A stretch of DNA of 64,000 nucleotides from an uncultured Schlesneria sp. (GTDB lineage: Bacteria > Planctomycetota > Planctomycetia > Planctomycetales > Planctomycetaceae). The translations under genes and the position numbers were made by a program. This document shows positions 1 through 64,000 of the stretch, one piece after another (position 1 is the stretch's first letter; each line of letters begins with the position of its first letter). The stretch lies in contig CAIOKO010000143.1 of the NCBI GenBank assembly GCA_903858935.1, forward strand, positions 24,841 through 88,840. Direction: 5' to 3'. The notes beneath the pieces are model-generated. The model was not told where the DNA came from. It ran no database searches and saw only the letters and a program-made list of their open reading frames with translations.

Positions 1-1241
1 CATTGAGCGCGTCCCGAATGACCGTGTGTTCCCAGCCAGTCGGCAATGGCTCCCACCAGGAATTGGGAGCTCATCGCACCGAAGACACCGGCCGAGTTCA
101 TCAGACCGAACAGAGCACCGACATGTTTGCCGCTGATTCCGATTGCACACGACCACCACAGTGATTGAGTTGCCTGGGTCATGAAGCAGGAGAGTCCCGC
201 GAGCAGGGCGGCGAGCCAGGGGTTTTGCGACATCAATGAGCAACTCAAAAATGCCGCGGCGGCGAAGAACGCGCTGCCTCCCAACAGTCTTCTTCTGATC
301 AATCCCTTTCCCGTCACAACTCGGTCCAGAATTTGACCGCCAAAAAATGTACCAACAGCCGAACAGGCCAGGACCAGTGATGCCATCATCCCTGCATTGG
401 TCGGGTCAACCCCCCGTCCTTTGATGAGGTAGGTTGGAAACCAGGAAAAATAGATGTAACTGTTGAATGACCCGAAGATCATGATCGAACTGAGAAACCA
501 GATACTCGGGTTCCGGCTGACGGCCGCCCATGGGATATCACCGTGTACGTTCTCAGATGAGGCTCGACGGCCAATGTGTTCGGCCTCTGCCAAATTGACG
601 GCGGGATGGTTTGAAGGGTCATCCCGGAACCACCAATAGAATCCGGTGGCCCAGACGGCACCTAGTCCTCCGAACGCTGCAAATGTAGCGCGCCAGCCGA
701 TATTTCGAATAAGAATTGCAGCAAGAAATGGTGCCGCGGCTCCTCCGATTTGCGAGGCGGCCAGAAATACTCCCTGGGCTCGTCCCCGTTCTGCATCGGG
801 AAACCATCTTGATAAGACTCGTGCTGCATTAGGAAAGGCCCCCGCTTCACCCGCTCCGAAAAGGAAGCGAACAGTGATCATCGGCCAAAGCCCCGTGCAG
901 GCGCCGGTCAGCGCGGTGAACGCCGACCACCAGAGCGAGATTCGAGTCAGCACCTTTCGTCCGCCGATCAGGTCTCCCCATCGACCTGTCGGGATTTCGA
1001 ACAATCCATAGGCCAGTGTAAAGGCCATCAAGACGAAGCTGGCCTCGGTATTGGAAAGCTTCAAGTCCTGTTTGATGGATGGGAGTGCCTGCGAGATACA
1101 AATACGGTCGAGGTACAGTATCCCTGATAACAGGCAAAGGACGCCGAGCACTATGAAACGGGTTCCCGATCGGGACGCGTGAGCTGACGGTGCCGTGTCT
1201 GACTGTTCACAGGATTCAACGGACATGACCTGTTCCTTCAT
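1..1241 (-). CDS. MFS transporter, truncated by the window edge
   Basis: Translating the minus strand gives an open frame of about 413 residues that runs off the left edge, so the C-terminus is missing. It is an integral inner-membrane secondary transporter. After a short polar N-terminus comes a first helix followed by YLDRICISQALP, the typical start of the anion:cation symporter (ACS, sugar-acid transporter) branch of the Major Facilitator Superfamily. The loop between helices 2 and 3 carries GRWGDLIGGRKVL, the MFS motif A, and GAGEAGAFPNAARV matches the helix 4 motif of the ACS family. ATG at 1241 or the in-frame ATG at 1226 could be the start. The ORF track misses it because the frame has no stop inside the window. 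It is divergent from the dimethylformamidase-like gene. The substrate is unknown; an organic acid or amide is a reasonable guess. Confidence 0.9.
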   Translation of the reverse strand, partial: MKEQVMSVESCEQSDTAPSAHASRSGTRFIVLGVLCLLSGILYLDRICISQALPSIKQDLKLSNTEASFVLMAFTLAYGLFEIPTGRWGDLIGGRKVLTRISLWWSAFTALTGACTGLWPMITVRFLFGAGEAGAFPNAARVLSRWFPDAERGRAQGVFLAASQIGGAAAPFLAAILIRNIGWRATFAAFGGLGAVWATGFYWWFRDDPSNHPAVNLAEAEHIGRRASSENVHGDIPWAAVSRNPSIWFLSSIMIFGSFNSYIYFSWFPTYLIKGRGVDPTNAGMMASLVLACSAVGTFFGGQILDRVVTGKGLIRRRLLGGSAFFAAAAFLSCSLMSQNPWLAALLAGLSCFMTQATQSLWWSCAIGISGKHVGALFGLMNSAGVFGAMSSQFLVGAIADWLGTHGHSGRAQ

Positions 1242-1376
1242 GGAGGGGCCGAAAGTCGTCGGGGCCTATCTTCAGAGCGGCAGGTCGTCGCTGGCTAAGC
1301 GGCGGAGATGATTGTTACGCTGCTGCACGAGCGCATCAAGCAACGAGGTCAGAATTAACAATTTGCGAGCTCCGCC

Positions 1377-2963
1377 ATGTTGATTGGTTATGTCAGTGAC
1401 GAACGATATGTGGCCCTGGTTGACGTTGCCTTCGAGTTTATCGATGCCAATGGGGGATCGTGGGAAGCGAGGTCTCGTGCGACAGGTGCGGTTTATCTTG
1501 ATGCGCCTCCTGGAGACTATACTGTTACGCTACAAAGGCCCGGTTACGGTGCAAAACGCAGCCACGTGACGCTGCCGACCACGTCTCCTCATCAATTTCG
1601 ACTGCTAAGCGATGGTCTCAGCGGTTACGTCTGGCCGAAGTGGGTTCGCAGCGGCGAGGCAGGAGAATTTCGAGTTCATTCCGTTGAACAGTATCATCTC
1701 GAGTTATGGAGATATGGATGGAAACCGGAACTGGTTCGAAGCCTGGGTTGGCATGACGAGCATGGTCCCCGCGCGACGATGCAAGTGACGCCCGACGGCG
1801 ACTACACGCAAACTGGAGTCGAATGGAATCGGGTTGGATACTCGAGTCCGACCCACAAACAATTCCTTGCAGCACCAGATCAGTCTGGTTTGTACTACTT
1901 TCGGGCTCAAACACCTTCCGGTTTGCAGTTTTCGTTTCCGTGGATAGTGGCACCAATCCGGCCGAAAGCACCGCTGGCGGTACTCGGCAGCAACATCACC
2001 TGGAATGCTTACAACAGCTTTGGCGGACGCAGCAATTATATCCATGCCGACGAGTTGCCTCCGACGCCGACAGTGAATTCGCGGTATGATCTCAAGCGTT
2101 ATCGCGACGCTGAATTCATGACATGGAACTGTGAAAAATACGTTCCGCTCTCGTTTGACCGACCTGAACCGTTTAACCATATTGATTTTGAAACACAGAT
2201 CACGGATCCGATTCAAGGTCGACAGGCATGCCATCTCGCACCGGCCGAATGGCGGTTGCTGGGGTGGCTTGAGCATCAAAACCTGCCCTATGACTTTTAT
2301 TCAGAAACGCAACTGGACGATGGGACGCTCGATCTTTCTTCGTATCGTGCATTGATCTTGTCCGTTCATCCCGAATACTGGACGCGTCGGATGTATGACC
2401 GCGTCAAGCAGTGGGTCTTCGAAGAAGGGGGAAGGCTGCTTTACCTTGGAGGCAATGGGCTGAACTGTGAGGTTGAGATTCACGGTTCGACAATGTCGGT
2501 CCACAACCAGCAGATTACGGGTCTGGATGTCGCGGGTGTCGGTGGAGAAAGTCGGATGGCGCTGCGTCATGAATCGGAGGCAAGCCTGGTGGGCGTGGTC
2601 TTTACTCCGCCGGGTGCGATGACGGGTGCCCCCTATCGTGTGGTAGATTCCAACCACTGGGCCTTTCATCGGACGGGGCTTCAGATCGGGAATCTGTTCG
2701 GACTTAAATCGCTTCATATGCGTTGTCCTGGTGGCGCATCGGGGCACGAAACGGACAAGATTTCGCCCAGTTCTCCGGCAAATACTCGCTTGCTTGCACA
2801 GGGCCTGAATCCCGATGAGGGGGGGGCACATATGGTCCATTTTGAAACCCCGCGTGGTGGCGGAGTGTTTTCCGTTGGCTCGATTTCGTGGGTCAGCAGC
2901 TTGCCCGTTGATGAACACGTCTCACAGATTACTGAGAACGCCATTCGCTGTTTTCTGGAATGA
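1377..2963 (+). CDS. N,N-dimethylformamidase beta-subunit-like protein
   Basis: A 528-residue protein resembling the large subunit of N,N-dimethylformamidase (DMFA2_C-type domain). The N-terminal ~100 residues form a carboxypeptidase-regulatory/transthyretin-like beta domain (GDYTVTLQRPGYG). The body contains the family signature NITWNAYNSFGGRSNY near residue 205, then a glutamine-amidotransferase-like fold region with LILSVHPEYWT and GGRLLYLGGNGLN. True DMFases are about 760 residues and need a small alpha subunit, which is not visible here, so substrate identity is open; amide hydrolysis is inferred from the family. There is no signal peptide, so it is probably cytoplasmic. The only neighbour on the left is a divergent MFS transporter, which could import a substrate. 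The ATG at 1377 has only a weak ribosome-binding sequence. Confidence 0.75.
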   Translation: MLIGYVSDERYVALVDVAFEFIDANGGSWEARSRATGAVYLDAPPGDYTVTLQRPGYGAKRSHVTLPTTSPHQFRLLSDGLSGYVWPKWVRSGEAGEFRVHSVEQYHLELWRYGWKPELVRSLGWHDEHGPRATMQVTPDGDYTQTGVEWNRVGYSSPTHKQFLAAPDQSGLYYFRAQTPSGLQFSFPWIVAPIRPKAPLAVLGSNITWNAYNSFGGRSNYIHADELPPTPTVNSRYDLKRYRDAEFMTWNCEKYVPLSFDRPEPFNHIDFETQITDPIQGRQACHLAPAEWRLLGWLEHQNLPYDFYSETQLDDGTLDLSSYRALILSVHPEYWTRRMYDRVKQWVFEEGGRLLYLGGNGLNCEVEIHGSTMSVHNQQITGLDVAGVGGESRMALRHESEASLVGVVFTPPGAMTGAPYRVVDSNHWAFHRTGLQIGNLFGLKSLHMRCPGGASGHETDKISPSSPANTRLLAQGLNPDEGGAHMVHFETPRGGGVFSVGSISWVSSLPVDEHVSQITENAIRCFLE

Positions 2964-3074
2964 ATAATGTGACTATCAGGGGCATTTCGGTGAAAGAGCA
3001 GAATCTGCCGGTTATGCCGAGAGTTGCCGACAGCGCGATTGACAGGGCAGCATCAATTGCACACATCTTCTTGA

Positions 3075-3113
3075 TCATTCACGACGATTTAACACCAAGT
3101 TAATCGTGAATGA
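3075..3113. terminator. Hairpin downstream of the DMFase-like gene
   Basis: A 10-bp perfect outer stem (TCATTCACGA with TCGTGAATGA) encloses a shorter TTAAC/GTTAA inner stem. It lies in the 298-bp gap between the dimethylformamidase-like gene and the next gene. There is no U-run on either strand, so it would be a factor-dependent terminator, an mRNA stabiliser or a protein-binding palindrome. The rest of the gap shows nothing I can name. Confidence 0.35.
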
Positions 3114-3261
3114 GTCCTGTTCGGGCAAAACTCGGCGGAATTTGCAGGGCAACTGACGGTTTGCGTCTCACGTTTATTACACGTGTCATTGCCTTGCTGC
3201 TTAAGGGATTGCAGCGAGGTGATTCTCATAAATATCGTTTCGTGGGCTGGAGAAATCCCTG

Positions 3262-3987
3262 ATGAGCCGGTTGTCCACATCGCAAAACCTACTCAGACCG
3301 CAACTTTCAATTCCGTCTTCGCCAGTCAGTCAAAGTCATTTGTCGGATTGGGTGCTGTCGATTCCGGGTGTCTCCCGGGTTGTTGATCGGATCGGAGTGA
3401 CTGAATTTCGTCGGCGAATTTTCCACATGTCACCATCGCTCATGCCGATGGCCCTCCCATTTGTACCGCATCATGATGTCTGGGGGGCGCCGCTCCTTTG
3501 TATTCTGTTTCTCTCGACAGTCACGATTCTGGTACTTGCTGTCGTACTGGGACCTTTTCTGGTCCGTAACGGTGAAATTAACTGGATGGGAGCGGTGTTG
3601 GGTTATATGGGGCCAGTTGTTGGCTCACTGTTGCTGTTTCCTGGACGCGCGGAATGGGGACTGATGACGTTGCAGATTCTTGCGCTGGGGGACGGGTCGG
3701 CAACATTGGGTGGGTTGATGATTGGTGGACGTCGACTTCCCTGGAATCGAAAAAAGACATTCTCGGGTTTGTTCTGCTTCGCGGTCGTTGGCTCGCTCGC
3801 TGCGTCATACAGTTTTTGGGGCGAATCCCGCCCCGGGGTGCCGTTTGCAAAAGCCTTCCTGATTTGCAGTGTCGCAGCGGCGTGTGCGGCGATTGTCGAG
3901 TCGCTACCAATTCGGTCGAACGACAATCTTCGAGTTGGAACAACAGCACTGATCGTTGGGATCGTAATGAGTTTGCTCGTGATTTAG
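3262..3987 (+). CDS. Polyprenol/phytol kinase-like (SEC59/VTE5 family) membrane protein
   Basis: A 241-residue polytopic membrane protein with about six hydrophobic segments. The motif LGDGSATLGG followed about 15 residues later by WNRKKTFSG is the signature pair of the dolichol kinase / phytol kinase / CDP-DAG synthase-like superfamily, which transfers a phosphate from CTP to a lipid alcohol or makes a CDP-lipid. The first ~50 residues are polar and have no recognisable domain. An upstream GGAG with about nine bases of spacing supports ATG 3262. It precedes an ABC exporter by 58 bp on the same strand, suggesting co-transcription. A lipid or isoprenoid-alcohol substrate is inferred from the family; the next genes (exporter, squalene-cyclase-repeat protein) make an isoprenoid theme possible but do not prove it. 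Confidence 0.75.
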   Translation: MSRLSTSQNLLRPQLSIPSSPVSQSHLSDWVLSIPGVSRVVDRIGVTEFRRRIFHMSPSLMPMALPFVPHHDVWGAPLLCILFLSTVTILVLAVVLGPFLVRNGEINWMGAVLGYMGPVVGSLLLFPGRAEWGLMTLQILALGDGSATLGGLMIGGRRLPWNRKKTFSGLFCFAVVGSLAASYSFWGESRPGVPFAKAFLICSVAAACAAIVESLPIRSNDNLRVGTTALIVGIVMSLLVI

Positions 3988-4045
3988 GTGGCGACTGTTC
4001 GGAACAGACGGCAGATCAAAACGTGGTCAAGGAAGTTGTTGTAGC

Positions 4046-5188
4046 ATGTCCGCAGGGTTCACATCGACGACTTTGTTAAGCAGAATAAGTCGGCTTTCAA
4101 GCCAACCCGTAGCCAAGGCTGTCGGCTCAGCGGTTCAGAAAGAATTGCCAGCACAGCCAGCGCATGGGAACGCCACCAGTCTGGCGGAAGTCGTTCATCT
4201 TCGGAAGAGCTACGGCAATCACCTGGCAGTTAAAGACGTTAGTTTCAAGTTGCAAAGGGGTGAAGTTCTAGGATTACTGGGACCAAACGGAGCAGGTAAA
4301 AGCACGACGATGATGATGCTGGCAGGGTTACTGACCCCGACCAGCGGTGACGTCTTGCTTGATGGCCGAAAATTCGATGGCCGCAATCATGACCTTCGTC
4401 GAATGCTGGGGGTTGTTCCCCAGGAATATGCGATCTATCAAGAATTGAATGCGATCGATAACCTGATGTTTTTCGGCAAACTTTATGGTTTGCGAGGCCA
4501 GGTGTTGAAGGATCGCTGCGATGAGGTACTGGAACAGATTGGCCTTGTTGAAAGTGCGAAACGACCCTCGGGTGACTATTCCGGTGGGATGAAGCGTCGG
4601 CTCAACTTCGGTGTTGCCCTGATGCACAAGCCGTCAATTTTGATCCTCGATGAACCGACAGTCGGTGTCGATCCCCAGTCTCGGTCGCATTTGCTGGAAT
4701 GCGTTCGGCGCCAGGCATCTGAAGGTGTCGGGATTGTTTACGCCAGCCATTACATGGAAGAGATCCAGTCGATCTGCCATCGTGTTGCCATCGTGGATCA
4801 CGGCGAGGTGCTTGTCGATGACACGATTCCCAATCTGATTGGGGGATCGGCCTCTGACTTGTACCTGTACGTCAATAAAACGACGGGAATTTCCGAAGCG
4901 CTCGGAAACCTGGTGATTGTTGGACCTGGTAGTGACGGTGAGCCTGCAGTGATAGTTCCTGGGGAAGCCCCACCTTCGGGTAAACATGCTGATGTCAGTT
5001 CATTGCGTTACGGGTTGGGATCACTGGCGCAAGAGTCGCCTCGAATTTCCCCTGAGCTGTCGTGGCGATTGCAGACGGTCCTGTTCAAGTTGGGAAACCT
5101 GGGAATTGATGTCCTGCGGATTGAGACTCAGCAATCGAATCTTGAACGGCTTTTCCTTCAACTCACGGGAAAGAGATTGCGAGACTAG
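4046..5188 (+). CDS. ABC transporter ATP-binding protein
   Basis: A 380-residue nucleotide-binding subunit of an ABC-2 type exporter. After a ~50-residue extension the ATPase shows Walker A GPNGAGKST, the Q-loop (GVVPQEYAIY), signature YSGGMKRRL, Walker B ILILDEPT with the DPQSR D-loop, and switch His in YASHYMEE. The C-terminal ~110 residues are the accessory region common in DrrA/CcmA-like exporters. AAGGAAG upstream supports ATG 4046. It ends 87 bp before a matching permease, and the two should form the complex. The cargo is unknown. Confidence 0.93.
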   Translation: MSAGFTSTTLLSRISRLSSQPVAKAVGSAVQKELPAQPAHGNATSLAEVVHLRKSYGNHLAVKDVSFKLQRGEVLGLLGPNGAGKSTTMMMLAGLLTPTSGDVLLDGRKFDGRNHDLRRMLGVVPQEYAIYQELNAIDNLMFFGKLYGLRGQVLKDRCDEVLEQIGLVESAKRPSGDYSGGMKRRLNFGVALMHKPSILILDEPTVGVDPQSRSHLLECVRRQASEGVGIVYASHYMEEIQSICHRVAIVDHGEVLVDDTIPNLIGGSASDLYLYVNKTTGISEALGNLVIVGPGSDGEPAVIVPGEAPPSGKHADVSSLRYGLGSLAQESPRISPELSWRLQTVLFKLGNLGIDVLRIETQQSNLERLFLQLTGKRLRD

Positions 5189-5275
5189 ATACGACGGAAA
5201 TTCCTTCGGACGTGCGTCTTGTCGCAAATGAACCTGCAGGCGCCTATCGACTGCGAAAGGGAGTGAGACTTAGTT

Positions 5276-6496
5276 ATGTCAGCCTGGCACATCACCCTGA
5301 AAGACCTGCTGCTTTTGTCTCGTGATAAACGGGCGCTGGTGTTACTTCTCGTATTGCCGTTGATGTTCATTTCAATTGTCGGCATGTCGACGGGACAATT
5401 GTTGACTCGCGATGAAAACAGCGAACGCTTCAAAATTGTTGTTGTCGATCTGAACAACAGTGAGACCTCGCGGGACCTTGTTACCGAGCTTGCGAAAAAG
5501 CCAGAACTTTTGATCAGGTCAGTTCCCTCGAAAGAGTCTGCTGATGATCTGGTACGAAGCGGAGATGCTTCGCTGATTCTCGTCGTCGGTCCTAAGTTTG
5601 AAGAGCTTGTTGAAGAGATCCGCGTCAGCGACATCTTCAATTCGAAAGATGGGCCAGCGGCGGCAGGTCTGGCTGCGCTGGATCTGGAAGTCGTGACGAA
5701 ACCAAACTCTGCAGGAATCGGGCGACTGCTCGAAGGGGTCGTACGTTCTCAGGTAATTGGATTTATCGCTCCGATCGCTGCGCGAAAGAATCCCGTGACA
5801 CGAGCATGGGTTCGATCGCGAGAAATAGATGAAGTAGGCAGTTCATCCGCATCCGTTGTGCCGACTCAGGATAAGCCAAAATCCAAACAGAACGCGGTCT
5901 ATTTGTGGGTCGTTCCCGGCTTCACCGTGATGTTTGCGTTTTTTGTCATCAGTATCATGGCGAGATCTTTTATTATTGAACGTGATCAAGGGACGTTGCG
6001 ACGTTTGTTAATGGCCCCGATTGGAACCGTGCCCGTGTTGCTGGGAAAGACGGTCCCGTTTTATCTGACATCGGTCCTGCAATGCTCGTTGTTGTTCTTA
6101 TGTGGACGATTGATGTTTGGTATGCCTTGGGGGGCCCAACCTGCGTACCTCATACCAGTAATTCTGTGTACGTCAGCCGCTGCGACTTCTCTCGGTCTGC
6201 TGCTGGCTACGGTGGTACATACCGATCAGCAAGTTTCATCGTACGGTACGACTTTAATTTTGATGTTCAGCAGCATCAGTGGCTGTTTCTTTCCTCGTGA
6301 ATTCTTTCCGAAGATGATGCGCCAAATCAGTCTGTTCACGCCTCACGCGTGGTCGCTGAAGGCATTCGATGCGGTGTTGACTCAGCCAATTGTCGACGGT
6401 CAATTAATCTTGTCCTGCTGCGGGATGCTTCTGGTCTTTACGGTCGTTTTCTTCACAACCGGATGGTGGCGATTTCGTGCCACGGCGCATGGTTAA
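5276..6496 (+). CDS. ABC-2 type transporter permease
   Basis: A 406-residue permease with the usual ABC-2 architecture: one N-terminal transmembrane helix (about residues 20-40), a large ~170-residue extracytoplasmic domain, then five helices from about residue 205 onward. The cytoplasmic coupling segment FIIERDQGTLRRLLMAP is characteristic of the ABC2_membrane_3 / YhaP-DrrB group. It follows the ATP-binding gene on the same strand and almost certainly pairs with it. The exported compound cannot be told; drug, lipid or polysaccharide precursors are all known in the family. Confidence 0.92.
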   Translation: MSAWHITLKDLLLLSRDKRALVLLLVLPLMFISIVGMSTGQLLTRDENSERFKIVVVDLNNSETSRDLVTELAKKPELLIRSVPSKESADDLVRSGDASLILVVGPKFEELVEEIRVSDIFNSKDGPAAAGLAALDLEVVTKPNSAGIGRLLEGVVRSQVIGFIAPIAARKNPVTRAWVRSREIDEVGSSSASVVPTQDKPKSKQNAVYLWVVPGFTVMFAFFVISIMARSFIIERDQGTLRRLLMAPIGTVPVLLGKTVPFYLTSVLQCSLLFLCGRLMFGMPWGAQPAYLIPVILCTSAAATSLGLLLATVVHTDQQVSSYGTTLILMFSSISGCFFPREFFPKMMRQISLFTPHAWSLKAFDAVLTQPIVDGQLILSCCGMLLVFTVVFFTTGWWRFRATAHG

Positions 6497-6621
6497 AATC
6501 TTAAAATTTTAAATTGTTGCTACTTTTTCACTCGTCCCGTGTTTATTAGTGAAAGTCTCTTCGGAAAAATGGTATAACGGCCTGCACGCCGGTGCTGAGT
6601 TCGTGAATAGACGGGTAGATC

Positions 6622-8298
6622 ATGTCGCTTCCAAAAAAAGGCATGCGTGCAACAGGGGCCGCATCCGCAAGCGATGATCAGCGATCGGTACCGCTGCGAG
6701 GACTTCTTCCTTCGGAAGCTCTTGATTTCTCGCCGAACCGGTCGTTTTCCCGGAAGAAATTGATTTCCTCCGTTTCGACCAGCGTTGCCATACACGCGGC
6801 GATATTGTTCATCCTCAGCTGGATCTATTTTGATCTTCCGAACCACAATGTGTTCGAGACGATCCTCACGCTCGTTGCTGGCGACAACAATTCATCTGGT
6901 GACGCGGTTGAGATCAATTTTGGGGAATTAACAGAACCGACGATTGACGAGGTTCAACCGGGGTTGGGAGACGTCGGCGAGATCGAACTGGAAGTCATGG
7001 CTCTGGATGATAATGTCGAGCCACTTTCGCCGATGAAAGTGAATTCCGAACCAATTCCCGGTGGCGATCGAAATCCAGGTGGAAAAAAAATCGAGGCGAC
7101 CCCGAATAAAAATGGGAATAAACGAGCCTCAGTAACGAAATCCCAGTCCATGTTGGCAACGGCAATCGCAGCCACGGAAGCAGAAGGACAACGTCACGCA
7201 GAGCATTTTGTTGGTCGTACACCCAAGGGTAAAGCCGCCCTTTTAAAACGCATGGGGGGGACTGACGCGAGCGAGGCGGCCGTTGCCGGGGGATTGGTTT
7301 GGCTGAAGAACCATCAGCTTCCGGACGGATCGTGGAACTTTAATCATGTGAGCAGTCCTCGTTGTGACTGTACAATGCCCGGTCGAATCGAAAACAACCC
7401 ATACGCGGCGACGGCGATGGCCGTCATGGCTTTTCTGGGAGCTGGTAAGACTCATGAATCGGGAGAGTACCAGTTGGAAGTTCGTTATGGGCTCGATTTT
7501 TTGCTTTCTCAAGGAATCCGAGTCGGAAAGGGAATCCGTTACTACGGCGAATTGTCGGGGCCGGCTACTTTTTACACTCATGGACTCGTGACAATCGCGA
7601 TCAGCGAAGCCTATGCAATGACGGGAGATGATCGCTTGCGGCTGGCTGTCACGGGAGCCGTTGAATTCCTTGCCGACACACAGGATTACGGTGGGGGATG
7701 GCGCTATTTTCCCGGTCAACCAGGTGACACGTCGGTTGTTGCCTGGCAGTTGATGGGCCTGAAAAGTGCGCAGTTTTCAAGGATCACCGTACCTCAGAAG
7801 GTTTTTAGTGGTGTTGACCGTTTCTTGATCAGTGCTTCGTCTATGCGAGGTTCGCAGTACGCCTATCTTCCTGACCGGAACAATTCTCCGACACCATCAA
7901 TGACGGCTGCGGGATTGTTATGCAAAATGTATCTCGGGGCGAAGGAAAACCATGGAGGAATGCGTGCGGGAATTCGGTTTCTGGATCAACACGGTCCGGA
8001 ACCCGATGGCATGTACTATAACTATTACGCGACCCAGGTCTTGCATCATTGGGGAGGCCCCGAATGGGATCGATGGAATAGCGTCATGCGTGAGCATCTG
8101 ATTCGAACTCAGATTCGTGACGGCCATGCCACAGGGAGTTGGGACATCGCTGATCGTCACGGTTACGTTGGAGGTCGTGTTTACATGACCACGTTAGCCT
8201 TGCTGACGCTCGAAGTATATTACCGACACCTACCGCTCTATCAGAGGGATCGGATCGATTTTCCACTCATTCAACAGGAAGTCCAAGTCAAAAAATAA
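6622..8298 (+). CDS. Prenyltransferase/squalene-oxidase-repeat protein with N-terminal membrane anchor
   Basis: A 558-residue protein. One transmembrane helix lies at about residues 50-70 (VAIHAAILFILSWIYF), followed by a low-complexity linker of ~130 residues and then an alpha/alpha-barrel domain with QW-like repeats such as GGLVWLKNHQLPDGSWNF and GGGWRYFPGQPGD. This is the prenyltransferase/squalene-cyclase-repeat fold. Planctomycetes encode many membrane-tethered copies whose function is unknown. The DxDD catalytic motif of true squalene-hopene cyclases is not seen, so an enzymatic cyclase role is unlikely. It lies 125 bp after the ABC permease. CDCTMPG at about residue 250 is a cysteine pair that could bind metal. 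Confidence 0.85.
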   Translation: MSLPKKGMRATGAASASDDQRSVPLRGLLPSEALDFSPNRSFSRKKLISSVSTSVAIHAAILFILSWIYFDLPNHNVFETILTLVAGDNNSSGDAVEINFGELTEPTIDEVQPGLGDVGEIELEVMALDDNVEPLSPMKVNSEPIPGGDRNPGGKKIEATPNKNGNKRASVTKSQSMLATAIAATEAEGQRHAEHFVGRTPKGKAALLKRMGGTDASEAAVAGGLVWLKNHQLPDGSWNFNHVSSPRCDCTMPGRIENNPYAATAMAVMAFLGAGKTHESGEYQLEVRYGLDFLLSQGIRVGKGIRYYGELSGPATFYTHGLVTIAISEAYAMTGDDRLRLAVTGAVEFLADTQDYGGGWRYFPGQPGDTSVVAWQLMGLKSAQFSRITVPQKVFSGVDRFLISASSMRGSQYAYLPDRNNSPTPSMTAAGLLCKMYLGAKENHGGMRAGIRFLDQHGPEPDGMYYNYYATQVLHHWGGPEWDRWNSVMREHLIRTQIRDGHATGSWDIADRHGYVGGRVYMTTLALLTLEVYYRHLPLYQRDRIDFPLIQQEVQVKK

Positions 8299-8307
8299 CT
8301 CGCTTTG

Positions 8308-8706
8308 CTAATCGGTCTGAATCTGAATACGACGCGGTTCCGGCTTTGAAAGGCGTGGCAGAACGACCTCGAGCACGCCCTGATTCAGCTTGGCGGAAAT
8401 GCGCTCGTGGTCAACTTCGTCACTGAGGATAAAAGACCTCAGAAAATGCCCCACCTGATACTCCTGGTGGATCAAGCGAGCATCACTGGGAATCGACAAC
8501 GTGACTTTGCCGAAAAGCGATAACTTGTTGTCTTGAATCTGAAGTTCTAAAGAATCAGTGGCTACACCAGGCAGGTCGGCCTGAAGCACCAAACCCTCGG
8601 CAGTTTCGAAAATATCGATCGGTGGGTTAAAGACAACCTGATCGATGGGATACTCTTTTGGCGGAGGAGGTACGGTTTCCGTTGATCGAACAATTTCATT
8701 TGACAT
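8308..8706 (-). CDS. Hsp20/alpha-crystallin small heat-shock protein (second gene)
   Basis: A 132-residue small heat-shock chaperone that binds unfolding proteins without ATP in the cytoplasm. The alpha-crystallin domain covers about residues 30-115: DIFETAEGLVLQADLPG at the start, and NQGVLEVVLPR (the conserved G-V-L near the last strands). The C-terminus RRIQIQTD carries the I-x-I motif used in oligomer assembly. GAGGAG ten bases upstream supports the ATG. It sits 53 bp downstream of another Hsp20 gene on the same strand and probably shares its promoter. Its stop lies 9 bp from the convergent squalene-cyclase-repeat gene. Confidence 0.93.
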   Translation of the reverse strand: MSNEIVRSTETVPPPPKEYPIDQVVFNPPIDIFETAEGLVLQADLPGVATDSLELQIQDNKLSLFGKVTLSIPSDARLIHQEYQVGHFLRSFILSDEVDHERISAKLNQGVLEVVLPRLSKPEPRRIQIQTD

Positions 8707-8759
8707 TGGTTTTCGACTCCTCGACGAGGATCTGACATCGTTAAAAAGATGCTTTTGGA

Positions 8760-9206
8760 TTACCCAGGGTTGCCATTGGTCACAGGAATTTGTCTGGGGG
8801 AAACGGAGTGGGCTTTTGGAAGCCGAATGCAGAGTACACCATTCGTAAACTCGGCTGCGAGTTTTTCATCCTGGATATGGTCAGGGAGGGTCAGCGATCT
8901 TTGCCAGGTACCGCGCGGACGTTCCTGTCGCCGAAAGCGATCGTCAGAAATCCCCTCAGGGCCGGTTCGTTTTCCCTTGATCGTCAGCACGCCTCCCGAA
9001 ATCAGAACTTCCAAGTCTTCCGGACGTGTCCCTGGAAGTTCTGCTGTCAGCAGGAATTCATTGTCCAACTCATACACATTAATGGGCGGATACTGGCGGC
9101 CGAATCGGATCCCGTGAAATAACGAGACTTTGGCAAGTAGTTGATCAACCTCACGCTCGAGGTCGCGAAACGGGTCCCACGTATGTCCCCAACGAAAGAC
9201 TGGCAT
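8760..9206 (-). CDS. Hsp20/alpha-crystallin small heat-shock protein (first gene)
   Basis: A 148-residue small heat-shock protein. The N-terminal WDPFRDLEREVDQLLAK is typical of class A bacterial Hsp20, followed by the alpha-crystallin domain with ELDNEFLLTAELPG and FTNGVLCIRLPK, and an I-P-V tripeptide near the C-terminus. The track ORF starts seven codons earlier, but AAGGGG six bases before ATG 9206 and the family's normal MPVFRW start favour this one. It leads a two-gene hsp20 unit. A sigma-54-like sequence lies about 50 bp upstream. Paired paralogues probably form mixed oligomers (inference). Confidence 0.93.
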   Translation of the reverse strand: MPVFRWGHTWDPFRDLEREVDQLLAKVSLFHGIRFGRQYPPINVYELDNEFLLTAELPGTRPEDLEVLISGGVLTIKGKRTGPEGISDDRFRRQERPRGTWQRSLTLPDHIQDEKLAAEFTNGVLCIRLPKAHSVSPRQIPVTNGNPG

Positions 9207-9254
9207 GTCATTCCCCTTGCTCGTCAAAGACCGAGAAGAAACGATTCAATGCCA

Positions 9255-9270
9255 CGCAAACAGTGTACCA
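9255..9270 (-). promoter_or_regulatory. Candidate sigma-54 (-24/-12) promoter for the hsp20 pair
   Basis: On the minus strand TGGTACACTGTTTGCG matches the RpoN consensus TGGCACRNNNNTTGCW at 10 of the 11 fixed or near-fixed positions with exact spacing. The predicted transcript would start about 12 bases on, leaving a leader of roughly 37 bases before ATG 9206. No CIRCE palindrome is seen. An enhancer site was not identified. Confidence 0.5.
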
Positions 9271-9507
9271 TCCTTAAAAACAGTTGAGTGACGACGTTTT
9301 TCATCGACCGCAAAAATCGGCACAGTTCCTTTTATGCCTGTTTTTTGGCGAAAATATCGCCATTTTGGCGGAAGTCGTCACTTCGCAAGGGCGCAATTCG
9401 TTACTGCCAAACTGACAGATAAAGGGTCCGTTGACGGACGATTGCCAATCGTGACTTTGGGCGACTTTATGCGTCATGAAATGCCATCGCCGATTTGATG
9501 GGTCGAT
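9271..9507. other. Intergenic region between hsp20 and PQQ-repeat genes
   Basis: About 300 bp separate the hsp20 start from the stop of the PQQ-repeat gene. Apart from the sigma-54-like site, it holds a short GGCGA/TCGCC palindrome near 9348 and no credible ORF or RNA gene. Confidence 0.4.
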
Positions 9508-10761
9508 TTACTGTTCGGGCTGCGCGTCAGTCGTTTCCGCCGGCGCTTCACCACTGTCTTCCGGTTCGATTTCCGGTAGCAGTGGAAGGCGGTCCGGGAA
9601 TCGGTGGTAGACCGGATAAGGATGACCGATTTGGCGGAGGCACATGACGAGCCCGCTTTCTGTCGCCACGAAAATTCGGTCGGTGCGGTCGTTTCCCGTT
9701 CGGACGGTAAAGCGACGAAGTGGTATCGATCCAATTGTTTCGCCGCTGCTTCTTGAGACCATTGTAAGATTTCCGTCAGCATCAGACGCGGCCACGGAAC
9801 CACCGGTTACTGCGACGAAATTGTTTAATTCCGGTTTCCACCAACGGCGAGCACCAGAATTCGGGTCCAGGCAATACATACCACCGCGGTCTGGAAGTAC
9901 GTATAGATCATTATCGATAGCGACCGGTCCCTTTCGAATGGGAAGTCCCGACGTAAATTCCCACTTATAAGTGCGTTTTATTGGATCAACTGCACAAAAT
10001 GTAAAGTCCTCAGAAGCGACGAATAGCATATTGTCCAATCGAGCGAGCGGAGCAACGATCGCCTGGCCGGTTTCCACCTGATACCAAAGCGTTCGGTCTG
10101 CAGCTTTCACGCTATATAGTGAACCATCCCGGCTGGCAAAATTGACGTACGGTCCGATGACAATTGGTGGCGATGTGATTTCTTTTCCAACTTTGTACAT
10201 CCAGACCTGAGCGTCGAGCGACCACTGTGGAAGCCTTCGTTGTTCATAAAGCTTTCGGATTTTTTCCAGGCTGTATGCGTAAATGCTTCCGTCGAGGGTT
10301 CCGAAGTAGACTTGCTTTTCATCGACTGCTGGGCCGGTTGACGGTTGACCATGCAGAATCAACGTCCAAAGCGTTCGACCTGTCCTTTTATCCAGACCGT
10401 ACATCGTTGATCCAACGACAATCATCGCCTCGTCCTCATTCGAGACTGCGGGGAAGCTTGGTTGGTCAAATTTTCCGAGTTGAACTGCCCACAGCTGCTG
10501 TCCCGATTCAGCGTCAAACGCAGTCGTAACCCCCGATGAAGCCTGCACGTAGACCATATCTTCATCGATAGAAACGTGCTTGATCTTGTCGCGATGAGGG
10601 TTTATCACAGCCTGAGCCCACCAGCCTCGCTCAAGCCCGATCCTGCTCAATTGCTGGTGCGTTGGAAGCGGGGAATCCCCTTTCAGCTGCGCAACGGCTG
10701 GTGCGTCGAGAGAGACGCAAATCAACGCGACAACCGTCAGCACTCGCAGGCCATTCTTCAT
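9508..10761 (-). CDS. Secreted PQQ-binding-like beta-propeller protein
   Basis: A 417-residue exported protein. The first 25 residues are a Sec signal peptide (MKNGLRVLTVVALICVSLDAPAVAQ). The mature part is a beta-propeller made of PQQ/BamB-like blades with repeated W-x-x-x-x-G tails: GQQLWAVQLG, TGRTLWTLILHG, DRTLWYQVETGQ, RTYKWEFTSG and GARRWWKPEL. The fold occurs in quinoprotein dehydrogenases and in BamB; no quinone-binding residues can be identified, so a scaffold or sensing role in the periplasm is as likely as an enzyme. The C-terminal tail is acidic. It is divergent from the HEAT-repeat gene. Confidence 0.85.
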   Translation of the reverse strand: MKNGLRVLTVVALICVSLDAPAVAQLKGDSPLPTHQQLSRIGLERGWWAQAVINPHRDKIKHVSIDEDMVYVQASSGVTTAFDAESGQQLWAVQLGKFDQPSFPAVSNEDEAMIVVGSTMYGLDKRTGRTLWTLILHGQPSTGPAVDEKQVYFGTLDGSIYAYSLEKIRKLYEQRRLPQWSLDAQVWMYKVGKEITSPPIVIGPYVNFASRDGSLYSVKAADRTLWYQVETGQAIVAPLARLDNMLFVASEDFTFCAVDPIKRTYKWEFTSGLPIRKGPVAIDNDLYVLPDRGGMYCLDPNSGARRWWKPELNNFVAVTGGSVAASDADGNLTMVSRSSGETIGSIPLRRFTVRTGNDRTDRIFVATESGLVMCLRQIGHPYPVYHRFPDRLPLLPEIEPEDSGEAPAETTDAQPEQ

Positions 10762-11158
10762 TTCATCGCTCTCTTCGCACTGGATTAACTTTGTCGGCTA
10801 CGATTCTGCGGCCACTTAATAAATTGCATATGACAAGATTAAGCATCTTTGCGTCGGCAGACTGGCAGGCAATAGGTGAGTTCCGATTTCAGCTTCGGAG
10901 CTTCTCTCACCATCGCGTTTTCTTTCCTATCTTACCGAGTCGCTCGAACCGATCGCCAGTGTCAGTTTTTGGGGATTTCTGGCGATCTTCATTATGATGT
11001 TGCAGTTAAGAATTGTGACGGGATAGAATCCAAGCGAATGGTACAGAGTTTTTTTACGAAGTTTTTTGAGGTAAGCTCGGTTCCAGTCGATTTCATCGTT
11101 GGATTCGGGTTTCTGGGAATTTCCCGTTTTACGATTCTACGCCGCCTGGAGGTGGTTC
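10762..11158. other. Divergent intergenic region
   Basis: A 397-bp region between the PQQ-repeat gene and the HEAT-repeat gene. A possible forward promoter is TTGCAG at 11000-11005, 18 bases, then TAGAAT at 11024-11029, about 130 bp before the proposed GTG start. Nothing else recognisable. Confidence 0.3.
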
Positions 11159-12502
11159 GTGAGCCGTTACTTACGAATGTTGCCGATGGTGATACCTGAC
11201 AGGAATCAGAATTCGGCGCGTCGTCGACGCCTCGCTATGCTTTTCGCGTGTGTTGTCGCATTTCCTCAATTCGTAATGGCGGATCTCGTCAAATTAATAA
11301 ATGGGGGCGAGCTGCGCGGAAAAATCGTCGCCACAAGCGACGCGAAGTACAAAATTCGTGTCGAAACGCTCACTGGTGCAACCGTCGTTGTTGAGCGTTC
11401 TAAAGTGCAGTTTGTGACACCCCGTTCTCTTTCGATGGAAGAGTACGAGACTCGATCGCGAAGCATAGAGGATTCTTCTGATGCTCATTGGGAACTTGCC
11501 GAATGGTGCCGGCAGCGAGGCTTAATAAAGCAGCGTGAAACGCATTTACGTCGGGTGACCGAACTCGCGCCGGATCATGAAAAAGCCCAATCGATACTCG
11601 GTCGCGTCTGGCATCAAGGACGCTGGATTGATCGTGATGAATTGATGGCTTCGCAGGGATACGTGAAATACAAAAATAAGTATATCACTCCTCAAGAACT
11701 GGAAGTCATTGAAAACACTACTGATGAACTTGAGCGCGAACGAAGTTGGTTTCAGAAAATCCGACTCTGGCATGGATGGTTGGACGGACAGCATGAGAAT
11801 CGCAGGGCCCAGGCGATGGCAGGGCTCAATTCCGTCGATGACCCGTATGCGGCAACCGCGATTATTAAATTCCTTGCATCAGATTCTCGTATTGCGATCC
11901 GCGAACTGTCAGTGTCGATATTGGTGAAAATTTCAGGAGCCAAGTCAATTAACGGGCTCGTGAAACTGGCGTTATTTGATGAAGCACCTCAAATACGAAC
12001 AGTGGCGTTGAATGGAATTGGCAGTGCGCATTATGAAAGAGCTCAAAAGGTATTCGTCACAGCTTTGAAGAATGATTCGAATATGGTGGTTTGCCGCGCC
12101 GCGACTGCGTTAGGGCAGATCGGTGACAAAGAAGTGATCAAGCCATTGATCGAAGCACTGGTGACCGTCCATCAATATCAAGTGGCGATGGATCTCCCCA
12201 ACAATCAAACATACAGCTTCAGTTCAGATGGAAACTTCTCGTCAAACACTCCAACAGTACCTCCAGGGGTGATGGACGCTGTGCGCTCGGGGCAGTTACT
12301 GCCCCCGGTGTTTGCCGCACCAAGTGATGCCCCAGCCCAACTTAAGAAGAATGTGACAATTCGGGTCGAACACTATAACGCCGAAACACTGGCGGCCTTA
12401 GGGAAACTGACTCAGCAGAATTTTGGGTACGACAAAAGGACCTGGCATCTCTGGTGGGCAGCAGAGAAAAATGCGAGCGGTTCGCCTAAGGGTAAAGGAT
12501 GA
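11159..12502 (+). CDS. Secreted HEAT-repeat protein
   Basis: I place the start at GTG 11159 because a full GGAGGT lies five bases upstream; the track ATG at 11099 has no such site, and ATG 11177 or 11186 are alternatives. That gives 447 residues with a basic n-region (ARRRRLAM) and a Sec signal ending near FVMA. Next is a short SH3-like beta segment (KLINGGELRGKIVAT), a central helical region with GRWIDRDELMA, then HEAT/armadillo repeats at about residues 215-330, including SDSRIAIRELSVSILVKI and DSNMVVCRAATALGQIGD. HEAT solenoids bind proteins; the role here is unknown. It is divergent from the PQQ-repeat gene. Confidence 0.8.
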   Translation: MSRYLRMLPMVIPDRNQNSARRRRLAMLFACVVAFPQFVMADLVKLINGGELRGKIVATSDAKYKIRVETLTGATVVVERSKVQFVTPRSLSMEEYETRSRSIEDSSDAHWELAEWCRQRGLIKQRETHLRRVTELAPDHEKAQSILGRVWHQGRWIDRDELMASQGYVKYKNKYITPQELEVIENTTDELERERSWFQKIRLWHGWLDGQHENRRAQAMAGLNSVDDPYAATAIIKFLASDSRIAIRELSVSILVKISGAKSINGLVKLALFDEAPQIRTVALNGIGSAHYERAQKVFVTALKNDSNMVVCRAATALGQIGDKEVIKPLIEALVTVHQYQVAMDLPNNQTYSFSSDGNFSSNTPTVPPGVMDAVRSGQLLPPVFAAPSDAPAQLKKNVTIRVEHYNAETLAALGKLTQQNFGYDKRTWHLWWAAEKNASGSPKGKG

Positions 12503-12734
12503 AGAACGCAAGAATCGATTTCAGATTTCTGCTGTTTTCAGTGCCGATTTAAAGGTGCTGCTTCAAGGTTCAGCTTTTTTGAATTGCTTGCGTAATCGTT
12601 GCAGCCGGAAGGGTTGATCGCAGTAGAAGGTTTCCGTCCATCTCTTCGAATTTCGTTCAGTGGCATTCTCTGCCGGGGACGATAACTACCATCGAATGAA
12701 CAGCAACAAATATTGGTGGTGATTTTCTGTTGAG

Positions 12735-13163
12735 ATGGATAGTGCAATCATGGCAGCTCGCGTTGCTTTACTAATACTCGTGACCGGCCTTTTTGCGGCA
12801 CTTTGGTCCGGAGACCACCCAGATCAGTTGGCGCAAGGTCGCCGACCATCCAAGCAAGAAATCCGCTTGGATTACGACCGCGAGCCTGTCACGAACCAGG
12901 TGATTTCATTATCCGGCACCCAGATTGTTGCGCCGCTTCCACAAGGAATCGCTGCAGGAACATACCTGGTAGCAGATCAATTGGGTGGCACGCGTATTCG
13001 AGTTGTTTCGAAGGGCGAAGTCGGCTCGGTGATTGAAGTGCCCGGACAAAAAATCGTCAACCACTATTCAGTCGAGACGCGACACGGTCGATGGCATTAC
13101 ATTCGAATTGAACAATCTGCTTCAGGCCAGGCGGCCGTTCCGGAATCACGTCGACGTCGTTGA
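12735..13163 (+). CDS. Small exported hypothetical protein
   Basis: A 142-residue protein not matched to any family I know. The first ~25 residues are a signal or anchor (MAARVALLILVTGLFAALWSG from the sixth residue), so the protein is probably periplasmic or membrane-tethered. The rest is mostly beta-prone with a basic tail ending in SRRRR. Its last 18 bases overlap the 3' end of the convergent epimerase gene. The ATG at 12750 is an alternative start. Confidence 0.55.
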   Translation: MDSAIMAARVALLILVTGLFAALWSGDHPDQLAQGRRPSKQEIRLDYDREPVTNQVISLSGTQIVAPLPQGIAAGTYLVADQLGGTRIRVVSKGEVGSVIEVPGQKIVNHYSVETRHGRWHYIRIEQSASGQAAVPESRRRR

Positions 13164-14024
13164 GTTAATTGATGCAGGTAGCCCGGTTGCAATCGTTGGA
13201 TACGCCGGGGTCCATTTGAGTCTTTCTCGCAGCGTCTTGTTTGAGCAACGTTTATTCAGTCCGCCAGAGCCACGGGCGCTTGCTTCTTCTGGATTGAAAA
13301 CTGGGGCAGGGCCGCCAACAAGTTCGGCAAGTTTGGTGTAGTATTCGCTCCTTAAGACAGGGAGATCGTCGACGACGACATACGTTTCGAACGGGGCCCC
13401 TGTTTTTTCGCAGGCGAGAACAGCGGATGCCGCGTCGTCCACATGAATTAAATTCAGCCACGAATCGCCGCGACCAGCGACAGACAACCCTGCCCTTATC
13501 GATTCGATGCGGGATAACAGCCGTTCGGGGCCGTAGATTCCAGCTAATCTCAGAACGTTGGCATTTGTCACGTCACTGTTTGGAAAATATTCCCAAACCA
13601 ATCTTTCGGCCTCGATGCAATTCTGGCCTCCAGGTTGCGTTGGTTTGCATTCCGAACTTTCGTCGACCCATTCTCCTGCGGATTGTCCAAAAACGCTGGT
13701 GCTTGAAACGTAGATAAATCGCCTGCAGCGGCCATTTATGCTCGAAAGGACGTTTCTTAACCCACCGCAGGTCACCTCTTTATGGCTTCGTCCAGAATTC
13801 CGGTCAAATCCTACGGCATAGAATATCAGGTCAACCTCGGGCAGGATTGCAAGAGAATCCGGATCACAGATGTCGGCGACGACCGGTTGTATTCCTGATT
13901 GCCGGAATGATTCAGCATTTTTTTGAGTTCGAGTCACGGCAAGAACTTCGTGACCGGCGTCGATCCAGGCTCTCGCAACACGACGCCCAAGGTATCCACA
14001 ACCAAAAATCATGATCCGCATCGT
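13146..14024 (-). CDS. Atypical SDR-family NAD(P)-dependent epimerase/dehydratase
   Basis: A 292-residue Rossmann-fold protein when started at ATG 14024 (track ORF starts at 14060); this places the nucleotide motif FGCGYLGRRVARAW at residues 5-18, as in the YeeZ-like atypical SDR group. The segment RFIYVSSTSVFG corresponds to the active-site serine strand, but the usual Y-x-x-x-K pair is absent (NCIEAERLVW occupies its place), so the mechanism is uncertain. LRLAGIYGPER and NLIHVDDAASAV are typical of nucleotide-sugar epimerases. It probably acts in the cytoplasm. It overlaps the convergent small protein gene by 18 bp. Confidence 0.85.
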   Translation of the reverse strand, partial: TMRIMIFGCGYLGRRVARAWIDAGHEVLAVTRTQKNAESFRQSGIQPVVADICDPDSLAILPEVDLIFYAVGFDRNSGRSHKEVTCGGLRNVLSSINGRCRRFIYVSSTSVFGQSAGEWVDESSECKPTQPGGQNCIEAERLVWEYFPNSDVTNANVLRLAGIYGPERLLSRIESIRAGLSVAGRGDSWLNLIHVDDAASAVLACEKTGAPFETYVVVDDLPVLRSEYYTKLAELVGGPAPVFNPEEASARGSGGLNKRCSNKTLRERLKWTPAYPTIATGLPASINSTTST

Positions 14025-14346
14025 CCGACTTTCTGTACTTGTTTCGCGGCTTTGAAGCATGGTCGTTGCGTTTCGCGGGCATTGACGCGTGATAATTCGA
14101 GACTCAGGTGATTTCAGCTCAACCGATTTTGAGAATTCCGCAGATGTTTGTTAATCAATTTGGGGCTGAATTGCAGTTGTTGGCCATCATTCTATAATCC
14201 CAGTGATGAATCACGAAGTGTAGAAAACTTAGGTCGACGATCGGTGGGAGGGCGTTTAACGGATCTTCCGGGAAGTGCCGGGTTCCGAAACCCACCGATG
14301 TTTGACCTGTTCAACAAACACGGTGGCTGCCGCGGGGAGTGACAAC

Positions 14347-15075
14347 GTGACGGACTCGACTGCCCAGTGCAAAACTGGGCTGCTTGCTTGCTTAGGACTG
14401 AGCTGGTTTTTTCGATTACTTTCATCTTCGATTGGACAAAAGTTCGTCATGGGTGTCACAGGGTTGTTGCTCTGCGGCTTCCTCGTGGCGCATCTGGCTG
14501 GCAATCTGTTGCTTTTCATGGGTGCCAAGCCGTTTAACGAATATGCCCATGCGCTGCATTCCCAGTGGGAATTGTTGGCGGTCGCGGAATTTGGTCTCGT
14601 TGTTCTTTTCCTGGCACACGTTTATCTGGCCGTTGCGACGACGATCGGAAACTATCGAGCTCGTCGGGACTTTTATGTCCTTAAGCAGTCAAAGGTCCCG
14701 GGGCGAATTATTGGCGCAAATTCGTGGATGTTTGCTTCTGGTTCAGTTGTGCTCGGGTTCGTGATTCTTCATCTCATTGATTTGCGATTGGGGCTTCGAA
14801 GCTCTCTTCAATATTTGCCAGAAACGGATCTGGAAGCACCTTTCAAGAATACGCTGGCTGCGATCAGTGATCCAATCAGTCGCGTGGTTTATTTTGTGGG
14901 TGTGATCGTACTAGGAGTTCATCTGTCGCATGGGTTTGCGAGCGCGTTTCAATCACTTGGGTTAAATCATCCAAAGTACACACCGTTGATTAAGATCATC
15001 GGGAAGATCTTTGGCGTCATAATTGCGGTTGGCTTCGCCAGCATCGTTGTGTTCGTGCCGGGGATGTGGCGATGA
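14347..15075 (+). CDS. sdhC: Succinate dehydrogenase cytochrome b558 subunit
   Basis: A 242-residue membrane anchor of succinate:quinone oxidoreductase of the single-polypeptide, two-haem (B. subtilis SdhC) type. Five transmembrane helices are visible, with candidate haem histidines in FLVAHLAGN, LFLAHVYLA, GFVILHLIDL and LGVHLSHGF. It passes electrons from the iron-sulfur subunit to the quinone pool. I choose GTG 14347 because GGGGAG lies seven bases upstream; the track's earlier ATG adds 24 residues with no family similarity. The iron-sulfur and flavoprotein subunits follow on the same strand, in the order sdhC-sdhA-sdhB. Confidence 0.93.
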   Translation: MTDSTAQCKTGLLACLGLSWFFRLLSSSIGQKFVMGVTGLLLCGFLVAHLAGNLLLFMGAKPFNEYAHALHSQWELLAVAEFGLVVLFLAHVYLAVATTIGNYRARRDFYVLKQSKVPGRIIGANSWMFASGSVVLGFVILHLIDLRLGLRSSLQYLPETDLEAPFKNTLAAISDPISRVVYFVGVIVLGVHLSHGFASAFQSLGLNHPKYTPLIKIIGKIFGVIIAVGFASIVVFVPGMWR

Positions 15076-15270
15076 CCTTCTGGCAACTTCACGCTGGTCT
15101 CAGGTGAAATTGAAAATCAAAATAAATCGTGCGATGAGGAATCGATCAACGTATTCCTTCAAATTCATCGACCGGTTTTTTTGAAAATGCAAAGTAAGAA
15201 TATTCCGGAGCAATACGGTGCCCGATTTGATTTCTTCGAGTCAATATATTTGGATCTGCAAGGGGAAAAA

Positions 15271-17202
15271 ATGGTAACCGTCGCTGACACCCCGTTGGAC
15301 GGACGCTGTCCAGACGGTAATATCGCCAGCCGCTGGGATCAGCGGAAACGTGACTTGAAACTTGTTGCTCCCAATAACAAACGAAAATATACGGTTATCG
15401 TTGTTGGGACGGGACTTGCTGGCGGTTCTGCTGCCGCTTCGCTTGCCGAGTTGGGTTACAATGTCCTTTCGTTTTGTATTCAGGATTCGCCTCGACGCGC
15501 CCATAGCATTGCCGCTCAGGGAGGCATCAACGCTGCGAAAAATTATCAGAACGATGGCGATTCGGTCTGGCGCCTGTTTTACGACACGGTGAAGGGGGGA
15601 GAATGGCGTGCCCGTGAATCCAACGTTTATCGGCTGGCAACACTGAGTACGTCGATTATCGATCAGTGTGTTGCTCAGGGGGTTCCATTCGCACGTGAGT
15701 ACGGTGGAACATTGACCAACCGTTCGTTCGGCGGTGCTCAAGTCTCGCGGACGTTCTACTGCGGTGGTCAGACAGGTCAGCAGCTGTTGCTCGGCGCGTA
15801 TCAGGCGATGATGCGTCAAGTCAGCGGAGGTGGGATCAAGCTGTTCACACGACGAGAAATGCTCGATCTCGTCGTCGTTGATGGGATTGCTCGCGGAATC
15901 GTGACTCGGGATCTCGTCACTGGCAAATATGAAACCTTTGTCAGTGATGCGGTGGTTCTCTGTACCGGCGGGTATGGAAACGCCTATTACCTTTCAACAA
16001 TGGCGAAAACCTGTAACGTGACCGCCGCCTGGAGATGTCACAAACGAGGCGCCTATTTTGCAAATCCTTGTTTTACGCAGATTCATCCGACCTGCATTCC
16101 CGTCAGCGGCGATCATCAATCCAAGCTGACATTGATGAGTGAAAGCCTCAGAAACGACGGACGCGTCTGGGTCCCAAAAACTAAGGGTGACGTTCGTTCG
16201 CCGGATCAGATTCCTGAAGACGAACGGGACTATTACCTTGAACGCCGTTACCCGTCGTATGGAAATCTGGCGCCGCGCGATGTTTCTTCGCGAGCAGCCA
16301 AAGAGCGTTGCGACGCCGGCTTTGGGGTCGGGCCATCCGGAATGTCTGTCTATCTTGATTTTTCCAAAGCAATCAAGGAAGACGGAGAATCTGTGATTCG
16401 TGAGAAGTACGGTAACTTGTTCCACATGTACGAGCGGATTACTGACGAAAATCCTTACAAGGTACCGATGCGAATCTATCCAGCCGTGCATTACACGATG
16501 GGTGGCTTATGGGTGGACTACAATCTACAGAGTAATCTTCCGGGACTTTACGTCCTCGGCGAAGCGAATTTCTCGGATCACGGAGCGAATCGACTTGGTG
16601 CCAGCGCTCTCATGCAAGGCTTAGCTGACGGCTATTTTGTGATTCCCTATACCGTTGGTGATCACATTGCGACGCGGAAGGTCAAGCCAATTTCAGCGGA
16701 TCGACCAGAGTTCCACGAAGCACTCGAGGCAGCGAAGTCACGGACTGCTGCAATTCTAAATGTCAAAGGGACCCACAGCACAGAGCACTTCCATCGAGCC
16801 CTCGGAAAGATCATGTGGGACCATGTCGGAATGGCGCGAAACGAAAAGGGTCTTTTGCACGCGATTGAGCAAATCAAGAGTCTTCGCGAACAGTTCTGGC
16901 ACGATGTCAAAGTCGTTGGCAGCGGCGAAACGCTGAATCAGAACCTGGAACACGCCGGTCGAGTTGCTGATTTTCTTGAATTTGCAGAGTTGCTGGCTCG
17001 AGACGCTCTTTATCGCGATGAATCTTGCGGAGGTCATTTCCGTGAAGAACATCAAACAGAAGAAGGCGAATGTGAACGTAACGATGCCGACTTCAGTTAT
17101 GTGTCTGCATGGGAATACCAGGGTATTGGCACAGAATCGATCCTTCATAAAGAACCGCTGACGTTTGTCGACGCCCCATTTGGTGTCCGCAGCTACAAGT
17201 AG
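15271..17202 (+). CDS. sdhA: Succinate dehydrogenase flavoprotein subunit
   Basis: A 643-residue catalytic subunit oxidising succinate to fumarate with covalently bound FAD. The dinucleotide motif [19 protein letters not shown] lies near residue 40, [12 protein letters not shown] holds the histidine that binds FAD, and [10 protein letters not shown] and [14 protein letters not shown] are conserved active-site and FAD-contacting segments. The track ORF begins 30 codons upstream, but AAGGGG directly before ATG 15271 and the family length favour this start. A 195-bp gap after sdhC suggests possible internal processing or a second promoter, though the order argues for one operon. Confidence 0.97.
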
Positions 17203-17249
17203 CCTTTTGTCTAGCGACCTCAATTCGAGCCGCGGAGAATTTCCAGATC

Positions 17250-18023
17250 ATGAACCACGCTGCTTCAAAAAACTTGAATCTGACCTTGAAGATTTGGCGA
17301 CAGGCCGGACCGAAACAATCGGGTGGATTAAAGACGTATCAGGTCAGCGGCATCTCAACTGACATGTCGTTTCTTGAAATGCTTGATGTCTTGAATGAGC
17401 AATTGATCGCGTCGGGTGAAGAGCCAGTCGCTTTCGACCACGATTGCCGTGAGGGCATTTGTGGAACTTGCGGCGTCGTCATCAATGGTCAGGCACATGG
17501 TCCTGATTCCGGAACGACGACCTGCCAATTGCATATGCGACGTTTTCACGACGGTGACACGATCGTCATTGAACCATGGCTTGCCAAAGCGTTTCCGATC
17601 GTACGCGACCTGATCGTTGATCGCTCCGCATTCGACCGTATCATCCAGGCTGGCGGCTTTGTTTCAGTGAACACTGGCAACGCTCCCGAAGCAAACACAA
17701 CACTCGTTCCGCATCACGTCCAGCAGGACGCTATGAATGCCGCCGCATGTATTGGATGTGGGGCATGCGTCGCATCGTGTAAAAATGCGTCCGCGATGTT
17801 GTTTGTTTCCGCGAAAGTTTCACACCTGGCAAGCTTACCTCAGGGGCAAGCCGAACGCAGTAAGCGAGTGCTAAACATGGTTGCAACCATGGACGCTGAG
17901 CACTTTGGGAATTGTACGAACACTGGTGAGTGTGAAGCGGCCTGTCCCGCCAAGATCAAACTGACGAATATTGCACAGCTGAATCGGGAGTATATGAAGG
18001 CCGCTCTGCTGTCAAAAGAATGA
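17250..18023 (+). CDS. sdhB: Succinate dehydrogenase iron-sulfur subunit
   Basis: A 257-residue subunit relaying electrons from SdhA to SdhC through three clusters. The [2Fe-2S] ligands appear in [10 protein letters not shown] with a later cysteine in [10 protein letters not shown]; [4Fe-4S] and [3Fe-4S] ligands appear in [13 protein letters not shown] and [13 protein letters not shown]. It follows sdhA by 47 bp. The length and motif spacing are those of the non-proteobacterial SdhB group that pairs with a two-haem SdhC. Confidence 0.97.
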
Positions 18024-18025
18024 AA

Positions 18026-19030
18026 TTACTTTCGAACAGAATCATTCTGGCTCGCAAATTCATGGTGCAGTTCCCGTATTGACTCTTTCACTGTCGACAG
18101 GTCCCCGACGACTACGAAATTGCGGAATGAGTATTCATCAGGGTTTATTCCGTCTCGTTTGCCGTCAATTCGAAAGACACAGTTCCACTTAACGACCTTT
18201 TCAGCAGAAAATCTGAATCGGCCATATCCCGCGGATTCGTATCCAGGTGAAGGTTGATCGGGCGAATAGATTCCCATCGCATGTGTCCCAGCTTTATTTG
18301 AAAGTATCACCGGGAAAGATTGTTCACCAGGGCCATCGTCAAGGGGTTCGATTGAGTCTTTCGTTGTATCGTACTTTGAGAAGACTTCAAATTCTGCCGG
18401 CATATATCCGGTAACGGCTTCAAACACTGCATGTCGATGTCGCTCTCCAACCGGCAACGAGAACGATACGTCATACCGTACGACGTGTTGCAAGTTTCGG
18501 TGACCAATTTGCACGCGTTTGGTCACAAGATGATTTGAAAGTTCGACAGTATTCTTGGCCGGATTCCCTTCGGACTTCTCATTCGGACTGAGCCAAAAAG
18601 CCATCTGATTGGTGGTCTGGAGTTTGTTTCCGTCAGCAATCAAATGTAATAAGCGGCTCGTCGATTTCGGACCAGCTCCATCTTTCCGAGAACCTGCTTC
18701 TGTTGGATTGAACGTCTCGGCTGTCAAAGGGTGCCCGGCATCGAAATTTGACGCCGATTGAAGCTGGCGACCATGATCAGCACTATCAATGAACTCGCGA
18801 CCGTTCCAAGTGAGAGAGTGAATCGCCCCTGCGAGTCGTTCTGTTGTTTGAATAACGATTTCGGAATTGCCTGCCATCGCGCGGATCGTTGCATTACCCG
18901 AGGGAAAGTGTTCCGCAGAACATACGATCACGTAGTTGAGACTGATGATTAGTGCGGTCGTAAATAACGATCGCAATTGAATGGACGAAAGCGACATATT
19001 CAGACCACGATCCAGAATTTCGAGCGACAT
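18026..19030 (-). CDS. Exported hypothetical protein next to a GH57 enzyme
   Basis: A 334-residue protein (323 if started at ATG 18997, which places the signal peptide LFTTALIISLNYVIVCSA closer to the start). The remainder is beta-rich, with segments such as LAGAIHSLTWNGREFIDSADHGRQLQ that resemble the aldose-mutarotase-like beta-sandwich found in carbohydrate-active proteins; this assignment is tentative. It is 11 bp downstream of the GH57 gene on the same strand, so the two are probably co-transcribed, and a carbohydrate role is inferred from that. Its stop almost touches the convergent sdhB stop. Confidence 0.7.
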   Translation of the reverse strand: MSLEILDRGLNMSLSSIQLRSLFTTALIISLNYVIVCSAEHFPSGNATIRAMAGNSEIVIQTTERLAGAIHSLTWNGREFIDSADHGRQLQSASNFDAGHPLTAETFNPTEAGSRKDGAGPKSTSRLLHLIADGNKLQTTNQMAFWLSPNEKSEGNPAKNTVELSNHLVTKRVQIGHRNLQHVVRYDVSFSLPVGERHRHAVFEAVTGYMPAEFEVFSKYDTTKDSIEPLDDGPGEQSFPVILSNKAGTHAMGIYSPDQPSPGYESAGYGRFRFSAEKVVKWNCVFRIDGKRDGINPDEYSFRNFVVVGDLSTVKESIRELHHEFASQNDSVRK

Positions 19031-19041
19031 AGTCCACTCGT

Positions 19042-21249
19042 TTACTTCGACTCCGACGATGATAAGAATCTCGGTGCAGAACGTTCAGCCAATTCTCGAG
19101 CCTGAGCTGCAGATGTATCCAGCGAGACAACTAAGGTTACTTTCCACGTTCCGTCGGCGGGTGCCATGAATTCCCAGTGAGGCATCACGGAACAGCTTTG
19201 ATGGACCAATTCAAAACCACTTTCCGATTGACTGACCGTTTGGATGGGCTGAGTCCAGAAGCTGGCATGTTCTGAAACGTCAATCGAGACATCCAGACCA
19301 AGCCATTCATCAACAAGACCGATTCGAGAGGAAGGATTCGTCGAATTCAGTGTTTCTAACGGACCGAGGTTCAGGCCCCGGTCATTATAGTAGTAGCGGT
19401 CGTGCGCACATGCAGCCATCGCAGCAAAGTTGAATTCGATTCCGAAATGAATTGGCAACCCGGCAGGCAGATGTTCAAGTAAGTAACTGATTTCAAGTGA
19501 GCCAGCCTGATTGGACGACAGCGATATCGTCTTGGTGACTTTCACTTGAAACGGTCCAAGTTTGCCGTCTCGCCACATCGTCGCTTCGACGCGTTCATCG
19601 GAGCGCCGGATCTTGGAGAGATAGACCCCTTCGACGAAGTCGCCGATTTCTCCATTCCCGTTCGTAAAGTTTTCGTGGGTTAATCCCGGCTGTAGAAAAT
19701 GGTCCACAAGGCTTTTTCGAGGCCAGGGATCATATTGTAGCTTCTGATCCAGGTTCGGTTGTTTGAATCGGACCCCGCCGTTGGGATCAACGCCGCCACC
19801 GTTGTCGCTGGCCGGCAGTCCTGTATGCTGGCGAACACGGTCATGATAAGGTTCGGGGCGTCGGTTCAATGTTGCCAACAAGTTTGTGCGAATTTGTCGC
19901 ACATCCAGCTCGTAAAGATGCCCTCCCTTTCCGGGCGACAAATAAGCGATGAGCCGATCACCCGCCAGTCGAATTTCTTTTCTAGCGTCGAGGTTGAAAT
20001 CTTCCGCTTGTACGTCGACCCAGTGCCCTCGACGGCCAGAGGCGCGTTCCAGCATAGTCTCAGCGGAAATCAAGCTGCTGTAAATCGCATTTCTGAGGTG
20101 AGGTAGATACAGGCCACCAAACGCACCATGCCAATATGGGCAGTTACATTGACCCCGGTAAAGTTCGCGACGAGCTTCAGCGAGAAGTTGAGCGGGTGTC
20201 CCTTGCGTCGCCGTTGCCGAAACTTCCTCAAGTCGTCGACTCACCTGGACCATTCTCGCGTACATTTCATTTGCTTCGGGGTACTTCACCAGGAAATTCC
20301 GCCAGAAACCAGCTCGTACGAACTGACGCATCGAATGCCAGTCGTGACGCTGCTCATTCGCCGCGATCAGATTGCGGTAGTGCGTCTGCTTTTCGGTCGG
20401 CAACGCCCATTCCGTCATTTCACGGTAACTCGCATCGGGAATATAAATCCGACCGATCGGAGAGACGCTGTCAACCGTTTCCGACATCGTTGTGACGTGA
20501 AGCCATTGCTGATTGTCTCGTAGCGCCGAGAAAAAACGACGCAGCCAGCCATCACGGTAAACGTGATCTTTCGAACCGGGCCAGACTCCGAATTTCTCGC
20601 CGTCATCTCCAAAAATTAAAACGGCGTTCGGGTATCGGTCTGCAATATGGCGGCAGTGATTGATGAGGTCTTGTGGATCAGCGTACGGGATCAAATATCT
20701 CAATCGCTCGCCACCCGCAAATACCTTCAGCAGTCGGCCGCTTTCTTCCGTCAGATAGTACCCCTGCAGCTCGTCTTCATTCAGGCCGGCGTTGCGAAAA
20801 TGCGTGTCATCAAGCAGCGTATATTCCATCCCCGCTTCGACAATGTCGCCAGCAAACGACTGTTCCCAGACCCGTTCGGGGACCCACATTCCACGGACGC
20901 GAGTTTCGAAGAGATCTTCAAGATGTCGTTTATAAAGTTGAATCTGGCCGATTCGATCACGGCGCGGAATCGCGGCCAGGATCGGTTCATAATAGGGGCC
21001 GCCCAGCAGCTCGATCTGACCTCGCTTAACAAATTCGCGAATTCGCGCGATGTATTCCGGATGGTGCCTGGCGAGCCAGTCCAGGAGGCTTCCTGAAATG
21101 TGTAATACGATCGGCAACTCGGGAAAGTCCTGGAGGACATTCAGAAACGGAACGTAGCTATCCTGAAAAGCGGCATCAAAAACACCATCAAAATTGCCGA
21201 CGGGCTGATGATTGTGCAGCGTCAGAATTAACCGTACATGTCCATTCAT
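19042..21249 (-). CDS. Glycoside hydrolase family 57 (alpha-amylase / 4-alpha-glucanotransferase type)
   Basis: A 735-residue GH57 enzyme acting on alpha-1,4 glucan. The N-terminal (beta/alpha)7 barrel begins with LILTLHNHQPVGNF (conserved region 1, H-x-H-Q-P). The nucleophile is expected at E125 in MWVPERVWE and the acid/base at D215 or D216 in FGDDGEKFG. A helical domain with WHGAFGGLYLPHLR follows, and the C-terminal ~330 residues form the beta-sandwich seen in T. litoralis-type 4-alpha-glucanotransferases. There is no signal peptide, so it acts inside the cell, likely on glycogen. Whether it hydrolyses or transfers cannot be told from the sequence. It precedes an exported protein by 11 bp. 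Confidence 0.92.
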   Translation of the reverse strand: MNGHVRLILTLHNHQPVGNFDGVFDAAFQDSYVPFLNVLQDFPELPIVLHISGSLLDWLARHHPEYIARIREFVKRGQIELLGGPYYEPILAAIPRRDRIGQIQLYKRHLEDLFETRVRGMWVPERVWEQSFAGDIVEAGMEYTLLDDTHFRNAGLNEDELQGYYLTEESGRLLKVFAGGERLRYLIPYADPQDLINHCRHIADRYPNAVLIFGDDGEKFGVWPGSKDHVYRDGWLRRFFSALRDNQQWLHVTTMSETVDSVSPIGRIYIPDASYREMTEWALPTEKQTHYRNLIAANEQRHDWHSMRQFVRAGFWRNFLVKYPEANEMYARMVQVSRRLEEVSATATQGTPAQLLAEARRELYRGQCNCPYWHGAFGGLYLPHLRNAIYSSLISAETMLERASGRRGHWVDVQAEDFNLDARKEIRLAGDRLIAYLSPGKGGHLYELDVRQIRTNLLATLNRRPEPYHDRVRQHTGLPASDNGGGVDPNGGVRFKQPNLDQKLQYDPWPRKSLVDHFLQPGLTHENFTNGNGEIGDFVEGVYLSKIRRSDERVEATMWRDGKLGPFQVKVTKTISLSSNQAGSLEISYLLEHLPAGLPIHFGIEFNFAAMAACAHDRYYYNDRGLNLGPLETLNSTNPSSRIGLVDEWLGLDVSIDVSEHASFWTQPIQTVSQSESGFELVHQSCSVMPHWEFMAPADGTWKVTLVVSLDTSAAQARELAERSAPRFLSSSESK

Positions 21250-21603
21250 ACGTTTTACCTGTCTTTTCAGTTTCCCCAGACGCTGCGCGAGTACTCGTTT
21301 TCAAGAGCCGGTTGGCCGTGGAAAGAGCGCGCGGCTCTTTGCCATGGCGTTACATACCTGAAAAAACACCCTGCGAGAATCTCAGCTAAGGCGTTCTAGC
21401 CGCCAAAATCCTCGTTTTTTCGGTAATCTGTACCAAATTTGCCGTGTCGTTAATGTCGCTGACCCTGTGGAAAATCGGGAAATTTTGCGAATCTGACTGC
21501 GAGTTCAACAGCAAGTTCACAAAGCGGAGCCACGGCATTGAAGATGGCTCCAATACCGTGGCTCCCCAGGTCGGGGCGATTGTTAAGATCCTAAGTTATA
21601 TGA
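21250..21603. other. Intergenic region with two hairpins
   Basis: A 354-bp gap between the GH57 start and the TPR gene stop. At 21322-21340 a 7-bp stem AAAGAGC/GCTCTTT encloses five bases and lies in the GH57 leader. At 21526-21565 a 10-bp perfect stem GGAGCCACGG/CCGTGGCTCC encloses 20 bases with an inner ATTG/CAAT pair; it follows the TPR stop but has no U-run. No ORF is credible. Confidence 0.5.
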
Positions 21604-21951
21604 TCAATGATGACCGCATCCACCACTTCCACATCCGCCGCCAGCATGCATCGTGCGGCTTCGTGCGAGGGCGTCTTCCGCTTCGGGAATCCGTCCGCAT
21701 CGTTGATAAATGACGGAAAGCTGTGACTGAGAAAACGAATCGGTCGGATTTAGTTCGACGACTTTTTTGGCGTGCGCAATTGCTTCATCGTACTTGCCCA
21801 GCTTCTGAAGCATGATGGCAAGGGCGGAATGAGTCAGGGTATGCGTCGGTGCCAATGCTTCGATTTCCATTAACTTTTCCACGGCACCCGGCAGGTTACC
21901 TTTGTCTTTCAGGGCAATGGCTTCATCGTACATTTGGTCAGGATTCGACAT
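21604..21951 (-). CDS. Small TPR protein with Gly-Cys-His tail
   Basis: A 115-residue cytoplasmic protein made of three tetratricopeptide repeats: DQMYDEAIALKDKGNLPGAV, THSALAIMLQKLGKYDEA and SFSQSQLSVIYQRCGRIPEA. It is a protein-interaction module. The last 12 residues, AGGGCGSGGCGHH, hold two cysteines and two histidines in a flexible glycine setting and look like a metal-binding tail. Similar CGxGGCG ends occur in planctomycete scaffold proteins, but I cannot name a partner. Good AUG with AAGG upstream. Confidence 0.85.
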   Translation of the reverse strand: MSNPDQMYDEAIALKDKGNLPGAVEKLMEIEALAPTHTLTHSALAIMLQKLGKYDEAIAHAKKVVELNPTDSFSQSQLSVIYQRCGRIPEAEDALARSRTMHAGGGCGSGGCGHH

Positions 21952-22049
21952 GTTTGAGTTTTCCTTATGAACTGTGGTCGGTTAATTTCTAGGACAATCA
22001 TAGAGGCTTGGGCAAGGCGATCCAACCGTCGGCGCGATATGTTTTTTTC

Positions 22050-23879
22050 ATGGACAAGACCATTTTACCATCGCAAACAAAACCGATCTCGCGGACCGAG
22101 CTGTTCTGGCTTTGGGGCGCGATCATATTTGGATCGATCGTCCGCCTGAGTTTCCCAGGTCGAATGGCGATCGAACATTTTGACGAGGGTGTCTACGCCT
22201 CGAATTTCTGGTTTGGTCCCGAAGATGATTTTTCGTATCCCGCTCGCTACTTGTATGCTCCGCCACTGCTGCCGGCTGTCATTGAATGGACAATGATTAT
22301 TGCGTCATTGTGCGGGGTCAAACCAACGGGATTTATTCCAATCATCCCCTGCCTGATTGCTGGCATCGCGATGATTCCATCCATCTGGTGGGTTTGCCGT
22401 CGATGGTTTGGACCGGTCGCGGGATTGACTTCGGCCTGGCTCGTCGCCACGAGCGACTTCCACGCCAGCTACAGCCGTGCTGCTTTGACCGATGTTCCCG
22501 TCTGTCTTTTCATACTGTGGGCCGTCTATTTTATCGAACGCACGTTCGCAGAGATCGCGCCAAAAGACGTCGTTTCGAATGAACGGAAACCGCCAAAGCG
22601 GAATCCGTCACTGGGAAATTTGCCTTGGCGACCCATCGTTTTCGCCGGAATTTTCACGGCGTTGGCATGGTGGACGAAGTACAACGGATGGCTTCCACTG
22701 GCGATTGGACTTGCTGGTGGGACGCTTTGGCAGTTGCTGACGCCACGCGATGACCGACGAATTCTCCGTACGCTCGGGTGTTGGCTCTTGATCGCAACGA
22801 TCGCCTTCGTCGCATGGTCACCCGTATTGTGGGGACTTCAAAAGCATGGAGGTTATGCGGCTGTTGCATCTAACCATCGGAAATATGTCGTCACTTTCGG
22901 GCAGGGTTTCGGGCAGATTAAATCAGTTTGGTTGAGTTCCGCGTGGAGGCAACTGGTAAATGTTGGCATTTACGAAAACCCTTTAGATGTCTTTTACGGT
23001 CCTTTTCACGACCGTCAATTCCCGGGAGAAATGATTCCATTCCGAACCGACGTGTATTTGAATTACGCCAAAACGGGAGGCTGGACTTATCTGATATCCG
23101 GTCTTCGAGACTGGGTGTTTACCTCAGTCATTCCGCTGTTAATGCCGTTGGCCAGTCTGGTGTTAAGCGTCGTGATTTGTTCGTCGGTCATCTTTAAGAA
23201 TCGCGAATCGTCGTTACGGCGGTCTTTGTGCGTCACTGCAGCCTGGTTTGCAGGGCTGACCTTCGCAACGCCATTTTATTACCCATATCCTCGACTTGTC
23301 TTGCCGTGGCTTTGCTCAACGTGGATTTGCATCGGCCTCGCACTGGAAACCTGGCTCCATCGATCCGCTCGCGTAATCGAAACCTCGTTGACTGGATTAC
23401 AGTCGTTGACTTTTACCTTTGTCGTCTTGTCAATGTGCCTCTGTTCTGGTATCCGGTTGGTAAGCGGTTGTGCGTTCGCATGGAGCGATCGTACGACCGT
23501 TCAAATGGCCTCAAGACAATTTGCGGCTGAAGTACGCAAAGAGGCCATCTCAAGCATTTCGGAAAGCGAAGCGGTTGTCTACGTGATCGGTGACCCCGCT
23601 TTATTCTTCGGGTTGAAGGCCGCTGGATTACCGGCGGTGGGGCCTGTTCAGGGTCTTGGGTTTATGCAGCGAACTGTTGTGGGACCGACGTTCGTCGCTT
23701 TTCCCTCACGAGATTCAGCGATGTCGATTGACGATCGAGAATTACTGAGCTCATGGCGATTTGAGTTCGCGAGTCGAATGCAAGAGCTGCCAAGTCATCT
23801 CGTTTTATTCGATGACATACCGGGGCCATCTCATTTGTTTTCACGTCCCGAATCGAAGTTGTTTCGTTTCGTGAAGTAA
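22050..23879 (+). CDS. ArnT/PMT-like glycosyltransferase family 39 membrane protein
   Basis: A polytopic membrane protein of about 609 residues with roughly ten helices. The first extracytoplasmic loop holds HFDEGVYASNFWF, in which the D-E pair is the catalytic acidic motif of PMT_2/GT39 and ArnT-type GT-C glycosyltransferases. These use polyprenyl-phosphate sugars to glycosylate proteins or lipids on the outer face of the membrane. A soluble C-terminal domain follows the last helix. The track start is TTG 22008; ATG 22050 is chosen because neither has a clear ribosome-binding site and the family starts near the first helix. Substrates are unknown. Confidence 0.83.
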   Translation: MDKTILPSQTKPISRTELFWLWGAIIFGSIVRLSFPGRMAIEHFDEGVYASNFWFGPEDDFSYPARYLYAPPLLPAVIEWTMIIASLCGVKPTGFIPIIPCLIAGIAMIPSIWWVCRRWFGPVAGLTSAWLVATSDFHASYSRAALTDVPVCLFILWAVYFIERTFAEIAPKDVVSNERKPPKRNPSLGNLPWRPIVFAGIFTALAWWTKYNGWLPLAIGLAGGTLWQLLTPRDDRRILRTLGCWLLIATIAFVAWSPVLWGLQKHGGYAAVASNHRKYVVTFGQGFGQIKSVWLSSAWRQLVNVGIYENPLDVFYGPFHDRQFPGEMIPFRTDVYLNYAKTGGWTYLISGLRDWVFTSVIPLLMPLASLVLSVVICSSVIFKNRESSLRRSLCVTAAWFAGLTFATPFYYPYPRLVLPWLCSTWICIGLALETWLHRSARVIETSLTGLQSLTFTFVVLSMCLCSGIRLVSGCAFAWSDRTTVQMASRQFAAEVRKEAISSISESEAVVYVIGDPALFFGLKAAGLPAVGPVQGLGFMQRTVVGPTFVAFPSRDSAMSIDDRELLSSWRFEFASRMQELPSHLVLFDDIPGPSHLFSRPESKLFRFVK

Positions 23880-24097
23880 GTTGACCTCATGATTTTCGTC
23901 GTTCGAACTCCTCAGATCGTTGTTTTTACTTTTCACTGAGTTTTTCGTTTTGTATGGCGAATCGGTTCGTAAGTTCCTCTTGTCCGTTTTTCGCGGTCGC
24001 GATTACAATCAGGTTCTATCCAGCGCCTCACCTTTGTCAGTCACTTTACGCCGCCAAGGATTGCGCGGCGCAGATGCGTTTCGCCAAGGAAAGAATC

Positions 24098-25042
24098 ATG
24101 GACGAGCAACTTGATCAAGTACATTCCATTCCAGAACCGTCGCGACGACGACTTGGACGTGGCTTGAACGCTTTGATGGGAACCGCTTCGATCGGCGGTA
24201 CCGATGAGGCGAATGCTTCCAGTCAAACAGAAATTTCCGTCGAATTGATCGAGCGAAATCCGTTTCAGCCGAGGCAAGATTTTGATCAGACGGCGATTAA
24301 TGAGTTGGTCGACAGCATTCGAATCCACGGCGTCTTGCAGCCGCTTCTGGTTCGAGCCGCAGGTGATGGCTACCAGTTGATCGCGGGTGAACGACGATTG
24401 ATCTCGGCCAAGAAAGCGGGCCTGCATCAGGTTCCGTGTCGAGTTCTCAGCCTTACGGATCAACAGGTCAGCGAAGTCGCGCTCGAAGAAAATCTGAAGC
24501 GACAGGATCTGAATGTACTTGAAAAGGCGATTGCCTTCCAAGACTATCTGAAACGGTTCGGTTGCACGATCGAAGACTTGGCCCGACGACTCTCGTTCGA
24601 ACGATCCACGGTCAGCAATATGTTGCGACTTTTGGAACTTCCTGAAGCTGTGAAAACCGACCTTCGCGCTGATAAGATCAGTGCTGGACATGCTCGCGCA
24701 TTGCTGGCTCTGAAAAGTGAAGACGCCCAAGTTGAGCTTTCTCAGCGAATTCAAAAAGAGACTTTATCAGTTCGAAAGACGGAAGAGGCCGTTCGGGAAC
24801 TGATCGCCCCGAAGGATGCGGATGTCGTGCCTTTCCCTACATCCGAAGAAAAGACAGGGACGCCTGCTGCAAGTCACACGTCCCACATCGCGGGGCTTCA
24901 GAATCAGCTTCGAGATTGGCTGGGAGCCAACGTCGAAATCAAGCTTTCGGGAAAAGCCAAGGACAAAGGCAAGATTATTATTGATTTCGGGTCAAACGAC
25001 GATTTTGAGCGAATCGTGGGCAAATTACAGCGAGCTGCATAA
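24098..25042 (+). CDS. parB: Chromosome-partitioning protein ParB
   Basis: A 314-residue ParB/Spo0J CTPase that loads on parS and spreads to organise the replication-origin region. It opens with RRRLGRGLNALMG, the usual ParA-contacting N-terminus. The CTP-binding motifs are NPFQPRQDF and AGERRLISAKKAGL, followed by the helix-turn-helix with LARRLSFERSTVSNMLRLLELP that reads parS, and a C-terminal dimerisation segment. The track ORF starts 48 codons early; AAGGA before ATG 24098 and family alignment decide the start. There is no parA in the window. Four parS palindromes lie within 2.3 kb downstream, starting 15 bp after the stop. Confidence 0.97.
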   Translation: MDEQLDQVHSIPEPSRRRLGRGLNALMGTASIGGTDEANASSQTEISVELIERNPFQPRQDFDQTAINELVDSIRIHGVLQPLLVRAAGDGYQLIAGERRLISAKKAGLHQVPCRVLSLTDQQVSEVALEENLKRQDLNVLEKAIAFQDYLKRFGCTIEDLARRLSFERSTVSNMLRLLELPEAVKTDLRADKISAGHARALLALKSEDAQVELSQRIQKETLSVRKTEEAVRELIAPKDADVVPFPTSEEKTGTPAASHTSHIAGLQNQLRDWLGANVEIKLSGKAKDKGKIIIDFGSNDDFERIVGKLQRAA

Positions 25043-25056
25043 TTCTGACAAGTTTT

Positions 25057-25072
25057 CGTTTCACGTGAAACA
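25057..25072. promoter_or_regulatory. parS site 1
   Basis: CGTTTCACGTGAAACA, a perfect 14-bp palindrome that matches the B. subtilis-type parS consensus TGTTNCACGTGAAACA at all but the first base. It lies just after the parB stop codon and before the tRNA gene. Confidence 0.93.
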
Positions 25073-25118
25073 GCGACATTGACGGTTTGGTCGTCGCTCC
25101 CTAAACTCTCCGCTCGCG

Positions 25119-25193
25119 CGGGATGTAGCTCAGCTTGGCTAGAGCGCCTGGTTTGGGACCAGGAAGTCGCAGGTTCGAATCCTGTCATCCCGA
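25119..25193 (+). tRNA. tRNA-Pro (anticodon UGG)
   Basis: A full cloverleaf: acceptor CGGGATG pairs with CATCCCG, D-stem GCTC/GAGC, anticodon stem CCTGG/CCAGG around loop TTTGGGA giving anticodon TGG, and T-arm GCAGG-TTCGAAT-CCTGT. The discriminator is A, and CCA is not encoded. It reads proline CCN codons. A strong terminator follows directly, so it is a single-gene transcript. Confidence 0.97.
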
Positions 25194-25207
25194 TTTTTTC
25201 CGAAGTC

Positions 25208-25245
25208 AGCAAGGCAGCTCGATTAGAGCTGCCTTGCTCCTTTTT
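25208..25245 (+). terminator. Rho-independent terminator of tRNA-Pro
   Basis: A perfect 13-bp stem (AGCAAGGCAGCTC with GAGCTGCCTTGCT), five-base loop, then CCTTTTT. It starts 15 bases after the tRNA. Confidence 0.92.
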
Positions 25246-25490
25246 AGCGTCAAACAGTTTGATCTCTCTCATTTGCGAAGAGAAACGGGTCAAACGGTTT
25301 GGCTGAAAAATCCGAACTGATGTCGATCGACCGGGTGCCACGATTGTTTCTTTTACCGTCGAACGGCTTTCCGAAAGAAAGCCCGGCGAAGTGGGATTGA
25401 TCGTGTAGACGTCATCCCATTGCATTGATAGCTGCGGGGCAAACGAAAGATTCGGTGACGATTTAACGCGACGTTCTGGGTTACTTCAAT

Positions 25491-27215
25491 TTACTCAATG
25501 ATGTCCCCCGCAGCCTTCAGTCGTTTCACGTGAAACATAATCGGACCAGATGTCCTTCCCGGCTGGCTTTCAATCGTGTTCACCGCAAATTGCTCGATCG
25601 GCAATTCTCCAAGAATTGCTGAAACGGCATCTGCCTCGGCGTTTCCGCCATCATGCCCGGTGTATGCAAGCGCCGTCAACGCTCCACCGGGCCTTAACAA
25701 GGTGAGCGCTTGAAGAATTCCTTTTCGAGTTGACTCGGAACTCGTCACGACATTCTTGTCTGCTCCTGGAAGATATCCAAGGTTAAACATCACTGCGGCG
25801 ACCCTACCGTGATACTCTCGAGGGATAAGACGTGTGAGATCGGCGTGGTTACCGTGGATCAATATGACGTTTTGTACTTTGGCGTCATTGAGCCTCCGTG
25901 CCGTTTTTTCGAGAGCGATCTCTTGAATATCGAATGCAAAAACTGTCCCCTCGGGGCCTACAAGCTCCGCCAGGAATTGCGTATCGTGCCCGTTGCCGGC
26001 AGTTGCATCGATCGCGATTTCGCCTTTACTAACGAGGTCTCGAAGGGTGTCATGGGCTTGGATTGTCAAAGCCTGATTCTTTCCGCGTTTCACGTGATTG
26101 TTCAATGAAGTGGTCTCCTTTCCAAATGAACTCAACGATACCACCCTCGAGGTCCAGTTCGTCTTTCTGTTGAGGTCAACCGACGCATCGACCTGGCGAC
26201 CTTCGATCAACATACAGGCCATCTGGTTGGCAAAGAATGGAGCTTGAAGGACTCCTTTTGAACCGAGTCCGTTGAAGCAGGCGAGGCGAGGCTCGGCAGG
26301 TAGACGTCCGAGAATGGGATATTGATTACGGTGGATGGGGCGAATTCCCGCCTCATGAGCAACAACTTCGATCGGTAATCGAAGAAACGAAGTCAGCTTA
26401 CTTACGATTTCGTTTCGTCCTTTTTCCGTGGGGACTGCGTCCAATGATTTCCAGTCATAGGTCGATCCGGTTTTGAAAAGTTCTTCTCCGAAGGGTGCGA
26501 GCCAGACACCTTGATGCAGGACACGGCTCTCTGCTAACCCTGGAATTCTGAGTGTGAGAATCTCACCTTTCGCCGGCTTGAACTGGACGTGACATAACCA
26601 CGGGTTATTAATCGCTTCAACCCCTTGGCAAAAGATGAGTGTCTTCGCTCTGATGCCAAGCGTCGGTACGACAACTCCGTCTTGGTTGATTTGCAAGTCA
26701 CGAGAAACATCCACGTCACTGGAATGGAATGAATTTTCTGCTTCAAAGGTTTTTCGTGATGCGTCCAGGTAGCGGGAAACTTCCAGCTGCCCCCCATCCG
26801 ACATTTCAAAAGCTCCCATCGGATTGTCGAACCAGGTCTCATTGAGATGTCGGAGGGGTTCGCTGACGATTCCAAGATATTCTCCAGCATTCCTCCGGCG
26901 TTGAAACGCTGAGGCTTCAGCTTCGTTGGCAAACAGTCTGACCATCGATCGTCGTGAAAAGAATTGGCTTTTCGTTTCCGACTGGACTCGATCGTAGAAC
27001 GAAATTGCGGCCGTCCATAACTCATCGAAGCGCCATGACTTGATCATCTTTTGCCCGGTGATCGGCGTAACGAGTCCCGCAGCGATCCTTGACGAAGTTA
27101 CGGGTTCCTGACGGTCGACAACTAAAAATCGAGAACCGGCCCAACGAAGACACCACGCGAGAGACGTCCCTGCGATTCCCTGACCCACGATGACGAAATC
27201 GAATTCGGATCTCAT
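25491..27215 (-). CDS. FAD oxidoreductase fused to MnmM/YtqB-like SAM methyltransferase (MnmC-like bifunctional enzyme)
   Basis: A 574-residue two-domain protein. Residues 1-~365 are a DAO-type FAD oxidoreductase: VIVGQGIAGTSLAW (FAD motif), RIAAGLVTPITGQKM, and GIRPIHRNQYPILGRLP, close to the oxidoreductase half of MnmC. Residues ~371-574 match the rRNA_methylase/YtqB family, now known as MnmM: IDATAGNGHDTQFLAELVG (SAM motif I), FAFDIQ, MFNLGYLPGADK and YTGHDGG. In known biology MnmC uses an oxidoreductase half to remove the carboxymethyl group from cmnm5(s2)U34 of tRNA and its own, unrelated methyltransferase half to make mnm5(s2)U; MnmM performs the second step in Gram-positives. I infer that this fusion does both with a non-orthologous methyltransferase. 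One parS is inside the C-terminal codons and a degenerate parS is in the linker. An internal ribosome-binding site may also release the methyltransferase alone. Confidence 0.85.
   Translation of the reverse strand: MRSEFDFVIVGQGIAGTSLAWCLRWAGSRFLVVDRQEPVTSSRIAAGLVTPITGQKMIKSWRFDELWTAAISFYDRVQSETKSQFFSRRSMVRLFANEAEASAFQRRRNAGEYLGIVSEPLRHLNETWFDNPMGAFEMSDGGQLEVSRYLDASRKTFEAENSFHSSDVDVSRDLQINQDGVVVPTLGIRAKTLIFCQGVEAINNPWLCHVQFKPAKGEILTLRIPGLAESRVLHQGVWLAPFGEELFKTGSTYDWKSLDAVPTEKGRNEIVSKLTSFLRLPIEVVAHEAGIRPIHRNQYPILGRLPAEPRLACFNGLGSKGVLQAPFFANQMACMLIEGRQVDASVDLNRKTNWTSRVVSLSSFGKETTSLNNHVKRGKNQALTIQAHDTLRDLVSKGEIAIDATAGNGHDTQFLAELVGPEGTVFAFDIQEIALEKTARRLNDAKVQNVILIHGNHADLTRLIPREYHGRVAAVMFNLGYLPGADKNVVTSSESTRKGILQALTLLRPGGALTALAYTGHDGGNAEADAVSAILGELPIEQFAVNTIESQPGRTSGPIMFHVKRLKAAGDIIE
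25522..25537. promoter_or_regulatory. parS site 2, inside a coding region
   Basis: CGTTTCACGTGAAACA, identical to site 1. It lies within the 3' end of the oxidoreductase-methyltransferase gene, where it encodes the residues FHVKR on the minus strand. Confidence 0.9.
26087..26100. promoter_or_regulatory. Degenerate parS half-site
   Basis: GTTTCACGTGATTG keeps the left arm and the central CACGTG but loses the right arm. It lies in the linker between the two domains of the fused gene and encodes HVKR. ParB binding would probably be weak. Confidence 0.45.
26103..26120 (-). promoter_or_regulatory. Internal ribosome-binding site and TTG start for the methyltransferase half
   Basis: On the minus strand AAGGAG is followed by nine bases and TTG at 26105, in frame, exactly at the linker between the FAD and methyltransferase domains. 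Translation from here would give a 204-residue free methyltransferase, close to the ~190 residues of stand-alone YtqB/MnmM. It may be a relic of two once-separate genes or an active second start. Confidence 0.5.
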
Positions 27216-27230
27216 GCAGTTTTTTGGCTC

Positions 27231-27246
27231 CGTTTCACGTGAAACA
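27231..27246. promoter_or_regulatory. parS site 3
   Basis: CGTTTCACGTGAAACA, identical to sites 1 and 2, about 16 bp upstream of the ATG of the oxidoreductase-methyltransferase gene, so ParB binding could affect its expression. Confidence 0.93.
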
Positions 27247-27299
27247 TCTAAACCACTTTGAAGCCTTCTCGGGGCTTCAATTTCCCGAATGCAACTCGG

Positions 27300-27315
27300 C
27301 GTTTCACGTGAAACG
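27300..27315. promoter_or_regulatory. parS site 4
   Basis: CGTTTCACGTGAAACG, a perfect 14-bp palindrome 69 bp from site 3, in the intergenic region before the ThuA-like gene stop. Confidence 0.92.
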
Positions 27316-27380
27316 GGGCGATCGCTGGTAATTGTTACGCGTGTTGCTTTTTCTCGATGGCGAGGAGGTCCGTTTGTAGA

Positions 27381-28250
27381 TTACTTCTCATTCTTGACAC
27401 CAGCACCGTCAGGCAGTTCGATCTCTCTTTCAGAGAGATCGAGCCTCAATCCTTCGGTCGGGATTGTTTCTTTCAGCGTCCACATGATCCCCTGGATGAC
27501 TAATCTTCGGTATTCGATCCTTTCCCAGTTCTGATGAAAATGAAGTCCCGAAAACCCGAACGATCGACCGTCATCCTCTCGCTGCCAAGCCCAGGCAACT
27601 GCGTAATTTTCCTGGCCAATTTGTGCGTTCATTAGCACCGTATGTCCGCGACGATGTGCAGGAAATTTCAATGCATAATACAGCTCATCGTGTGCGTGAA
27701 ATGGATTAATTCCGTAAAGGACCGGATGCGGTGTCAATGACGGGACGAGTTGAAAATCGTCGACCTTGTATTTTCGATCTGGACCGCCATGACAGCCACC
27801 AAACAATGAAACAAAATCTGGAATCGGCTCTGCCTCCCGGGTTCCCATCCCCCAATGAAGAGCACTTAATCCCCCGCCGCGTTTAGAGAGGCGCTCAAAT
27901 GCAGCGAGTCGTTCCTTCTCTTCGCTGACCCACGTAGCACCTTCAGTAAGAAACAGAACCGCTGCGTCAGCGCCATCGAGAAGTTCTGGACCGCTGTTCC
28001 AAGGGTTGTCTGCTTGTTCGATGATGACCTTATATTTTCCTAAATCATTAAGAAATTTGGCAATCAACCGGATTCCAGCCATGTACTCGTGAGTTGTTTT
28101 GGGGTGTGTGTCAGGGCGTTGGCCCAGCAATAGGACTCGTTTAGAAGTCGAAGTCCGCGTCACTGGATCGGCCGCGAATATATACGACGACCACGATGAG
28201 AAGGCCAGAGTGAGCGAAATGTAAAATGCAGGCAGGGATTTAGACCGCAT
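27381..28250 (-). CDS. Exported ThuA-like domain protein
   Basis: A 289-residue protein when started at ATG 28250 (track start is eight codons earlier). A Sec signal peptide covers the first ~26 residues (LPAFYISLTLAFSSWSSYIFA). The rest is a ThuA-like, glutamine-amidotransferase-fold domain: KRVLLLGQRPDTHP at the start, DAAVLFLTEG, GGGLSALHWGMG and HDELYYALKFP. ThuA proteins are linked to trehalose and other sugar use, and planctomycetes have many secreted forms, often in polysaccharide or heme-protein contexts. No catalytic cysteine is evident. It ends beside the parS 4 intergenic region. Confidence 0.87.
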   Translation of the reverse strand: MRSKSLPAFYISLTLAFSSWSSYIFAADPVTRTSTSKRVLLLGQRPDTHPKTTHEYMAGIRLIAKFLNDLGKYKVIIEQADNPWNSGPELLDGADAAVLFLTEGATWVSEEKERLAAFERLSKRGGGLSALHWGMGTREAEPIPDFVSLFGGCHGGPDRKYKVDDFQLVPSLTPHPVLYGINPFHAHDELYYALKFPAHRRGHTVLMNAQIGQENYAVAWAWQREDDGRSFGFSGLHFHQNWERIEYRRLVIQGIMWTLKETIPTEGLRLDLSEREIELPDGAGVKNEK

Positions 28251-28442
28251 GTAACACCGTAAAAGTAAACGCAAAAATTGAACCCAGAGCCATCAACGCA
28301 AAAAGGCGACAAGGATCCTCGCAAAAACCTTTTCATCAAGAATACGAAACTTTGAGAAAATCTTGTACGAAATCCGCCGCGAGATTCCACTAATTCAAGA
28401 AAGAGAACCACGGATATTTGTTTGTTGAAAGGCGTGTTTGTC

Positions 28443-30635
28443 ATGCGACTGACTTTGAGAACCCTGTTGGCATATCTAGATGATGTCCTAGAACCTGCAG
28501 ACACGAAAGTCATAGGGATTAAGATTCAAGAGAGTCCGATGGCTCAATTGCTGGTGAGTCGCATTCGAGATGTGATGCGTCGGCGCCGGCTGAAAGCCCC
28601 CGAAGTTTTTGGCCCCGAAATGGGGATCGATCCAAACATTGTCGCCCAGTACCTCGATACAACCTTGCCTGCCGAGCGTTACGCTGATGTGGAACGAGTT
28701 CTACTGGCCTCCGACGAAATGTTGGCTGAGGCTGCGGCATGTCACCAGGTGTTGCCGGTCTGGCTTGCTAATCCGATCGAGGTATCTGCGTCGAGTCGAG
28801 AACGACTCTATGCGCTGGGACCGGTGGATGTTTCGTCGCAGTTATCTCTTACTGCCGACCAATTTTCGCAAGGAGCGAAACTATCGTCCGAACTGGTTGC
28901 AGAACGAAATAGGACGGTGTCGGGCGAGAATGTCAAAGCCGATCCTTCACGTGACGGAGCGACTATCACGGTCCCCGACTATCTCAAACGGACTCCTTGG
29001 TATCAGCGTCTTTTTCCATCGGCACTTGTCGCGTTATTGGTTGTTGCTTGCATCGGCCTGTTGGCTCCTGGAATCATGACTGGTCTTCGGCAAGCCAAAA
29101 ACGAAATTCAACTTCGCGGAGAACGAGATAAAGGGGGGGCACGGAGTGTTACGGATTATCAGTCAAGTTCAAGTGAATCACCACCCTGGGTCATTGACGC
29201 CGATTCACAACTCGCGAACCCCAAGCGAGCGTCGGGGCCTGCACTTGCCAATTCCGATTTGACGAAACTACCGCTCGATCTCGATCCTGTGCCGCCGAAA
29301 GACGATTTTGATGAAATGCAGGTTCCAGCTCCGGCACCATTGACGAATCCAATCGTCGCTGGATCGAATGCAGATAATCTGGTGTCGGACAAATCCACAA
29401 AACAATCTGCGAATTCTGAGCTTCCGCCACCGTCAAATCCGGCTCCGGCTCCTGCCGAAAACGTTGCCGAAGTTCCGATCTCGTACAATTCTAATGAAGG
29501 GGTACTTCTCCATTTTGACGTGCCGAAGCAACGATGGTTTATGGTTCCGCACAGATCCGCGATGAAACCTGGCGAGCTTCTGGCGAATATCGAACCTTTT
29601 GAAACGGTACTCGATTTTGAAAAAGGCAGCCTCAGAACAACACTTCTGGGTGAGACCGTTGTCAATTTAATCAAGCCGATTGAAGTTGGCGTTGCAGGGA
29701 TTGAGGTACGGCGCGGGCGACTATTGCTTCAAAGCAGTCGTTCCAACGAAAACCATATCCACCGAATCGGGATCGCCATTGGAGAAGATCTCTGGAAACT
29801 GGATTTGCTTTCTCAAGAGACTCTGGTCGGATTGGAAGTGGCGCACCGTGAATCGACACAGTTTCAAAAGCTTCAAGAAGGCAATTGGTATCAAGCATCG
29901 CTTTATGTAATAACTGGTTCTGTGCAGTGGACTAATCAGGCAGGCAAAGTTCTGGAAATTGGTGATCATATGGCGTTGAACATTTCACCGGAAAAGAACC
30001 AACAGATTCGTTCGAATCCAATTTCATTCACGGTCGTTCCAGACTGGTGCGACAGCGGGAAACGAAAGGCCTTACCGCTTCGAAAACATCAGTCGCAGGT
30101 GCTGTTTGAGAAGACGTTCGAACTGGATCAGCCGATCGATGCATCGATGATCACTCTCGTGAAGAATTCCAAATTTCCCAAGATCGCGGAGCTGGCGGCA
30201 CAGTGTCTGTCCGCTACAGATAACTATAGCGCACTGGTTGAAACATTAGCAGAATGTCAGCACGAAGAAGCCCGATTTGCAGCTCGCGACGGGTTAAGGC
30301 GTTGGTTGCCGCTTCAACCAGATCGTGGTTTGAAACTGATGAAAGAGTTGGAACTGTTTTATCCGCCTTCAGAAGCCGATGCAATTTATCAGATGATGTG
30401 GGGATTTTCTCGCGAGGACGTCACAAACTCGAAGTCGAATTCCTGGCTATTCATGAATTGGATGCGCAGTACCAAACCAGAAATCCGAGAACTTGCGGAC
30501 TATTGGGTGGAGCGGCTGACCGGCAAGAAAACTGAATACCGCGCCTTGGGCGGAACTGCGGCACAGCGGGAATCTCAGATTCACAGGATGGAAGACCAGA
30601 TCGAGCGAAACAACGGGCTGGTCAAAGCTCCTTAA
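28443..30635 (+). CDS. Large single-span membrane protein, planctomycete-specific
   Basis: About 730 residues when started at ATG 28443 (track start is TTG 28422). The N-terminus MRLTLRTLLAYLDDVLEP and the following ~100 residues, including YLDTTLPAERYADVERVLLASD, recur in planctomycete proteins and resemble an anti-sigma-factor-like cytoplasmic module without a zinc motif. One transmembrane helix lies at about residues 190-210 (LVALLVVACIGLLAPGIM). A proline-rich linker (~residues 265-345) leads to a large extracytoplasmic domain of mixed beta and helix. I cannot assign a function; membrane-bound signalling or envelope stress sensing is a guess from the layout. Confidence 0.75.
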   Translation: MRLTLRTLLAYLDDVLEPADTKVIGIKIQESPMAQLLVSRIRDVMRRRRLKAPEVFGPEMGIDPNIVAQYLDTTLPAERYADVERVLLASDEMLAEAAACHQVLPVWLANPIEVSASSRERLYALGPVDVSSQLSLTADQFSQGAKLSSELVAERNRTVSGENVKADPSRDGATITVPDYLKRTPWYQRLFPSALVALLVVACIGLLAPGIMTGLRQAKNEIQLRGERDKGGARSVTDYQSSSSESPPWVIDADSQLANPKRASGPALANSDLTKLPLDLDPVPPKDDFDEMQVPAPAPLTNPIVAGSNADNLVSDKSTKQSANSELPPPSNPAPAPAENVAEVPISYNSNEGVLLHFDVPKQRWFMVPHRSAMKPGELLANIEPFETVLDFEKGSLRTTLLGETVVNLIKPIEVGVAGIEVRRGRLLLQSSRSNENHIHRIGIAIGEDLWKLDLLSQETLVGLEVAHRESTQFQKLQEGNWYQASLYVITGSVQWTNQAGKVLEIGDHMALNISPEKNQQIRSNPISFTVVPDWCDSGKRKALPLRKHQSQVLFEKTFELDQPIDASMITLVKNSKFPKIAELAAQCLSATDNYSALVETLAECQHEEARFAARDGLRRWLPLQPDRGLKLMKELELFYPPSEADAIYQMMWGFSREDVTNSKSNSWLFMNWMRSTKPEIRELADYWVERLTGKKTEYRALGGTAAQRESQIHRMEDQIERNNGLVKAP

Positions 30636-30668
30636 ACGTCGAAAATAAAGAAGGATCCGCAGGGCATC

Positions 30669-31619
30669 TCACTTCGCGTACGGACTTTTAAAGCCGTCCG
30701 GTTTTACTGCCAGCAAAGACGCATGTACCGTCGGAAGAAGTCGTTCTGCCATATTTCCCAGAATGAATTCCGTGATTCCGTGATGTCCGTGCGTCCCGAT
30801 CACAAGCAGGTCGACGCTATTGGCAGTGATGTACTCAGGAATCACTAAATCTGGCGCTCCACGCAGATATTCGATTTTTACTCCGTGCGGCAACGTTCGA
30901 AAGTCTGTTTGATGAAGTTGATCTTTAAGCTTTTCGTCTGCTGATTGTCGCAGTTTTTCTTCGGCGTAGGCGAGTTTTTCTTTTGATGCTCCTGCCAGAG
31001 TGAGATACCGTAAGTCGGCCAACTCCAGGACATGCAGAACATGTAAACGAGCGCCGATTGCGCGAGCCACTGTGACAGCGACGCGAATCACGGGCAGATT
31101 TGCTGGATCGAGATCTGTAGCAATAGCCACGTCTCGAATTTCTCGCAATTCTGCTGGCTTAACAATCCACACGGGACAAGCTGAATATAGCATCAATTTG
31201 TGAGCAGTGCTGCCAAAAAGAAGTGTTGATGTCCGATGCGACGCTCGGGCTCCAATGATGACCAGGTCGTAGGGGCCTTGTGCACTTTCTTTTGATAGCT
31301 CGTCCCAGGCCGTACCAAAACGAATAACGCTTTCTGCGGGTATACCACTTTTATTTGAGTAGTTTACAAGTTTCGTCAGTACGGCGCTCGCGACATCCTC
31401 CACCGTCTTCAGGATGTTTTCGTGGTCGTGTTCGATCAGCGACTGGCTTTGAGCTGATAGTTCCAGCACCGAACAAAAGGTGACTGTTCCGCCCCAAATC
31501 GCCGCGAGTTGAAGAGCCTCGTCGACGGCCGCTTGCGTTTCATCACTCAACTCAATCGATGCGATTCTGTCTCCATGATGAAGATCAACGCCCACAAGGA
31601 TGTTTTCAATTCGAGTCAT
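30669..31619 (-). CDS. Tandem universal stress protein
   Basis: A 316-residue protein of two UspA domains. The first, about residues 1-155, ends in DLVIIGARASHRTSTLLFGSTAHKLMLYSACPVWIV; the second ends in VDLLVIGTHGHHGITEFILGNMAERLL, which holds the ATP-binding G-x2-G-x9-G-(S/T) type motif in slightly altered form. Tandem Usp proteins act in the cytoplasm in survival of energy or oxidative stress. It converges on the membrane-protein gene with a 33-bp gap. Confidence 0.93.
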   Translation of the reverse strand: MTRIENILVGVDLHHGDRIASIELSDETQAAVDEALQLAAIWGGTVTFCSVLELSAQSQSLIEHDHENILKTVEDVASAVLTKLVNYSNKSGIPAESVIRFGTAWDELSKESAQGPYDLVIIGARASHRTSTLLFGSTAHKLMLYSACPVWIVKPAELREIRDVAIATDLDPANLPVIRVAVTVARAIGARLHVLHVLELADLRYLTLAGASKEKLAYAEEKLRQSADEKLKDQLHQTDFRTLPHGVKIEYLRGAPDLVIPEYITANSVDLLVIGTHGHHGITEFILGNMAERLLPTVHASLLAVKPDGFKSPYAK

Positions 31620-31707
31620 TTATTTAGGTCCCATTGAGTCATCGTGTCGGAGATTGATCAATTCAACCAGCGAATTGAAGCGCGAGCAACCCACGATGAA
31701 CATGGAT

Positions 31708-32907
31708 CTAATTCTGGCGAAAACCTCCAGATCGAACAACTCGACGTTGATCTTTGCTGCTAATTTCGTCCTTGAAATTCGATTGCTGAACATGTGGTCG
31801 TATACTGGAGGGTGATTTCTGTGGATCATCAACCATCGTAGAAAAAGTACTGAGTGTCTCTTTGGTTTGCAGAATCGACTGACCATCGGGGAGATCCATA
31901 ACAAACTCAACTGACCTTTGAATTCGAGAATCCGTAGGAAATCCCGTTCTCCGGTCAAAGCGACACACACCAGAGCTGTGGCCACCCTTTACAAGTACTT
32001 TTAGATCACCATCTGGATTTTGAATCGTGAATGGGTTGGGAGATCCGCTTATCCGACCAGTTAACAGAACTTCATCGGTATTTGTCGAACGTTCTTTCAA
32101 AAAGCACCGAGTGTTTGTCATCATGGGTATCGGTGTCTCGCACGTTTGCGGTTCAAGTTCCCAGACTGCTCCTGTCTCGAAAGTGATATCAGACTGCGAC
32201 GAATTTGATTCGTGCGGTATCAGCCCGATGCTGTCGTCGATAAAGGTCGAGATGTATCCTTCGCCTTTTGTCGACTCCAACTGCCGTTGAAGTATCCCGT
32301 GATATTGTGGCGGGACATTTCGCAAACAACGTTGCAAAAAGTCGTTAAAATCAACGACATCGATCACCTTGTTATTCGGGCCAATCCAGAACGAGAATCC
32401 GTTATTCACAAGACCGGAATAAAGTATCGCTTCGTGAGGGACATGCTCCGCAGGCTGGTCGGACGAGTAAACAATTCGATTGCCTCGAATATTTTGCTCG
32501 TAGCTGATTCGGTGATAACGAGCTGAGATTTGCTTTCGACCATCTTCCAGTACATTGTCAATGGCGAGGGACATCGCGATCTCTGCTCGCGAAGCGCTGA
32601 CATGAACACCCTCTCTGTCCGTCTGGATTAACCGATTTTCTACGGTCTTTGAAAATGGAAACCGGTCACCAATTTTTAGACCTGTTCCAGCCGTCTCCTT
32701 TTTCGGAGGTGAGCCCGATCGCTTCTCATTTGGAATGGCTTCGATCTCATTTTCATCTTCCTGCACCGGCTCATCGATCTCCGACAAATCAATGTCCTCA
32801 TCAGTCGAAGCCGACTGAAAGTAGCTGCATCCTGAATTGAAAAGACACAGTATTGTGACACCAAGAATTGTCACAAGCCTCGTCCATCTCAAAGCTGCCA
32901 ATGACAT
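31708..32907 (-). CDS. Lipoprotein of unknown function
   Basis: A 399-residue protein when started at ATG 32907, favoured by GGAAGG seven bases upstream. The signal peptide ends in the lipobox LFNSGC, so it is a lipid-anchored envelope protein. An acidic linker (DEDIDLSEIDEPVQEDENE) follows and then a beta-rich domain from about residue 70, reminiscent of the DUF6263-type lipoproteins; that match is tentative. The tail is polar. It is divergent from the signal peptidase gene, separated by a 328-bp region in which I find no clear promoter or RNA. Confidence 0.75.
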   Translation of the reverse strand: MSLAALRWTRLVTILGVTILCLFNSGCSYFQSASTDEDIDLSEIDEPVQEDENEIEAIPNEKRSGSPPKKETAGTGLKIGDRFPFSKTVENRLIQTDREGVHVSASRAEIAMSLAIDNVLEDGRKQISARYHRISYEQNIRGNRIVYSSDQPAEHVPHEAILYSGLVNNGFSFWIGPNNKVIDVVDFNDFLQRCLRNVPPQYHGILQRQLESTKGEGYISTFIDDSIGLIPHESNSSQSDITFETGAVWELEPQTCETPIPMMTNTRCFLKERSTNTDEVLLTGRISGSPNPFTIQNPDGDLKVLVKGGHSSGVCRFDRRTGFPTDSRIQRSVEFVMDLPDGQSILQTKETLSTFSTMVDDPQKSPSSIRPHVQQSNFKDEISSKDQRRVVRSGGFRQN

Positions 32908-33235
32908 GAAGCAACCTTCCGTGGTGAAATCTATCTTTGAAGATCGCGTGTATCGACGCGCATGAAAAGCAGGCGGCATTCTTGCCGAGGTCGAAAGATA
33001 CCAATGGATGATATGCGCGCGAAGACGGATCTTCTTCTAGCGACGCGACAGGTTGGTGTGTCGGCGCAATTCATAAAGATCAAATTGCTGCTATTTCCTG
33101 GTTCTTGCCGCTTGAAGTAGAATCATTCGGAACTTCCAGATCTTCGCGGCAGACTAAATCTGCTGTTGAGCGACATTACGTTCTTCGGAGCGCAAAAAGA
33201 TGTGAGGTGTTTTTGAGTATTCACGGTTGGTATTG

Positions 33236-34990
33236 ATGAGTGAACTGTTTCAGCCTTCGCCGAAAAAAGATAAAAATGAGCCGGGCATTTCGGCCATCGA
33301 TCCGGATAAACGCGGAACGATTCGAGCGCTGGTGGAAGCTTTCGTATCTTTGTTTGTCGCAGTCCTCCTGTTCCGAACTTTTGCGGCAGAAGGATATATG
33401 ATCTCGACAGGATCAATGGCGCCGTGTCTTTTGGGTTATCATAAGCGAGTTGTCTGCCCCACGTGCGGTATCACTTTTCCGTTTGGAACGGCATACGATA
33501 CTGATGAAGATCCCGATACAGACATCACGATTGCTGGTCGAAGTCGCGCGGTCTGCCCGAATTGTGGCCAGTCTGGAATTGAGGTTTCAGACGTCCCCCG
33601 AAATCATGGGGATCAACTGCTCGTGAACAAACAGGCTTACCTTTATCAATTACCGAAGCGGTGGGATATCATCGTTTTTCGAAATCCTGGACGCCCGACG
33701 GAAGCATATGTGAAACGTCTCGTCGGATTGCCAGGTGAGCGAATTCAGATCGTTGGTGGCGACATTGTGATCAATGGCCAACTGGCACGCAAGAATTTTG
33801 CTGAGCAATTGGCGACACGAATTCTTGTTCACGATCACGACCGCCGTCCTGCCGACGAAGATACTTTTCGACTTCATTGGGAAGCAGTTAATTTAGACAA
33901 TCATGGTGCTGATCGGTCAACATCAGCGTCGTGGACTGGTAAATTGTCCTCGTTCAGCCTGCATGGCCGTGACGTCAGGCGACCCGACAAAGAGCCGATT
34001 GCCTGGGTCGAATACCACCATTGGATTCGCGCAGGCGGGCTACACGATACGTCGGTACCGCTTTCACATTGGCCTGAAGAGGTCAACTCCGCAGTGATCC
34101 CGACCGCTGGCCTGCGGTTTGAGCCGAAGAAAGGTGAGTTTAGCGTTACGGGAGCCTTGCCAGCGAATGCTGCAAGGAAATTACTTGATTCGACAAATGA
34201 TGACGTATTTCGCAATGCGGTACTGGAGCTTTACGAAGCTTCACATATTGTCACGATCTCAGACGAATACGGCTATAATCCGAGCGACGAATCTGGAGCA
34301 CCAAATGCGGTTCGCGATCTCATGCTTTCAATGAATTTGGAAATGAAGGGTGGCGCAGGCGAGTTCATCATTGAAATGACTAACGGCGCAATGGTGTTTG
34401 ACGTTGTGTTTGATGCTGTTCGGCACGAAGTCTATTTGTATGCCGAGCCGCTACCGGAGGGGATGTCGTTAAACTCAGACTTGATGGGAGCCGGACCAAA
34501 TTCAGAACCTGTTGCCTCAGCACCACTGCCAAAGAAGTTGATGGGGAAGGGGGGACTAATTGAGGTTTCATTGTTCGACAAGCAGATTCTCGTCGCGATG
34601 GACGGCAAGGTCGTGATAGCGCCGTGGAAATTCGAAATCCCTTCAGGTGCTCAGGCCCCTCGAATTCCGGTCCGGTTTGGAGGACGAGGTCTCGACATCA
34701 ACGTCAGTCGTCTTAAGCTGTATCGAGATGTATATTATACGGATACGCGCAGCCGACACGCCGTCAATCGTCCATATGAATTAAATGCCGACGAATTCTT
34801 CGTGCTCGGTGACAACAGCCCAGTTTCACATGACAGTCGTCGGTGGGAAAACCCGGTCGTCAATCGATCGCATCTGGTGGGAAAGCCGTTTCTCGTTCAT
34901 CTCCCTTCAAAACCGGGTAATCTTCGAGTGGGAAATCGCGAATTGCTACTGCGGCTACCAGACTGGGATCGCATCCGGTTCTTGCGGTAA
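33236..34990 (+). CDS. lepB: Signal peptidase I with zinc-ribbon and jelly-roll insertions
   Basis: A 584-residue type I signal peptidase that removes Sec/Tat signal peptides at the outer face of the inner membrane. One helix at about residues 31-48 anchors it. The catalytic serine is S60 in ISTGSMAP and the general base is K160 in AYVKRLVGLPGE; the box E motif GDNSPVSHDSRRW is near residue 525. Two features are unusual. A CPTC...CPNC zinc-ribbon (residues 74-110) is placed directly after the catalytic serine. Between box D and box E is an insertion of about 340 residues whose end (VAMDGKVVIAPW, GLDINVSRLKLYRDVYY) resembles a LamG/DUF1080-type jelly roll. Usual lengths are 180-325. ATG 33236 replaces the track TTG 33227. 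Confidence 0.93.
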   Translation: MSELFQPSPKKDKNEPGISAIDPDKRGTIRALVEAFVSLFVAVLLFRTFAAEGYMISTGSMAPCLLGYHKRVVCPTCGITFPFGTAYDTDEDPDTDITIAGRSRAVCPNCGQSGIEVSDVPRNHGDQLLVNKQAYLYQLPKRWDIIVFRNPGRPTEAYVKRLVGLPGERIQIVGGDIVINGQLARKNFAEQLATRILVHDHDRRPADEDTFRLHWEAVNLDNHGADRSTSASWTGKLSSFSLHGRDVRRPDKEPIAWVEYHHWIRAGGLHDTSVPLSHWPEEVNSAVIPTAGLRFEPKKGEFSVTGALPANAARKLLDSTNDDVFRNAVLELYEASHIVTISDEYGYNPSDESGAPNAVRDLMLSMNLEMKGGAGEFIIEMTNGAMVFDVVFDAVRHEVYLYAEPLPEGMSLNSDLMGAGPNSEPVASAPLPKKLMGKGGLIEVSLFDKQILVAMDGKVVIAPWKFEIPSGAQAPRIPVRFGGRGLDINVSRLKLYRDVYYTDTRSRHAVNRPYELNADEFFVLGDNSPVSHDSRRWENPVVNRSHLVGKPFLVHLPSKPGNLRVGNRELLLRLPDWDRIRFLR

Positions 34991-35106
34991 TCTTCACAGG
35001 AAAAAATCGACTCGCAGTTTCTTCCACGCTGGATGGGTTGAACTTCTGGGTTGGCGAGAGATGATTCGTGGGGTAATTTTGTTGCTTCAGTTTTCGAGCG
35101 TGGAAT

Positions 35107-36099
35107 ATGTTCGACCATCAATCATTATCGACTTCGCGATTATCCGCTGCTTCGAATGACGTGGCTTGTGATGAATCTTCTGAGTGCAACGCGGAAGTTT
35201 CGACTGTGTCTAATGATCAGCTTCGTTTGGATGGTGCCGGTGAACCATGTCCGACCCCATTAGTCTGGCAGGAAATTCGCGAGAAATTTCTGCATGACAG
35301 TACTTCATGGGAGCTTTATCATGGGCCGCATCGGCTGACTGGTCACACATGGGGCGAAGGCCTGCCACTCTATTTCTTAAACAATTTTGCAGCAACAGCT
35401 GAGATGTTTTCCCTCACAGCATGGCTTTTAAAAGATCATTTTCGCTGTGTGGTCTTTGACACGGCAGCGTGTGATCGACGGAAAATCATTAGTAAGAGGC
35501 CGTTAATTTCTGATTTCGCTGATGATTTATTTGCGATTGCTGATCAACATGGCGACCAACAAATATCCGTCTTCGGTGCAGGTTTTGGCGCGGCAGTTGG
35601 ATTGCAGGCGGCGATCAGCAGTCCGCTACGGATTAAACGACTTGTTTTACAACATGGTTTCGCTTCCAGACGATTGTCACTGTCTGAACGTCTCCTAATG
35701 TCAGTCTGTTTGCGTTCCCGCCAGACGTTAGATCGAATGCCGCAGCGCCGTCGGTTTCAAGCGGTTAATCATCAGCCATGGTTTCCACCATTCGATCACT
35801 CGCGATTTGAATTTCTGGTCGACAGCACAGGATCGCTTTTTTTACAGGATCTGGCCCGGCAAGCTTGGGCAGTAAATTCCTTCAATGTCGATTCAAGATT
35901 AAGCGATATCGATTGCCCGGTTTTGTTGCTGAGAACAGAAGGAGAGGGCCGTATGGCAGCGCAATCGCAAGAGGTACTCGAACGCCTTCTGAAAAACCAG
36001 AGAACAGAATGGATGCATTCTGCTGGTCAGCACCCATGTCTCACCCATCCGCATCGTGTCGCCAAGCTGATAAAATCATTCTGTTTGTTTGAATCCTAG
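35107..36099 (+). CDS. Alpha/beta-hydrolase-fold protein lacking the catalytic serine
   Basis: A 330-residue protein with a ~60-residue low-complexity N-terminus, then an alpha/beta-hydrolase fold: LPLYFLNNFAATAEMFSLTAWLL (after strand 3/oxyanion region), CVVFDTAACDRR and the nucleophile-elbow position VFGAGFGAAVGLQ. The normal G-x-S-x-G is G-A-G-F-G here, so the serine is a glycine. The acid site (LLLRTEGEGR) and the His region (SAGQHPCLTHP) are also altered. It is probably a non-catalytic member. No signal peptide. It is co-directional with lepB and the PIG-L gene. Confidence 0.75.
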   Translation: MFDHQSLSTSRLSAASNDVACDESSECNAEVSTVSNDQLRLDGAGEPCPTPLVWQEIREKFLHDSTSWELYHGPHRLTGHTWGEGLPLYFLNNFAATAEMFSLTAWLLKDHFRCVVFDTAACDRRKIISKRPLISDFADDLFAIADQHGDQQISVFGAGFGAAVGLQAAISSPLRIKRLVLQHGFASRRLSLSERLLMSVCLRSRQTLDRMPQRRRFQAVNHQPWFPPFDHSRFEFLVDSTGSLFLQDLARQAWAVNSFNVDSRLSDIDCPVLLLRTEGEGRMAAQSQEVLERLLKNQRTEWMHSAGQHPCLTHPHRVAKLIKSFCLFES

Positions 36100-36254
36100 T
36101 GGAAATTTTAACCGCTCACCGAAAAGAAACGTCAGGTGTTTTGTTTCTCCAAAATAGTGATCATGGGCTCGATGAGTCTTTTCACAGGATTGTTTCTTAG
36201 TAATCACTCGAAATTCGACTCGTAAAATTCCACGCCAAGACGGAGAGGGAAAAA

Positions 36255-36998
36255 ATGTCTACGGAACTCCCGTTGCCTCTAGATGTTCTTGCGGTTGGTG
36301 CACATCCAGATGATGTCGAGATTGCCGTTGGTGGAACGCTGACAAACCTTGTCAGGCAAGGATATCGCGTTGGAATTTGCGATCTGACAAATGGTGAACC
36401 AACTCCCGCAAGCCCCGGCCCGGCAACGCGACTTGCCGAAGCGGCTGAAGCGGCGCGAATTTTGGGTGTCCACATGCGCGAAACGCTGACGCTCCCGAAT
36501 CGCTGTCTGTTTGACTCATTCGCCTCACGAATCGCACTCGCGCGAGTGATTCGTCGATGGCGGCCACAAATCGTGATGGGAATTGCCGGCAAAACTCCAA
36601 TGGCATCCCCAGACCACTGGCAGGCAATGCAGATTACTGACGCAGCTGTCTTTTATAGTCGACTCTCAAAATGGGACGACGAGTTTGCCGATTTGAAGGT
36701 TCACACAGTGAAAAAGCAACTTTGGTATCCGTTGGGACTTTCAACGCTCGATCACCCGGAAATGACCGGGCGATTTATCGTCGATATTTCGGCTGTACTC
36801 GCCGTAAAGCTTGATGCGATCAGAGCCTATGAAACGCAGTTTCCGCCCAGTAAGGATCGAGTATTTCGACTTGTAGAAAGCCAAAATCGGTTTTATGGTG
36901 CGAGCGCAGGGTTTGAAGCCGGCGAAATGTTAATCAGTGCCACAACCTTAGGAATCAGGGACCTCATGCAAACACTTTGCCCGAAGGCGACCGAGTAG
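36255..36998 (+). CDS. PIG-L family deacetylase (BshB1-like)
   Basis: A 247-residue zinc-dependent N-acetyl-sugar deacetylase. The motif [13 protein letters not shown] contains the metal ligands and catalytic aspartate; [21 protein letters not shown] and [14 protein letters not shown] (third ligand histidine) follow in order as in BshB1, which deacetylates GlcNAc-malate in bacillithiol synthesis. Neither bshA nor bshC is in the window, so bacillithiol is inferred from similarity only; other GlcNAc substrates are possible. GAGAGGG directly upstream supports ATG 36255. Confidence 0.87.
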
Positions 36999-37163
36999 AG
37001 TGAATTCGTGAAATCGTTTTTGCTCAACGCAGGGCTTCCATTCTGTTGCAACGGTCGTAAACTCAATGTGACTAAGAATTACATCTCCATCATCGGCGCA
37101 ATTGGTCGATGAATCTCTGGTAAAAATCACAGATTGACCTTATCGACAGTCAGGTAATGTATC

Positions 37164-37901
37164 ATGAAATTGCGAGTCGGCTGGCTGAGCATCGTCGGTA
37201 AACGTGAAAATAACGAGGACGCATACTACGTAGACCCGCGCGATCGTTTTTTTCTCGTTGCAGACGGAATGGGTGGCCAGTCCGCTGGCGAGCGCGCCAG
37301 CGGGCTGGCAATGGAGTTCATTCCGAAGAAATTGCAGGACATCGACTTTGAAAAATCATCGCCGGATCATGCGACAAAAATTATTGACGATGCGATTACT
37401 CTGGCGAACTATGAAATAATGGCCTTGGGTGAACTAGATCCAAAACTCAAAAATATGGGGACGACAATCACGTTCCTCGTTCAAGTCGCTGGGACGATGT
37501 TTGTCGGCGGTGTTGGTGACAGTCGAGTTTACATGTTGCGAAGCAACAGACTTCAGCAATTAACGACGGATCATTCACTGACTCAAGCACTCATCGAAGC
37601 CGGAACTCTGACGCCCGAAGAGGCCGTTCATCATCGCTACAAGAACGTATTGTATCGGTATCTTGGCTGTAAAGAAGGTGGAGCTGGTACCAATCCAAAA
37701 CAGATTCGCCCCGAGGTAGGAGATCGGTTTCTTATTTGCTCAGACGGCGTAAACGGCGGTGCCGATGACGCGACGCTTTCTAAAATACTTGCTGGCGGAA
37801 TTGATCCACAGGTGACGGCGGAAGCGATTGTTCAGGCCGCAACTGATGGTGGGTCTAAAGATAATATTACGGGCGTTGTGATCTTCGTAGATGAAGTCTA
37901 A
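37164..37901 (+). CDS. PP2C-type serine/threonine phosphatase
   Basis: A 245-residue metal-dependent phosphatase of the Stp/PppA group that removes phosphate from Ser/Thr in proteins. The motifs run in order: KRENNEDAYYVD, VADGMGGQSAGERAS, MGTTITFLV, GVGDSRVYMLR, ICSDGVNGGADDATL and DNITGVVIFV, covering the metal-binding aspartates. It is a single-domain cytoplasmic protein. No partner Ser/Thr kinase or FHA gene is adjacent. It converges on the zinc-ribbon protein gene. Confidence 0.95.
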   Translation: MKLRVGWLSIVGKRENNEDAYYVDPRDRFFLVADGMGGQSAGERASGLAMEFIPKKLQDIDFEKSSPDHATKIIDDAITLANYEIMALGELDPKLKNMGTTITFLVQVAGTMFVGGVGDSRVYMLRSNRLQQLTTDHSLTQALIEAGTLTPEEAVHHRYKNVLYRYLGCKEGGAGTNPKQIRPEVGDRFLICSDGVNGGADDATLSKILAGGIDPQVTAEAIVQAATDGGSKDNITGVVIFVDEV

Positions 37902-37970
37902 TTTGTTATCTCAGCAGTCCTAAGCTCAAATGAGGTAATCACAAACGCCAATGACCAATCGGTTTTGCGG

Positions 37971-39329
37971 TCACCTCATTTTCGATTTCATGTCTACTTC
38001 GAACGGGGCTTTTTGGCTGCCGGGCGTCACTTCTTTAATCTGCATTGCAGCTTCCATCCATTCAGGTGGAACATCGCTGCGCCCTGTTGGACCGATGTGA
38101 TCGACCCACACCCGGCATCGGCCAACGGCAACCCCTTCGATTCGATCGGCGGGAATATACATCATCTTGAAATTGCCGTTTGCGTCGGAGACTCCGACTG
38201 AGGTGCGGATTCGGTCTCGTTTTTTTCCTTCCATTTGCACCTCTTCCGGCGAGAAGTAAATAGTCGCCCCGGGAAGAGGCTGACCATTGAGTTTGATCAC
38301 TCCACTCACATACCCCATCTTTGGAAGGTAAAGCTTTGTTCCAAACATTCGATCGGCCATGAAATACAAAACAAATGTAAGAAGCGTTGCTCCCGCGAGA
38401 ATCCCCAGGCCTTTCAGGCCAAACTCGCGAAAGAATTCTCCAAAATCAAATCCGGCATTAGCGTCGATCTCACGTTGATGAGATTCTGCAGCCTGATTGT
38501 CTTTGATTGCCTTTTTCATCATCTTCGCGGCCGTCGCCAAGTCCACTTTTTCTGGCTGTGCTCGCGGGACGGGGGCAGTTGGTGCGCGCCTTGAAATCGG
38601 AGCTGGTTCAGGGCGATCTTCTAAATCAATATCTGAATCATCAGAAAGAGAAAGCTCCGGAATTTCGTCATGGTCATTCGCTCGTGCGATTTCCCGCTCC
38701 TGCTTAACAACCGGAGGGTCTGTCACCAGGAACTTCGATGGATCAAACTGCTCAATGACCGGAGCAGGTGGTCGCGCTGGCTGCGCACTGAAGAATTCTT
38801 TGTCCGCTGCGAAAGTTGACTTTTCACTTCGAAATGATTGGGGTGGCGATATTGCCGTCCGTGCCTTTGAATGATGCGTCAAAACCAGCATGGGAGGACA
38901 ATCAAGGTCCTCGTCGCCGGAACTTTCAGCATCACCTTCAGTCAACGGATGAGGCACGGCATTCGAATTCAGTGAATCAGAAGTTTCGCTTGATTCGTCA
39001 TCGAGTCGTAGGGGCTTGGAAGGTGCGGAAACTGGTGGCAAGACGGTATTTGACGAGTCGTCGTTGTCGTCTTGTTCTTTTGCGTGCGCTCGCTGATCTG
39101 GAATTTGATCGGTCAAATTACCACGGCCTGAAGTAGCACCATCGGTTGAACTGGTCGTTTGATCGTTCGACGAGACGTCCTCGATTCTGGAGACAAGCTC
39201 GATCTCCGAATCTGTTGCCGGGACCACAAACTTCGTTTTACATTTTGGACAGCGCCCCGACGTTCCCGCGAGTTCGTCCTTGATTTTAAGGACCGAGGCA
39301 CATTCCGCGCAAGTAAAACGAATCGTCAT
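37971..39329 (-). CDS. Zinc-ribbon, single-span membrane protein with carboxypeptidase-regulatory-like domain
   Basis: A 452-residue protein when started at ATG 39329 (track adds 22 codons). The first 35 residues are a zinc ribbon of the MJ0042/planctomycete type (FTCAECASVLKIKDELAGTSGRCPKC). A long acidic, disordered linker covers about residues 45-310. A transmembrane helix (LGILAGATLLTFVLYFMA) follows, then a C-terminal beta-sandwich (GVIKLNGQPLPGATIYFSPE) typical of carboxypeptidase-regulatory/transthyretin-like domains common in planctomycete envelope proteins. The ribbon is cytoplasmic and the sandwich extracytoplasmic. Function unknown. It is the likely second gene after the DUF1559 gene. 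Confidence 0.8.
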   Translation of the reverse strand: MTIRFTCAECASVLKIKDELAGTSGRCPKCKTKFVVPATDSEIELVSRIEDVSSNDQTTSSTDGATSGRGNLTDQIPDQRAHAKEQDDNDDSSNTVLPPVSAPSKPLRLDDESSETSDSLNSNAVPHPLTEGDAESSGDEDLDCPPMLVLTHHSKARTAISPPQSFRSEKSTFAADKEFFSAQPARPPAPVIEQFDPSKFLVTDPPVVKQEREIARANDHDEIPELSLSDDSDIDLEDRPEPAPISRRAPTAPVPRAQPEKVDLATAAKMMKKAIKDNQAAESHQREIDANAGFDFGEFFREFGLKGLGILAGATLLTFVLYFMADRMFGTKLYLPKMGYVSGVIKLNGQPLPGATIYFSPEEVQMEGKKRDRIRTSVGVSDANGNFKMMYIPADRIEGVAVGRCRVWVDHIGPTGRSDVPPEWMEAAMQIKEVTPGSQKAPFEVDMKSKMR

Positions 39330-39502
39330 GCCACTGCTTCCAAAAATTCTCGGGCAACCGGCAACGATTGACCGCGTTGTTGACGAGGTGTTCAATCAAT
39401 TATTTTGGAGAAACGATCGCGCTGAAATGTCACGTCTCTAAACAACGCGAGGCTCTAAATGCCCTTTCGAAGTCTTGGCTTTGCGATCATGACGTCAATG
39501 GG

Positions 39503-39539
39503 ATTGAAGTGGGAACTCAATGCGGTTTTCCACTTCAAT
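39503..39539. terminator. Hairpin after the DUF1559 gene
   Basis: A perfect 10-bp stem ATTGAAGTGG/CCACTTCAAT with a 17-base loop lies 25 bp beyond the DUF1559 stop. No U-run follows, so termination strength is unclear. Confidence 0.4.
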
Positions 39540-39563
39540 GCACTCATTGACAATGTCCCCGGG

Positions 39564-40673
39564 CTAGTTAGGAACGTTGACTGGAACGCCACTAGACATA
39601 TTACCCAGATTTTGCCAGGTTCGCAGATCGATATTGACGCTGATCGTTTTCACGCTTCCATCGGCAAGCAAGACCAGAACCATCTGGTCGTGCGGGCTAT
39701 CGGCTTCGTCGTAAGACTGTCCGGTATGTGGTGCATATCTGTTGCTGAAAAGCGTGGCGGGTCCGCCCCAGACCCAACCATCACTACTTCTTAAGTTGGC
39801 AGGGGCGACATTCGTAAATACCCGACGTTCAGAAACCATGATGACGTTTGATGAACCATCGCTGATGCTGCTGAAATTCGTTGAGGAATTCACTCCGAAG
39901 ATTCCGATGTTTTGTGAAAACTGTGTATAAGGAGATGTGCTAAAGGCGACTCCTGTTCCGGCAGTCACGCCAGAGACCACCGTAAGTGCTAACTGTGCAG
40001 GCAGCAATGCATACGTCTGGCGGTCTGTTACGTCATTAACATTGTCGTGGAACGTGATGCCGCTTCCGCTGCAGCCCGCGTAATCGTTCCCTCCGCGAGA
40101 CCAGACAATTCCGGCTGTGGGGTTCGCCGAGTCAATGCGGTCGCAATTTGCAAAAGTTCCGCCGGCCTGCATTTGTTGACGACGACTGGGGCAATAGAAA
40201 AACGGCAGGTCCGTTCGCGGCGGATATATGATGCTTTGATCCGCGGCCTGCACGCCGATGTCACCGTTTGATCGAACATTGTCGCCGAAAACGTAGCTGT
40301 TATAGAGGGGGGCTTGATCAAGGCCGGGAAGAATGTGCAGCATCCAACTGGTCCCTTGTAGCCCCAAGGTGTTTTGGCCTCGCAACTGAAATGTACGCGC
40401 CTCTGCAGGTAACGCATACCGTCCGACACTGTCCGTCAAAAAGTTGAAATTAATGTTATTAATCTGACCGGGTGGCAACACTTTATGGACGTCATGGTAA
40501 TTGTGTAATGCCAATCCAATTTGCTTGAGATTGTTCTGGCACTGCGAGCGGCGGGCCGCTTCACGGGCTTTCTGTACAGCCGGAAGCAAGAGCGCGATCA
40601 ACATTGCGATAATTGCAATCACGACCAGAAGCTCAATGAGGGTAAAGCCCTTTTGTCGTCGTCGAGATGGCAT
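39564..40673 (-). CDS. DUF1559 pseudopilin-like exported protein
   Basis: A 369-residue protein, start at ATG 40673 with AAGGAG six bases upstream. The N-terminus [38 protein letters not shown] is a type IV prepilin signal cut before the phenylalanine and methylated, with the helix used for assembly. The rest is the DUF1559 domain ([19 protein letters not shown], ending with [17 protein letters not shown]), a family massively expanded in Planctomycetes and of unknown role. It is divergent from the KDG kinase gene across a 327-bp region in which I see no clear regulatory motif. Confidence 0.95.
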
Positions 40674-41000
40674 AGCATGCTCCTTAAAAATCATAAAAAT
40701 TTGGACAAGTCGAACGTATTGCGTCCCAATCCGTCCGCTCAAAAAACCAACAGCGCGATTTTAAGAGCTGTGACCCCTTGTCGCTGAAGTAAATCGATCA
40801 TGACCGCATGTCATCATCGTCCAGCGTCAACGCACTTTAGTCAAGTAGAATCCTCGGGTTGCGGCGGCGACATCAATGGATTTTGACGAGACTTTCACTT
40901 TTTGGATTTCGAACGGTATCCTTTTCGACTCGATGCGCATTCGTTTGTCTGCGTGCCGGTATGGCTTGATGGCGGTGTGAATTTTGAGGAGTGGATTTGA

Positions 41001-42092
41001 ATGCGAGTCGTTACGTTTGGCGAAGTGATGCTTCGAATGATGCCGCCCGGTTGGTTGAGGATTTCGCAATCGTTGCCTGGAACACTCGATGCCACGTTCG
41101 GGGGTGCCGAGGTCAATGTTGCGGTTTCAATTTCACGGCAAGGTGGACAATCCGCATACTGTACATCGCTTCCCGATAATCCGTTGACTGATGCTTTCGT
41201 CGCCCAACTCATGTCGTTTGGCGTTGATTCCAGCCTGATCCAGAGAACTCCAGAAGGCCGATTCGGAATTTATTTTGTCGAGAACGGAGCGAATCAACGA
41301 GGTGGGACGGTGACATACGATCGCAGCGGATCGTCGATCGCCCTGACGCCCGCTTCGGCCTATCCGTGGGACACGATCCTCGACGGCGCAAGTTGGTTTC
41401 ATATCACTGGAATCACTCCATCACTGAGTCGCATTGCATCCGATGTTTCAATGATTTCGGTCAAAGAGGCGACACGGCGCAAGATTCCCGTCTCATGCGA
41501 TCTGAATTTCCGCAAAAAACTCTGGACGTGGGAACCAGGGACAAAGCCAGCCGCGCTCGCTCGAAAAACGATGGAACAGTTACTTCCTCATGTGCAAGTC
41601 TTGATCGCTAACGAAGAAGACGCAGAGCAAGTTCTGGGTATTCATGCTGCCGAAACAAATGTTGACGCAGGTGAGTTGAATCTCGCCGGTTACCAGCACG
41701 TCGCAAAGCAGATTGTCGAGCGGTTTCCAAACATCCGTCAGGTTGCCATTACCCTCAGAGAAAGTATCTCGGCCAGTCATAATAATTGGGGAGCGATGCT
41801 TTTCGATGCAGAAAAGGGCCAAGCGATATTCGCGCCAACAGACGCAGAAGGAAATTATTCACCCTATGAAATTCATAATATCGTGGATCGAGTTGGAGCG
41901 GGTGATTCGTTCGCAGGAGCACTGATATTTGCATTGCAATCTCCCGAACTTTCGGATTCCAAGACTGCTTTAAATTATGCGGTCGCAGCAAGCTGCCTGA
42001 AGCACAGCATTCTTGGCGACTTCAATGACGCGACGCGATCCGAAATCGAAGCCTTGATGAATGGCGGAGGTCGCGGCAGGGTGAACCGATAG
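41001..42092 (+). CDS. kdgK: PfkB-family sugar kinase, likely 2-keto-3-deoxygluconate kinase
   Basis: A 363-residue ribokinase-fold kinase. The start MRVVTFGEVMLRMMPPG, the segment GAEVNVAVSISRQGG (substrate-binding) and HNIVDRVGAGDSFAGALIFAL (anion hole and catalytic aspartate) are PfkB signatures. FGEVMLRL and LNFRKKLW are typical of 2-dehydro-3-deoxygluconate kinases, which phosphorylate KDG in uronate and pectin breakdown. No KDPG aldolase is adjacent, so the substrate is inferred. GAGGAG nine bases upstream supports the start. Confidence 0.87.
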   Translation: MRVVTFGEVMLRMMPPGWLRISQSLPGTLDATFGGAEVNVAVSISRQGGQSAYCTSLPDNPLTDAFVAQLMSFGVDSSLIQRTPEGRFGIYFVENGANQRGGTVTYDRSGSSIALTPASAYPWDTILDGASWFHITGITPSLSRIASDVSMISVKEATRRKIPVSCDLNFRKKLWTWEPGTKPAALARKTMEQLLPHVQVLIANEEDAEQVLGIHAAETNVDAGELNLAGYQHVAKQIVERFPNIRQVAITLRESISASHNNWGAMLFDAEKGQAIFAPTDAEGNYSPYEIHNIVDRVGAGDSFAGALIFALQSPELSDSKTALNYAVAASCLKHSILGDFNDATRSEIEALMNGGGRGRVNR

Positions 42093-42521
42093 GACATCAG
42101 ATCGACTGCTCACTTGTCATGGACGACTCAGTATTGTCTGGAGGCTGGTGGTTATTCGTGCAAACACGACATTGACGCGGAATTTCGTTCGAACCGATGA
42201 ATAGTGCCTTTCTGCGAGGATCGGCCGATTTTCAATGCAGAACGAGTCCAACGGTTGGGTAATGCCACTCGGGAAAAAAAGGTGCCGTCTCGGCTCGCCG
42301 GTGACAGCGGCAGTTTTTGCGAATGTCGGAGAATAGTTCGCACGAAAATCTGGCTCATGCCAACAAATATGGTGTTTGCCTGGAATCTCGTCTGGACTAG
42401 ATCGCGAACAAAAACAAAATCCTGGTCCCATCTTAAGATAAATTACCCACAATCGTTTCCCTCGATTAACAGCATCCACATCAATCTCAAAAACGCAAAT
42501 CCCCCGGTGGAGAAACTGATC
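42093..42521. other. Intergenic region after the sugar kinase
   Basis: A 429-bp stretch. The track extends the next gene back to 42204, but that part shows no signal or domain. A GC hairpin near 42285-42315 (TGCCG...CGGCA followed by GTTTTTG) may terminate the kinase transcript. Nothing else supported. Confidence 0.3.
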
Positions 42522-43106
42522 GTGAACGTACTTCGTCTCCTGAAAATTGCTGCCATTTTGCTTGCTCTACCGGGAATTGTTTTGCCACAGTCTCGAGTTT
42601 TGGCCAGCGAGCAGAAGGTTCCGTCATTTCGAGTGAAACTTGTTAAGCCGAATTCGATTCTCGATGCCAAGCTGGACAAGGAGGGGACATTCACGGGCCG
42701 CGCAATCGAGCACGACGGGACGCCGGTCGTGGGAGCTGTCGTGGTCGTAAGGGCCGCCCAAACGGAAGTTGGTCAATCGATTACCGACGAACAAGGTAAT
42801 TTCTCGGTGAAAAACCTGAAATCAGGTGTCTATGAAGTTAGCTCCGGCGCGACGACTGGAAGCTATCGATTCTGGACTGAGGGAACAGCGCCGCCGTCGG
42901 CGAAACCACACGGACTTTTAGTACTTGGACAAAACGGTGCTCGCGGTCAATACGGATTGACGGAAACTATTTTCGGTAGCAATCTCGGGCTTATTCTCCT
43001 GGTGACAACCACCGCGTTGTCGGCAGCCGCGCTTGCAGTGTCCATCGATGCTCATAACACTGCCCAGGAAGCGAAAAATCTGGTTAAAAAACCAGCATCA
43101 CCGTGA
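42522..43106 (+). CDS. Exported carboxypeptidase-regulatory-like protein with C-terminal anchor
   Basis: I start at GTG 42522 because it puts a clean signal peptide (LLKIAAILLALPGIVLPQSRVLA) at the N-terminus, with GGAG nine bases upstream; the track ATG at 42204 adds 106 unstructured residues. The 194-residue product has a beta-sandwich domain (FTGRAIEHDGTPVVGAVVVV, DEQGNFSVKNLKSGVYEVSS) and a C-terminal hydrophobic helix (LGLILLVTTTALSAAALAVS). It is probably anchored at the cell surface or inner membrane. Function unknown. It converges on the penicillin-binding gene. Confidence 0.7.
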   Translation: MNVLRLLKIAAILLALPGIVLPQSRVLASEQKVPSFRVKLVKPNSILDAKLDKEGTFTGRAIEHDGTPVVGAVVVVRAAQTEVGQSITDEQGNFSVKNLKSGVYEVSSGATTGSYRFWTEGTAPPSAKPHGLLVLGQNGARGQYGLTETIFGSNLGLILLVTTTALSAAALAVSIDAHNTAQEAKNLVKKPASP

Positions 43107-43170
43107 TTCTGACGGTGAAAAAGGCAAGTCGCGTAAGTACCTTTCATTTGAGACCACAGCCGCGCCACAC

Positions 43171-45273
43171 TTAATTCTTGTGCCCGCGCTGTTGCCATGA
43201 CCAGCGGAAAAGATTGCGCGTGTCGACGTAACGCGATTCGTTCGACGAACAGCCCAATACGACGACAATCAGTTCGTCTTCTAAGTGGTTTCCAACCGAA
43301 ATCAGGCATGCACCCGCAGCGTCCGTGGTTCCGGTTTTCACTCCGGAATAACCGGCAATTTTCAGCAGTTCGTTTCCATTCTTCCAGACGACTGTGCGAG
43401 TCGTCCCGCCCGGCCCCTGGACGCGCACGGCATGCTGACGAGTTTGAACATAGTTGCGAAACCGTGCGTCCTGCATCACCTTGGCTGTCAACAACACTTG
43501 GTCGACTGCGGTCGATAAGTGCGATTTGTCTGGCAATCCATGAGGGTTGGAATAGTGTGTCTGCTTCATCCCTAGTTGATCGGCGGTACGATTCATTTCA
43601 GCGATGAATCTTGCAACCGGTTTTTGAAATTCCGGCGATCCCCGTTCCGCAGCGAAACGGGGCCCTGCGAATTCCGCGAGCGCGACGGCTGCATCATTCC
43701 CCGATGGCAGCATCAGGCCGTAAATCAAGTCTCGTACCGCAATCCGTTCGCCAGCTTTCAAACCGCATGTGCTTCCTCCGGTCCGGTCTGCTGCGGACGA
43801 GATAGAAACGACTTCGTCTAACAACTGCGGTTCATTGTCCGCTTCTCGCAGGACCAACCACGCAGTCATTGTTTTTGTCGTACTGGCAAAGTCGCGTCGT
43901 TCGTCTCCCTTTTCGTTCCACAAAATTCGGCCAGTCTTCGCTTCCCCAATGGCCCAGGCGTTCGCGGTCACAAAGGGAGGTCCCGTGATCGAGTCGGCTG
44001 AATTTTGCGGCAGTGATTCTTTATTCACGATATCAGGGTCGACCGGCTTCTCTTCGTCAGTCTGAATCAGTGGTCCTAACGCCTTCCAGGTTTCAGGCGT
44101 GACGATTCCTGTGGGAGGAAGGTTCTGGTGGCGCTGAAAGGCGATCACCGCTTGTCGCGTCGCCGGGCCAAAATCTCCGTCGACCGACAATCGAGTTCCG
44201 GGAAGATGTTTCCTGATTGTCCGCTGCAATGCTTCGACCAGTTCGCCGTTTGCGCCTTGAGCCAGTTCTCTTGGTAACTGGTTGGTGTCAGGAAGACCGG
44301 CGGGGTTGAAGTATTCAAATGCCAGCCGAGCGATCTCGGCGCAAAGTAATTCCGCAGCGTTGTCATCCTCCCAACGCTGGTCCTTGTTTTTCGATGTCAG
44401 TACGCAAATGGCAATATGACCCGATGGAGATTCGATGATCCCGGCTCCGTTTCTGGCAGCCGAGACCGAACCCGTCTTCAGAGCGACCTTTGTCCCCTTG
44501 GGTAACGACCTGGCTAATCGCGGTTTGTCTTCGCAGGCCAGCAGATGTTCGTACATCTGACGAGATGCGTCGGGCGAGACGAGTTCCTGCTTGTCGAGTT
44601 GCTCGAGCAGTCGAATCATTTCGTTTGCCGTCGTACTCCCTAACCCAAACTTCTCGCTCCGATCCGGTGCAATCGACGTCGCCTGAAGATAAACCTTGGA
44701 ATGGAGTCGGGTGTGGGGATATCCCAGTTTCGACATCAGTTCTGAGGTTGCTGGTAAACTGACCCGGTCCACCACAAGGTTGGTTGCTGTGTTATCGGAA
44801 TATGCGATCATCAGTCGAATTGCATCCCGCAAAGGAAATCGAAGTCCCGAACTGAAATGCGAAGTCAGGATGCCCGAACCGGGTACTTTGTCTGCTTCTT
44901 TCAGTTCCACATTCGATGAAAGGTCCAGTTTGCCATCGGTCGCTTGCTGATAGGCGGCAATCATAATTGGAAACTTGATCAAGCTGGCCGTCGGCATCGG
45001 TTCGTCGGCGTTATGAAGAAACGAGGCACCAGTTGTCAGATGTTTCACAGCAACCGTGACAGTTCCCTCATGTGCGGAAATCACTGGCTTAAGTGACTCT
45101 GCCAGACGCGGGTCCTCCTGAGATCTCGCAATTGAGGCCGTAATCGTCAGCAGCGAGAATCCTGCAAAAATGCGAGCAAAAGTTCCCGAACAAGATTCGT
45201 TGATCGAATGAATCCGTTTTTCAGAGTATGCCTCGCAAGGTTGACGACCACTTGTCCTCGATTTCTTCGTCAT
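43171..45273 (-). CDS. Fused class A beta-lactamase-like / PG-binding / D-Ala-D-Ala carboxypeptidase
   Basis: A 700-residue exported protein with two serine-peptidase domains. After a signal segment (FARIFAGFSLLTITASIARS) the first domain shows class A beta-lactamase/PBP motifs: S97-x-x-K in ASLIKFP, S159-D-N in YSDNTATN and KTG in ALKTGSVSAA. A peptidoglycan-binding type 1 domain follows (DGDFGPATRQAVIAFQRHQNLPPTGI). The C-terminal ~270 residues are a DacA/PBP5-like D-alanyl-D-alanine carboxypeptidase: STTKTMT, PSGNDAAV and VKTGTTDAAG. The Glu166-containing omega loop of true class A beta-lactamases is not evident, so the first domain may be a peptidase. ATG 45273 is chosen over the track start 45441 because the signal segment then sits nearer the N-terminus. 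It acts on peptidoglycan in the periplasm. Confidence 0.9.
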   Translation of the reverse strand: MTKKSRTSGRQPCEAYSEKRIHSINESCSGTFARIFAGFSLLTITASIARSQEDPRLAESLKPVISAHEGTVTVAVKHLTTGASFLHNADEPMPTASLIKFPIMIAAYQQATDGKLDLSSNVELKEADKVPGSGILTSHFSSGLRFPLRDAIRLMIAYSDNTATNLVVDRVSLPATSELMSKLGYPHTRLHSKVYLQATSIAPDRSEKFGLGSTTANEMIRLLEQLDKQELVSPDASRQMYEHLLACEDKPRLARSLPKGTKVALKTGSVSAARNGAGIIESPSGHIAICVLTSKNKDQRWEDDNAAELLCAEIARLAFEYFNPAGLPDTNQLPRELAQGANGELVEALQRTIRKHLPGTRLSVDGDFGPATRQAVIAFQRHQNLPPTGIVTPETWKALGPLIQTDEEKPVDPDIVNKESLPQNSADSITGPPFVTANAWAIGEAKTGRILWNEKGDERRDFASTTKTMTAWLVLREADNEPQLLDEVVSISSAADRTGGSTCGLKAGERIAVRDLIYGLMLPSGNDAAVALAEFAGPRFAAERGSPEFQKPVARFIAEMNRTADQLGMKQTHYSNPHGLPDKSHLSTAVDQVLLTAKVMQDARFRNYVQTRQHAVRVQGPGGTTRTVVWKNGNELLKIAGYSGVKTGTTDAAGACLISVGNHLEDELIVVVLGCSSNESRYVDTRNLFRWSWQQRGHKN

Positions 45274-46171
45274 TGGTTTGTTCCCAGCGTAGTAATCTCG
45301 TTGTTGATTCTTTTGCACCCGGCGAAGATTGTGAGAATGTTCCCTTCGGATGCAGGCATTTTTTGTGCCGAGCCTGTTGTTCGAGCCTTCATACGTCAGT
45401 AGTCCGATCACGCGATTCATATTTGATCGCCCTTCAGACAACGTCGTGAAGGATTTTTCGTAGGGAAAACAGGGCGCATTTGAAAAAGTTTAGTGGCGAC
45501 TCTCAAGCTTCAAGCTCTTTACCGACCTCGCGTCGGTGAAAGGAGAAGCTACCACCAAGCTTAATCGCAGAATGGCAAGCTCTCCACTGACCTTGTGTCC
45601 CTTGAAGCAACGACTGGACAGCTATCAAATGAATCAACCCGGTTGTTTGCGAGAAGAATTGGCTTGAAAGTCGCCCCTTCCACCGTCGCGAGTTCGGTGG
45701 AGAGCTGGGCATTTCACATTTGTTCAATCGGCGTCGCTGGCCAGTCGCTGCTGCCACCGACGCAAGGTAGGTGGAGAACATTTTCCATCCCCGCGTTCCA
45801 CGGTTAGTGCCGTTTACTTGAAGAAACCTCCATCACGGCGTTGCCCTGTAATGGAAGTCAAGACTCGCGAACCCAAATGCGAACGACGGAAACGATTCTT
45901 CGTTTCAGACCGAAAGAACATTGTTTCTTGACGCCAATCAATCCGTTTATCGAACTTGGGAATATCGTTTGTACATTGAACGCGATCGCGCTTCACGATA
46001 CTCAATGGAATCTGTCATTTGTATAGTGTAAGGCTTGGTTTAAATCAGTCAGGTGATTGTAGATCCTCGTATCGAAATCCTCGGCGTGAGGCGAGTTCCT
46101 TCAAATATCGTATCTTGCCTTAGACGTTAGATTTGCGCTCGCTTCCTGCTCGATGGAAAGGTGGTTCCCCT
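45274..46171. other. Long intergenic region
   Basis: About 900 bp with no credible gene; the 92-residue and shorter ORFs here lack any family signal. It contains a cluster of decayed palindromic repeats (separate entry). The promoter of the sensor kinase should be in its right part but is not clear. Confidence 0.4.
45521..45774. repeat. Cluster of diverged short palindromic repeats
   Basis: Three or four related hairpins: ACCGAC-5-GTCGGT at 45521-45537, a worn reverse-orientation copy at 45577-45608, TCCACCG-9-CGGTGGA at 45679-45701 and CCACC-11-GGTGG at 45754-45774. Copies 2 and 3 share the sequence GTGGAGAGCT plus a following GCCATT/GGCATT. They look like REP-type elements. Confidence 0.45.
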
Positions 46172-49015
46172 TTGAACAGTAACGCTGGAGAATCTTCCGT
46201 CTTTCCCAACGACGAACTCTTAGGCAGTGGCTCGCCCATTGGAACTGGTCAAATCCGGGACGTGGGAGAACTGACCGCCAAAGACAAATCCCTGTGGAAT
46301 TCGAACGAATCGGGCTCTCATGCTGTTTCAGACAGCTCCTCTGGCGCAAATCATGAGCTCTTTCGACTGATGGTTGAAACGGTCGAGGACTACGCAATTT
46401 ACATGCTCGACCTGCAGGGTAACATTGTCAGTTGGAATGCCGGTGCCACTCGGATGAAAGGATATTTCGCAGACGAGGTGGTTGGTCAAAACTTTGCGAT
46501 TTTTTATCCTGCAGACGATGTCAAACGTGGTAAGCCGCAAGAATTACTAACAATTGCAATTCGTGACGGGCGAATCGATGACGAAGGCTGGCGATTGCGA
46601 AAGGACGGCACCCGTTTTTGGGCTCACGTCGTTATCACGGCATTGCGCGACGCCAGTAATAATCTTAAGGGATTCTCAAAAATCACCCGCGACCTTACAG
46701 CGCGTAAGCAAGCTGAGGAAGATCTCCGGAAAAGCGAACAGCGGGTGCGCGAGCTTGTGGCGGAATTGGAGGCGGCACTCGACACCATGCCGATTCCGAT
46801 TTTGCGCGCTCACGACCCGGAATGCCTGCATATGACGGGGAATCGCACCGCAGAAGCATTTCTGCGAATCACTCGGGGTGCGGAAGCCTCGTTGAGCGCA
46901 CCCGAAGGGGTCAGGCCTACCAATTACAGGGCCTTCAGGGGAGGCCAGGAATTGAGCTCGAGTGAGATGCCCACCCAAAAGGCCGCTCGCGGAATCACGG
47001 TTCAGGATTTTGACTTTGAGTTTGTCTTCGACGATGGCACAGTTCGCAAAATGCTGGGCTATGCCGTGCCACTCTGGAATGAAACAGGCGAGCCGCGTGG
47101 GGCAATTACCGTCCTGGTTGACATCACCGAGCGTATGCAGATCGAATTGGCATTGAAATTGACCGAGGAACGACTTCGTCTGGCGCTGGAAACCATAAAA
47201 ATAGGAACGTTTGAGGACGATATTTCCAGCGGAGAAATGTTTTGGAATTCCGTCGAATATGAACTTCTGGGGCTCCACCCCGGTGACGCCCCACCGTCCG
47301 CAGAAACCTTTTTTCGCTTCGTCCATCCCGAGGACGCCGAGACACTCTATACGAGGTGGGAACAAGCGAAACGCACTGGAGAATATGACTCTGAGTTTCG
47401 GATCATCAGGGCCGATGGCGAGGAACGCTGGCTGGTTGGTAAGGGGCGTTTTGTCGTCGACAGTCGCGGCAACGGAGAAATTCAAGGGGTCGGAACTCGG
47501 TTTCTGGGTGTGAATTTTGATATTACAGAACGCAAACGCGTCGAACTGGCTCTGATGAAAAGTGAAAAACAATTCCGCGCTTTCTTCGAGAACGCAGGGG
47601 TTGGTTTGACGCAAATTAATTCCATCGGGCAATTCGTCCGAGTCAATGATTCTTTCTGTGAGATCACTGGCTACAGCCGCGAGCAGTTGCTGGGCGGGAT
47701 GCGACCGACGGATCTGGATCACCCGGATGACCGTCCCGTCGATCAAGCTCGAAATGCCGAGTTTATGAGCGGCGCGATTTCGGTTTACGATTTCGAAAAA
47801 CGTTATCTCCGCCAAAACGGGCAGACCGTTTGGGTTCACGTGACAGCCACAGCCTGTCGCGACGCGTCGGGTGCCCTGGAATTTTCTGCAGGAGTGATTA
47901 CCGACATCACCGAGCGTCGACTGGCAGAAAAAGCTTTGTTCGACAAGAAAGAACGACTCCGATCGATTCTTAAGACCGCAGCCGACGCCATCGTCGTCTT
48001 CGACCTGAGCGGCATCATCGACACCGTTAATCCCACCGCCGAGCAAATGTTCGGTTATACGGCTGACGAGATGCTTGGCCAAAATGTCAAAATGCTGATG
48101 CCTCCCCCATTCCATGAAAGGTACGAGAATTTTCTTCAGCGTTATCAAGAAGCTAAGGATGACATCAACTTCCGTATCAGTCGTGAAGTGATCGGGATTC
48201 GGAAAGATGGCTCGCTGCTTCCGATTGATCTGAGTGTGAACAGCGTTGATCATTTGGGGATATTCACCGCCGTTTTGCGAGATATCACCGAACGCAAACG
48301 ACTGGAAAAACATGTCCTTGAGATCGCTGCTGAGGAACAGCGCCGCATTGCTCAGGAACTGCATGACGGGACGCAGCAAGAACTGGCGGGAATGTCGATG
48401 CTCGCCGAAGTCATGGTCAACCTGCTGAGCCAGGTGTCGCAACATGATTTCGCTGACAAGGGCGAGGGGATGATCGATGGCAGGGTCCACAAGCAACTGT
48501 CTGAGATCTCCGGTAAATTATGGCAGAGACTTTCGGAAGCGAGTAAGAATGTCCGAGATCTGTCTCATGGAATTATGCCCGTTCACATCGATCCCGAAGG
48601 CTTGCGGTCTTCCTTAGCGCAGCTGGCTTATTCAACAAATGAAGTGAAGGGAATCAATTGTCGTTTTGAATGCCGCGAGCCTGTCTCCGTCGAGAACGCG
48701 ACCACCGCCACGAATTTGTATCGTATTGCCCAGGAATCATTGAAAAACGCGATTCAACATGGTCAGGCTAATCAAATTGAGATTTACATGGGAACACAAG
48801 GCAATCGCTTTGTGTTGGAAATTCGAGACAACGGAGTTGGTTTTGATCCCGCAAATCTGCCGACGAGTGCGGTCACCGATGAAACTCAGGGAATGGGACT
48901 ACGGATCATGGAGTACCGCGCCCGGATGATCGGTGGCACTCTCATCGTCCGACGTCAGGCTACGGGTGGCATGAGTGTCAAATGTGAAGTTCTATCAGTC
49001 GAGGATTTGCGATAA
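46172..49015 (+). CDS. Multi-PAS sensor histidine kinase (HisKA_3 type)
   Basis: About 947 residues from TTG 46172, which has AAAGGTGG upstream; the track start is TTG 46133. Five PAS/PAC units run in tandem, each ending near an ITERK-like motif (KITRDLTARKQAEE, DITERMQIELAL, DITERKRVEL, DITERRLAEK, DITERKRLEK). The kinase core is of the NarX/DegS class: EEQRRIAQELHDGTQQELAG holds the phospho-accepting histidine, NLYRIAQESLKNAIQHG is the N box and DNGVGFD plus GMGLRIMEYRA the G boxes. There is no transmembrane helix, so it is a cytoplasmic sensor, perhaps redox or ligand dependent through the PAS units. No LuxR-type response regulator is adjacent. Confidence 0.93.
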   Translation: MNSNAGESSVFPNDELLGSGSPIGTGQIRDVGELTAKDKSLWNSNESGSHAVSDSSSGANHELFRLMVETVEDYAIYMLDLQGNIVSWNAGATRMKGYFADEVVGQNFAIFYPADDVKRGKPQELLTIAIRDGRIDDEGWRLRKDGTRFWAHVVITALRDASNNLKGFSKITRDLTARKQAEEDLRKSEQRVRELVAELEAALDTMPIPILRAHDPECLHMTGNRTAEAFLRITRGAEASLSAPEGVRPTNYRAFRGGQELSSSEMPTQKAARGITVQDFDFEFVFDDGTVRKMLGYAVPLWNETGEPRGAITVLVDITERMQIELALKLTEERLRLALETIKIGTFEDDISSGEMFWNSVEYELLGLHPGDAPPSAETFFRFVHPEDAETLYTRWEQAKRTGEYDSEFRIIRADGEERWLVGKGRFVVDSRGNGEIQGVGTRFLGVNFDITERKRVELALMKSEKQFRAFFENAGVGLTQINSIGQFVRVNDSFCEITGYSREQLLGGMRPTDLDHPDDRPVDQARNAEFMSGAISVYDFEKRYLRQNGQTVWVHVTATACRDASGALEFSAGVITDITERRLAEKALFDKKERLRSILKTAADAIVVFDLSGIIDTVNPTAEQMFGYTADEMLGQNVKMLMPPPFHERYENFLQRYQEAKDDINFRISREVIGIRKDGSLLPIDLSVNSVDHLGIFTAVLRDITERKRLEKHVLEIAAEEQRRIAQELHDGTQQELAGMSMLAEVMVNLLSQVSQHDFADKGEGMIDGRVHKQLSEISGKLWQRLSEASKNVRDLSHGIMPVHIDPEGLRSSLAQLAYSTNEVKGINCRFECREPVSVENATTATNLYRIAQESLKNAIQHGQANQIEIYMGTQGNRFVLEIRDNGVGFDPANLPTSAVTDETQGMGLRIMEYRARMIGGTLIVRRQATGGMSVKCEVLSVEDLR

Positions 49016-49033
49016 ACAACACTCTCGTTCTCT

Positions 49034-49086
49034 CGTTACCAAGCTCCAGCTTGGTAACGCCATTCTTCGAAGCTCTGCTTCGCGAA
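49034..49086. repeat. Pair of palindromes of a widespread dispersed-repeat type
   Basis: CGTTACCAAGCT, two bases and AGCTTGGTAACG form a perfect 12-bp hairpin at 49034-49059, followed by CGAAGC-TCT-GCTTCG within 49066-49086. Similar CAAGCTxxAGCTTGG/GAAGCTCTGCTTC pairs are dispersed in many bacterial genomes. It lies 19 bp after the sensor kinase stop and could also end its transcript. Confidence 0.6.
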
Positions 49087-49155
49087 TCGCGTGATACCTT
49101 CCAATCAAAACCTCAATCCTTCTTCAATCAATCATCTCATCGAAGTTCCAAAAAA

Positions 49156-49188
49156 AGTTGGCCAAGTTGGTCAAATTGGTCAAGTTCC
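49156..49188. repeat. 9-bp tandem repeats, copy 1
   Basis: AGTTGGCCA, AGTTGGTCA, AATTGGTCA and a partial AGTTCC follow each other without gaps. On the minus strand the units read TGACCAACT and the like, each opening with TGA or TGG. The array repeats, with one unit fewer, at 49336-49359. Confidence 0.75.
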
Positions 49189-49335
49189 TTTTTTTGTATG
49201 GTTTGGCACATCTCGAAGCTGGTCGATCGTGACCAGCTTCGTTTTCGCCTTGTCTTCTACAGGGCGAGGAAGAGATTGAAATCTTCATTCGTCTGCGATC
49301 CCTCTTCAATCTGTGGTTTCATCCATGTCGAGAAA

Positions 49336-49359
49336 AGTTGGCCAAGTTGGTCAAGTTCC
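49336..49359. repeat. 9-bp tandem repeats, copy 2, overlapping the ATPase stop codon
   Basis: AGTTGGCCA, AGTTGGTCA and AGTTCC. The minus-strand stop TGA of the RepA-like ATPase gene (49351-49353) is part of the repeat. The shared sequence with copy 1, including the flanking A/T run, suggests a short duplication of the gene's 3' end. The rest of 49087-49335 shows no gene. Confidence 0.7.
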
Positions 49360-50514
49360 ATTTTTTGCAGGGTTTTTGTGAACTTTCGCTTTGTCAAATT
49401 CAGCACATATCTCGGCCATTGTCTTCACTTCGGGCGTTCTTAACTGCAGCCCAGGGGAGCGGGAGCTGACAGGTCCCGTCAGCGGATCTGGCAAACGCCA
49501 GAACCATCGCCCGTCTGATTTCTTTTCTTTACCTTTGATACCACCCAGCAGGATCAGTGCGCGCATCAACGTTTTTTCACTGATGTCATGACCAGCCGCA
49601 TCCGCTTTGAGGACGCTTGTATAAACAGGGGCGCCATTCAAACGGTTTTTCAGCCATTCGGTCACCCGAGACATTTCACCCTTCGCCGCCACGTGATGCA
49701 GTCGCTCCGTCACCGTCGTTTCAGCCACATATTGTTCCGCCGTCTGACGGACCCATTCGTTTTCCCAACAGATCCGGTGATTCTCAACCGTAAAGCCGAT
49801 GCCAGGAGGTGTTTCACTCAAGTTGGTTTTAACAGGCAGCAGGATTCGTCGGCCCGGTTCGTTGGGATCATGAACTATCGTCCAGACCGAACGAGCCACC
49901 TCGGCGAGAACCGGAGAGGTCGGCGTCCAACTGCCACGTTTCCCTTTCTCAACCTTGGACGGCGTCGCGATCAACAGGATCGCTATACCTGTTCGGTTTG
50001 CCAGATCCGTCAGCTTTGCCATCGTTCCTCTGAGCTTGGCGTCGTCACGCCCACCCGTCCCATCGAGAAAACAATTGGCGGGGTCAATCACGATCAGGCG
50101 ACAAGGCTCACCCGTCTCACGCAGCAATGTCAGATACAATTCGAGCGATTCAATTTCACCATCGTCATCGAGCCGACTGCGCCTGAATTCAGGTTTTTCC
50201 AGTGTTGTGTTCGTGTCATTAACCACGATGTTGACCAAAGGGATTGCGGCTCCCGCAGCTTCCAGACGAATTCGAACCACTCTGGCGACATCATCTTCAC
50301 CCGAAAACAGTATGACCTGACCCGGCTCCCCTTGTTCCGCGATAGTCAGACCACGCGCACCCTGAGTCAACCGGGCGATGGCATCCATCGCAAACAGGCT
50401 TTTCCCGACTCCCGGCTCCCCGGTCAATAACGTCACTTGCCCCTCGGGGATCACCCCGTTCCAAATCCATCCCAGCGGTTTCGCAGGAATCTCGCTCAAC
50501 TTTTCCAGATTCAT
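49351..50514 (-). CDS. RepA-like AAA ATPase / replicative helicase-type protein
   Basis: A 387-residue RecA-fold ATPase. Start ATG 50514 has GGAGGA six bases upstream and replaces the track start at 50550. Walker A is TGEPGVGKSLFAMD near residue 43, with VILFSGEDD and the Walker B RLIVIDPANCFLDG; this order is that of the AAA_25 / RepA (plasmid RSF1010) hexameric helicase group used by plasmids, phages and integrative elements. The C-terminal ~110 residues contain a winged-helix-like region (SRVTEWLKNRLNGAPVYTSVLKADA... DISEKTLMRAL). It probably unwinds or remodels DNA during replication of the element. It is transcribed away from the rest of the element from a strong promoter. Confidence 0.85.
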   Translation of the reverse strand: MNLEKLSEIPAKPLGWIWNGVIPEGQVTLLTGEPGVGKSLFAMDAIARLTQGARGLTIAEQGEPGQVILFSGEDDVARVVRIRLEAAGAAIPLVNIVVNDTNTTLEKPEFRRSRLDDDGEIESLELYLTLLRETGEPCRLIVIDPANCFLDGTGGRDDAKLRGTMAKLTDLANRTGIAILLIATPSKVEKGKRGSWTPTSPVLAEVARSVWTIVHDPNEPGRRILLPVKTNLSETPPGIGFTVENHRICWENEWVRQTAEQYVAETTVTERLHHVAAKGEMSRVTEWLKNRLNGAPVYTSVLKADAAGHDISEKTLMRALILLGGIKGKEKKSDGRWFWRLPDPLTGPVSSRSPGLQLRTPEVKTMAEICAEFDKAKVHKNPAKNGT

Positions 50515-50582
50515 ACAAGTCCTCCAGATCAATAAAACATCCAATGCCAAAAAACTCTATGGTCATCGCAATAACCGCAAGA

Positions 50583-50611
50583 AGAATAATAATAAAATCA
50601 TGTAGTGTCAA
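50583..50611 (-). promoter_or_regulatory. Sigma-70-type promoter of the RepA-like gene
   Basis: TTGACA, 17 bases, TATTCT on the minus strand, about 70 bp upstream of ATG 50514 in an A/T-rich stretch. The -35 box is a perfect consensus. Confidence 0.6.
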
Positions 50612-51217
50612 TAAAAGTTTACTAAATTATTTGTCGTTATTGGTGGTTCAGGCGGGTGGAGAGATGGTGGTTGGGGAATTTGGTTCGCAGGAGAAGGGAG
50701 AGTATGTTGGCTCCTGTCGGTCTGCGATTTCCAGCCGATTTCCGACGCTCATCGAAGGTCGGTCGGTTCACAGTCTGAAGGGCTGACGCACATCAGCTCG
50801 GGGCAAGCTCGTCGTCGAGCGCCGCCCCGGGTACTCATCCCAATAATCCAAAATCACCCTGAAAAGGCAGGGGAAACCATCCAGACAAAAAACGTCCAAA
50901 CGGTGGTGTTTTTTCGGAGGAGAATTTTGTTTATCCCGCCGTGGATTAGAGGAGGATAATCAGGATCTTGAACAGCGGGCAATGAAGTCAACGAAGGAGC
51001 AGTTGGCAGGGGGCGGCCGTCTGTTCATTCCTGGTTCGCCTCCGGCAACATCATCTCGCAAGCTCCGTTGGCCAGTTTGATTTAATCGTATGATCGGACT
51101 TCCGCGTCTTTCCTTGATTCCTGCTCAATTCGCCGGTTTGAATTCCCGACAAATTCAAAACCAGACCCGGAAGAATTTGGGACGCCGCCCAGCACCGCGA
51201 TTTCAATGTCGTCTTCG
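50612..51217. other. Non-coding stretch with a strong nested hairpin
   Basis: About 600 bp with no credible ORF. At 50799-50829 a nested hairpin is formed by CGGGGC/GCCCCG and GCTCG-TCGT-CGAGC. The words GGCTGACGCAC...CTCG at 50781 recur at about 51741, so a short dispersed repeat is likely. Confidence 0.45.
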
Positions 51218-51352
51218 TTAATTGACGAGTTCTGTGAGATGCCGTACCGCGGCGAGAACTTGCTGAATGATAGCGAGTACAAATCCGAGCAACAGGGCGA
51301 TAATCGCCATCACAACCAGTAGCTCGATCAGAGAATATCCTCGTCGTCGCAT
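51218..51352 (-). CDS. 44-residue pseudopilin N-terminus (orphan or gene remnant)
   Basis: ATG 51352 to TAA 51218 encodes 44 residues beginning MRRRGYSLIELLVVMAIIAL, a clear prepilin signal and N-methylation motif with the E at +5, then IIQQVLAAVRHLTELVN and a stop. Normal pseudopilins and DUF1559 proteins go on for hundreds of residues. The DNA after the stop stays open in another frame (51082-51282), so this may be a frameshifted remnant of a longer pilin-like gene, or a true micro-pseudopilin. The ORF track omits it because it is short. Confidence 0.6.
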   Translation of the reverse strand: MRRRGYSLIELLVVMAIIALLLGFVLAIIQQVLAAVRHLTELVN

Positions 51353-52348
51353 GGTCCGCTCATATTCGGTTCAAACAGCGGCTTTAGGGGGTTTAAAAAA
51401 AGACGCTACGTCTTTTTTGTTCTCGCCGAGTCTACCCAACCGAAGGAAACAGCGGAAGTCAAAAAATCTGCAAAACACGAAATTCAACAAACGTTTGAAA
51501 GGTCAGTTGTCACGCGGTCGCATCGAACCTCAGGGCTGGCAGGCTCCCTGATCGGGCTTCGTCCGCAACCCGATCACGCGAAGAATCTGAACCACAGAAC
51601 AGACGAAATACACCAGTCGACGCGTCAGCCCCGTGGACTCTTTATTCGGCGAATACGGACTGTCGGTCGTTTTTTTTGTAACCCACTTCCGCGTATGCGT
51701 GGTTAATTCCGTCGCTGAACTTGATCGGCGAAGAGTCCGCAGGCTGACGCACCCTGGCTCGCCTCGTTCAACGCGCGAATGATTTCCCTGATTTTAAACC
51801 CGTCAGTCGACGCGAATGAACCGGCTGAACCGGCCGGGGTGCGTCATCCCTCGAACTCTTTTTTTCGAGAAACTCATCGCGCTACGCAAAGAAATAAAAC
51901 GTTCGTAGAACAAAGAGCCAGAACATCAAGAACACGGCCTGTTCTGAGTACCAGGCAAAGGATTCATGCCGAAGATTGGTGAACGATCTCATCAAACACT
52001 GATGAATTCCGTCCGTTTAACGTCAGGCAAGTTTCTGTTTTTTCTGCGCGTGGCGCCACGAAATATGCCGCTGTTGTGAGCCTTACCGCTTAGTAAGTTG
52101 CGTTTCCGACACCGAAAAAGCTGTGACGATCCGTTTCGTTAAATTCAGAGGCTGCAGGTGGCAGAATTCAAACCCATGCCGAATGCCGCAGCTTACTGCG
52201 TTTCCCCATGGTACTTCGGGAAATTCTGCACCGAAACAATATGATGTGATTGGCAAGTGCCTACAATCCCACTTAAAGTGTGGAAACCTTCCATATTCAG
52301 TCATATATTTGGGGCCGCATAACTCTCAATTTTGCGAGGATTCAGTCG
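51353..52348. other. 1-kb non-coding region between accessory genes
   Basis: No credible gene. A symmetrical A7-GACG-CTA-CGTC-T6 hairpin at 51394-51418 could terminate transcription in both directions. TGATCGGG/CCCGATCA forms a stem around 51550-51577. Two TGAACCGGC units stand at 51817-51834. It may hold the debris of past insertions. Confidence 0.45.
51394..51418. terminator. Bidirectional terminator-like hairpin
   Basis: A-run, GACG, three-base loop, CGTC, T-run. Either strand would give a short stem followed by U's. It is upstream of the pseudopilin fragment rather than after a recognised gene. Confidence 0.4.
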
Positions 52349-53293
52349 ATGCGATCTTTCGGTGGGGAGGTGATTGAGACGAACGACCTGGGCGTCGTTG
52401 CGGAGAATTGTCCGTACTGTGATCGATTGACGAGTTGTCTGTTGAGGACTGTGAGTCGAGGCAACTACGTCTTCTTCGTGAAAATGGCGGAGTTGTCACG
52501 GGAAAGTTCCTGCATGTGCACGGACTGTCTCAAGACGTTTCCCGGCAAGCCGAACTGGAGTTACGCCGGGGTGGTGCCGATCCGGGAAGCCAGCAGCATG
52601 GAACTGGACGATCTTTTGACGAAGACAAACCCGATTCTGGCCGATCGAATTCATTTCAAAGAGCAGATTCGGGAGTTGGGTGGCGACGATCGTTTCGCTG
52701 TTGCGTTCGATAATGTCGATGGTATGCGGCCAGGACCGCTTCGGTCCGATTTGATGCGAAAATTGGTTGACTGGCCCAGCATGGGTGAAACGCAAAGGAC
52801 AGAATTGTCGGAGCACATCGGGGCGCTGTCGCACGCTTGGAAATTCGCTCGACAGATGGCCTTCGGATTTCCTGTATCGTCAGGATTTCTCCCCTTCGTC
52901 GCGGCTGCGATGATGGTTGGTCTGGTTTTGATCTACGCCTTCGAAAGACAGAACTGGTCCTGGACTGCCGTCGCATTAGGAGCAGGTGTGCTGGCAACGC
53001 TGGTTGCCGAAACGATTCTGTTCAAGCGGCAGATACGCAGGTGGACGACGCAGGTTTTGATCCCTGAGGCTCAAGCGGCCAATGTCCCTTTGGAACGTTT
53101 CATCGCCGTCGTTGATGACATTCCAGGCCGCAAACTGCCGGTGAAAGATGATCTCTGGCCTGTGAAAGACCAGCTCGAGAACATTCGCCAGATATTGATC
53201 TCAGAAGTAAAACTAGGCCGCGCGCCGAAATCAGAATCGCATATTGCCGAGACCTCGCCGCCGCCTCAGAAAACCGATCTTGATTCTCCCTGA
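52349..53293 (+). CDS. Zinc-ribbon, two-helix membrane protein of unknown function
   Basis: A 314-residue protein from ATG 52349 (track start 52280 adds 23 residues without similarity). The N-terminus carries NCPYCDRLTSC and, about 35 residues on, SSCMCTDCLKTF, a four-cysteine zinc ribbon. Two transmembrane helices lie at about residues 175-195 (SSGFLPFVAAAMMVGLVLIYAF) and 200-220. The C-terminus is soluble and ends in a polar, proline-rich tail. Related zinc-ribbon membrane proteins are frequent in Planctomycetes. It stands alone between repeat-rich regions, and I cannot tell if it belongs to the host or the element. Confidence 0.7.
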   Translation: MRSFGGEVIETNDLGVVAENCPYCDRLTSCLLRTVSRGNYVFFVKMAELSRESSCMCTDCLKTFPGKPNWSYAGVVPIREASSMELDDLLTKTNPILADRIHFKEQIRELGGDDRFAVAFDNVDGMRPGPLRSDLMRKLVDWPSMGETQRTELSEHIGALSHAWKFARQMAFGFPVSSGFLPFVAAAMMVGLVLIYAFERQNWSWTAVALGAGVLATLVAETILFKRQIRRWTTQVLIPEAQAANVPLERFIAVVDDIPGRKLPVKDDLWPVKDQLENIRQILISEVKLGRAPKSESHIAETSPPPQKTDLDSP

Positions 53294-53985
53294 AAATCGT
53301 GATTCCTTCGCGCTCTTCGCGTCCTTCATGGTGGCTTGATGAAGGGCCGCCTGGCAATCGTTTGTGTTAATTCAGGACGATTAATCACGAGTGTCGAATG
53401 GGGCTGCGGATCGGAAGAAAGTGGTACCACGCTAAGGGGCAAATGGAGCAGCCATGACTTTTCCTGTTTTTCGCGGCTGCTCGCCTTCGCGTGAAAAACC
53501 TCCGGAACTCGAACCGTTTTGAGAACCGGGCGAAGGGTTCTTGCCGCGAGTTTGCAGACGAGCTTTTCTTACACCAAAGACTTTCGATTGTTAAATGTCA
53601 GCCGACCTCATTGTTTCGGAAAGTGAAGAGGATCGGCCACAGATGCACGCAGAGTCACACAGATAAATGCAAGCCAGGAAAAGACAGGCTTTGCAGTTGT
53701 TCAACGATTCTTTTTGGGATTTATTCCTCTTTATCTGTGCGGTTATGTGTGCATCTGTGGCTTAAACTCTTTCGTTGCCTTCTGTTCAAGATCGGGATTT
53801 TATTAGCGGATTGCGGATTACCCTGTCGCGACTTCAAGTTCTCGATTCAGACATGCAGAAAAGATCGCCGAAACAGGCGGAGTATCCCGCCGTCCGAGTT
53901 CGCGTCGCACAATGATGTGATCGCCATGCGAAAAACCCCTGAAACTCACGGAAATCCGCAAGAATCAGGGGTTGAAGGATGGGTG
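53294..53985. other. Repeat-rich intergenic region
   Basis: About 690 bp without a credible gene; the 5' two-thirds of the 53491 ORF lies here but looks like translated repeat DNA. The segment TTCGCGCTCTTCGCGTCC near 53310 belongs to a dispersed-repeat type seen in many genomes, and a large inverted repeat follows at 53636-53761. Confidence 0.5.
53636..53761. repeat. 126-bp element with 32-bp inverted terminal arms
   Basis: The arms begin and end GCCACAGATGCAC and ...CACAGATAAA, match at 27 of 32 positions, and enclose 62 bases. The CCACAGATG...CACAGAT type of sequence is scattered in planctomycete and other genomes. It has no ORF, and may be a MITE-like or REP-like element. Confidence 0.65.
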
Positions 53986-54002
53986 ATGAGGGATTCGAAC
54001 CC
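53980..54002 (-). other. tRNA 3'-end fragment, possible attachment-site remnant
   Basis: The minus strand reads GGGTTCGAATCCCTCATCACCCA: half of a T-stem, a canonical T-loop, the other half, and a 7-base acceptor strand plus discriminator A. The 5' side of the T-stem is already mismatched after three pairs, and no D-arm, anticodon arm or 5' acceptor is present. Such fragments mark attL/attR sites of elements inserted in tRNA genes. Confidence 0.5.
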
Positions 54003-54231
54003 GTCCGAATGTCATGGCAAAAACAAGTCGGCTGAAAATACCTGTGTAAATACCTTTGCAAACTCGGACAAACCCAATGTTTCGCGACGTTCGGGCGCGT
54101 CGCAGGTTTCCGATACGGATCTGACATGGTTCCAAGAGAACTGGCCGATGCTTTCGACTGACGATCAGGAAGCTGTCCGGGAACATGTTGATCATCTGAT
54201 TGCATTCCGAGTGACTGGCGGTGTCCGATGA
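53986..54231 (+). CDS. Small hypothetical protein over the tRNA fragment
   Basis: An 81-residue reading frame from ATG 53986 with AAGGA upstream. Its 5' part is the antisense of the tRNA fragment and looks unnatural, but the C-terminal ~35 residues (LTWFQENWPMLSTDDQEAVREHVDHLIAF) form a convincing amphipathic helical segment like those found behind integrase genes in planctomycete islands. It could be the end of a decayed integrase-linked gene. Confidence 0.35.
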   Translation: MRDSNPSECHGKNKSAENTCVNTFANSDKPNVSRRSGASQVSDTDLTWFQENWPMLSTDDQEAVREHVDHLIAFRVTGGVR

Positions 54232-54477
54232 CGATGAACTGCCACAAGATGACCGGCAATCCAATCATGGCGGGCGATGACACCCCTTTTTTTCCCCCTT
54301 CACGGGTCCTCCCTGGACACCCCCTCCCCCGGCGCGGTCAGACGATGGCGAAAAATCTGTACGAAATAACAAAAAATTTCGTGTTCCTTCCTTCCCTCCT
54401 GTTTCAAAAACGCCTTGGTTTGCCGGAAATCACAAATGACATCGTGAAAAGAACTTCCTACATGGTCGGGGGGTTAA
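54232..54477. other. C-rich leader before the zinc-finger repeat gene
   Basis: The stretch around 54281-54340 is strongly pyrimidine-rich on the plus strand, with a run of seven T's followed by C blocks and GGGTCCTCCCTGG. The 88-residue ORF through it is not convincing. Promoters for the downstream operon should be here. Confidence 0.35.
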
Positions 54478-54963
54478 ATGACCAAAACTTGTGAAGTCTG
54501 CCAATCGGTTCCCGTTATTGCCCGAAACCGGTGCCGACGGTGTTACAAACTGTTGAAGCGGCTTCCGAAACTACCGCCGAAATTGTGTGAAGTCTGTGGC
54601 AAACCGGCTGTGGCCCGGAATCGCTGTTCGACGCATTACAAGCAGTTGGGATTGAAGCCGGCGCGGATTACTCCCTGTGAGATCTGCGGTAAACCGGCTT
54701 TGGCTCGGAAACGCTGTTCGACTCATTACAAGCAACTGGGGTTGAAGCCAGTGCGGACGACTCCCTGTGAGATCTGTGGTAAACCGGCTTTGGCTCGGAA
54801 ACGCTGTTCGACCCATTACAAGCAGCTGGGGTTGAAGCCAGTGCGGACGACTCCCTGTGAGATGTGCGGGGATCCAGTTCACGCCATGGGGCTCTGTAGG
54901 CGGCATTATCAGCGAGAATCGAGATTGAAACGGTTGGCGGGAACTCTGCCGGCAGTTGATTGA
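54478..54963 (+). CDS. Five-unit zinc-finger repeat protein
   Basis: A 161-residue protein made of five tandem ~30-residue units, each with C-x2-C, about ten residues, then C-x2-H-Y: CEICGKPALARKRCSTHY followed by KQLGLKPVRTTP. Units 3 and 4 are identical in protein sequence; unit 1 has CRRCY in place of CxxHY; unit 5 diverges (CEMCGDPVHAMGLCRRHY). Single copies of this C-x2-C...C-x2-H finger occur in small phage proteins and some HNH-associated proteins. All units are strongly basic, so DNA or RNA binding is inferred. GGGGGG directly upstream supports ATG 54478. It leads the same-strand gene run of the element. Confidence 0.85.
   Translation: MTKTCEVCQSVPVIARNRCRRCYKLLKRLPKLPPKLCEVCGKPAVARNRCSTHYKQLGLKPARITPCEICGKPALARKRCSTHYKQLGLKPVRTTPCEICGKPALARKRCSTHYKQLGLKPVRTTPCEMCGDPVHAMGLCRRHYQRESRLKRLAGTLPAVD
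54588..54867 (+). repeat. Tandem 90-bp coding repeats
   Basis: Three consecutive 90-bp units (approximately 54588-54677, 54678-54767, 54768-54857) are almost identical in DNA, with only a few base changes between the second and third. Such uniformity means recent duplication or ongoing homogenisation. They encode the zinc-finger units. Confidence 0.8.
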
Positions 54964-55052
54964 ATCAGAACAGCCTGGGGAGGTTTCACGAAAGAGGGTA
55001 GCGGTTGAATTGCGGTGTGTGTTCGGGTCGATCTGGAACGGAGTCTTTCAAC

Positions 55053-55346
55053 ATGACAGATTCGAACGCCTTACCCGACCAACCAACGAACGTACGGCCG
55101 AAGCGGGCGCGGAAACGGTCAACGCCTGGCAACGTCGAAGATTCTGAAAAATGGCGTTCACTCATTGAGGGGGGAATTGATCAAAGCCCCATTTATTACC
55201 ACATGGTTCAATGCCCGGTTCGAAAGTGCAGGTCTACGAACGTTCCAGTGAGAACCAGCGATGGAATGATTCGTTACCACAAGTGCAAAGCTTGCGGGAA
55301 ATGCTTCAAGTCGGTCCAGATGCCTTTGATTCCGCCAGAGCAATGA
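55053..55346 (+). CDS. Small zinc-ribbon protein
   Basis: A 97-residue protein from ATG 55053, with GGAG nine bases upstream; the track start 55005 adds 16 residues. A basic, disordered N-terminus (RPKRARKRSTPG) is followed by a zinc ribbon CPVRKCRSTNVP...YHKCKACGKCFKSVQ, spacing C-x4-C and C-x2-C. The shape resembles Ogr/Delta-type or transposon-linked zinc ribbons. It is probably a DNA-binding regulator (inference). It follows the five-finger gene by 89 bp. Confidence 0.7.
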   Translation: MTDSNALPDQPTNVRPKRARKRSTPGNVEDSEKWRSLIEGGIDQSPIYYHMVQCPVRKCRSTNVPVRTSDGMIRYHKCKACGKCFKSVQMPLIPPEQ

Positions 55347-55720
55347 ACGGCAAGCCGTTCGTGATCTGTTTTTGTTGTGATGTCTTCGATGTGAGTTCTG
55401 TGATTACTGAACGTTACCACGTCTTGAATGACTGTTGTGTTAATAACTTCATGGAGTGGAAAGCCGTGTTGTAGTTTTGCCGGTTTTGCCCGGTGTGTTG
55501 TCCGATGCTGAAGTTTCGGCCCGTTTTGGCGGAATGTTGTTCAACGCTCAAATTTGCGTTTTGCCGAGTTCGGGACGAAAGACGATTGAACCATCGTCCA
55601 AAAGGGGCGGTTTGACGGTATCGGGCGGCGTTTCGAGTTGTGGCGGGTATTTGAGTGATGCGGCAGCCGAGCGGGTTCGGTGCCTGGGGAATGAACTTAA
55701 AAGAGGGGGAATTGTTCATC
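55347..55720. other. Intergenic stretch in the element
   Basis: A 374-bp gap with several overlapping short ORFs, none convincing. It contains a near-tandem pair TTTTGCCGG/TTTTGCCCGG at about 55475-55494. Confidence 0.35.
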
Positions 55721-56062
55721 ATGACGGAAAATCAAAAGGGGAACGAACGGACGCATGTCAATCAGGTACCGCCGGTCCCGATGTCTGGTAGGTTTCTGAT
55801 CGAAGATGTTGCACCAATGTTTCGAAGGGAAGTCGAGTACTTCAGAAAAATGATTAACGCCAATCCGTCGATTCGGACAATTACATTTGGCTCAACGATT
55901 TTTCTGGACATGACATGGTTGTGGGATGATCTGATCAGACTTGGTATCGATCCCGAAGCAAAGCCGAAAGCGGCGTCTCCCAAGACAAAACGAGTTCGGT
56001 CAAAGCCACGGCCAAAGATCGGGAAAACGGAATTACCGTTATCCATGGTGACGCCTGAGTAG
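55721..56062 (+). CDS. Hypothetical element protein
   Basis: A 113-residue protein from ATG 55721 (AGGGGG eleven bases upstream; ATG 55691 is an alternative). The middle (APMFRREVEYFRKMINANPSIRTITFGSTIFLDMTWLWDDLIRLGIDPE) is a compact alpha/beta region; the C-terminal 35 residues are lysine/arginine-rich (KTKRVRSKPRPKIGKT). No known family. The basic tail suggests nucleic-acid contact. Confidence 0.6.
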   Translation: MTENQKGNERTHVNQVPPVPMSGRFLIEDVAPMFRREVEYFRKMINANPSIRTITFGSTIFLDMTWLWDDLIRLGIDPEAKPKAASPKTKRVRSKPRPKIGKTELPLSMVTPE

Positions 56063-56161
56063 TGGCAATGATCAACATGCCAACAAAAGTTTTTGTGTTG
56101 TGTGGACTTGTTAACGCCTGGTGGCGTTCATCGTGTTGTTTTTTAAGAAAGGCGGGCAAGT

Positions 56162-56365
56162 ATGTCACATGAAACATTCCCGGTGTACTTAGTTGAAAGC
56201 CGCAAGTTTCTGAACAAAGAAGAGGCGATTGCCTTTGCCGGAACAATGGCCGGACTGATGAAAGAGGATGTCAGAATTGATCTTGTCAACGTCCCTGTTT
56301 CGCTCGATCGCGTTTCCATGATGACGGTGAATCGTGGCGACTGTCCGATCGAGGGTCCCTACTGA
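56162..56365 (+). CDS. Small hypothetical element protein
   Basis: A 67-residue protein, GAAAGGCGGG upstream of ATG 56162. It reads as one small alpha/beta domain (FPVYLVESRKFLNKEEAIAFAGTMAGLM). No family recognised. Confidence 0.6.
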   Translation: MSHETFPVYLVESRKFLNKEEAIAFAGTMAGLMKEDVRIDLVNVPVSLDRVSMMTVNRGDCPIEGPY

Positions 56366-56570
56366 CGAACGTCTTCATCCGACTGTCACAACGTTATCCG
56401 TACTTGTATTTGAGCGGTGACGTAGTAGCAGCGCTGTTTGTGCCTGGGTAATATGTCGCGACGGGTTTCCGGCTTGATTCGAAGCGAGCCGGAATGAAAT
56501 CTGTGATCGGCAGTTGAAGCAGTCCCCCTGCTCGCTGCCGATCGCGGCCCGATTCAACTGGGGGGAAATC

Positions 56571-57785
56571 ATGGACGAAGCCAATCGGCAGAGCGAATCC
56601 GTACATACTTCGCCTGGAATCAACGAAGGCGCATCACGTCCAAATCTGACGCCAGTTGAAGCGGCCCAGCGAATCGAAGAGTCACTTCGAAAAGCCTTCG
56701 AAGGTGGGGTATTTCGGCTTTCAAAGACTGCGATTAGCCAGCGAGTCGAAAAGGCGTATGGACCAGAGATCGGCCCGTTGGTGTCTGCCGGATTGAAGAT
56801 CCTGGCTGACAAGGGAGTTGTTAAAGAGTCCGATCCAACGCCACGGGAACGGATGGCTTACGGTCCAATCCACTGCGACAAGTTTTTTGAGATCGAGGGT
56901 AAAATCATTGATGCGACAAAATCAGATGACAACACTGACACCATGAAAGCGGCCCAGTCGATCGACTTCAAGCAGATTGAAGGTTTACTTGTGTCGGCGG
57001 CGGGATCATTGGAAATACTTGCAGATGCCGTGAAACGCCTAATAACAACCGACAAAGAACTTTTCATTGAGATGCGGTCTGTGGTTTGGGTTCGCTTACA
57101 TGAGTCATCTGCTTATCTCGTCCCACTATTGAAAATTCGGGATGACATCCGTCTATTTCTCCCCGTCTGTTATCCCGTCAAGACGCCTTTGTCATCTCCA
57201 ACAACGTTTGAGTTGTTTATCAAATTTGTTCAGCAATGCGATTACGTGATTAAAACATTCGGCGTTCCAGATGAGAACTTCCCTGAAATGCTTGGAGAGT
57301 CGAAAGCACTTTTGCTTTTTTTGGATTGCGTCGAGTTTAAAGACCGACATCAGGCGATAACCTTCGCACAGACAGAAATCCGAATTGCCGAGCGGGAGTA
57401 TGTCGCATCCAAGAAACGAAGTGAACCAGTAAGGCAGAAGACTTCGGCGGACGGGGATCAAGGCGATATTGAAATCGTGGAAGGCGTCACACTGTCCGAT
57501 GCGGCAGTGAACGGAAATGGGAGGCCGAAAGGGGTTTCGCTGAGGGATGCCGCATTGCTGCTCAGTGATAATGAATCCACTGCGGCAACTGACGCCGCTA
57601 AAAGATGGAGAAATTTCAGAGATCCGAAACTGCCTGATCCTATTGGGAATGATTGTCGTAAATCTCAAGCGTATCTATACCAACTCGACGCACTGGCCGA
57701 CTTCATTGAGATCGTGGAAACCACTGCGGCGGCTAATTTGTGCCGTCAGAAACTACGTAAAATGTGCCGTTCACCACGGAATTGA
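56571..57785 (+). CDS. Hypothetical element protein with winged-helix-like N-terminus
   Basis: A 404-residue protein from ATG 56571 with GGGGGG upstream; the track start is 56514. Residues ~25-85 look like a winged helix (TPVEAAQRIEESLRKAFEGGVFRLSKTAISQRV...GLKILADKGVV). The middle is helical and may be a coiled scaffold. The last ~100 residues (VSLRDAALLLSDNESTAATDAAKRWRN...KSQAYLYQLDALADFIE) resemble an HTH region with an -SxLY/LYQLDALADF end that recurs in planctomycete phage-like regions. A role in regulation or replication is inferred. The stop TGA is the first codon of a 9-bp tandem repeat. Confidence 0.65.
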   Translation: MDEANRQSESVHTSPGINEGASRPNLTPVEAAQRIEESLRKAFEGGVFRLSKTAISQRVEKAYGPEIGPLVSAGLKILADKGVVKESDPTPRERMAYGPIHCDKFFEIEGKIIDATKSDDNTDTMKAAQSIDFKQIEGLLVSAAGSLEILADAVKRLITTDKELFIEMRSVVWVRLHESSAYLVPLLKIRDDIRLFLPVCYPVKTPLSSPTTFELFIKFVQQCDYVIKTFGVPDENFPEMLGESKALLLFLDCVEFKDRHQAITFAQTEIRIAEREYVASKKRSEPVRQKTSADGDQGDIEIVEGVTLSDAAVNGNGRPKGVSLRDAALLLSDNESTAATDAAKRWRNFRDPKLPDPIGNDCRKSQAYLYQLDALADFIEIVETTAAANLCRQKLRKMCRSPRN

Positions 57786-57800
57786 ACCGACTGAACCGAC
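57783..57800 (+). repeat. TGAACCGAC tandem repeat at a stop codon
   Basis: Two exact copies of TGAACCGAC; the first TGA is the stop codon of the preceding gene. A related AGACCGGC/TGAACCGGC pair lies 70 bp on at 57871-57888, and two TGAACCGGC units at 51817-51834. Confidence 0.7.
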
Positions 57801-57953
57801 TGCAAAATACGAGCGATGGAAATTATTTTCCCCTCAAAACGTAGCGTATTATCAATTTCATTCGGCTTGGCAGACCGGCTGAACCGGCTGACGAATCATC
57901 GACACGCCTAAATTGTCTTCCGAACGGGTGAATCACCGAACGGAGATAATTCA

Positions 57954-58160
57954 ATGCAGGCATTCTTAATTGAGCGGCTTTTCGAGACCGGATGGAAGTT
58001 AGAGGGTCCCGTCTATTGGACCTTCGATCTTGCCACCAAAGAGGCGACGCGAATGTTACGCCGTCGGATTGCTCGCCGTGTTCGCATCCGTCCTATCGAA
58101 GTTTCAGATGCTTCAATCGTGGAACTTCCCTCAGCGGTCGTTGAGCCGACCGTCGCTTGA
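57954..58160 (+). CDS. Small hypothetical element protein
   Basis: A 68-residue protein with GGAG eight bases before ATG 57954. A basic stretch (MLRRRIARRVRIRP) lies in the middle. The opening (FLIERLFETGWKLEGPVYWTFDLATKEATRMLRRR) reads like a small helical domain. Unknown family. Confidence 0.55.
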   Translation: MQAFLIERLFETGWKLEGPVYWTFDLATKEATRMLRRRIARRVRIRPIEVSDASIVELPSAVVEPTVA

Positions 58161-58244
58161 CCTAATCCACCAATGCAAAAGGCATGGACCGCCTCGCCAA
58201 AGTGGGACCATGCCAATTGCGACATGCAAGAACAGGGGTGTGGC

Positions 58245-58850
58245 ATGCCATTGCCGATTTTAAATCCGCCAGACGATGAAGACGATGCCAAACGAGCGGA
58301 ACGGCGAGAAGGGCGTCGAAGGAAGCTTGACGGGCAAGCTAAACGGGAGGGCCCCAGCTTCTTTGCGTTGCGACATGCTCGGCGGGGAGCGATCTTTCTT
58401 GGCAGGCGAGTCAAGAAATTAACTACCGACGATATTAGGGTTGATCTTGGGATTCCAAAAGACGAAGGGTCAAAGTGGGTTCCAAATATTATGACCCCAC
58501 TTGCGAAAGCGGGAATCTTTCGGAAGGTCGGGGTCACTGAATCAAGCCGGAAAGAACGGCGCGGCGGTGACGTGCGGATATGGGAATACACAGGCGATGA
58601 AGAGGCAACGAACAAATGGTTGCTCGAAAATCCGCCCCTTATCGCTGTTGCACCTGGTGACCCCGTCGCCAAACATGAAACCCCAGCTGCCGAACAATCG
58701 ACGTCAACAAATATGGATCCGGAGACGAATCGGACGACATCGCCATCCCGCAATAATGATGCTGTGGAGGATGTGAAACCGGTGGTCAATGTCTCGACTA
58801 TCCAAGCAACGTTGTTTGATCCGGCGGGAGGACCCAATGTCTCCAACTGA
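58245..58850 (+). CDS. Hypothetical element protein, possible winged-helix
   Basis: A 201-residue protein if started at ATG 58245 (AGGGGTG four bases upstream; the track start is 58173). The N-terminus is charged (DDEDDAKRAERREGRRRKLDGQAKREG). Residues ~45-110 (FFALRHARRGAIFLGRRVKKLTTDDIRVDLGIP...WVPNIMTPLAKAGIFRKVG) look like a winged helix. The tail is low complexity. It overlaps the next gene by 14 bp, indicating coupled translation. Confidence 0.6.
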   Translation: MPLPILNPPDDEDDAKRAERREGRRRKLDGQAKREGPSFFALRHARRGAIFLGRRVKKLTTDDIRVDLGIPKDEGSKWVPNIMTPLAKAGIFRKVGVTESSRKERRGGDVRIWEYTGDEEATNKWLLENPPLIAVAPGDPVAKHETPAAEQSTSTNMDPETNRTTSPSRNNDAVEDVKPVVNVSTIQATLFDPAGGPNVSN

Positions 58851-59151
58851 CAACCCCGCCCAATGTCTCGAGGTGGGCAAGTTGCTGCTGACATCGCAAG
58901 AGGCGGCGACGGCCCTGTCGATTTCGGAACGTACGCTGTATTCCATAACAGAACGCGGAGACAGCGTCGGGGCGATAATAAAACTGCGGTGCGTCAGATT
59001 GCCGAATCGTGTCATGTATCGACCGTCTGACATTCAAGCCTGGATCGATCAACTCCAAGCCAATCCAATTAAGCCGAAAGTCGGCAAGCCGATTGTTCGA
59101 AAACCACGGCGCGGCGGGAACCGGTCGACCTGCAAACGGAAGGATGGTTGA
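58837..59151 (+). CDS. AlpA/excisionase-like helix-turn-helix protein
   Basis: A 104-residue DNA-binding protein from ATG 58837 (GGGAGGA upstream; track start 58789). LLTSQEAATALSISERTLYSITERG is the MerR-type HTH of the HTH_17/AlpA family and RLPNRVMYRPSDIQAWID its wing and C-terminal helix. Family members regulate integrase genes or act as excisionases of phages and islands. The C-terminus is very basic. It overlaps both neighbours, the next by a TGATG junction. Confidence 0.85.
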   Translation: MSPTDNPAQCLEVGKLLLTSQEAATALSISERTLYSITERGDSVGAIIKLRCVRLPNRVMYRPSDIQAWIDQLQANPIKPKVGKPIVRKPRRGGNRSTCKRKDG

Positions 59152-60413
59152 TGCCTGCGCAACGGCTACCGTCATTCCAGTTTTACCCTGGGGACTGGCT
59201 CAAAGATCCCGCTTTGCGGAGTGTAAGTCTTGCGGCCCGTGGATTGTGGTTTGACTTGATTTGTCTGATGTCGGAGTCTGAGAAGCGTGGATATCTTCAG
59301 GATGGAAACGGAAATCCGTATTCGAATAAGCAACTCGCACGGATGACGGGTGCGAATTCAAATCAAATCAAAAAGTTGATTGATGAACTGGAGTCATCAA
59401 ACGTGTTTTCGAGAACTGATGATAGGGGGGTAATTTACAGTCGAAGAATGGTTGACGATGAACGTAAACGACAGACTAATAAGGAGAACGGTGAAAAGGG
59501 TGGCAGTCCATTACTGAAGAAATCGGTTAACCCCATGGTTAACCAAACCGGCAACCGAAACCCAACCCCTTCATCTTCATCTTCATCTTCATCTTCATCT
59601 TCATCTTCGACTTCATATTCAAATCACCCCCCACCAACCAACCAACCAATTAAAGCGCAACAGGCTGAACAGAAATCTGACGAGCCACAATCCGACTGGG
59701 GGATGGTGGGGGAGCGACTGAGGGAATACGGACTGGCAAGGGTGACTGATGCAATCACAGATGCAAAAGCGGCCGGGTTTTCCATTCCGCAAATCATCGC
59801 CTGGGTGGAGTGGCTCAACGATGACAAACATCCACAACGAAAAGCGAAGATTGGCGCTGGGGCGATTGTCGAACGGATTCGGACGCCAGACGCGATTCAT
59901 TGGAATGTGGATTTCGGTTGGCCACCAATCGAGGACACCACAATCAACAAATCAACCGTCAGTCCGTATCCAGTCGGGACACCGGAACAATTATCGAAGC
60001 GGGAAGCCGAAGAGCTGGGGGAACTCGAAAACGACTTCGGCCAAAAGCTGAACGAGTTGAGCGATGAAGGGGTAGTGAAGTTATTCGGCCCGTCTCGATC
60101 GACAGTGAACCCCGACTTTCAGAGGACTAATCCTACGGCCCGTCTTGGACTCCTGCGGAAATTAAAAAAGGATCAATTACCGAAGGGGGAAGCCGAAGAG
60201 CTGGGGACAATGCCGGGAAAGAATCTTGTGGACAAAATCGACTGTCCTATCGATTCTCATAATGTCGGTGAAGTTGTTGGGACTTCCCCGAAACTGATGT
60301 CTGATGAAATACCAACGAAGAATACGGCGGCGATGATTCGTGACGAGAGAGCAAAACTCTTAAAAACCCCGCATGGGGCAACGCTGGCTGTAGCTGAAAA
60401 AATAAACCTTTGA
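59151..60413 (+). CDS. YdaU/DUF1376-like phage replication protein
   Basis: A 420-residue protein from ATG 59151 with GGAAGGA upstream, sharing TGATG with the previous stop. The N-terminal ~110 residues (FQFYPGDWLKDPALRSVSLAARGLWFDLICLMSES...ARMTGANSNQIKKLIDELESSNVF) match the winged-helix domain of YdaU/DUF1376 and replisome-organiser proteins of phages. A poly-serine linker coded by a hexamer repeat follows, then a second helical domain (EYGLARVTDAITDAKAAGFSIPQIIAWVEWL). It probably recruits the host helicase or the element's ATPase to its origin. Confidence 0.8.
   Translation: MPAQRLPSFQFYPGDWLKDPALRSVSLAARGLWFDLICLMSESEKRGYLQDGNGNPYSNKQLARMTGANSNQIKKLIDELESSNVFSRTDDRGVIYSRRMVDDERKRQTNKENGEKGGSPLLKKSVNPMVNQTGNRNPTPSSSSSSSSSSSSSTSYSNHPPPTNQPIKAQQAEQKSDEPQSDWGMVGERLREYGLARVTDAITDAKAAGFSIPQIIAWVEWLNDDKHPQRKAKIGAGAIVERIRTPDAIHWNVDFGWPPIEDTTINKSTVSPYPVGTPEQLSKREAEELGELENDFGQKLNELSDEGVVKLFGPSRSTVNPDFQRTNPTARLGLLRKLKKDQLPKGEAEELGTMPGKNLVDKIDCPIDSHNVGEVVGTSPKLMSDEIPTKNTAAMIRDERAKLLKTPHGATLAVAEKINL
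59571..59606 (+). repeat. (TCATCT)6 microsatellite
   Basis: Six exact copies of a hexamer encode the serine linker of the YdaU-like protein. Slippage by whole units would change linker length without a frameshift. Confidence 0.9.
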
Positions 60414-60445
60414 AAATCCATCAAACTACAAGGAGGTCATAAACG

Positions 60446-62638
60446 ATGACGAACGAAATCAACATTGTGATGAACAGCGATGCAAGCAAGGTCATCGCCG
60501 ATCTACAGAAGATAAATTCCGAACAGAAGAAGACGATCGACGGCCTACGCGGCATTGCACAAGCCGGATCTGCAGCGGGTAAGGATGTCGAGACGGGTAT
60601 GGCTGGAATTGCGAAAGCGTTGGCCAAGATCGGCAAGCCTGCTGGCGATCCTGGCAAGGATGCTGCGGTCAAGCTGGCGGCGTTGAAGGCGGCGGCCCTG
60701 GCCGAACAGTCGACGGCGAAAAAATCCGCCGATCAACTGGAAGCCGTTCGACAGAAGGCCCGTCAGTCTGAAGAGGCCGATCGTCAGTTGAGGCTTCAAC
60801 AGGCTACGGCCAAGATGAAGGAGTTAGACGCGAAGCATGACAAGGAAGTTGCCGATCAGAAAAAGGCCGCTGATGAACTGGAAGCCGTTCGACAGAAAGC
60901 CCGGGAGTCTGAAGAGGCTGATCGTCAATTGAGACTTCAACAGGCTGGCGCATTGCTGAAAAGGCTGGATACCGATCGTCAGAGAGAATTGGAATCTCTG
61001 AGAAAACAGGCGGCGGACGCTCGCCAGATTCAGAACCAGCGGAGACAGTCGGAAAACCAAGCATCGACCGAACGTCTATCTCAAGCGCGGCGGATGATCG
61101 CTCAGTTAGATGCAGAACGGCGGGCGGCCTGGTTGAACTCGGACATGCTCAACAGGGGGTTCGTTCCTTCGCAGCGAGCGGCTTCTGCTTCGACAGTGAA
61201 TCTGACAAGAGATCTTGCTGGCCTGGCTGCTGGTTATCTGTCGCTTCGGACGGCGGTAAGCTTCTTAACGACGGCCAATAGAGAACAGATGCAATTGGCT
61301 GAATTTGCACGAGCTAAACAGGAGGGCCAGACGGTTCGTTTTCGTGCCCAAGGTTCGTTGGATGCGCTAAAGGGGCGGGAGGCGCAGTTGAACATCATGA
61401 AGTCTGCATTGCGGACGAGCTCGACGACTGACGAGGCCTCGGACGCGGCGGCGTCGATGGTGTCGACGGGATTTTCAACGAAAGAGGCTCAAGGACCATC
61501 GTTGATTCCGTTCCTGCAGACGATGAAAGCCAACGCGATTGATCCACGGAAAACCGTCTCGAATACAGAAATGGCGGAATCGTTCTCTCAGTTCCTGAAC
61601 GCCAACAAAAAGGATTTGAACGCTCAGAACGTTCAACGCCTGGGCGTGATGGTGCAGGGACTGAAAGACACGCCTATGAAAGTGACCGATCTTCAGCACC
61701 TTGCGAGAGAGTCGTCATTGCTTCGGGAAATCGGCGGAGTGACCGACGAAGAACAATTGGCGATATTCGGACAACTGCGACGGGTCGAAGAACCAGAGCG
61801 AGCATCAACACACATGCGTGAAATGGTTCGCCAGTTGGCGACGGCCGGCGGTTCGCCCAAAGTTGTCGACCAGTTGGGCGCGTTGGGGATGAGTGCGGAC
61901 GACGTGAACCCCAAAACCCACGGGTTGCAAAACGTCCTGGAAAAGCTGAATGCGGCAATCAGTAAACTACCAACCGAGACGGAACGGGCGACAGCCTGGG
62001 ACACTCTGATTGAAGGGCGGAACATCTCGTCAGCGATCAGTACGACTCAATCGTCGGCAGAGATTCGAGATCTTCGCCGGAAGATGACCGGACAGCAGGC
62101 GGAACAACAATTTACGTCCGATGTCGCCATGACGACGACGGGACCAAACGCCGAAATTCGACGCCAGAAAGTGAAACAGGAGTTGTTTCAATCGGCGAGG
62201 GATACGGGGTCTGAACTCGATCGAGAGAAGTTCAGAACCCTAACCGAGTCGAAGAACATGCCCGATATCGTCAAGTACGGTGCGAACAAGCTTTACGACT
62301 TCTTCGATTCATTCTACGGGCATTCAACACATCGCATGCTGGGCGGTGTGTTGGGTGGAGATAACGCGACCGTAGTTGATCAGGCAATGCGGGATTTGAA
62401 AGCTGAAGAACTCAAGGCCGATGTTCAAAGTACGATTGCCGACGAAGAGGCGGCCCGAAAGGGTGGCCAACGGGTTCAGAAGGTCCCGAATATTCAGTTT
62501 CAGATTCAGGCGCCGAACGTGCATGTCGGCGTCAACCTGGGCGGGAACGGGGCAAAGGCTCCCCCGGTACAGGCGGCGGCTTTGTCCGATGTCGTCAACT
62601 GGGGCGAAGACGCTGATGTGATGGGTTCTGACTTTTGA
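60446..62638 (+). CDS. Phage tail tape-measure-like protein
   Basis: A 730-residue protein behind a perfect AAGGAGGT. Residues 1-~240 are an alanine-, lysine- and glutamine-rich coiled coil with a 47-residue duplication (two copies of ELEAVRQKAR-ESEEADRQLR-type sequence, 141 bp apart). A short hydrophobic stretch (LAGLAAGYLSLRTAVSFL) follows, then a domain resembling the N-terminal region of tape-measure proteins (TGFSTKEAQGPSLIPFLQTM, VTDLQHLARESSLLREIGGVTDEEQLAIFGQL). Tape-measure proteins set tail length and help DNA ejection. The product is short for a siphovirus tape measure, and no major tail, capsid or portal gene is present here. Confidence 0.7.
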   Translation: MTNEINIVMNSDASKVIADLQKINSEQKKTIDGLRGIAQAGSAAGKDVETGMAGIAKALAKIGKPAGDPGKDAAVKLAALKAAALAEQSTAKKSADQLEAVRQKARQSEEADRQLRLQQATAKMKELDAKHDKEVADQKKAADELEAVRQKARESEEADRQLRLQQAGALLKRLDTDRQRELESLRKQAADARQIQNQRRQSENQASTERLSQARRMIAQLDAERRAAWLNSDMLNRGFVPSQRAASASTVNLTRDLAGLAAGYLSLRTAVSFLTTANREQMQLAEFARAKQEGQTVRFRAQGSLDALKGREAQLNIMKSALRTSSTTDEASDAAASMVSTGFSTKEAQGPSLIPFLQTMKANAIDPRKTVSNTEMAESFSQFLNANKKDLNAQNVQRLGVMVQGLKDTPMKVTDLQHLARESSLLREIGGVTDEEQLAIFGQLRRVEEPERASTHMREMVRQLATAGGSPKVVDQLGALGMSADDVNPKTHGLQNVLEKLNAAISKLPTETERATAWDTLIEGRNISSAISTTQSSAEIRDLRRKMTGQQAEQQFTSDVAMTTTGPNAEIRRQKVKQELFQSARDTGSELDREKFRTLTESKNMPDIVKYGANKLYDFFDSFYGHSTHRMLGGVLGGDNATVVDQAMRDLKAEELKADVQSTIADEEAARKGGQRVQKVPNIQFQIQAPNVHVGVNLGGNGAKAPPVQAAALSDVVNWGEDADVMGSDF

Positions 62639-62699
62639 AACGGAATTCGATTGATGGCGGCGGGGAGGTGACCGGCTGCCGACATCGTCAACAGCAACG

Positions 62700-62801
62700 A
62701 TGTTTCCTGAAGATGACGAGGTGGTGACCGGCGGAATATCGGTTTCGATGGTCGAGACTGTGGGGTTTCCCTGTGGGGTTCGTCTGTACGGAAAGGTCTG
62801 A
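62700..62801 (+). CDS. 33-residue ORF between two element genes
   Basis: ATG 62700 to TGA 62801 encodes MFPEDDEVVTGGISVSMVETVG and a short tail. It ends five bases before the next ATG, in the position of a coupled small gene. No close ribosome-binding site is seen. Too short to judge by composition. Confidence 0.3.
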   Translation: MFPEDDEVVTGGISVSMVETVGFPCGVRLYGKV

Positions 62802-62806
62802 GGGAA

Positions 62807-63106
62807 ATGGACGAAGAATTCGATGCGTTTTTCGAAGAGGCGAAATCGGTAGTCCAAATGACGATTGATCGCATGGAAGCGTTACGGGGCAATTTCCTTG
62901 ACTACGATCCAGAGACAATGAGTAGGGAAGAGATTCGGCAGGCATTTCACAAGGTTCATGCCTACATCCTCGGCTATTCCCGTGAAACAACGAAACTGAT
63001 CGAAACGTTAATCGAAGAACATTCGTTTCTAAAAAGGAAATTGGACGAGGCGCGGAAAGGCTCTGTCCATCCTGGGGACGGGGACGGTTTGACTGTTTCG
63101 GCCTGA
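62807..63106 (+). CDS. Small helical hypothetical protein
   Basis: A 99-residue acidic protein with GAGGG just before ATG 62807. It is almost all helix (FEEAKSVVQMTIDRMEALRG, QAFHKVHAYILGYSRETTKLIETLIEEHSFLKRKLDEA) and probably dimerises as a coiled coil. Its place directly after the tape-measure-like gene suggests a tail chaperone or regulator, but there is no sequence match. Confidence 0.6.
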   Translation: MDEEFDAFFEEAKSVVQMTIDRMEALRGNFLDYDPETMSREEIRQAFHKVHAYILGYSRETTKLIETLIEEHSFLKRKLDEARKGSVHPGDGDGLTVSA

Positions 63107-63162
63107 TCGTGCGACGATTCGAGACTGTGGAACGAATGTCATCCGGCGGGGGAACGGCGAAG

Positions 63163-63729
63163 ATGATTCGGTTTGAATGTCCGTGTGGTGCGAAACTGAA
63201 AACGGAAGACGATCAGGCGGGCAAGATCTTTCATTGTCCAAAATGCGATGGGAGGGTTTCGGTACCGGACAAGATTTCAAGAACGGGTATCGATGTTGGG
63301 CAGGTGCTTTCGGTCGACTCCCTGAAGGGCCAAGAGGATGCAAACCCGACTGAAACCCCACCAGAACTGCCGACGGTGAAACGTCCAGAACGGCAAATGG
63401 TGAAACGTCCGACACAAGAATGGTTGGAACGGCAGTGGGAAGAGAAAGAAGCGGTTCCCGTTCAAAAGCCATTGAGATATTACCGACCGTATTTGGCGTG
63501 CCGATGGATGCAGTTTGCACTGAAAGTTATAGCGACGGTTTCCATGCTGGGGGCGGTGTTATCGTTTGGGGCGGTATTTGCCCCAATGACCAGAGGTGAA
63601 TTGAGTGGGCTTTCTTGGCTGCCGACGTTTCTTGAATTGCTGTTCGCCTGGTTGGGATGCTTCACACTGGCGGAACTCCTTGGGGGGTTCGTGGCGTTCC
63701 TTGAAAAACATGAATGTTACCCGAACTGA
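63163..63729 (+). CDS. Zinc-ribbon membrane protein
   Basis: A 188-residue protein from ATG 63163 (track start GTG 63109; ATG 63136 is possible). It begins with FECPCGAKLKTEDDQAGKIFHCPKCDGRVSVP, the four-cysteine ribbon common in planctomycetes, continues with a charged linker, and ends in two transmembrane helices (FALKVIATVSMLGAVLSFGAVF and FLELLFAWLGCFTLAELLGGFVAFL). The short coiled phage-like gene precedes it by 56 bp. The stop TGA opens the sequence TGAACCGGG. Function unknown. Confidence 0.7.
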   Translation: MIRFECPCGAKLKTEDDQAGKIFHCPKCDGRVSVPDKISRTGIDVGQVLSVDSLKGQEDANPTETPPELPTVKRPERQMVKRPTQEWLERQWEEKEAVPVQKPLRYYRPYLACRWMQFALKVIATVSMLGAVLSFGAVFAPMTRGELSGLSWLPTFLELLFAWLGCFTLAELLGGFVAFLEKHECYPN

Positions 63730-63758
63730 ACCGGGAATCTGGACGGGTTCGAAGTCGG

Positions 63759-63790
63759 TTTTGTACGCAACCGTTCCCCTGCGTACAAAA
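63759..63790. repeat. 11-bp perfect inverted repeat upstream of the recombinase
   Basis: TTTTGTACGCA, ten bases, TGCGTACAAAA. It lies between the zinc-ribbon gene and the recombinase promoter. It might end upstream transcription, bind a repressor, or be part of an attachment site for the serine recombinase. Confidence 0.6.
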
Positions 63791-63826
63791 TCCCGGAAAA
63801 ACCCGCCGAAAGTTCGAAGAGTATTA

Positions 63827-63854
63827 TTGACATACGCCGATAGGCATATAGAAT
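63827..63854 (+). promoter_or_regulatory. Promoter of the serine recombinase with an operator-like palindrome
   Basis: TTGACA, 16 bases, TAGAAT, 25 bp before the start codon. The spacer contains ATACGCC-GATA-GGCATAT, an inverted repeat with one mismatch, well placed for a repressor such as the AlpA-like protein (inference). Confidence 0.6.
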
Positions 63855-63879
63855 GATCACACACAAGGGGGAACGGATC

Positions 63880-64000
63880 ATGCAAACTGCAATCGGCTAC
63901 ATTCGAGTTTCGACCGATGGACAAGTTACCGACGGTGTATCTCTTGATGCACAGCGGGAACGAATCGGGGCATGGTGCGTGGCGAACGGTTACGCAATGG
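63880..64000 (+). CDS. Serine recombinase (resolvase/invertase N-terminus), cut by the window edge
   Basis: Only the first 40 residues are in the window: ATG 63880, with AAGGGGGAA about nine bases upstream. AIGYIRVSTDGQVTDGVSLDAQ contains the Y-x-R-V-S-T motif with the catalytic serine, and the SLDAQRERI helix is that of large serine recombinases and Tn3-type resolvases. It would integrate, excise or invert the element. The ORF track lacks it because it is open at the edge. Confidence 0.93.
   Translation, partial: MQTAIGYIRVSTDGQVTDGVSLDAQRERIGAWCVANGYAM

Follow-up and report, generated by a model that had tools for sequence, protein, structure and literature searches.

The 64,000-nucleotide stretch of DNA analysed here (the window), from an uncultured Schlesneria species, encodes a type I signal peptidase of family S26 on its + strand (33236..34990), an A-type paralogue of 584 amino acids whose open reading frame begins with ATG at 33236 and ends with a stop codon at 34988-34990. 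The earlier note's recognition of signal peptidase I is borne out by matches to the S26 models PF10502 (E value 4e-29; 102 bits against a cut-off of 22.9) and TIGR02227 (E value 6e-26; 91 bits against a curated cut-off of 47), by the presence of boxes B to E and by an intact Ser60/Lys160 dyad. Alignment locates box B (TGSMAPCLL, 33407..33433), with the nucleophile Ser60 at 33413-33415, and box D (YVKRLVGLPGE, 33707..33739), with the general base Lys160 at 33713-33715; together with profile alignment to Escherichia coli LepB it also locates box C (HGDQLLVNKQAY, 33605..33640), with the motif GDQLLVNK, and the box E region (FFVLGDNSPVSHDSRRW, 34793..34846), in which box E itself (GDNSPVSHDSRRW, residues 525-535) has the pattern GDNSPxSxDSR, all on the + strand. 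The serine nucleophile in SxMxP and the lysine general base in (Y/V)KR by which signal peptidases are recognised are both found. An alignment of 65 relatives spanning the phylum was the basis for conservation and for an AlphaFold2 model; S60, K160 and R161 are invariant across it, as are the other box B residues T58, G59, M61 and A62. The model (mean pLDDT 86.9, pTM 0.86) recovers the catalytic fold of the E. coli enzyme (Foldseek matches to 1t7d, 3iiq and 1kn9, E values 8e-6 to 9e-5).

A single N-terminal transmembrane helix (residues 28-51, 33317..33388, + strand) is predicted ahead of box B from the AlphaFold2 helix and hydrophobicity, and its positive-inside charge suggests an N-in/C-out orientation. 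E. coli LepB (PDB 1b12/1t7d/9nlo) shares boxes B to E, the Ser-Lys dyad and the catalytic fold (Foldseek TMt about 0.4-0.5) with the window protein, but has two N-terminal helices. SpsB of Staphylococcus aureus (4wvg) and SipA likewise share the S26 core, the membrane-associated sheet and a cap domain at the same place, but their cap domain is minimal and they have no ribbon (in part PMC4049620). Elsewhere in the window, the divergent neighbour of the gene (31711-32979, - strand) encodes a DUF6263 domain (E value 2e-10) with an N-terminus that is lipoprotein-like by eye, and a 731-residue membrane protein (28440-30632, + strand) is FecR-like by eye, its Pfam search having returned no match. 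A 474-residue protein starting CAEC...CPKC (37974-39395, - strand) appears by eye to have an MJ0042-like N-terminal zinc ribbon, and no Pfam match was found for it at 1e-3.

Boxes B and C are separated by a zinc-ribbon-like loop (residues 68-123, 33437..33604, + strand) that contains C74 and C77 (CPTCG) and C107 and C110 (CPNCG) and takes up 58 profile positions between PTLL and GD, where E. coli LepB has one residue. The CPTC...CPNC element does begin 14 residues beyond the nucleophile, as had been claimed: C74 lies exactly that far from Ser60 of TGSMAP. The four cysteines, together with the 14-residue spacing, have been retained by 36 of 36 same-family orthologues, far more than chance would give, and the cysteines are nearly invariant in the 65-sequence set, so the alignment with other planctomycete LepB proteins proposed in the earlier note finds them conserved. 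The four cysteines are nearly all-or-none: among 147 loop-bearing enzymes both knuckles are present in 133, neither in 10 and the first only in 4, the corresponding numbers being 43, 8 and 2 in a subset not chosen by cysteine pattern. Two co-conserved CxxC knuckles on a hairpin, the hallmark of a zinc ribbon, are found, the hairpin being seen at the first knuckle of the AlphaFold2 model (strands 69-73 and 80-84).

The loop resembles the zinc ribbons of TFIIB, RPB9, HypA and Zn_ribbon_3 in having two CPxCG knuckles, of which the first sits on a predicted beta hairpin, but it is predicted to be extracytoplasmic, within a membrane protease, and the window protein stays below the Pfam cut-offs. 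An extracytoplasmic location is unusual for a zinc ribbon. No curated zinc-ribbon model matches the window protein above its cut-off (the best Pfam score is 15.4 bits against 25.6), and for this reason the loop is called ribbon-like and not a zinc-ribbon member; single members of the family weakly match zinc-ribbon Pfam models (Zn_ribbon_3, DZR, TFIIB and HypA among others). The zinc ribbon that had been proposed beside the nucleophile is upheld as a ribbon-like four-cysteine element by its conservation and hairpin, zinc itself being putative. In the AlphaFold2 model the loop connects the strand before the serine (53-55) to the strand after it (127-131); strands 1, 2 and 10 of SipA and the E. 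coli enzyme have been described as a membrane-associated sheet (PMC4049620). Because the loop joins strands that flank the serine and would belong to this sheet, it likely lies at the membrane face, and its assignment to a part of the enzyme at the membrane surface is plausible. The possibility that it replaces the extended beta-ribbon that follows box C in E. coli was ruled out, as profile alignment puts it before box C.

In three families (f5, f87 and f2) some copies retain the loop although none of its four cysteines is present, so not every enzyme of this type needs zinc. In a quick tree with several long branches, made without the ribbon columns, the cysteine-less loops nest within clades that bear the ribbon, once in f5/f87 and once in the B-type of f2. 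Joint loss of the four cysteines thus appears to have happened on at least two occasions; loss is argued from this nesting, as counts of changes alone cannot tell gain from loss. The full-length loops that lack all four cysteines (L057:4317-6164, L061:2612-4624 and L066-L070) come from two separate lineages and constitute a natural experiment on the need for zinc. In the signal peptidases of three other loci (L073, L272 and L290) the stretch from box B to box C contains four CxxC pairs, possibly a double ribbon.

About 330 extra residues separate box D (K160...PGE168) from box E, close to the estimate of about 340 in the earlier note. Like the extra domain of E. coli LepB, the insert (residues 184-512, 33785..34771, + strand) lies between boxes D and E, and profile alignment places it where that enzyme has domain II (the cap domain), of only about 95 residues. 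The insert is ordered and not disordered in the AlphaFold2 model, most of its blocks having pLDDT above 85. Its second half (residues 340-505, 34253..34750, + strand) is a ConA/LamG-like beta-sandwich by Foldseek, hhalign and conservation. Besides the E. coli signal peptidase, Foldseek against the PDB returned CBM66, GH32 C-terminal domains, galectins, ERGIC-53 and laminin G (TMt 0.62 for galectin LEC-6 and 0.45 for CBM66, residue coverage not being printed). In hhalign comparisons this half aligns to LamG_3 domains of its own genome with an E value of 1e-6 and a probability of 91, whereas the controls gave E values of 0.38-0.90 (shuffled columns) and 0.13 (S26 core against PF06439). Both fold (Foldseek) and sequence homology (hhalign, LamG_3) point to the ConA-like/LamG superfamily, and on these two grounds the C-terminal half of the insert is, by predicted structure and profile comparison, a divergent ConA/LamG-type domain, in agreement with the jelly-roll-like region described in the earlier note. 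Although it shares the predicted sandwich fold of LamG_3, CBM66 and galectin domains, it sits inside a protease and scores below Pfam cut-offs, no LamG-type Pfam model matching the window protein above its cut-off. Close kinship to PF06439, which has 28 matches in the genome, was rejected: with the whole insert, its alignment reaches an E value of 1e-5 and spans 60 columns, whereas that of LamG_3 reaches 3e-6 and spans 118.

Across the 65 sequences the invariant or near-invariant positions of the insert are K186, Q191 and W233 and, in the sandwich half, Y347, N348, D361, D448, R497, D498 and Y501. Mean conservation is 0.44-0.47 in the insert, lower than the 0.71-0.75 of the core. Domain II of signal peptidases has been described as a region of variable size that has no conserved motifs (PMC4049620); here a single fold is kept phylum-wide.

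Other roles can be proposed for both modules. The cysteines might form disulfides or a redox switch instead of a zinc site, as expected of an oxidising compartment: their predicted location is extracytoplasmic, CxxC pairs serve as redox motifs elsewhere, and the cap domain of E. coli contains a disulfide. This we consider unlikely, because CPxCG...CPNCG knuckles on a predicted hairpin are a zinc-ribbon signature, individual members match the Zn_ribbon_3, DZR, TFIIB and HypA models, and the four cysteines are retained or lost jointly with few intermediates, whereas independent disulfides could go singly. An equally doubtful proposal is that the insert is a working lectin tethering the peptidase to envelope glycans; although its nearest folds (CBM66, galectins and ERGIC-53 by Foldseek) bind carbohydrate and the source genome is rich in related ConA-like domains, many such domains bind proteins or nothing, the near-invariant insert positions number only about ten, several of them beside the joins to the core, and the insert is less conserved than the core.

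The loop and insert are not oddities of the window gene, as both are lineage-wide. At E<1e-5 the insert profile matches 163 of the 172 planctomycete S26 genes that were examined, ribbonless ones among them, and the insert is thus, on these profile matches, a phylum-wide feature of the Planctomycetota, with the ribbon as a second, patchier layer. Universality of the ribbon in the phylum was ruled out: of 294 genomes sampled from across the phylum, 77 contain its strict DNA pattern (3 matches for the reversed control), and it is truly absent from several families, in which box B runs directly into box C. A pattern scan of 84,980 species (SM(A/D/E/G/V)PTLxG-x6-CxxC) gave, among the matches listed (80 loci), all but 3 in Planctomycetota, including Scalindua, Brocadiaceae, Phycisphaerales, Isosphaeraceae, Gemmataceae and Pirellulaceae; the 3 outside loci among those listed (Burkholderiales, Paraburkholderia and Streptomyces) are chance matches, none of them S26. 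Chlamydial LepB is also unusually long. A short S26 subfamily of about 345 residues (L060, L062, L123 and L170) has TN(S/A)MAP as box B and lacks the D-E insert; in three of the four the first CxxC is intact and the second degenerate, and in L062 the catalytic serine is replaced by alanine. An S26 homologue with both ribbon and insert (L054:3006-4616, - strand) has both catalytic residues replaced (TGGMAP, and VQR for VKR) and is likely a pseudo-signal-peptidase, as known for SipA.

The source genome, which is 99.96% complete, has two S26 genes and no others, namely the window gene and one B-type paralogue (IPTGSMAPTL); both carry loop and insert, and no undecorated S26 enzyme was found in this genome. 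As these are the sole S26 genes, the housekeeping role must fall to one of them or to both. Two further matches to the S24/S26 superfamily are frames of 205 and 236 residues, about as long as LexA. The A and B genes are usually tandem neighbours across the family, but are separated in the source genome and in two relatives (G216 and G283). Gemmataceae, Isosphaeraceae and Planctomycetaceae are each represented in both the A clade and the B clade of the tree, which indicates that the duplication predates these families; this phylogeny makes the window gene the A copy from an old duplication within the class Planctomycetia, and replacement of the usual single LepB by A and B together is the best explanation. 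A serine precedes TGSM in 37 of 37 A-type proteins (36 orthologues and the window protein; I/V-S-TGSM), and a proline precedes box B in 137 of 169 members of a mixed S26 set.

Two further readings concern the division of labour between the copies. In one, which we regard as improbable, the precursors cut by A differ from those cut by B, and the signal-peptide groove is shaped by the ribbon and by the I-S-TGSM (not I-P-TGSM) context. The ancient duplication has been kept, usually as a tandem pair, the residue before TGSM differs as described, and the ribbon adjoins the nucleophile; against this, B also carries ribbon and insert, so the modules do not distinguish A from B, and, inspected by eye, the secreted proteins of the source genome resemble normal small-x-small precursors (5 of 23 have a strict A-x-A, with no control set). 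Also against it, the mature N-termini of Kuenenia stuttgartiensis, determined by mass spectrometry, match the canonical AxA pattern; a single signal peptidase I is annotated in this organism, and its Sec machinery was called canonical by the authors (PMC2881027). Less probable still, and in our estimate very unlikely, is that B alone is the housekeeping enzyme, the window gene having decayed or taken on a dedicated, non-general role: A-type proteins deviate from the canonical I-P-x-G-S and pseudo-signal-peptidases exist (SipA, PMC4049620; L054 here), but every catalytic residue is invariant and a full-length A-type match is present in most genomes of the family.

The reading that we favour, and hold to be reasonably probable, is that the window gene is the A copy of the duplication and encodes a working, housekeeping-type Ser/Lys signal peptidase whose ribbon and insert serve positioning and docking and leave the cleavage motif unchanged. 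One N-terminal helix would hold the enzyme in the membrane, with the catalytic domain outside the cytoplasm; the four-cysteine hairpin would be a rigid, metal-stapled element near the active site that positions the enzyme at the membrane or the translocon exit; the ConA/LamG-type insert, in place of the cap domain, would serve docking or stabilisation in the periplasm; and cleavage chemistry and the small-x-small motif would stay as they are. We infer catalytic activity, zinc, topology and the positioning and docking roles; positioning is a best guess from location alone, and docking a best guess from location, conservation and predicted fold. Named Scalindua and Brocadiaceae loci have both ribbon and insert, and genomes of family f44, taken as Brocadiaceae, have one ribbon match each. 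As Kuenenia has canonical AxA sites and its family, as sampled, has ribbon and insert, the modules probably leave the cleavage motif unchanged; the earlier suggestion that they could alter signal-peptide choice is so far unsupported, since these N-termini follow the canonical AxA (PMC2881027). The other suggestion of the earlier note, a binding partner, is possible in the case of the insert.

The planctomycetes have an unusual envelope and internal compartments, and signal peptidase I, which most bacteria cannot do without, is a target for antibiotics. With no plain LepB in this lineage, rules derived from E. coli should be applied with caution when signal peptides are predicted or the binding of inhibitors is judged. 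A search of the open-access literature found no account of either the ribbon or the lectin-fold cap, and both are apparently undescribed, though widespread in planctomycetes. Because the Sec machinery had been called canonical in work on anammox sorting (PMC2881027), the part that these domains may play in the organisation of planctomycete export was not considered. A bolder, rather improbable possibility is that Planctomycetota have remodelled an essential secretion enzyme, the lectin-fold cap and an extracytoplasmic zinc site beside the nucleophile coupling cleavage to a phylum-specific envelope or translocon partner, and A and B splitting the secretome between two destinations. One contig labelled Kuenenia stuttgartiensis (L130) encodes a signal peptidase whose box B context is like that of the Planctomycetia B-type and unlike the Scalindua/Brocadiaceae type; judged by this context, the contig is possibly mis-binned.
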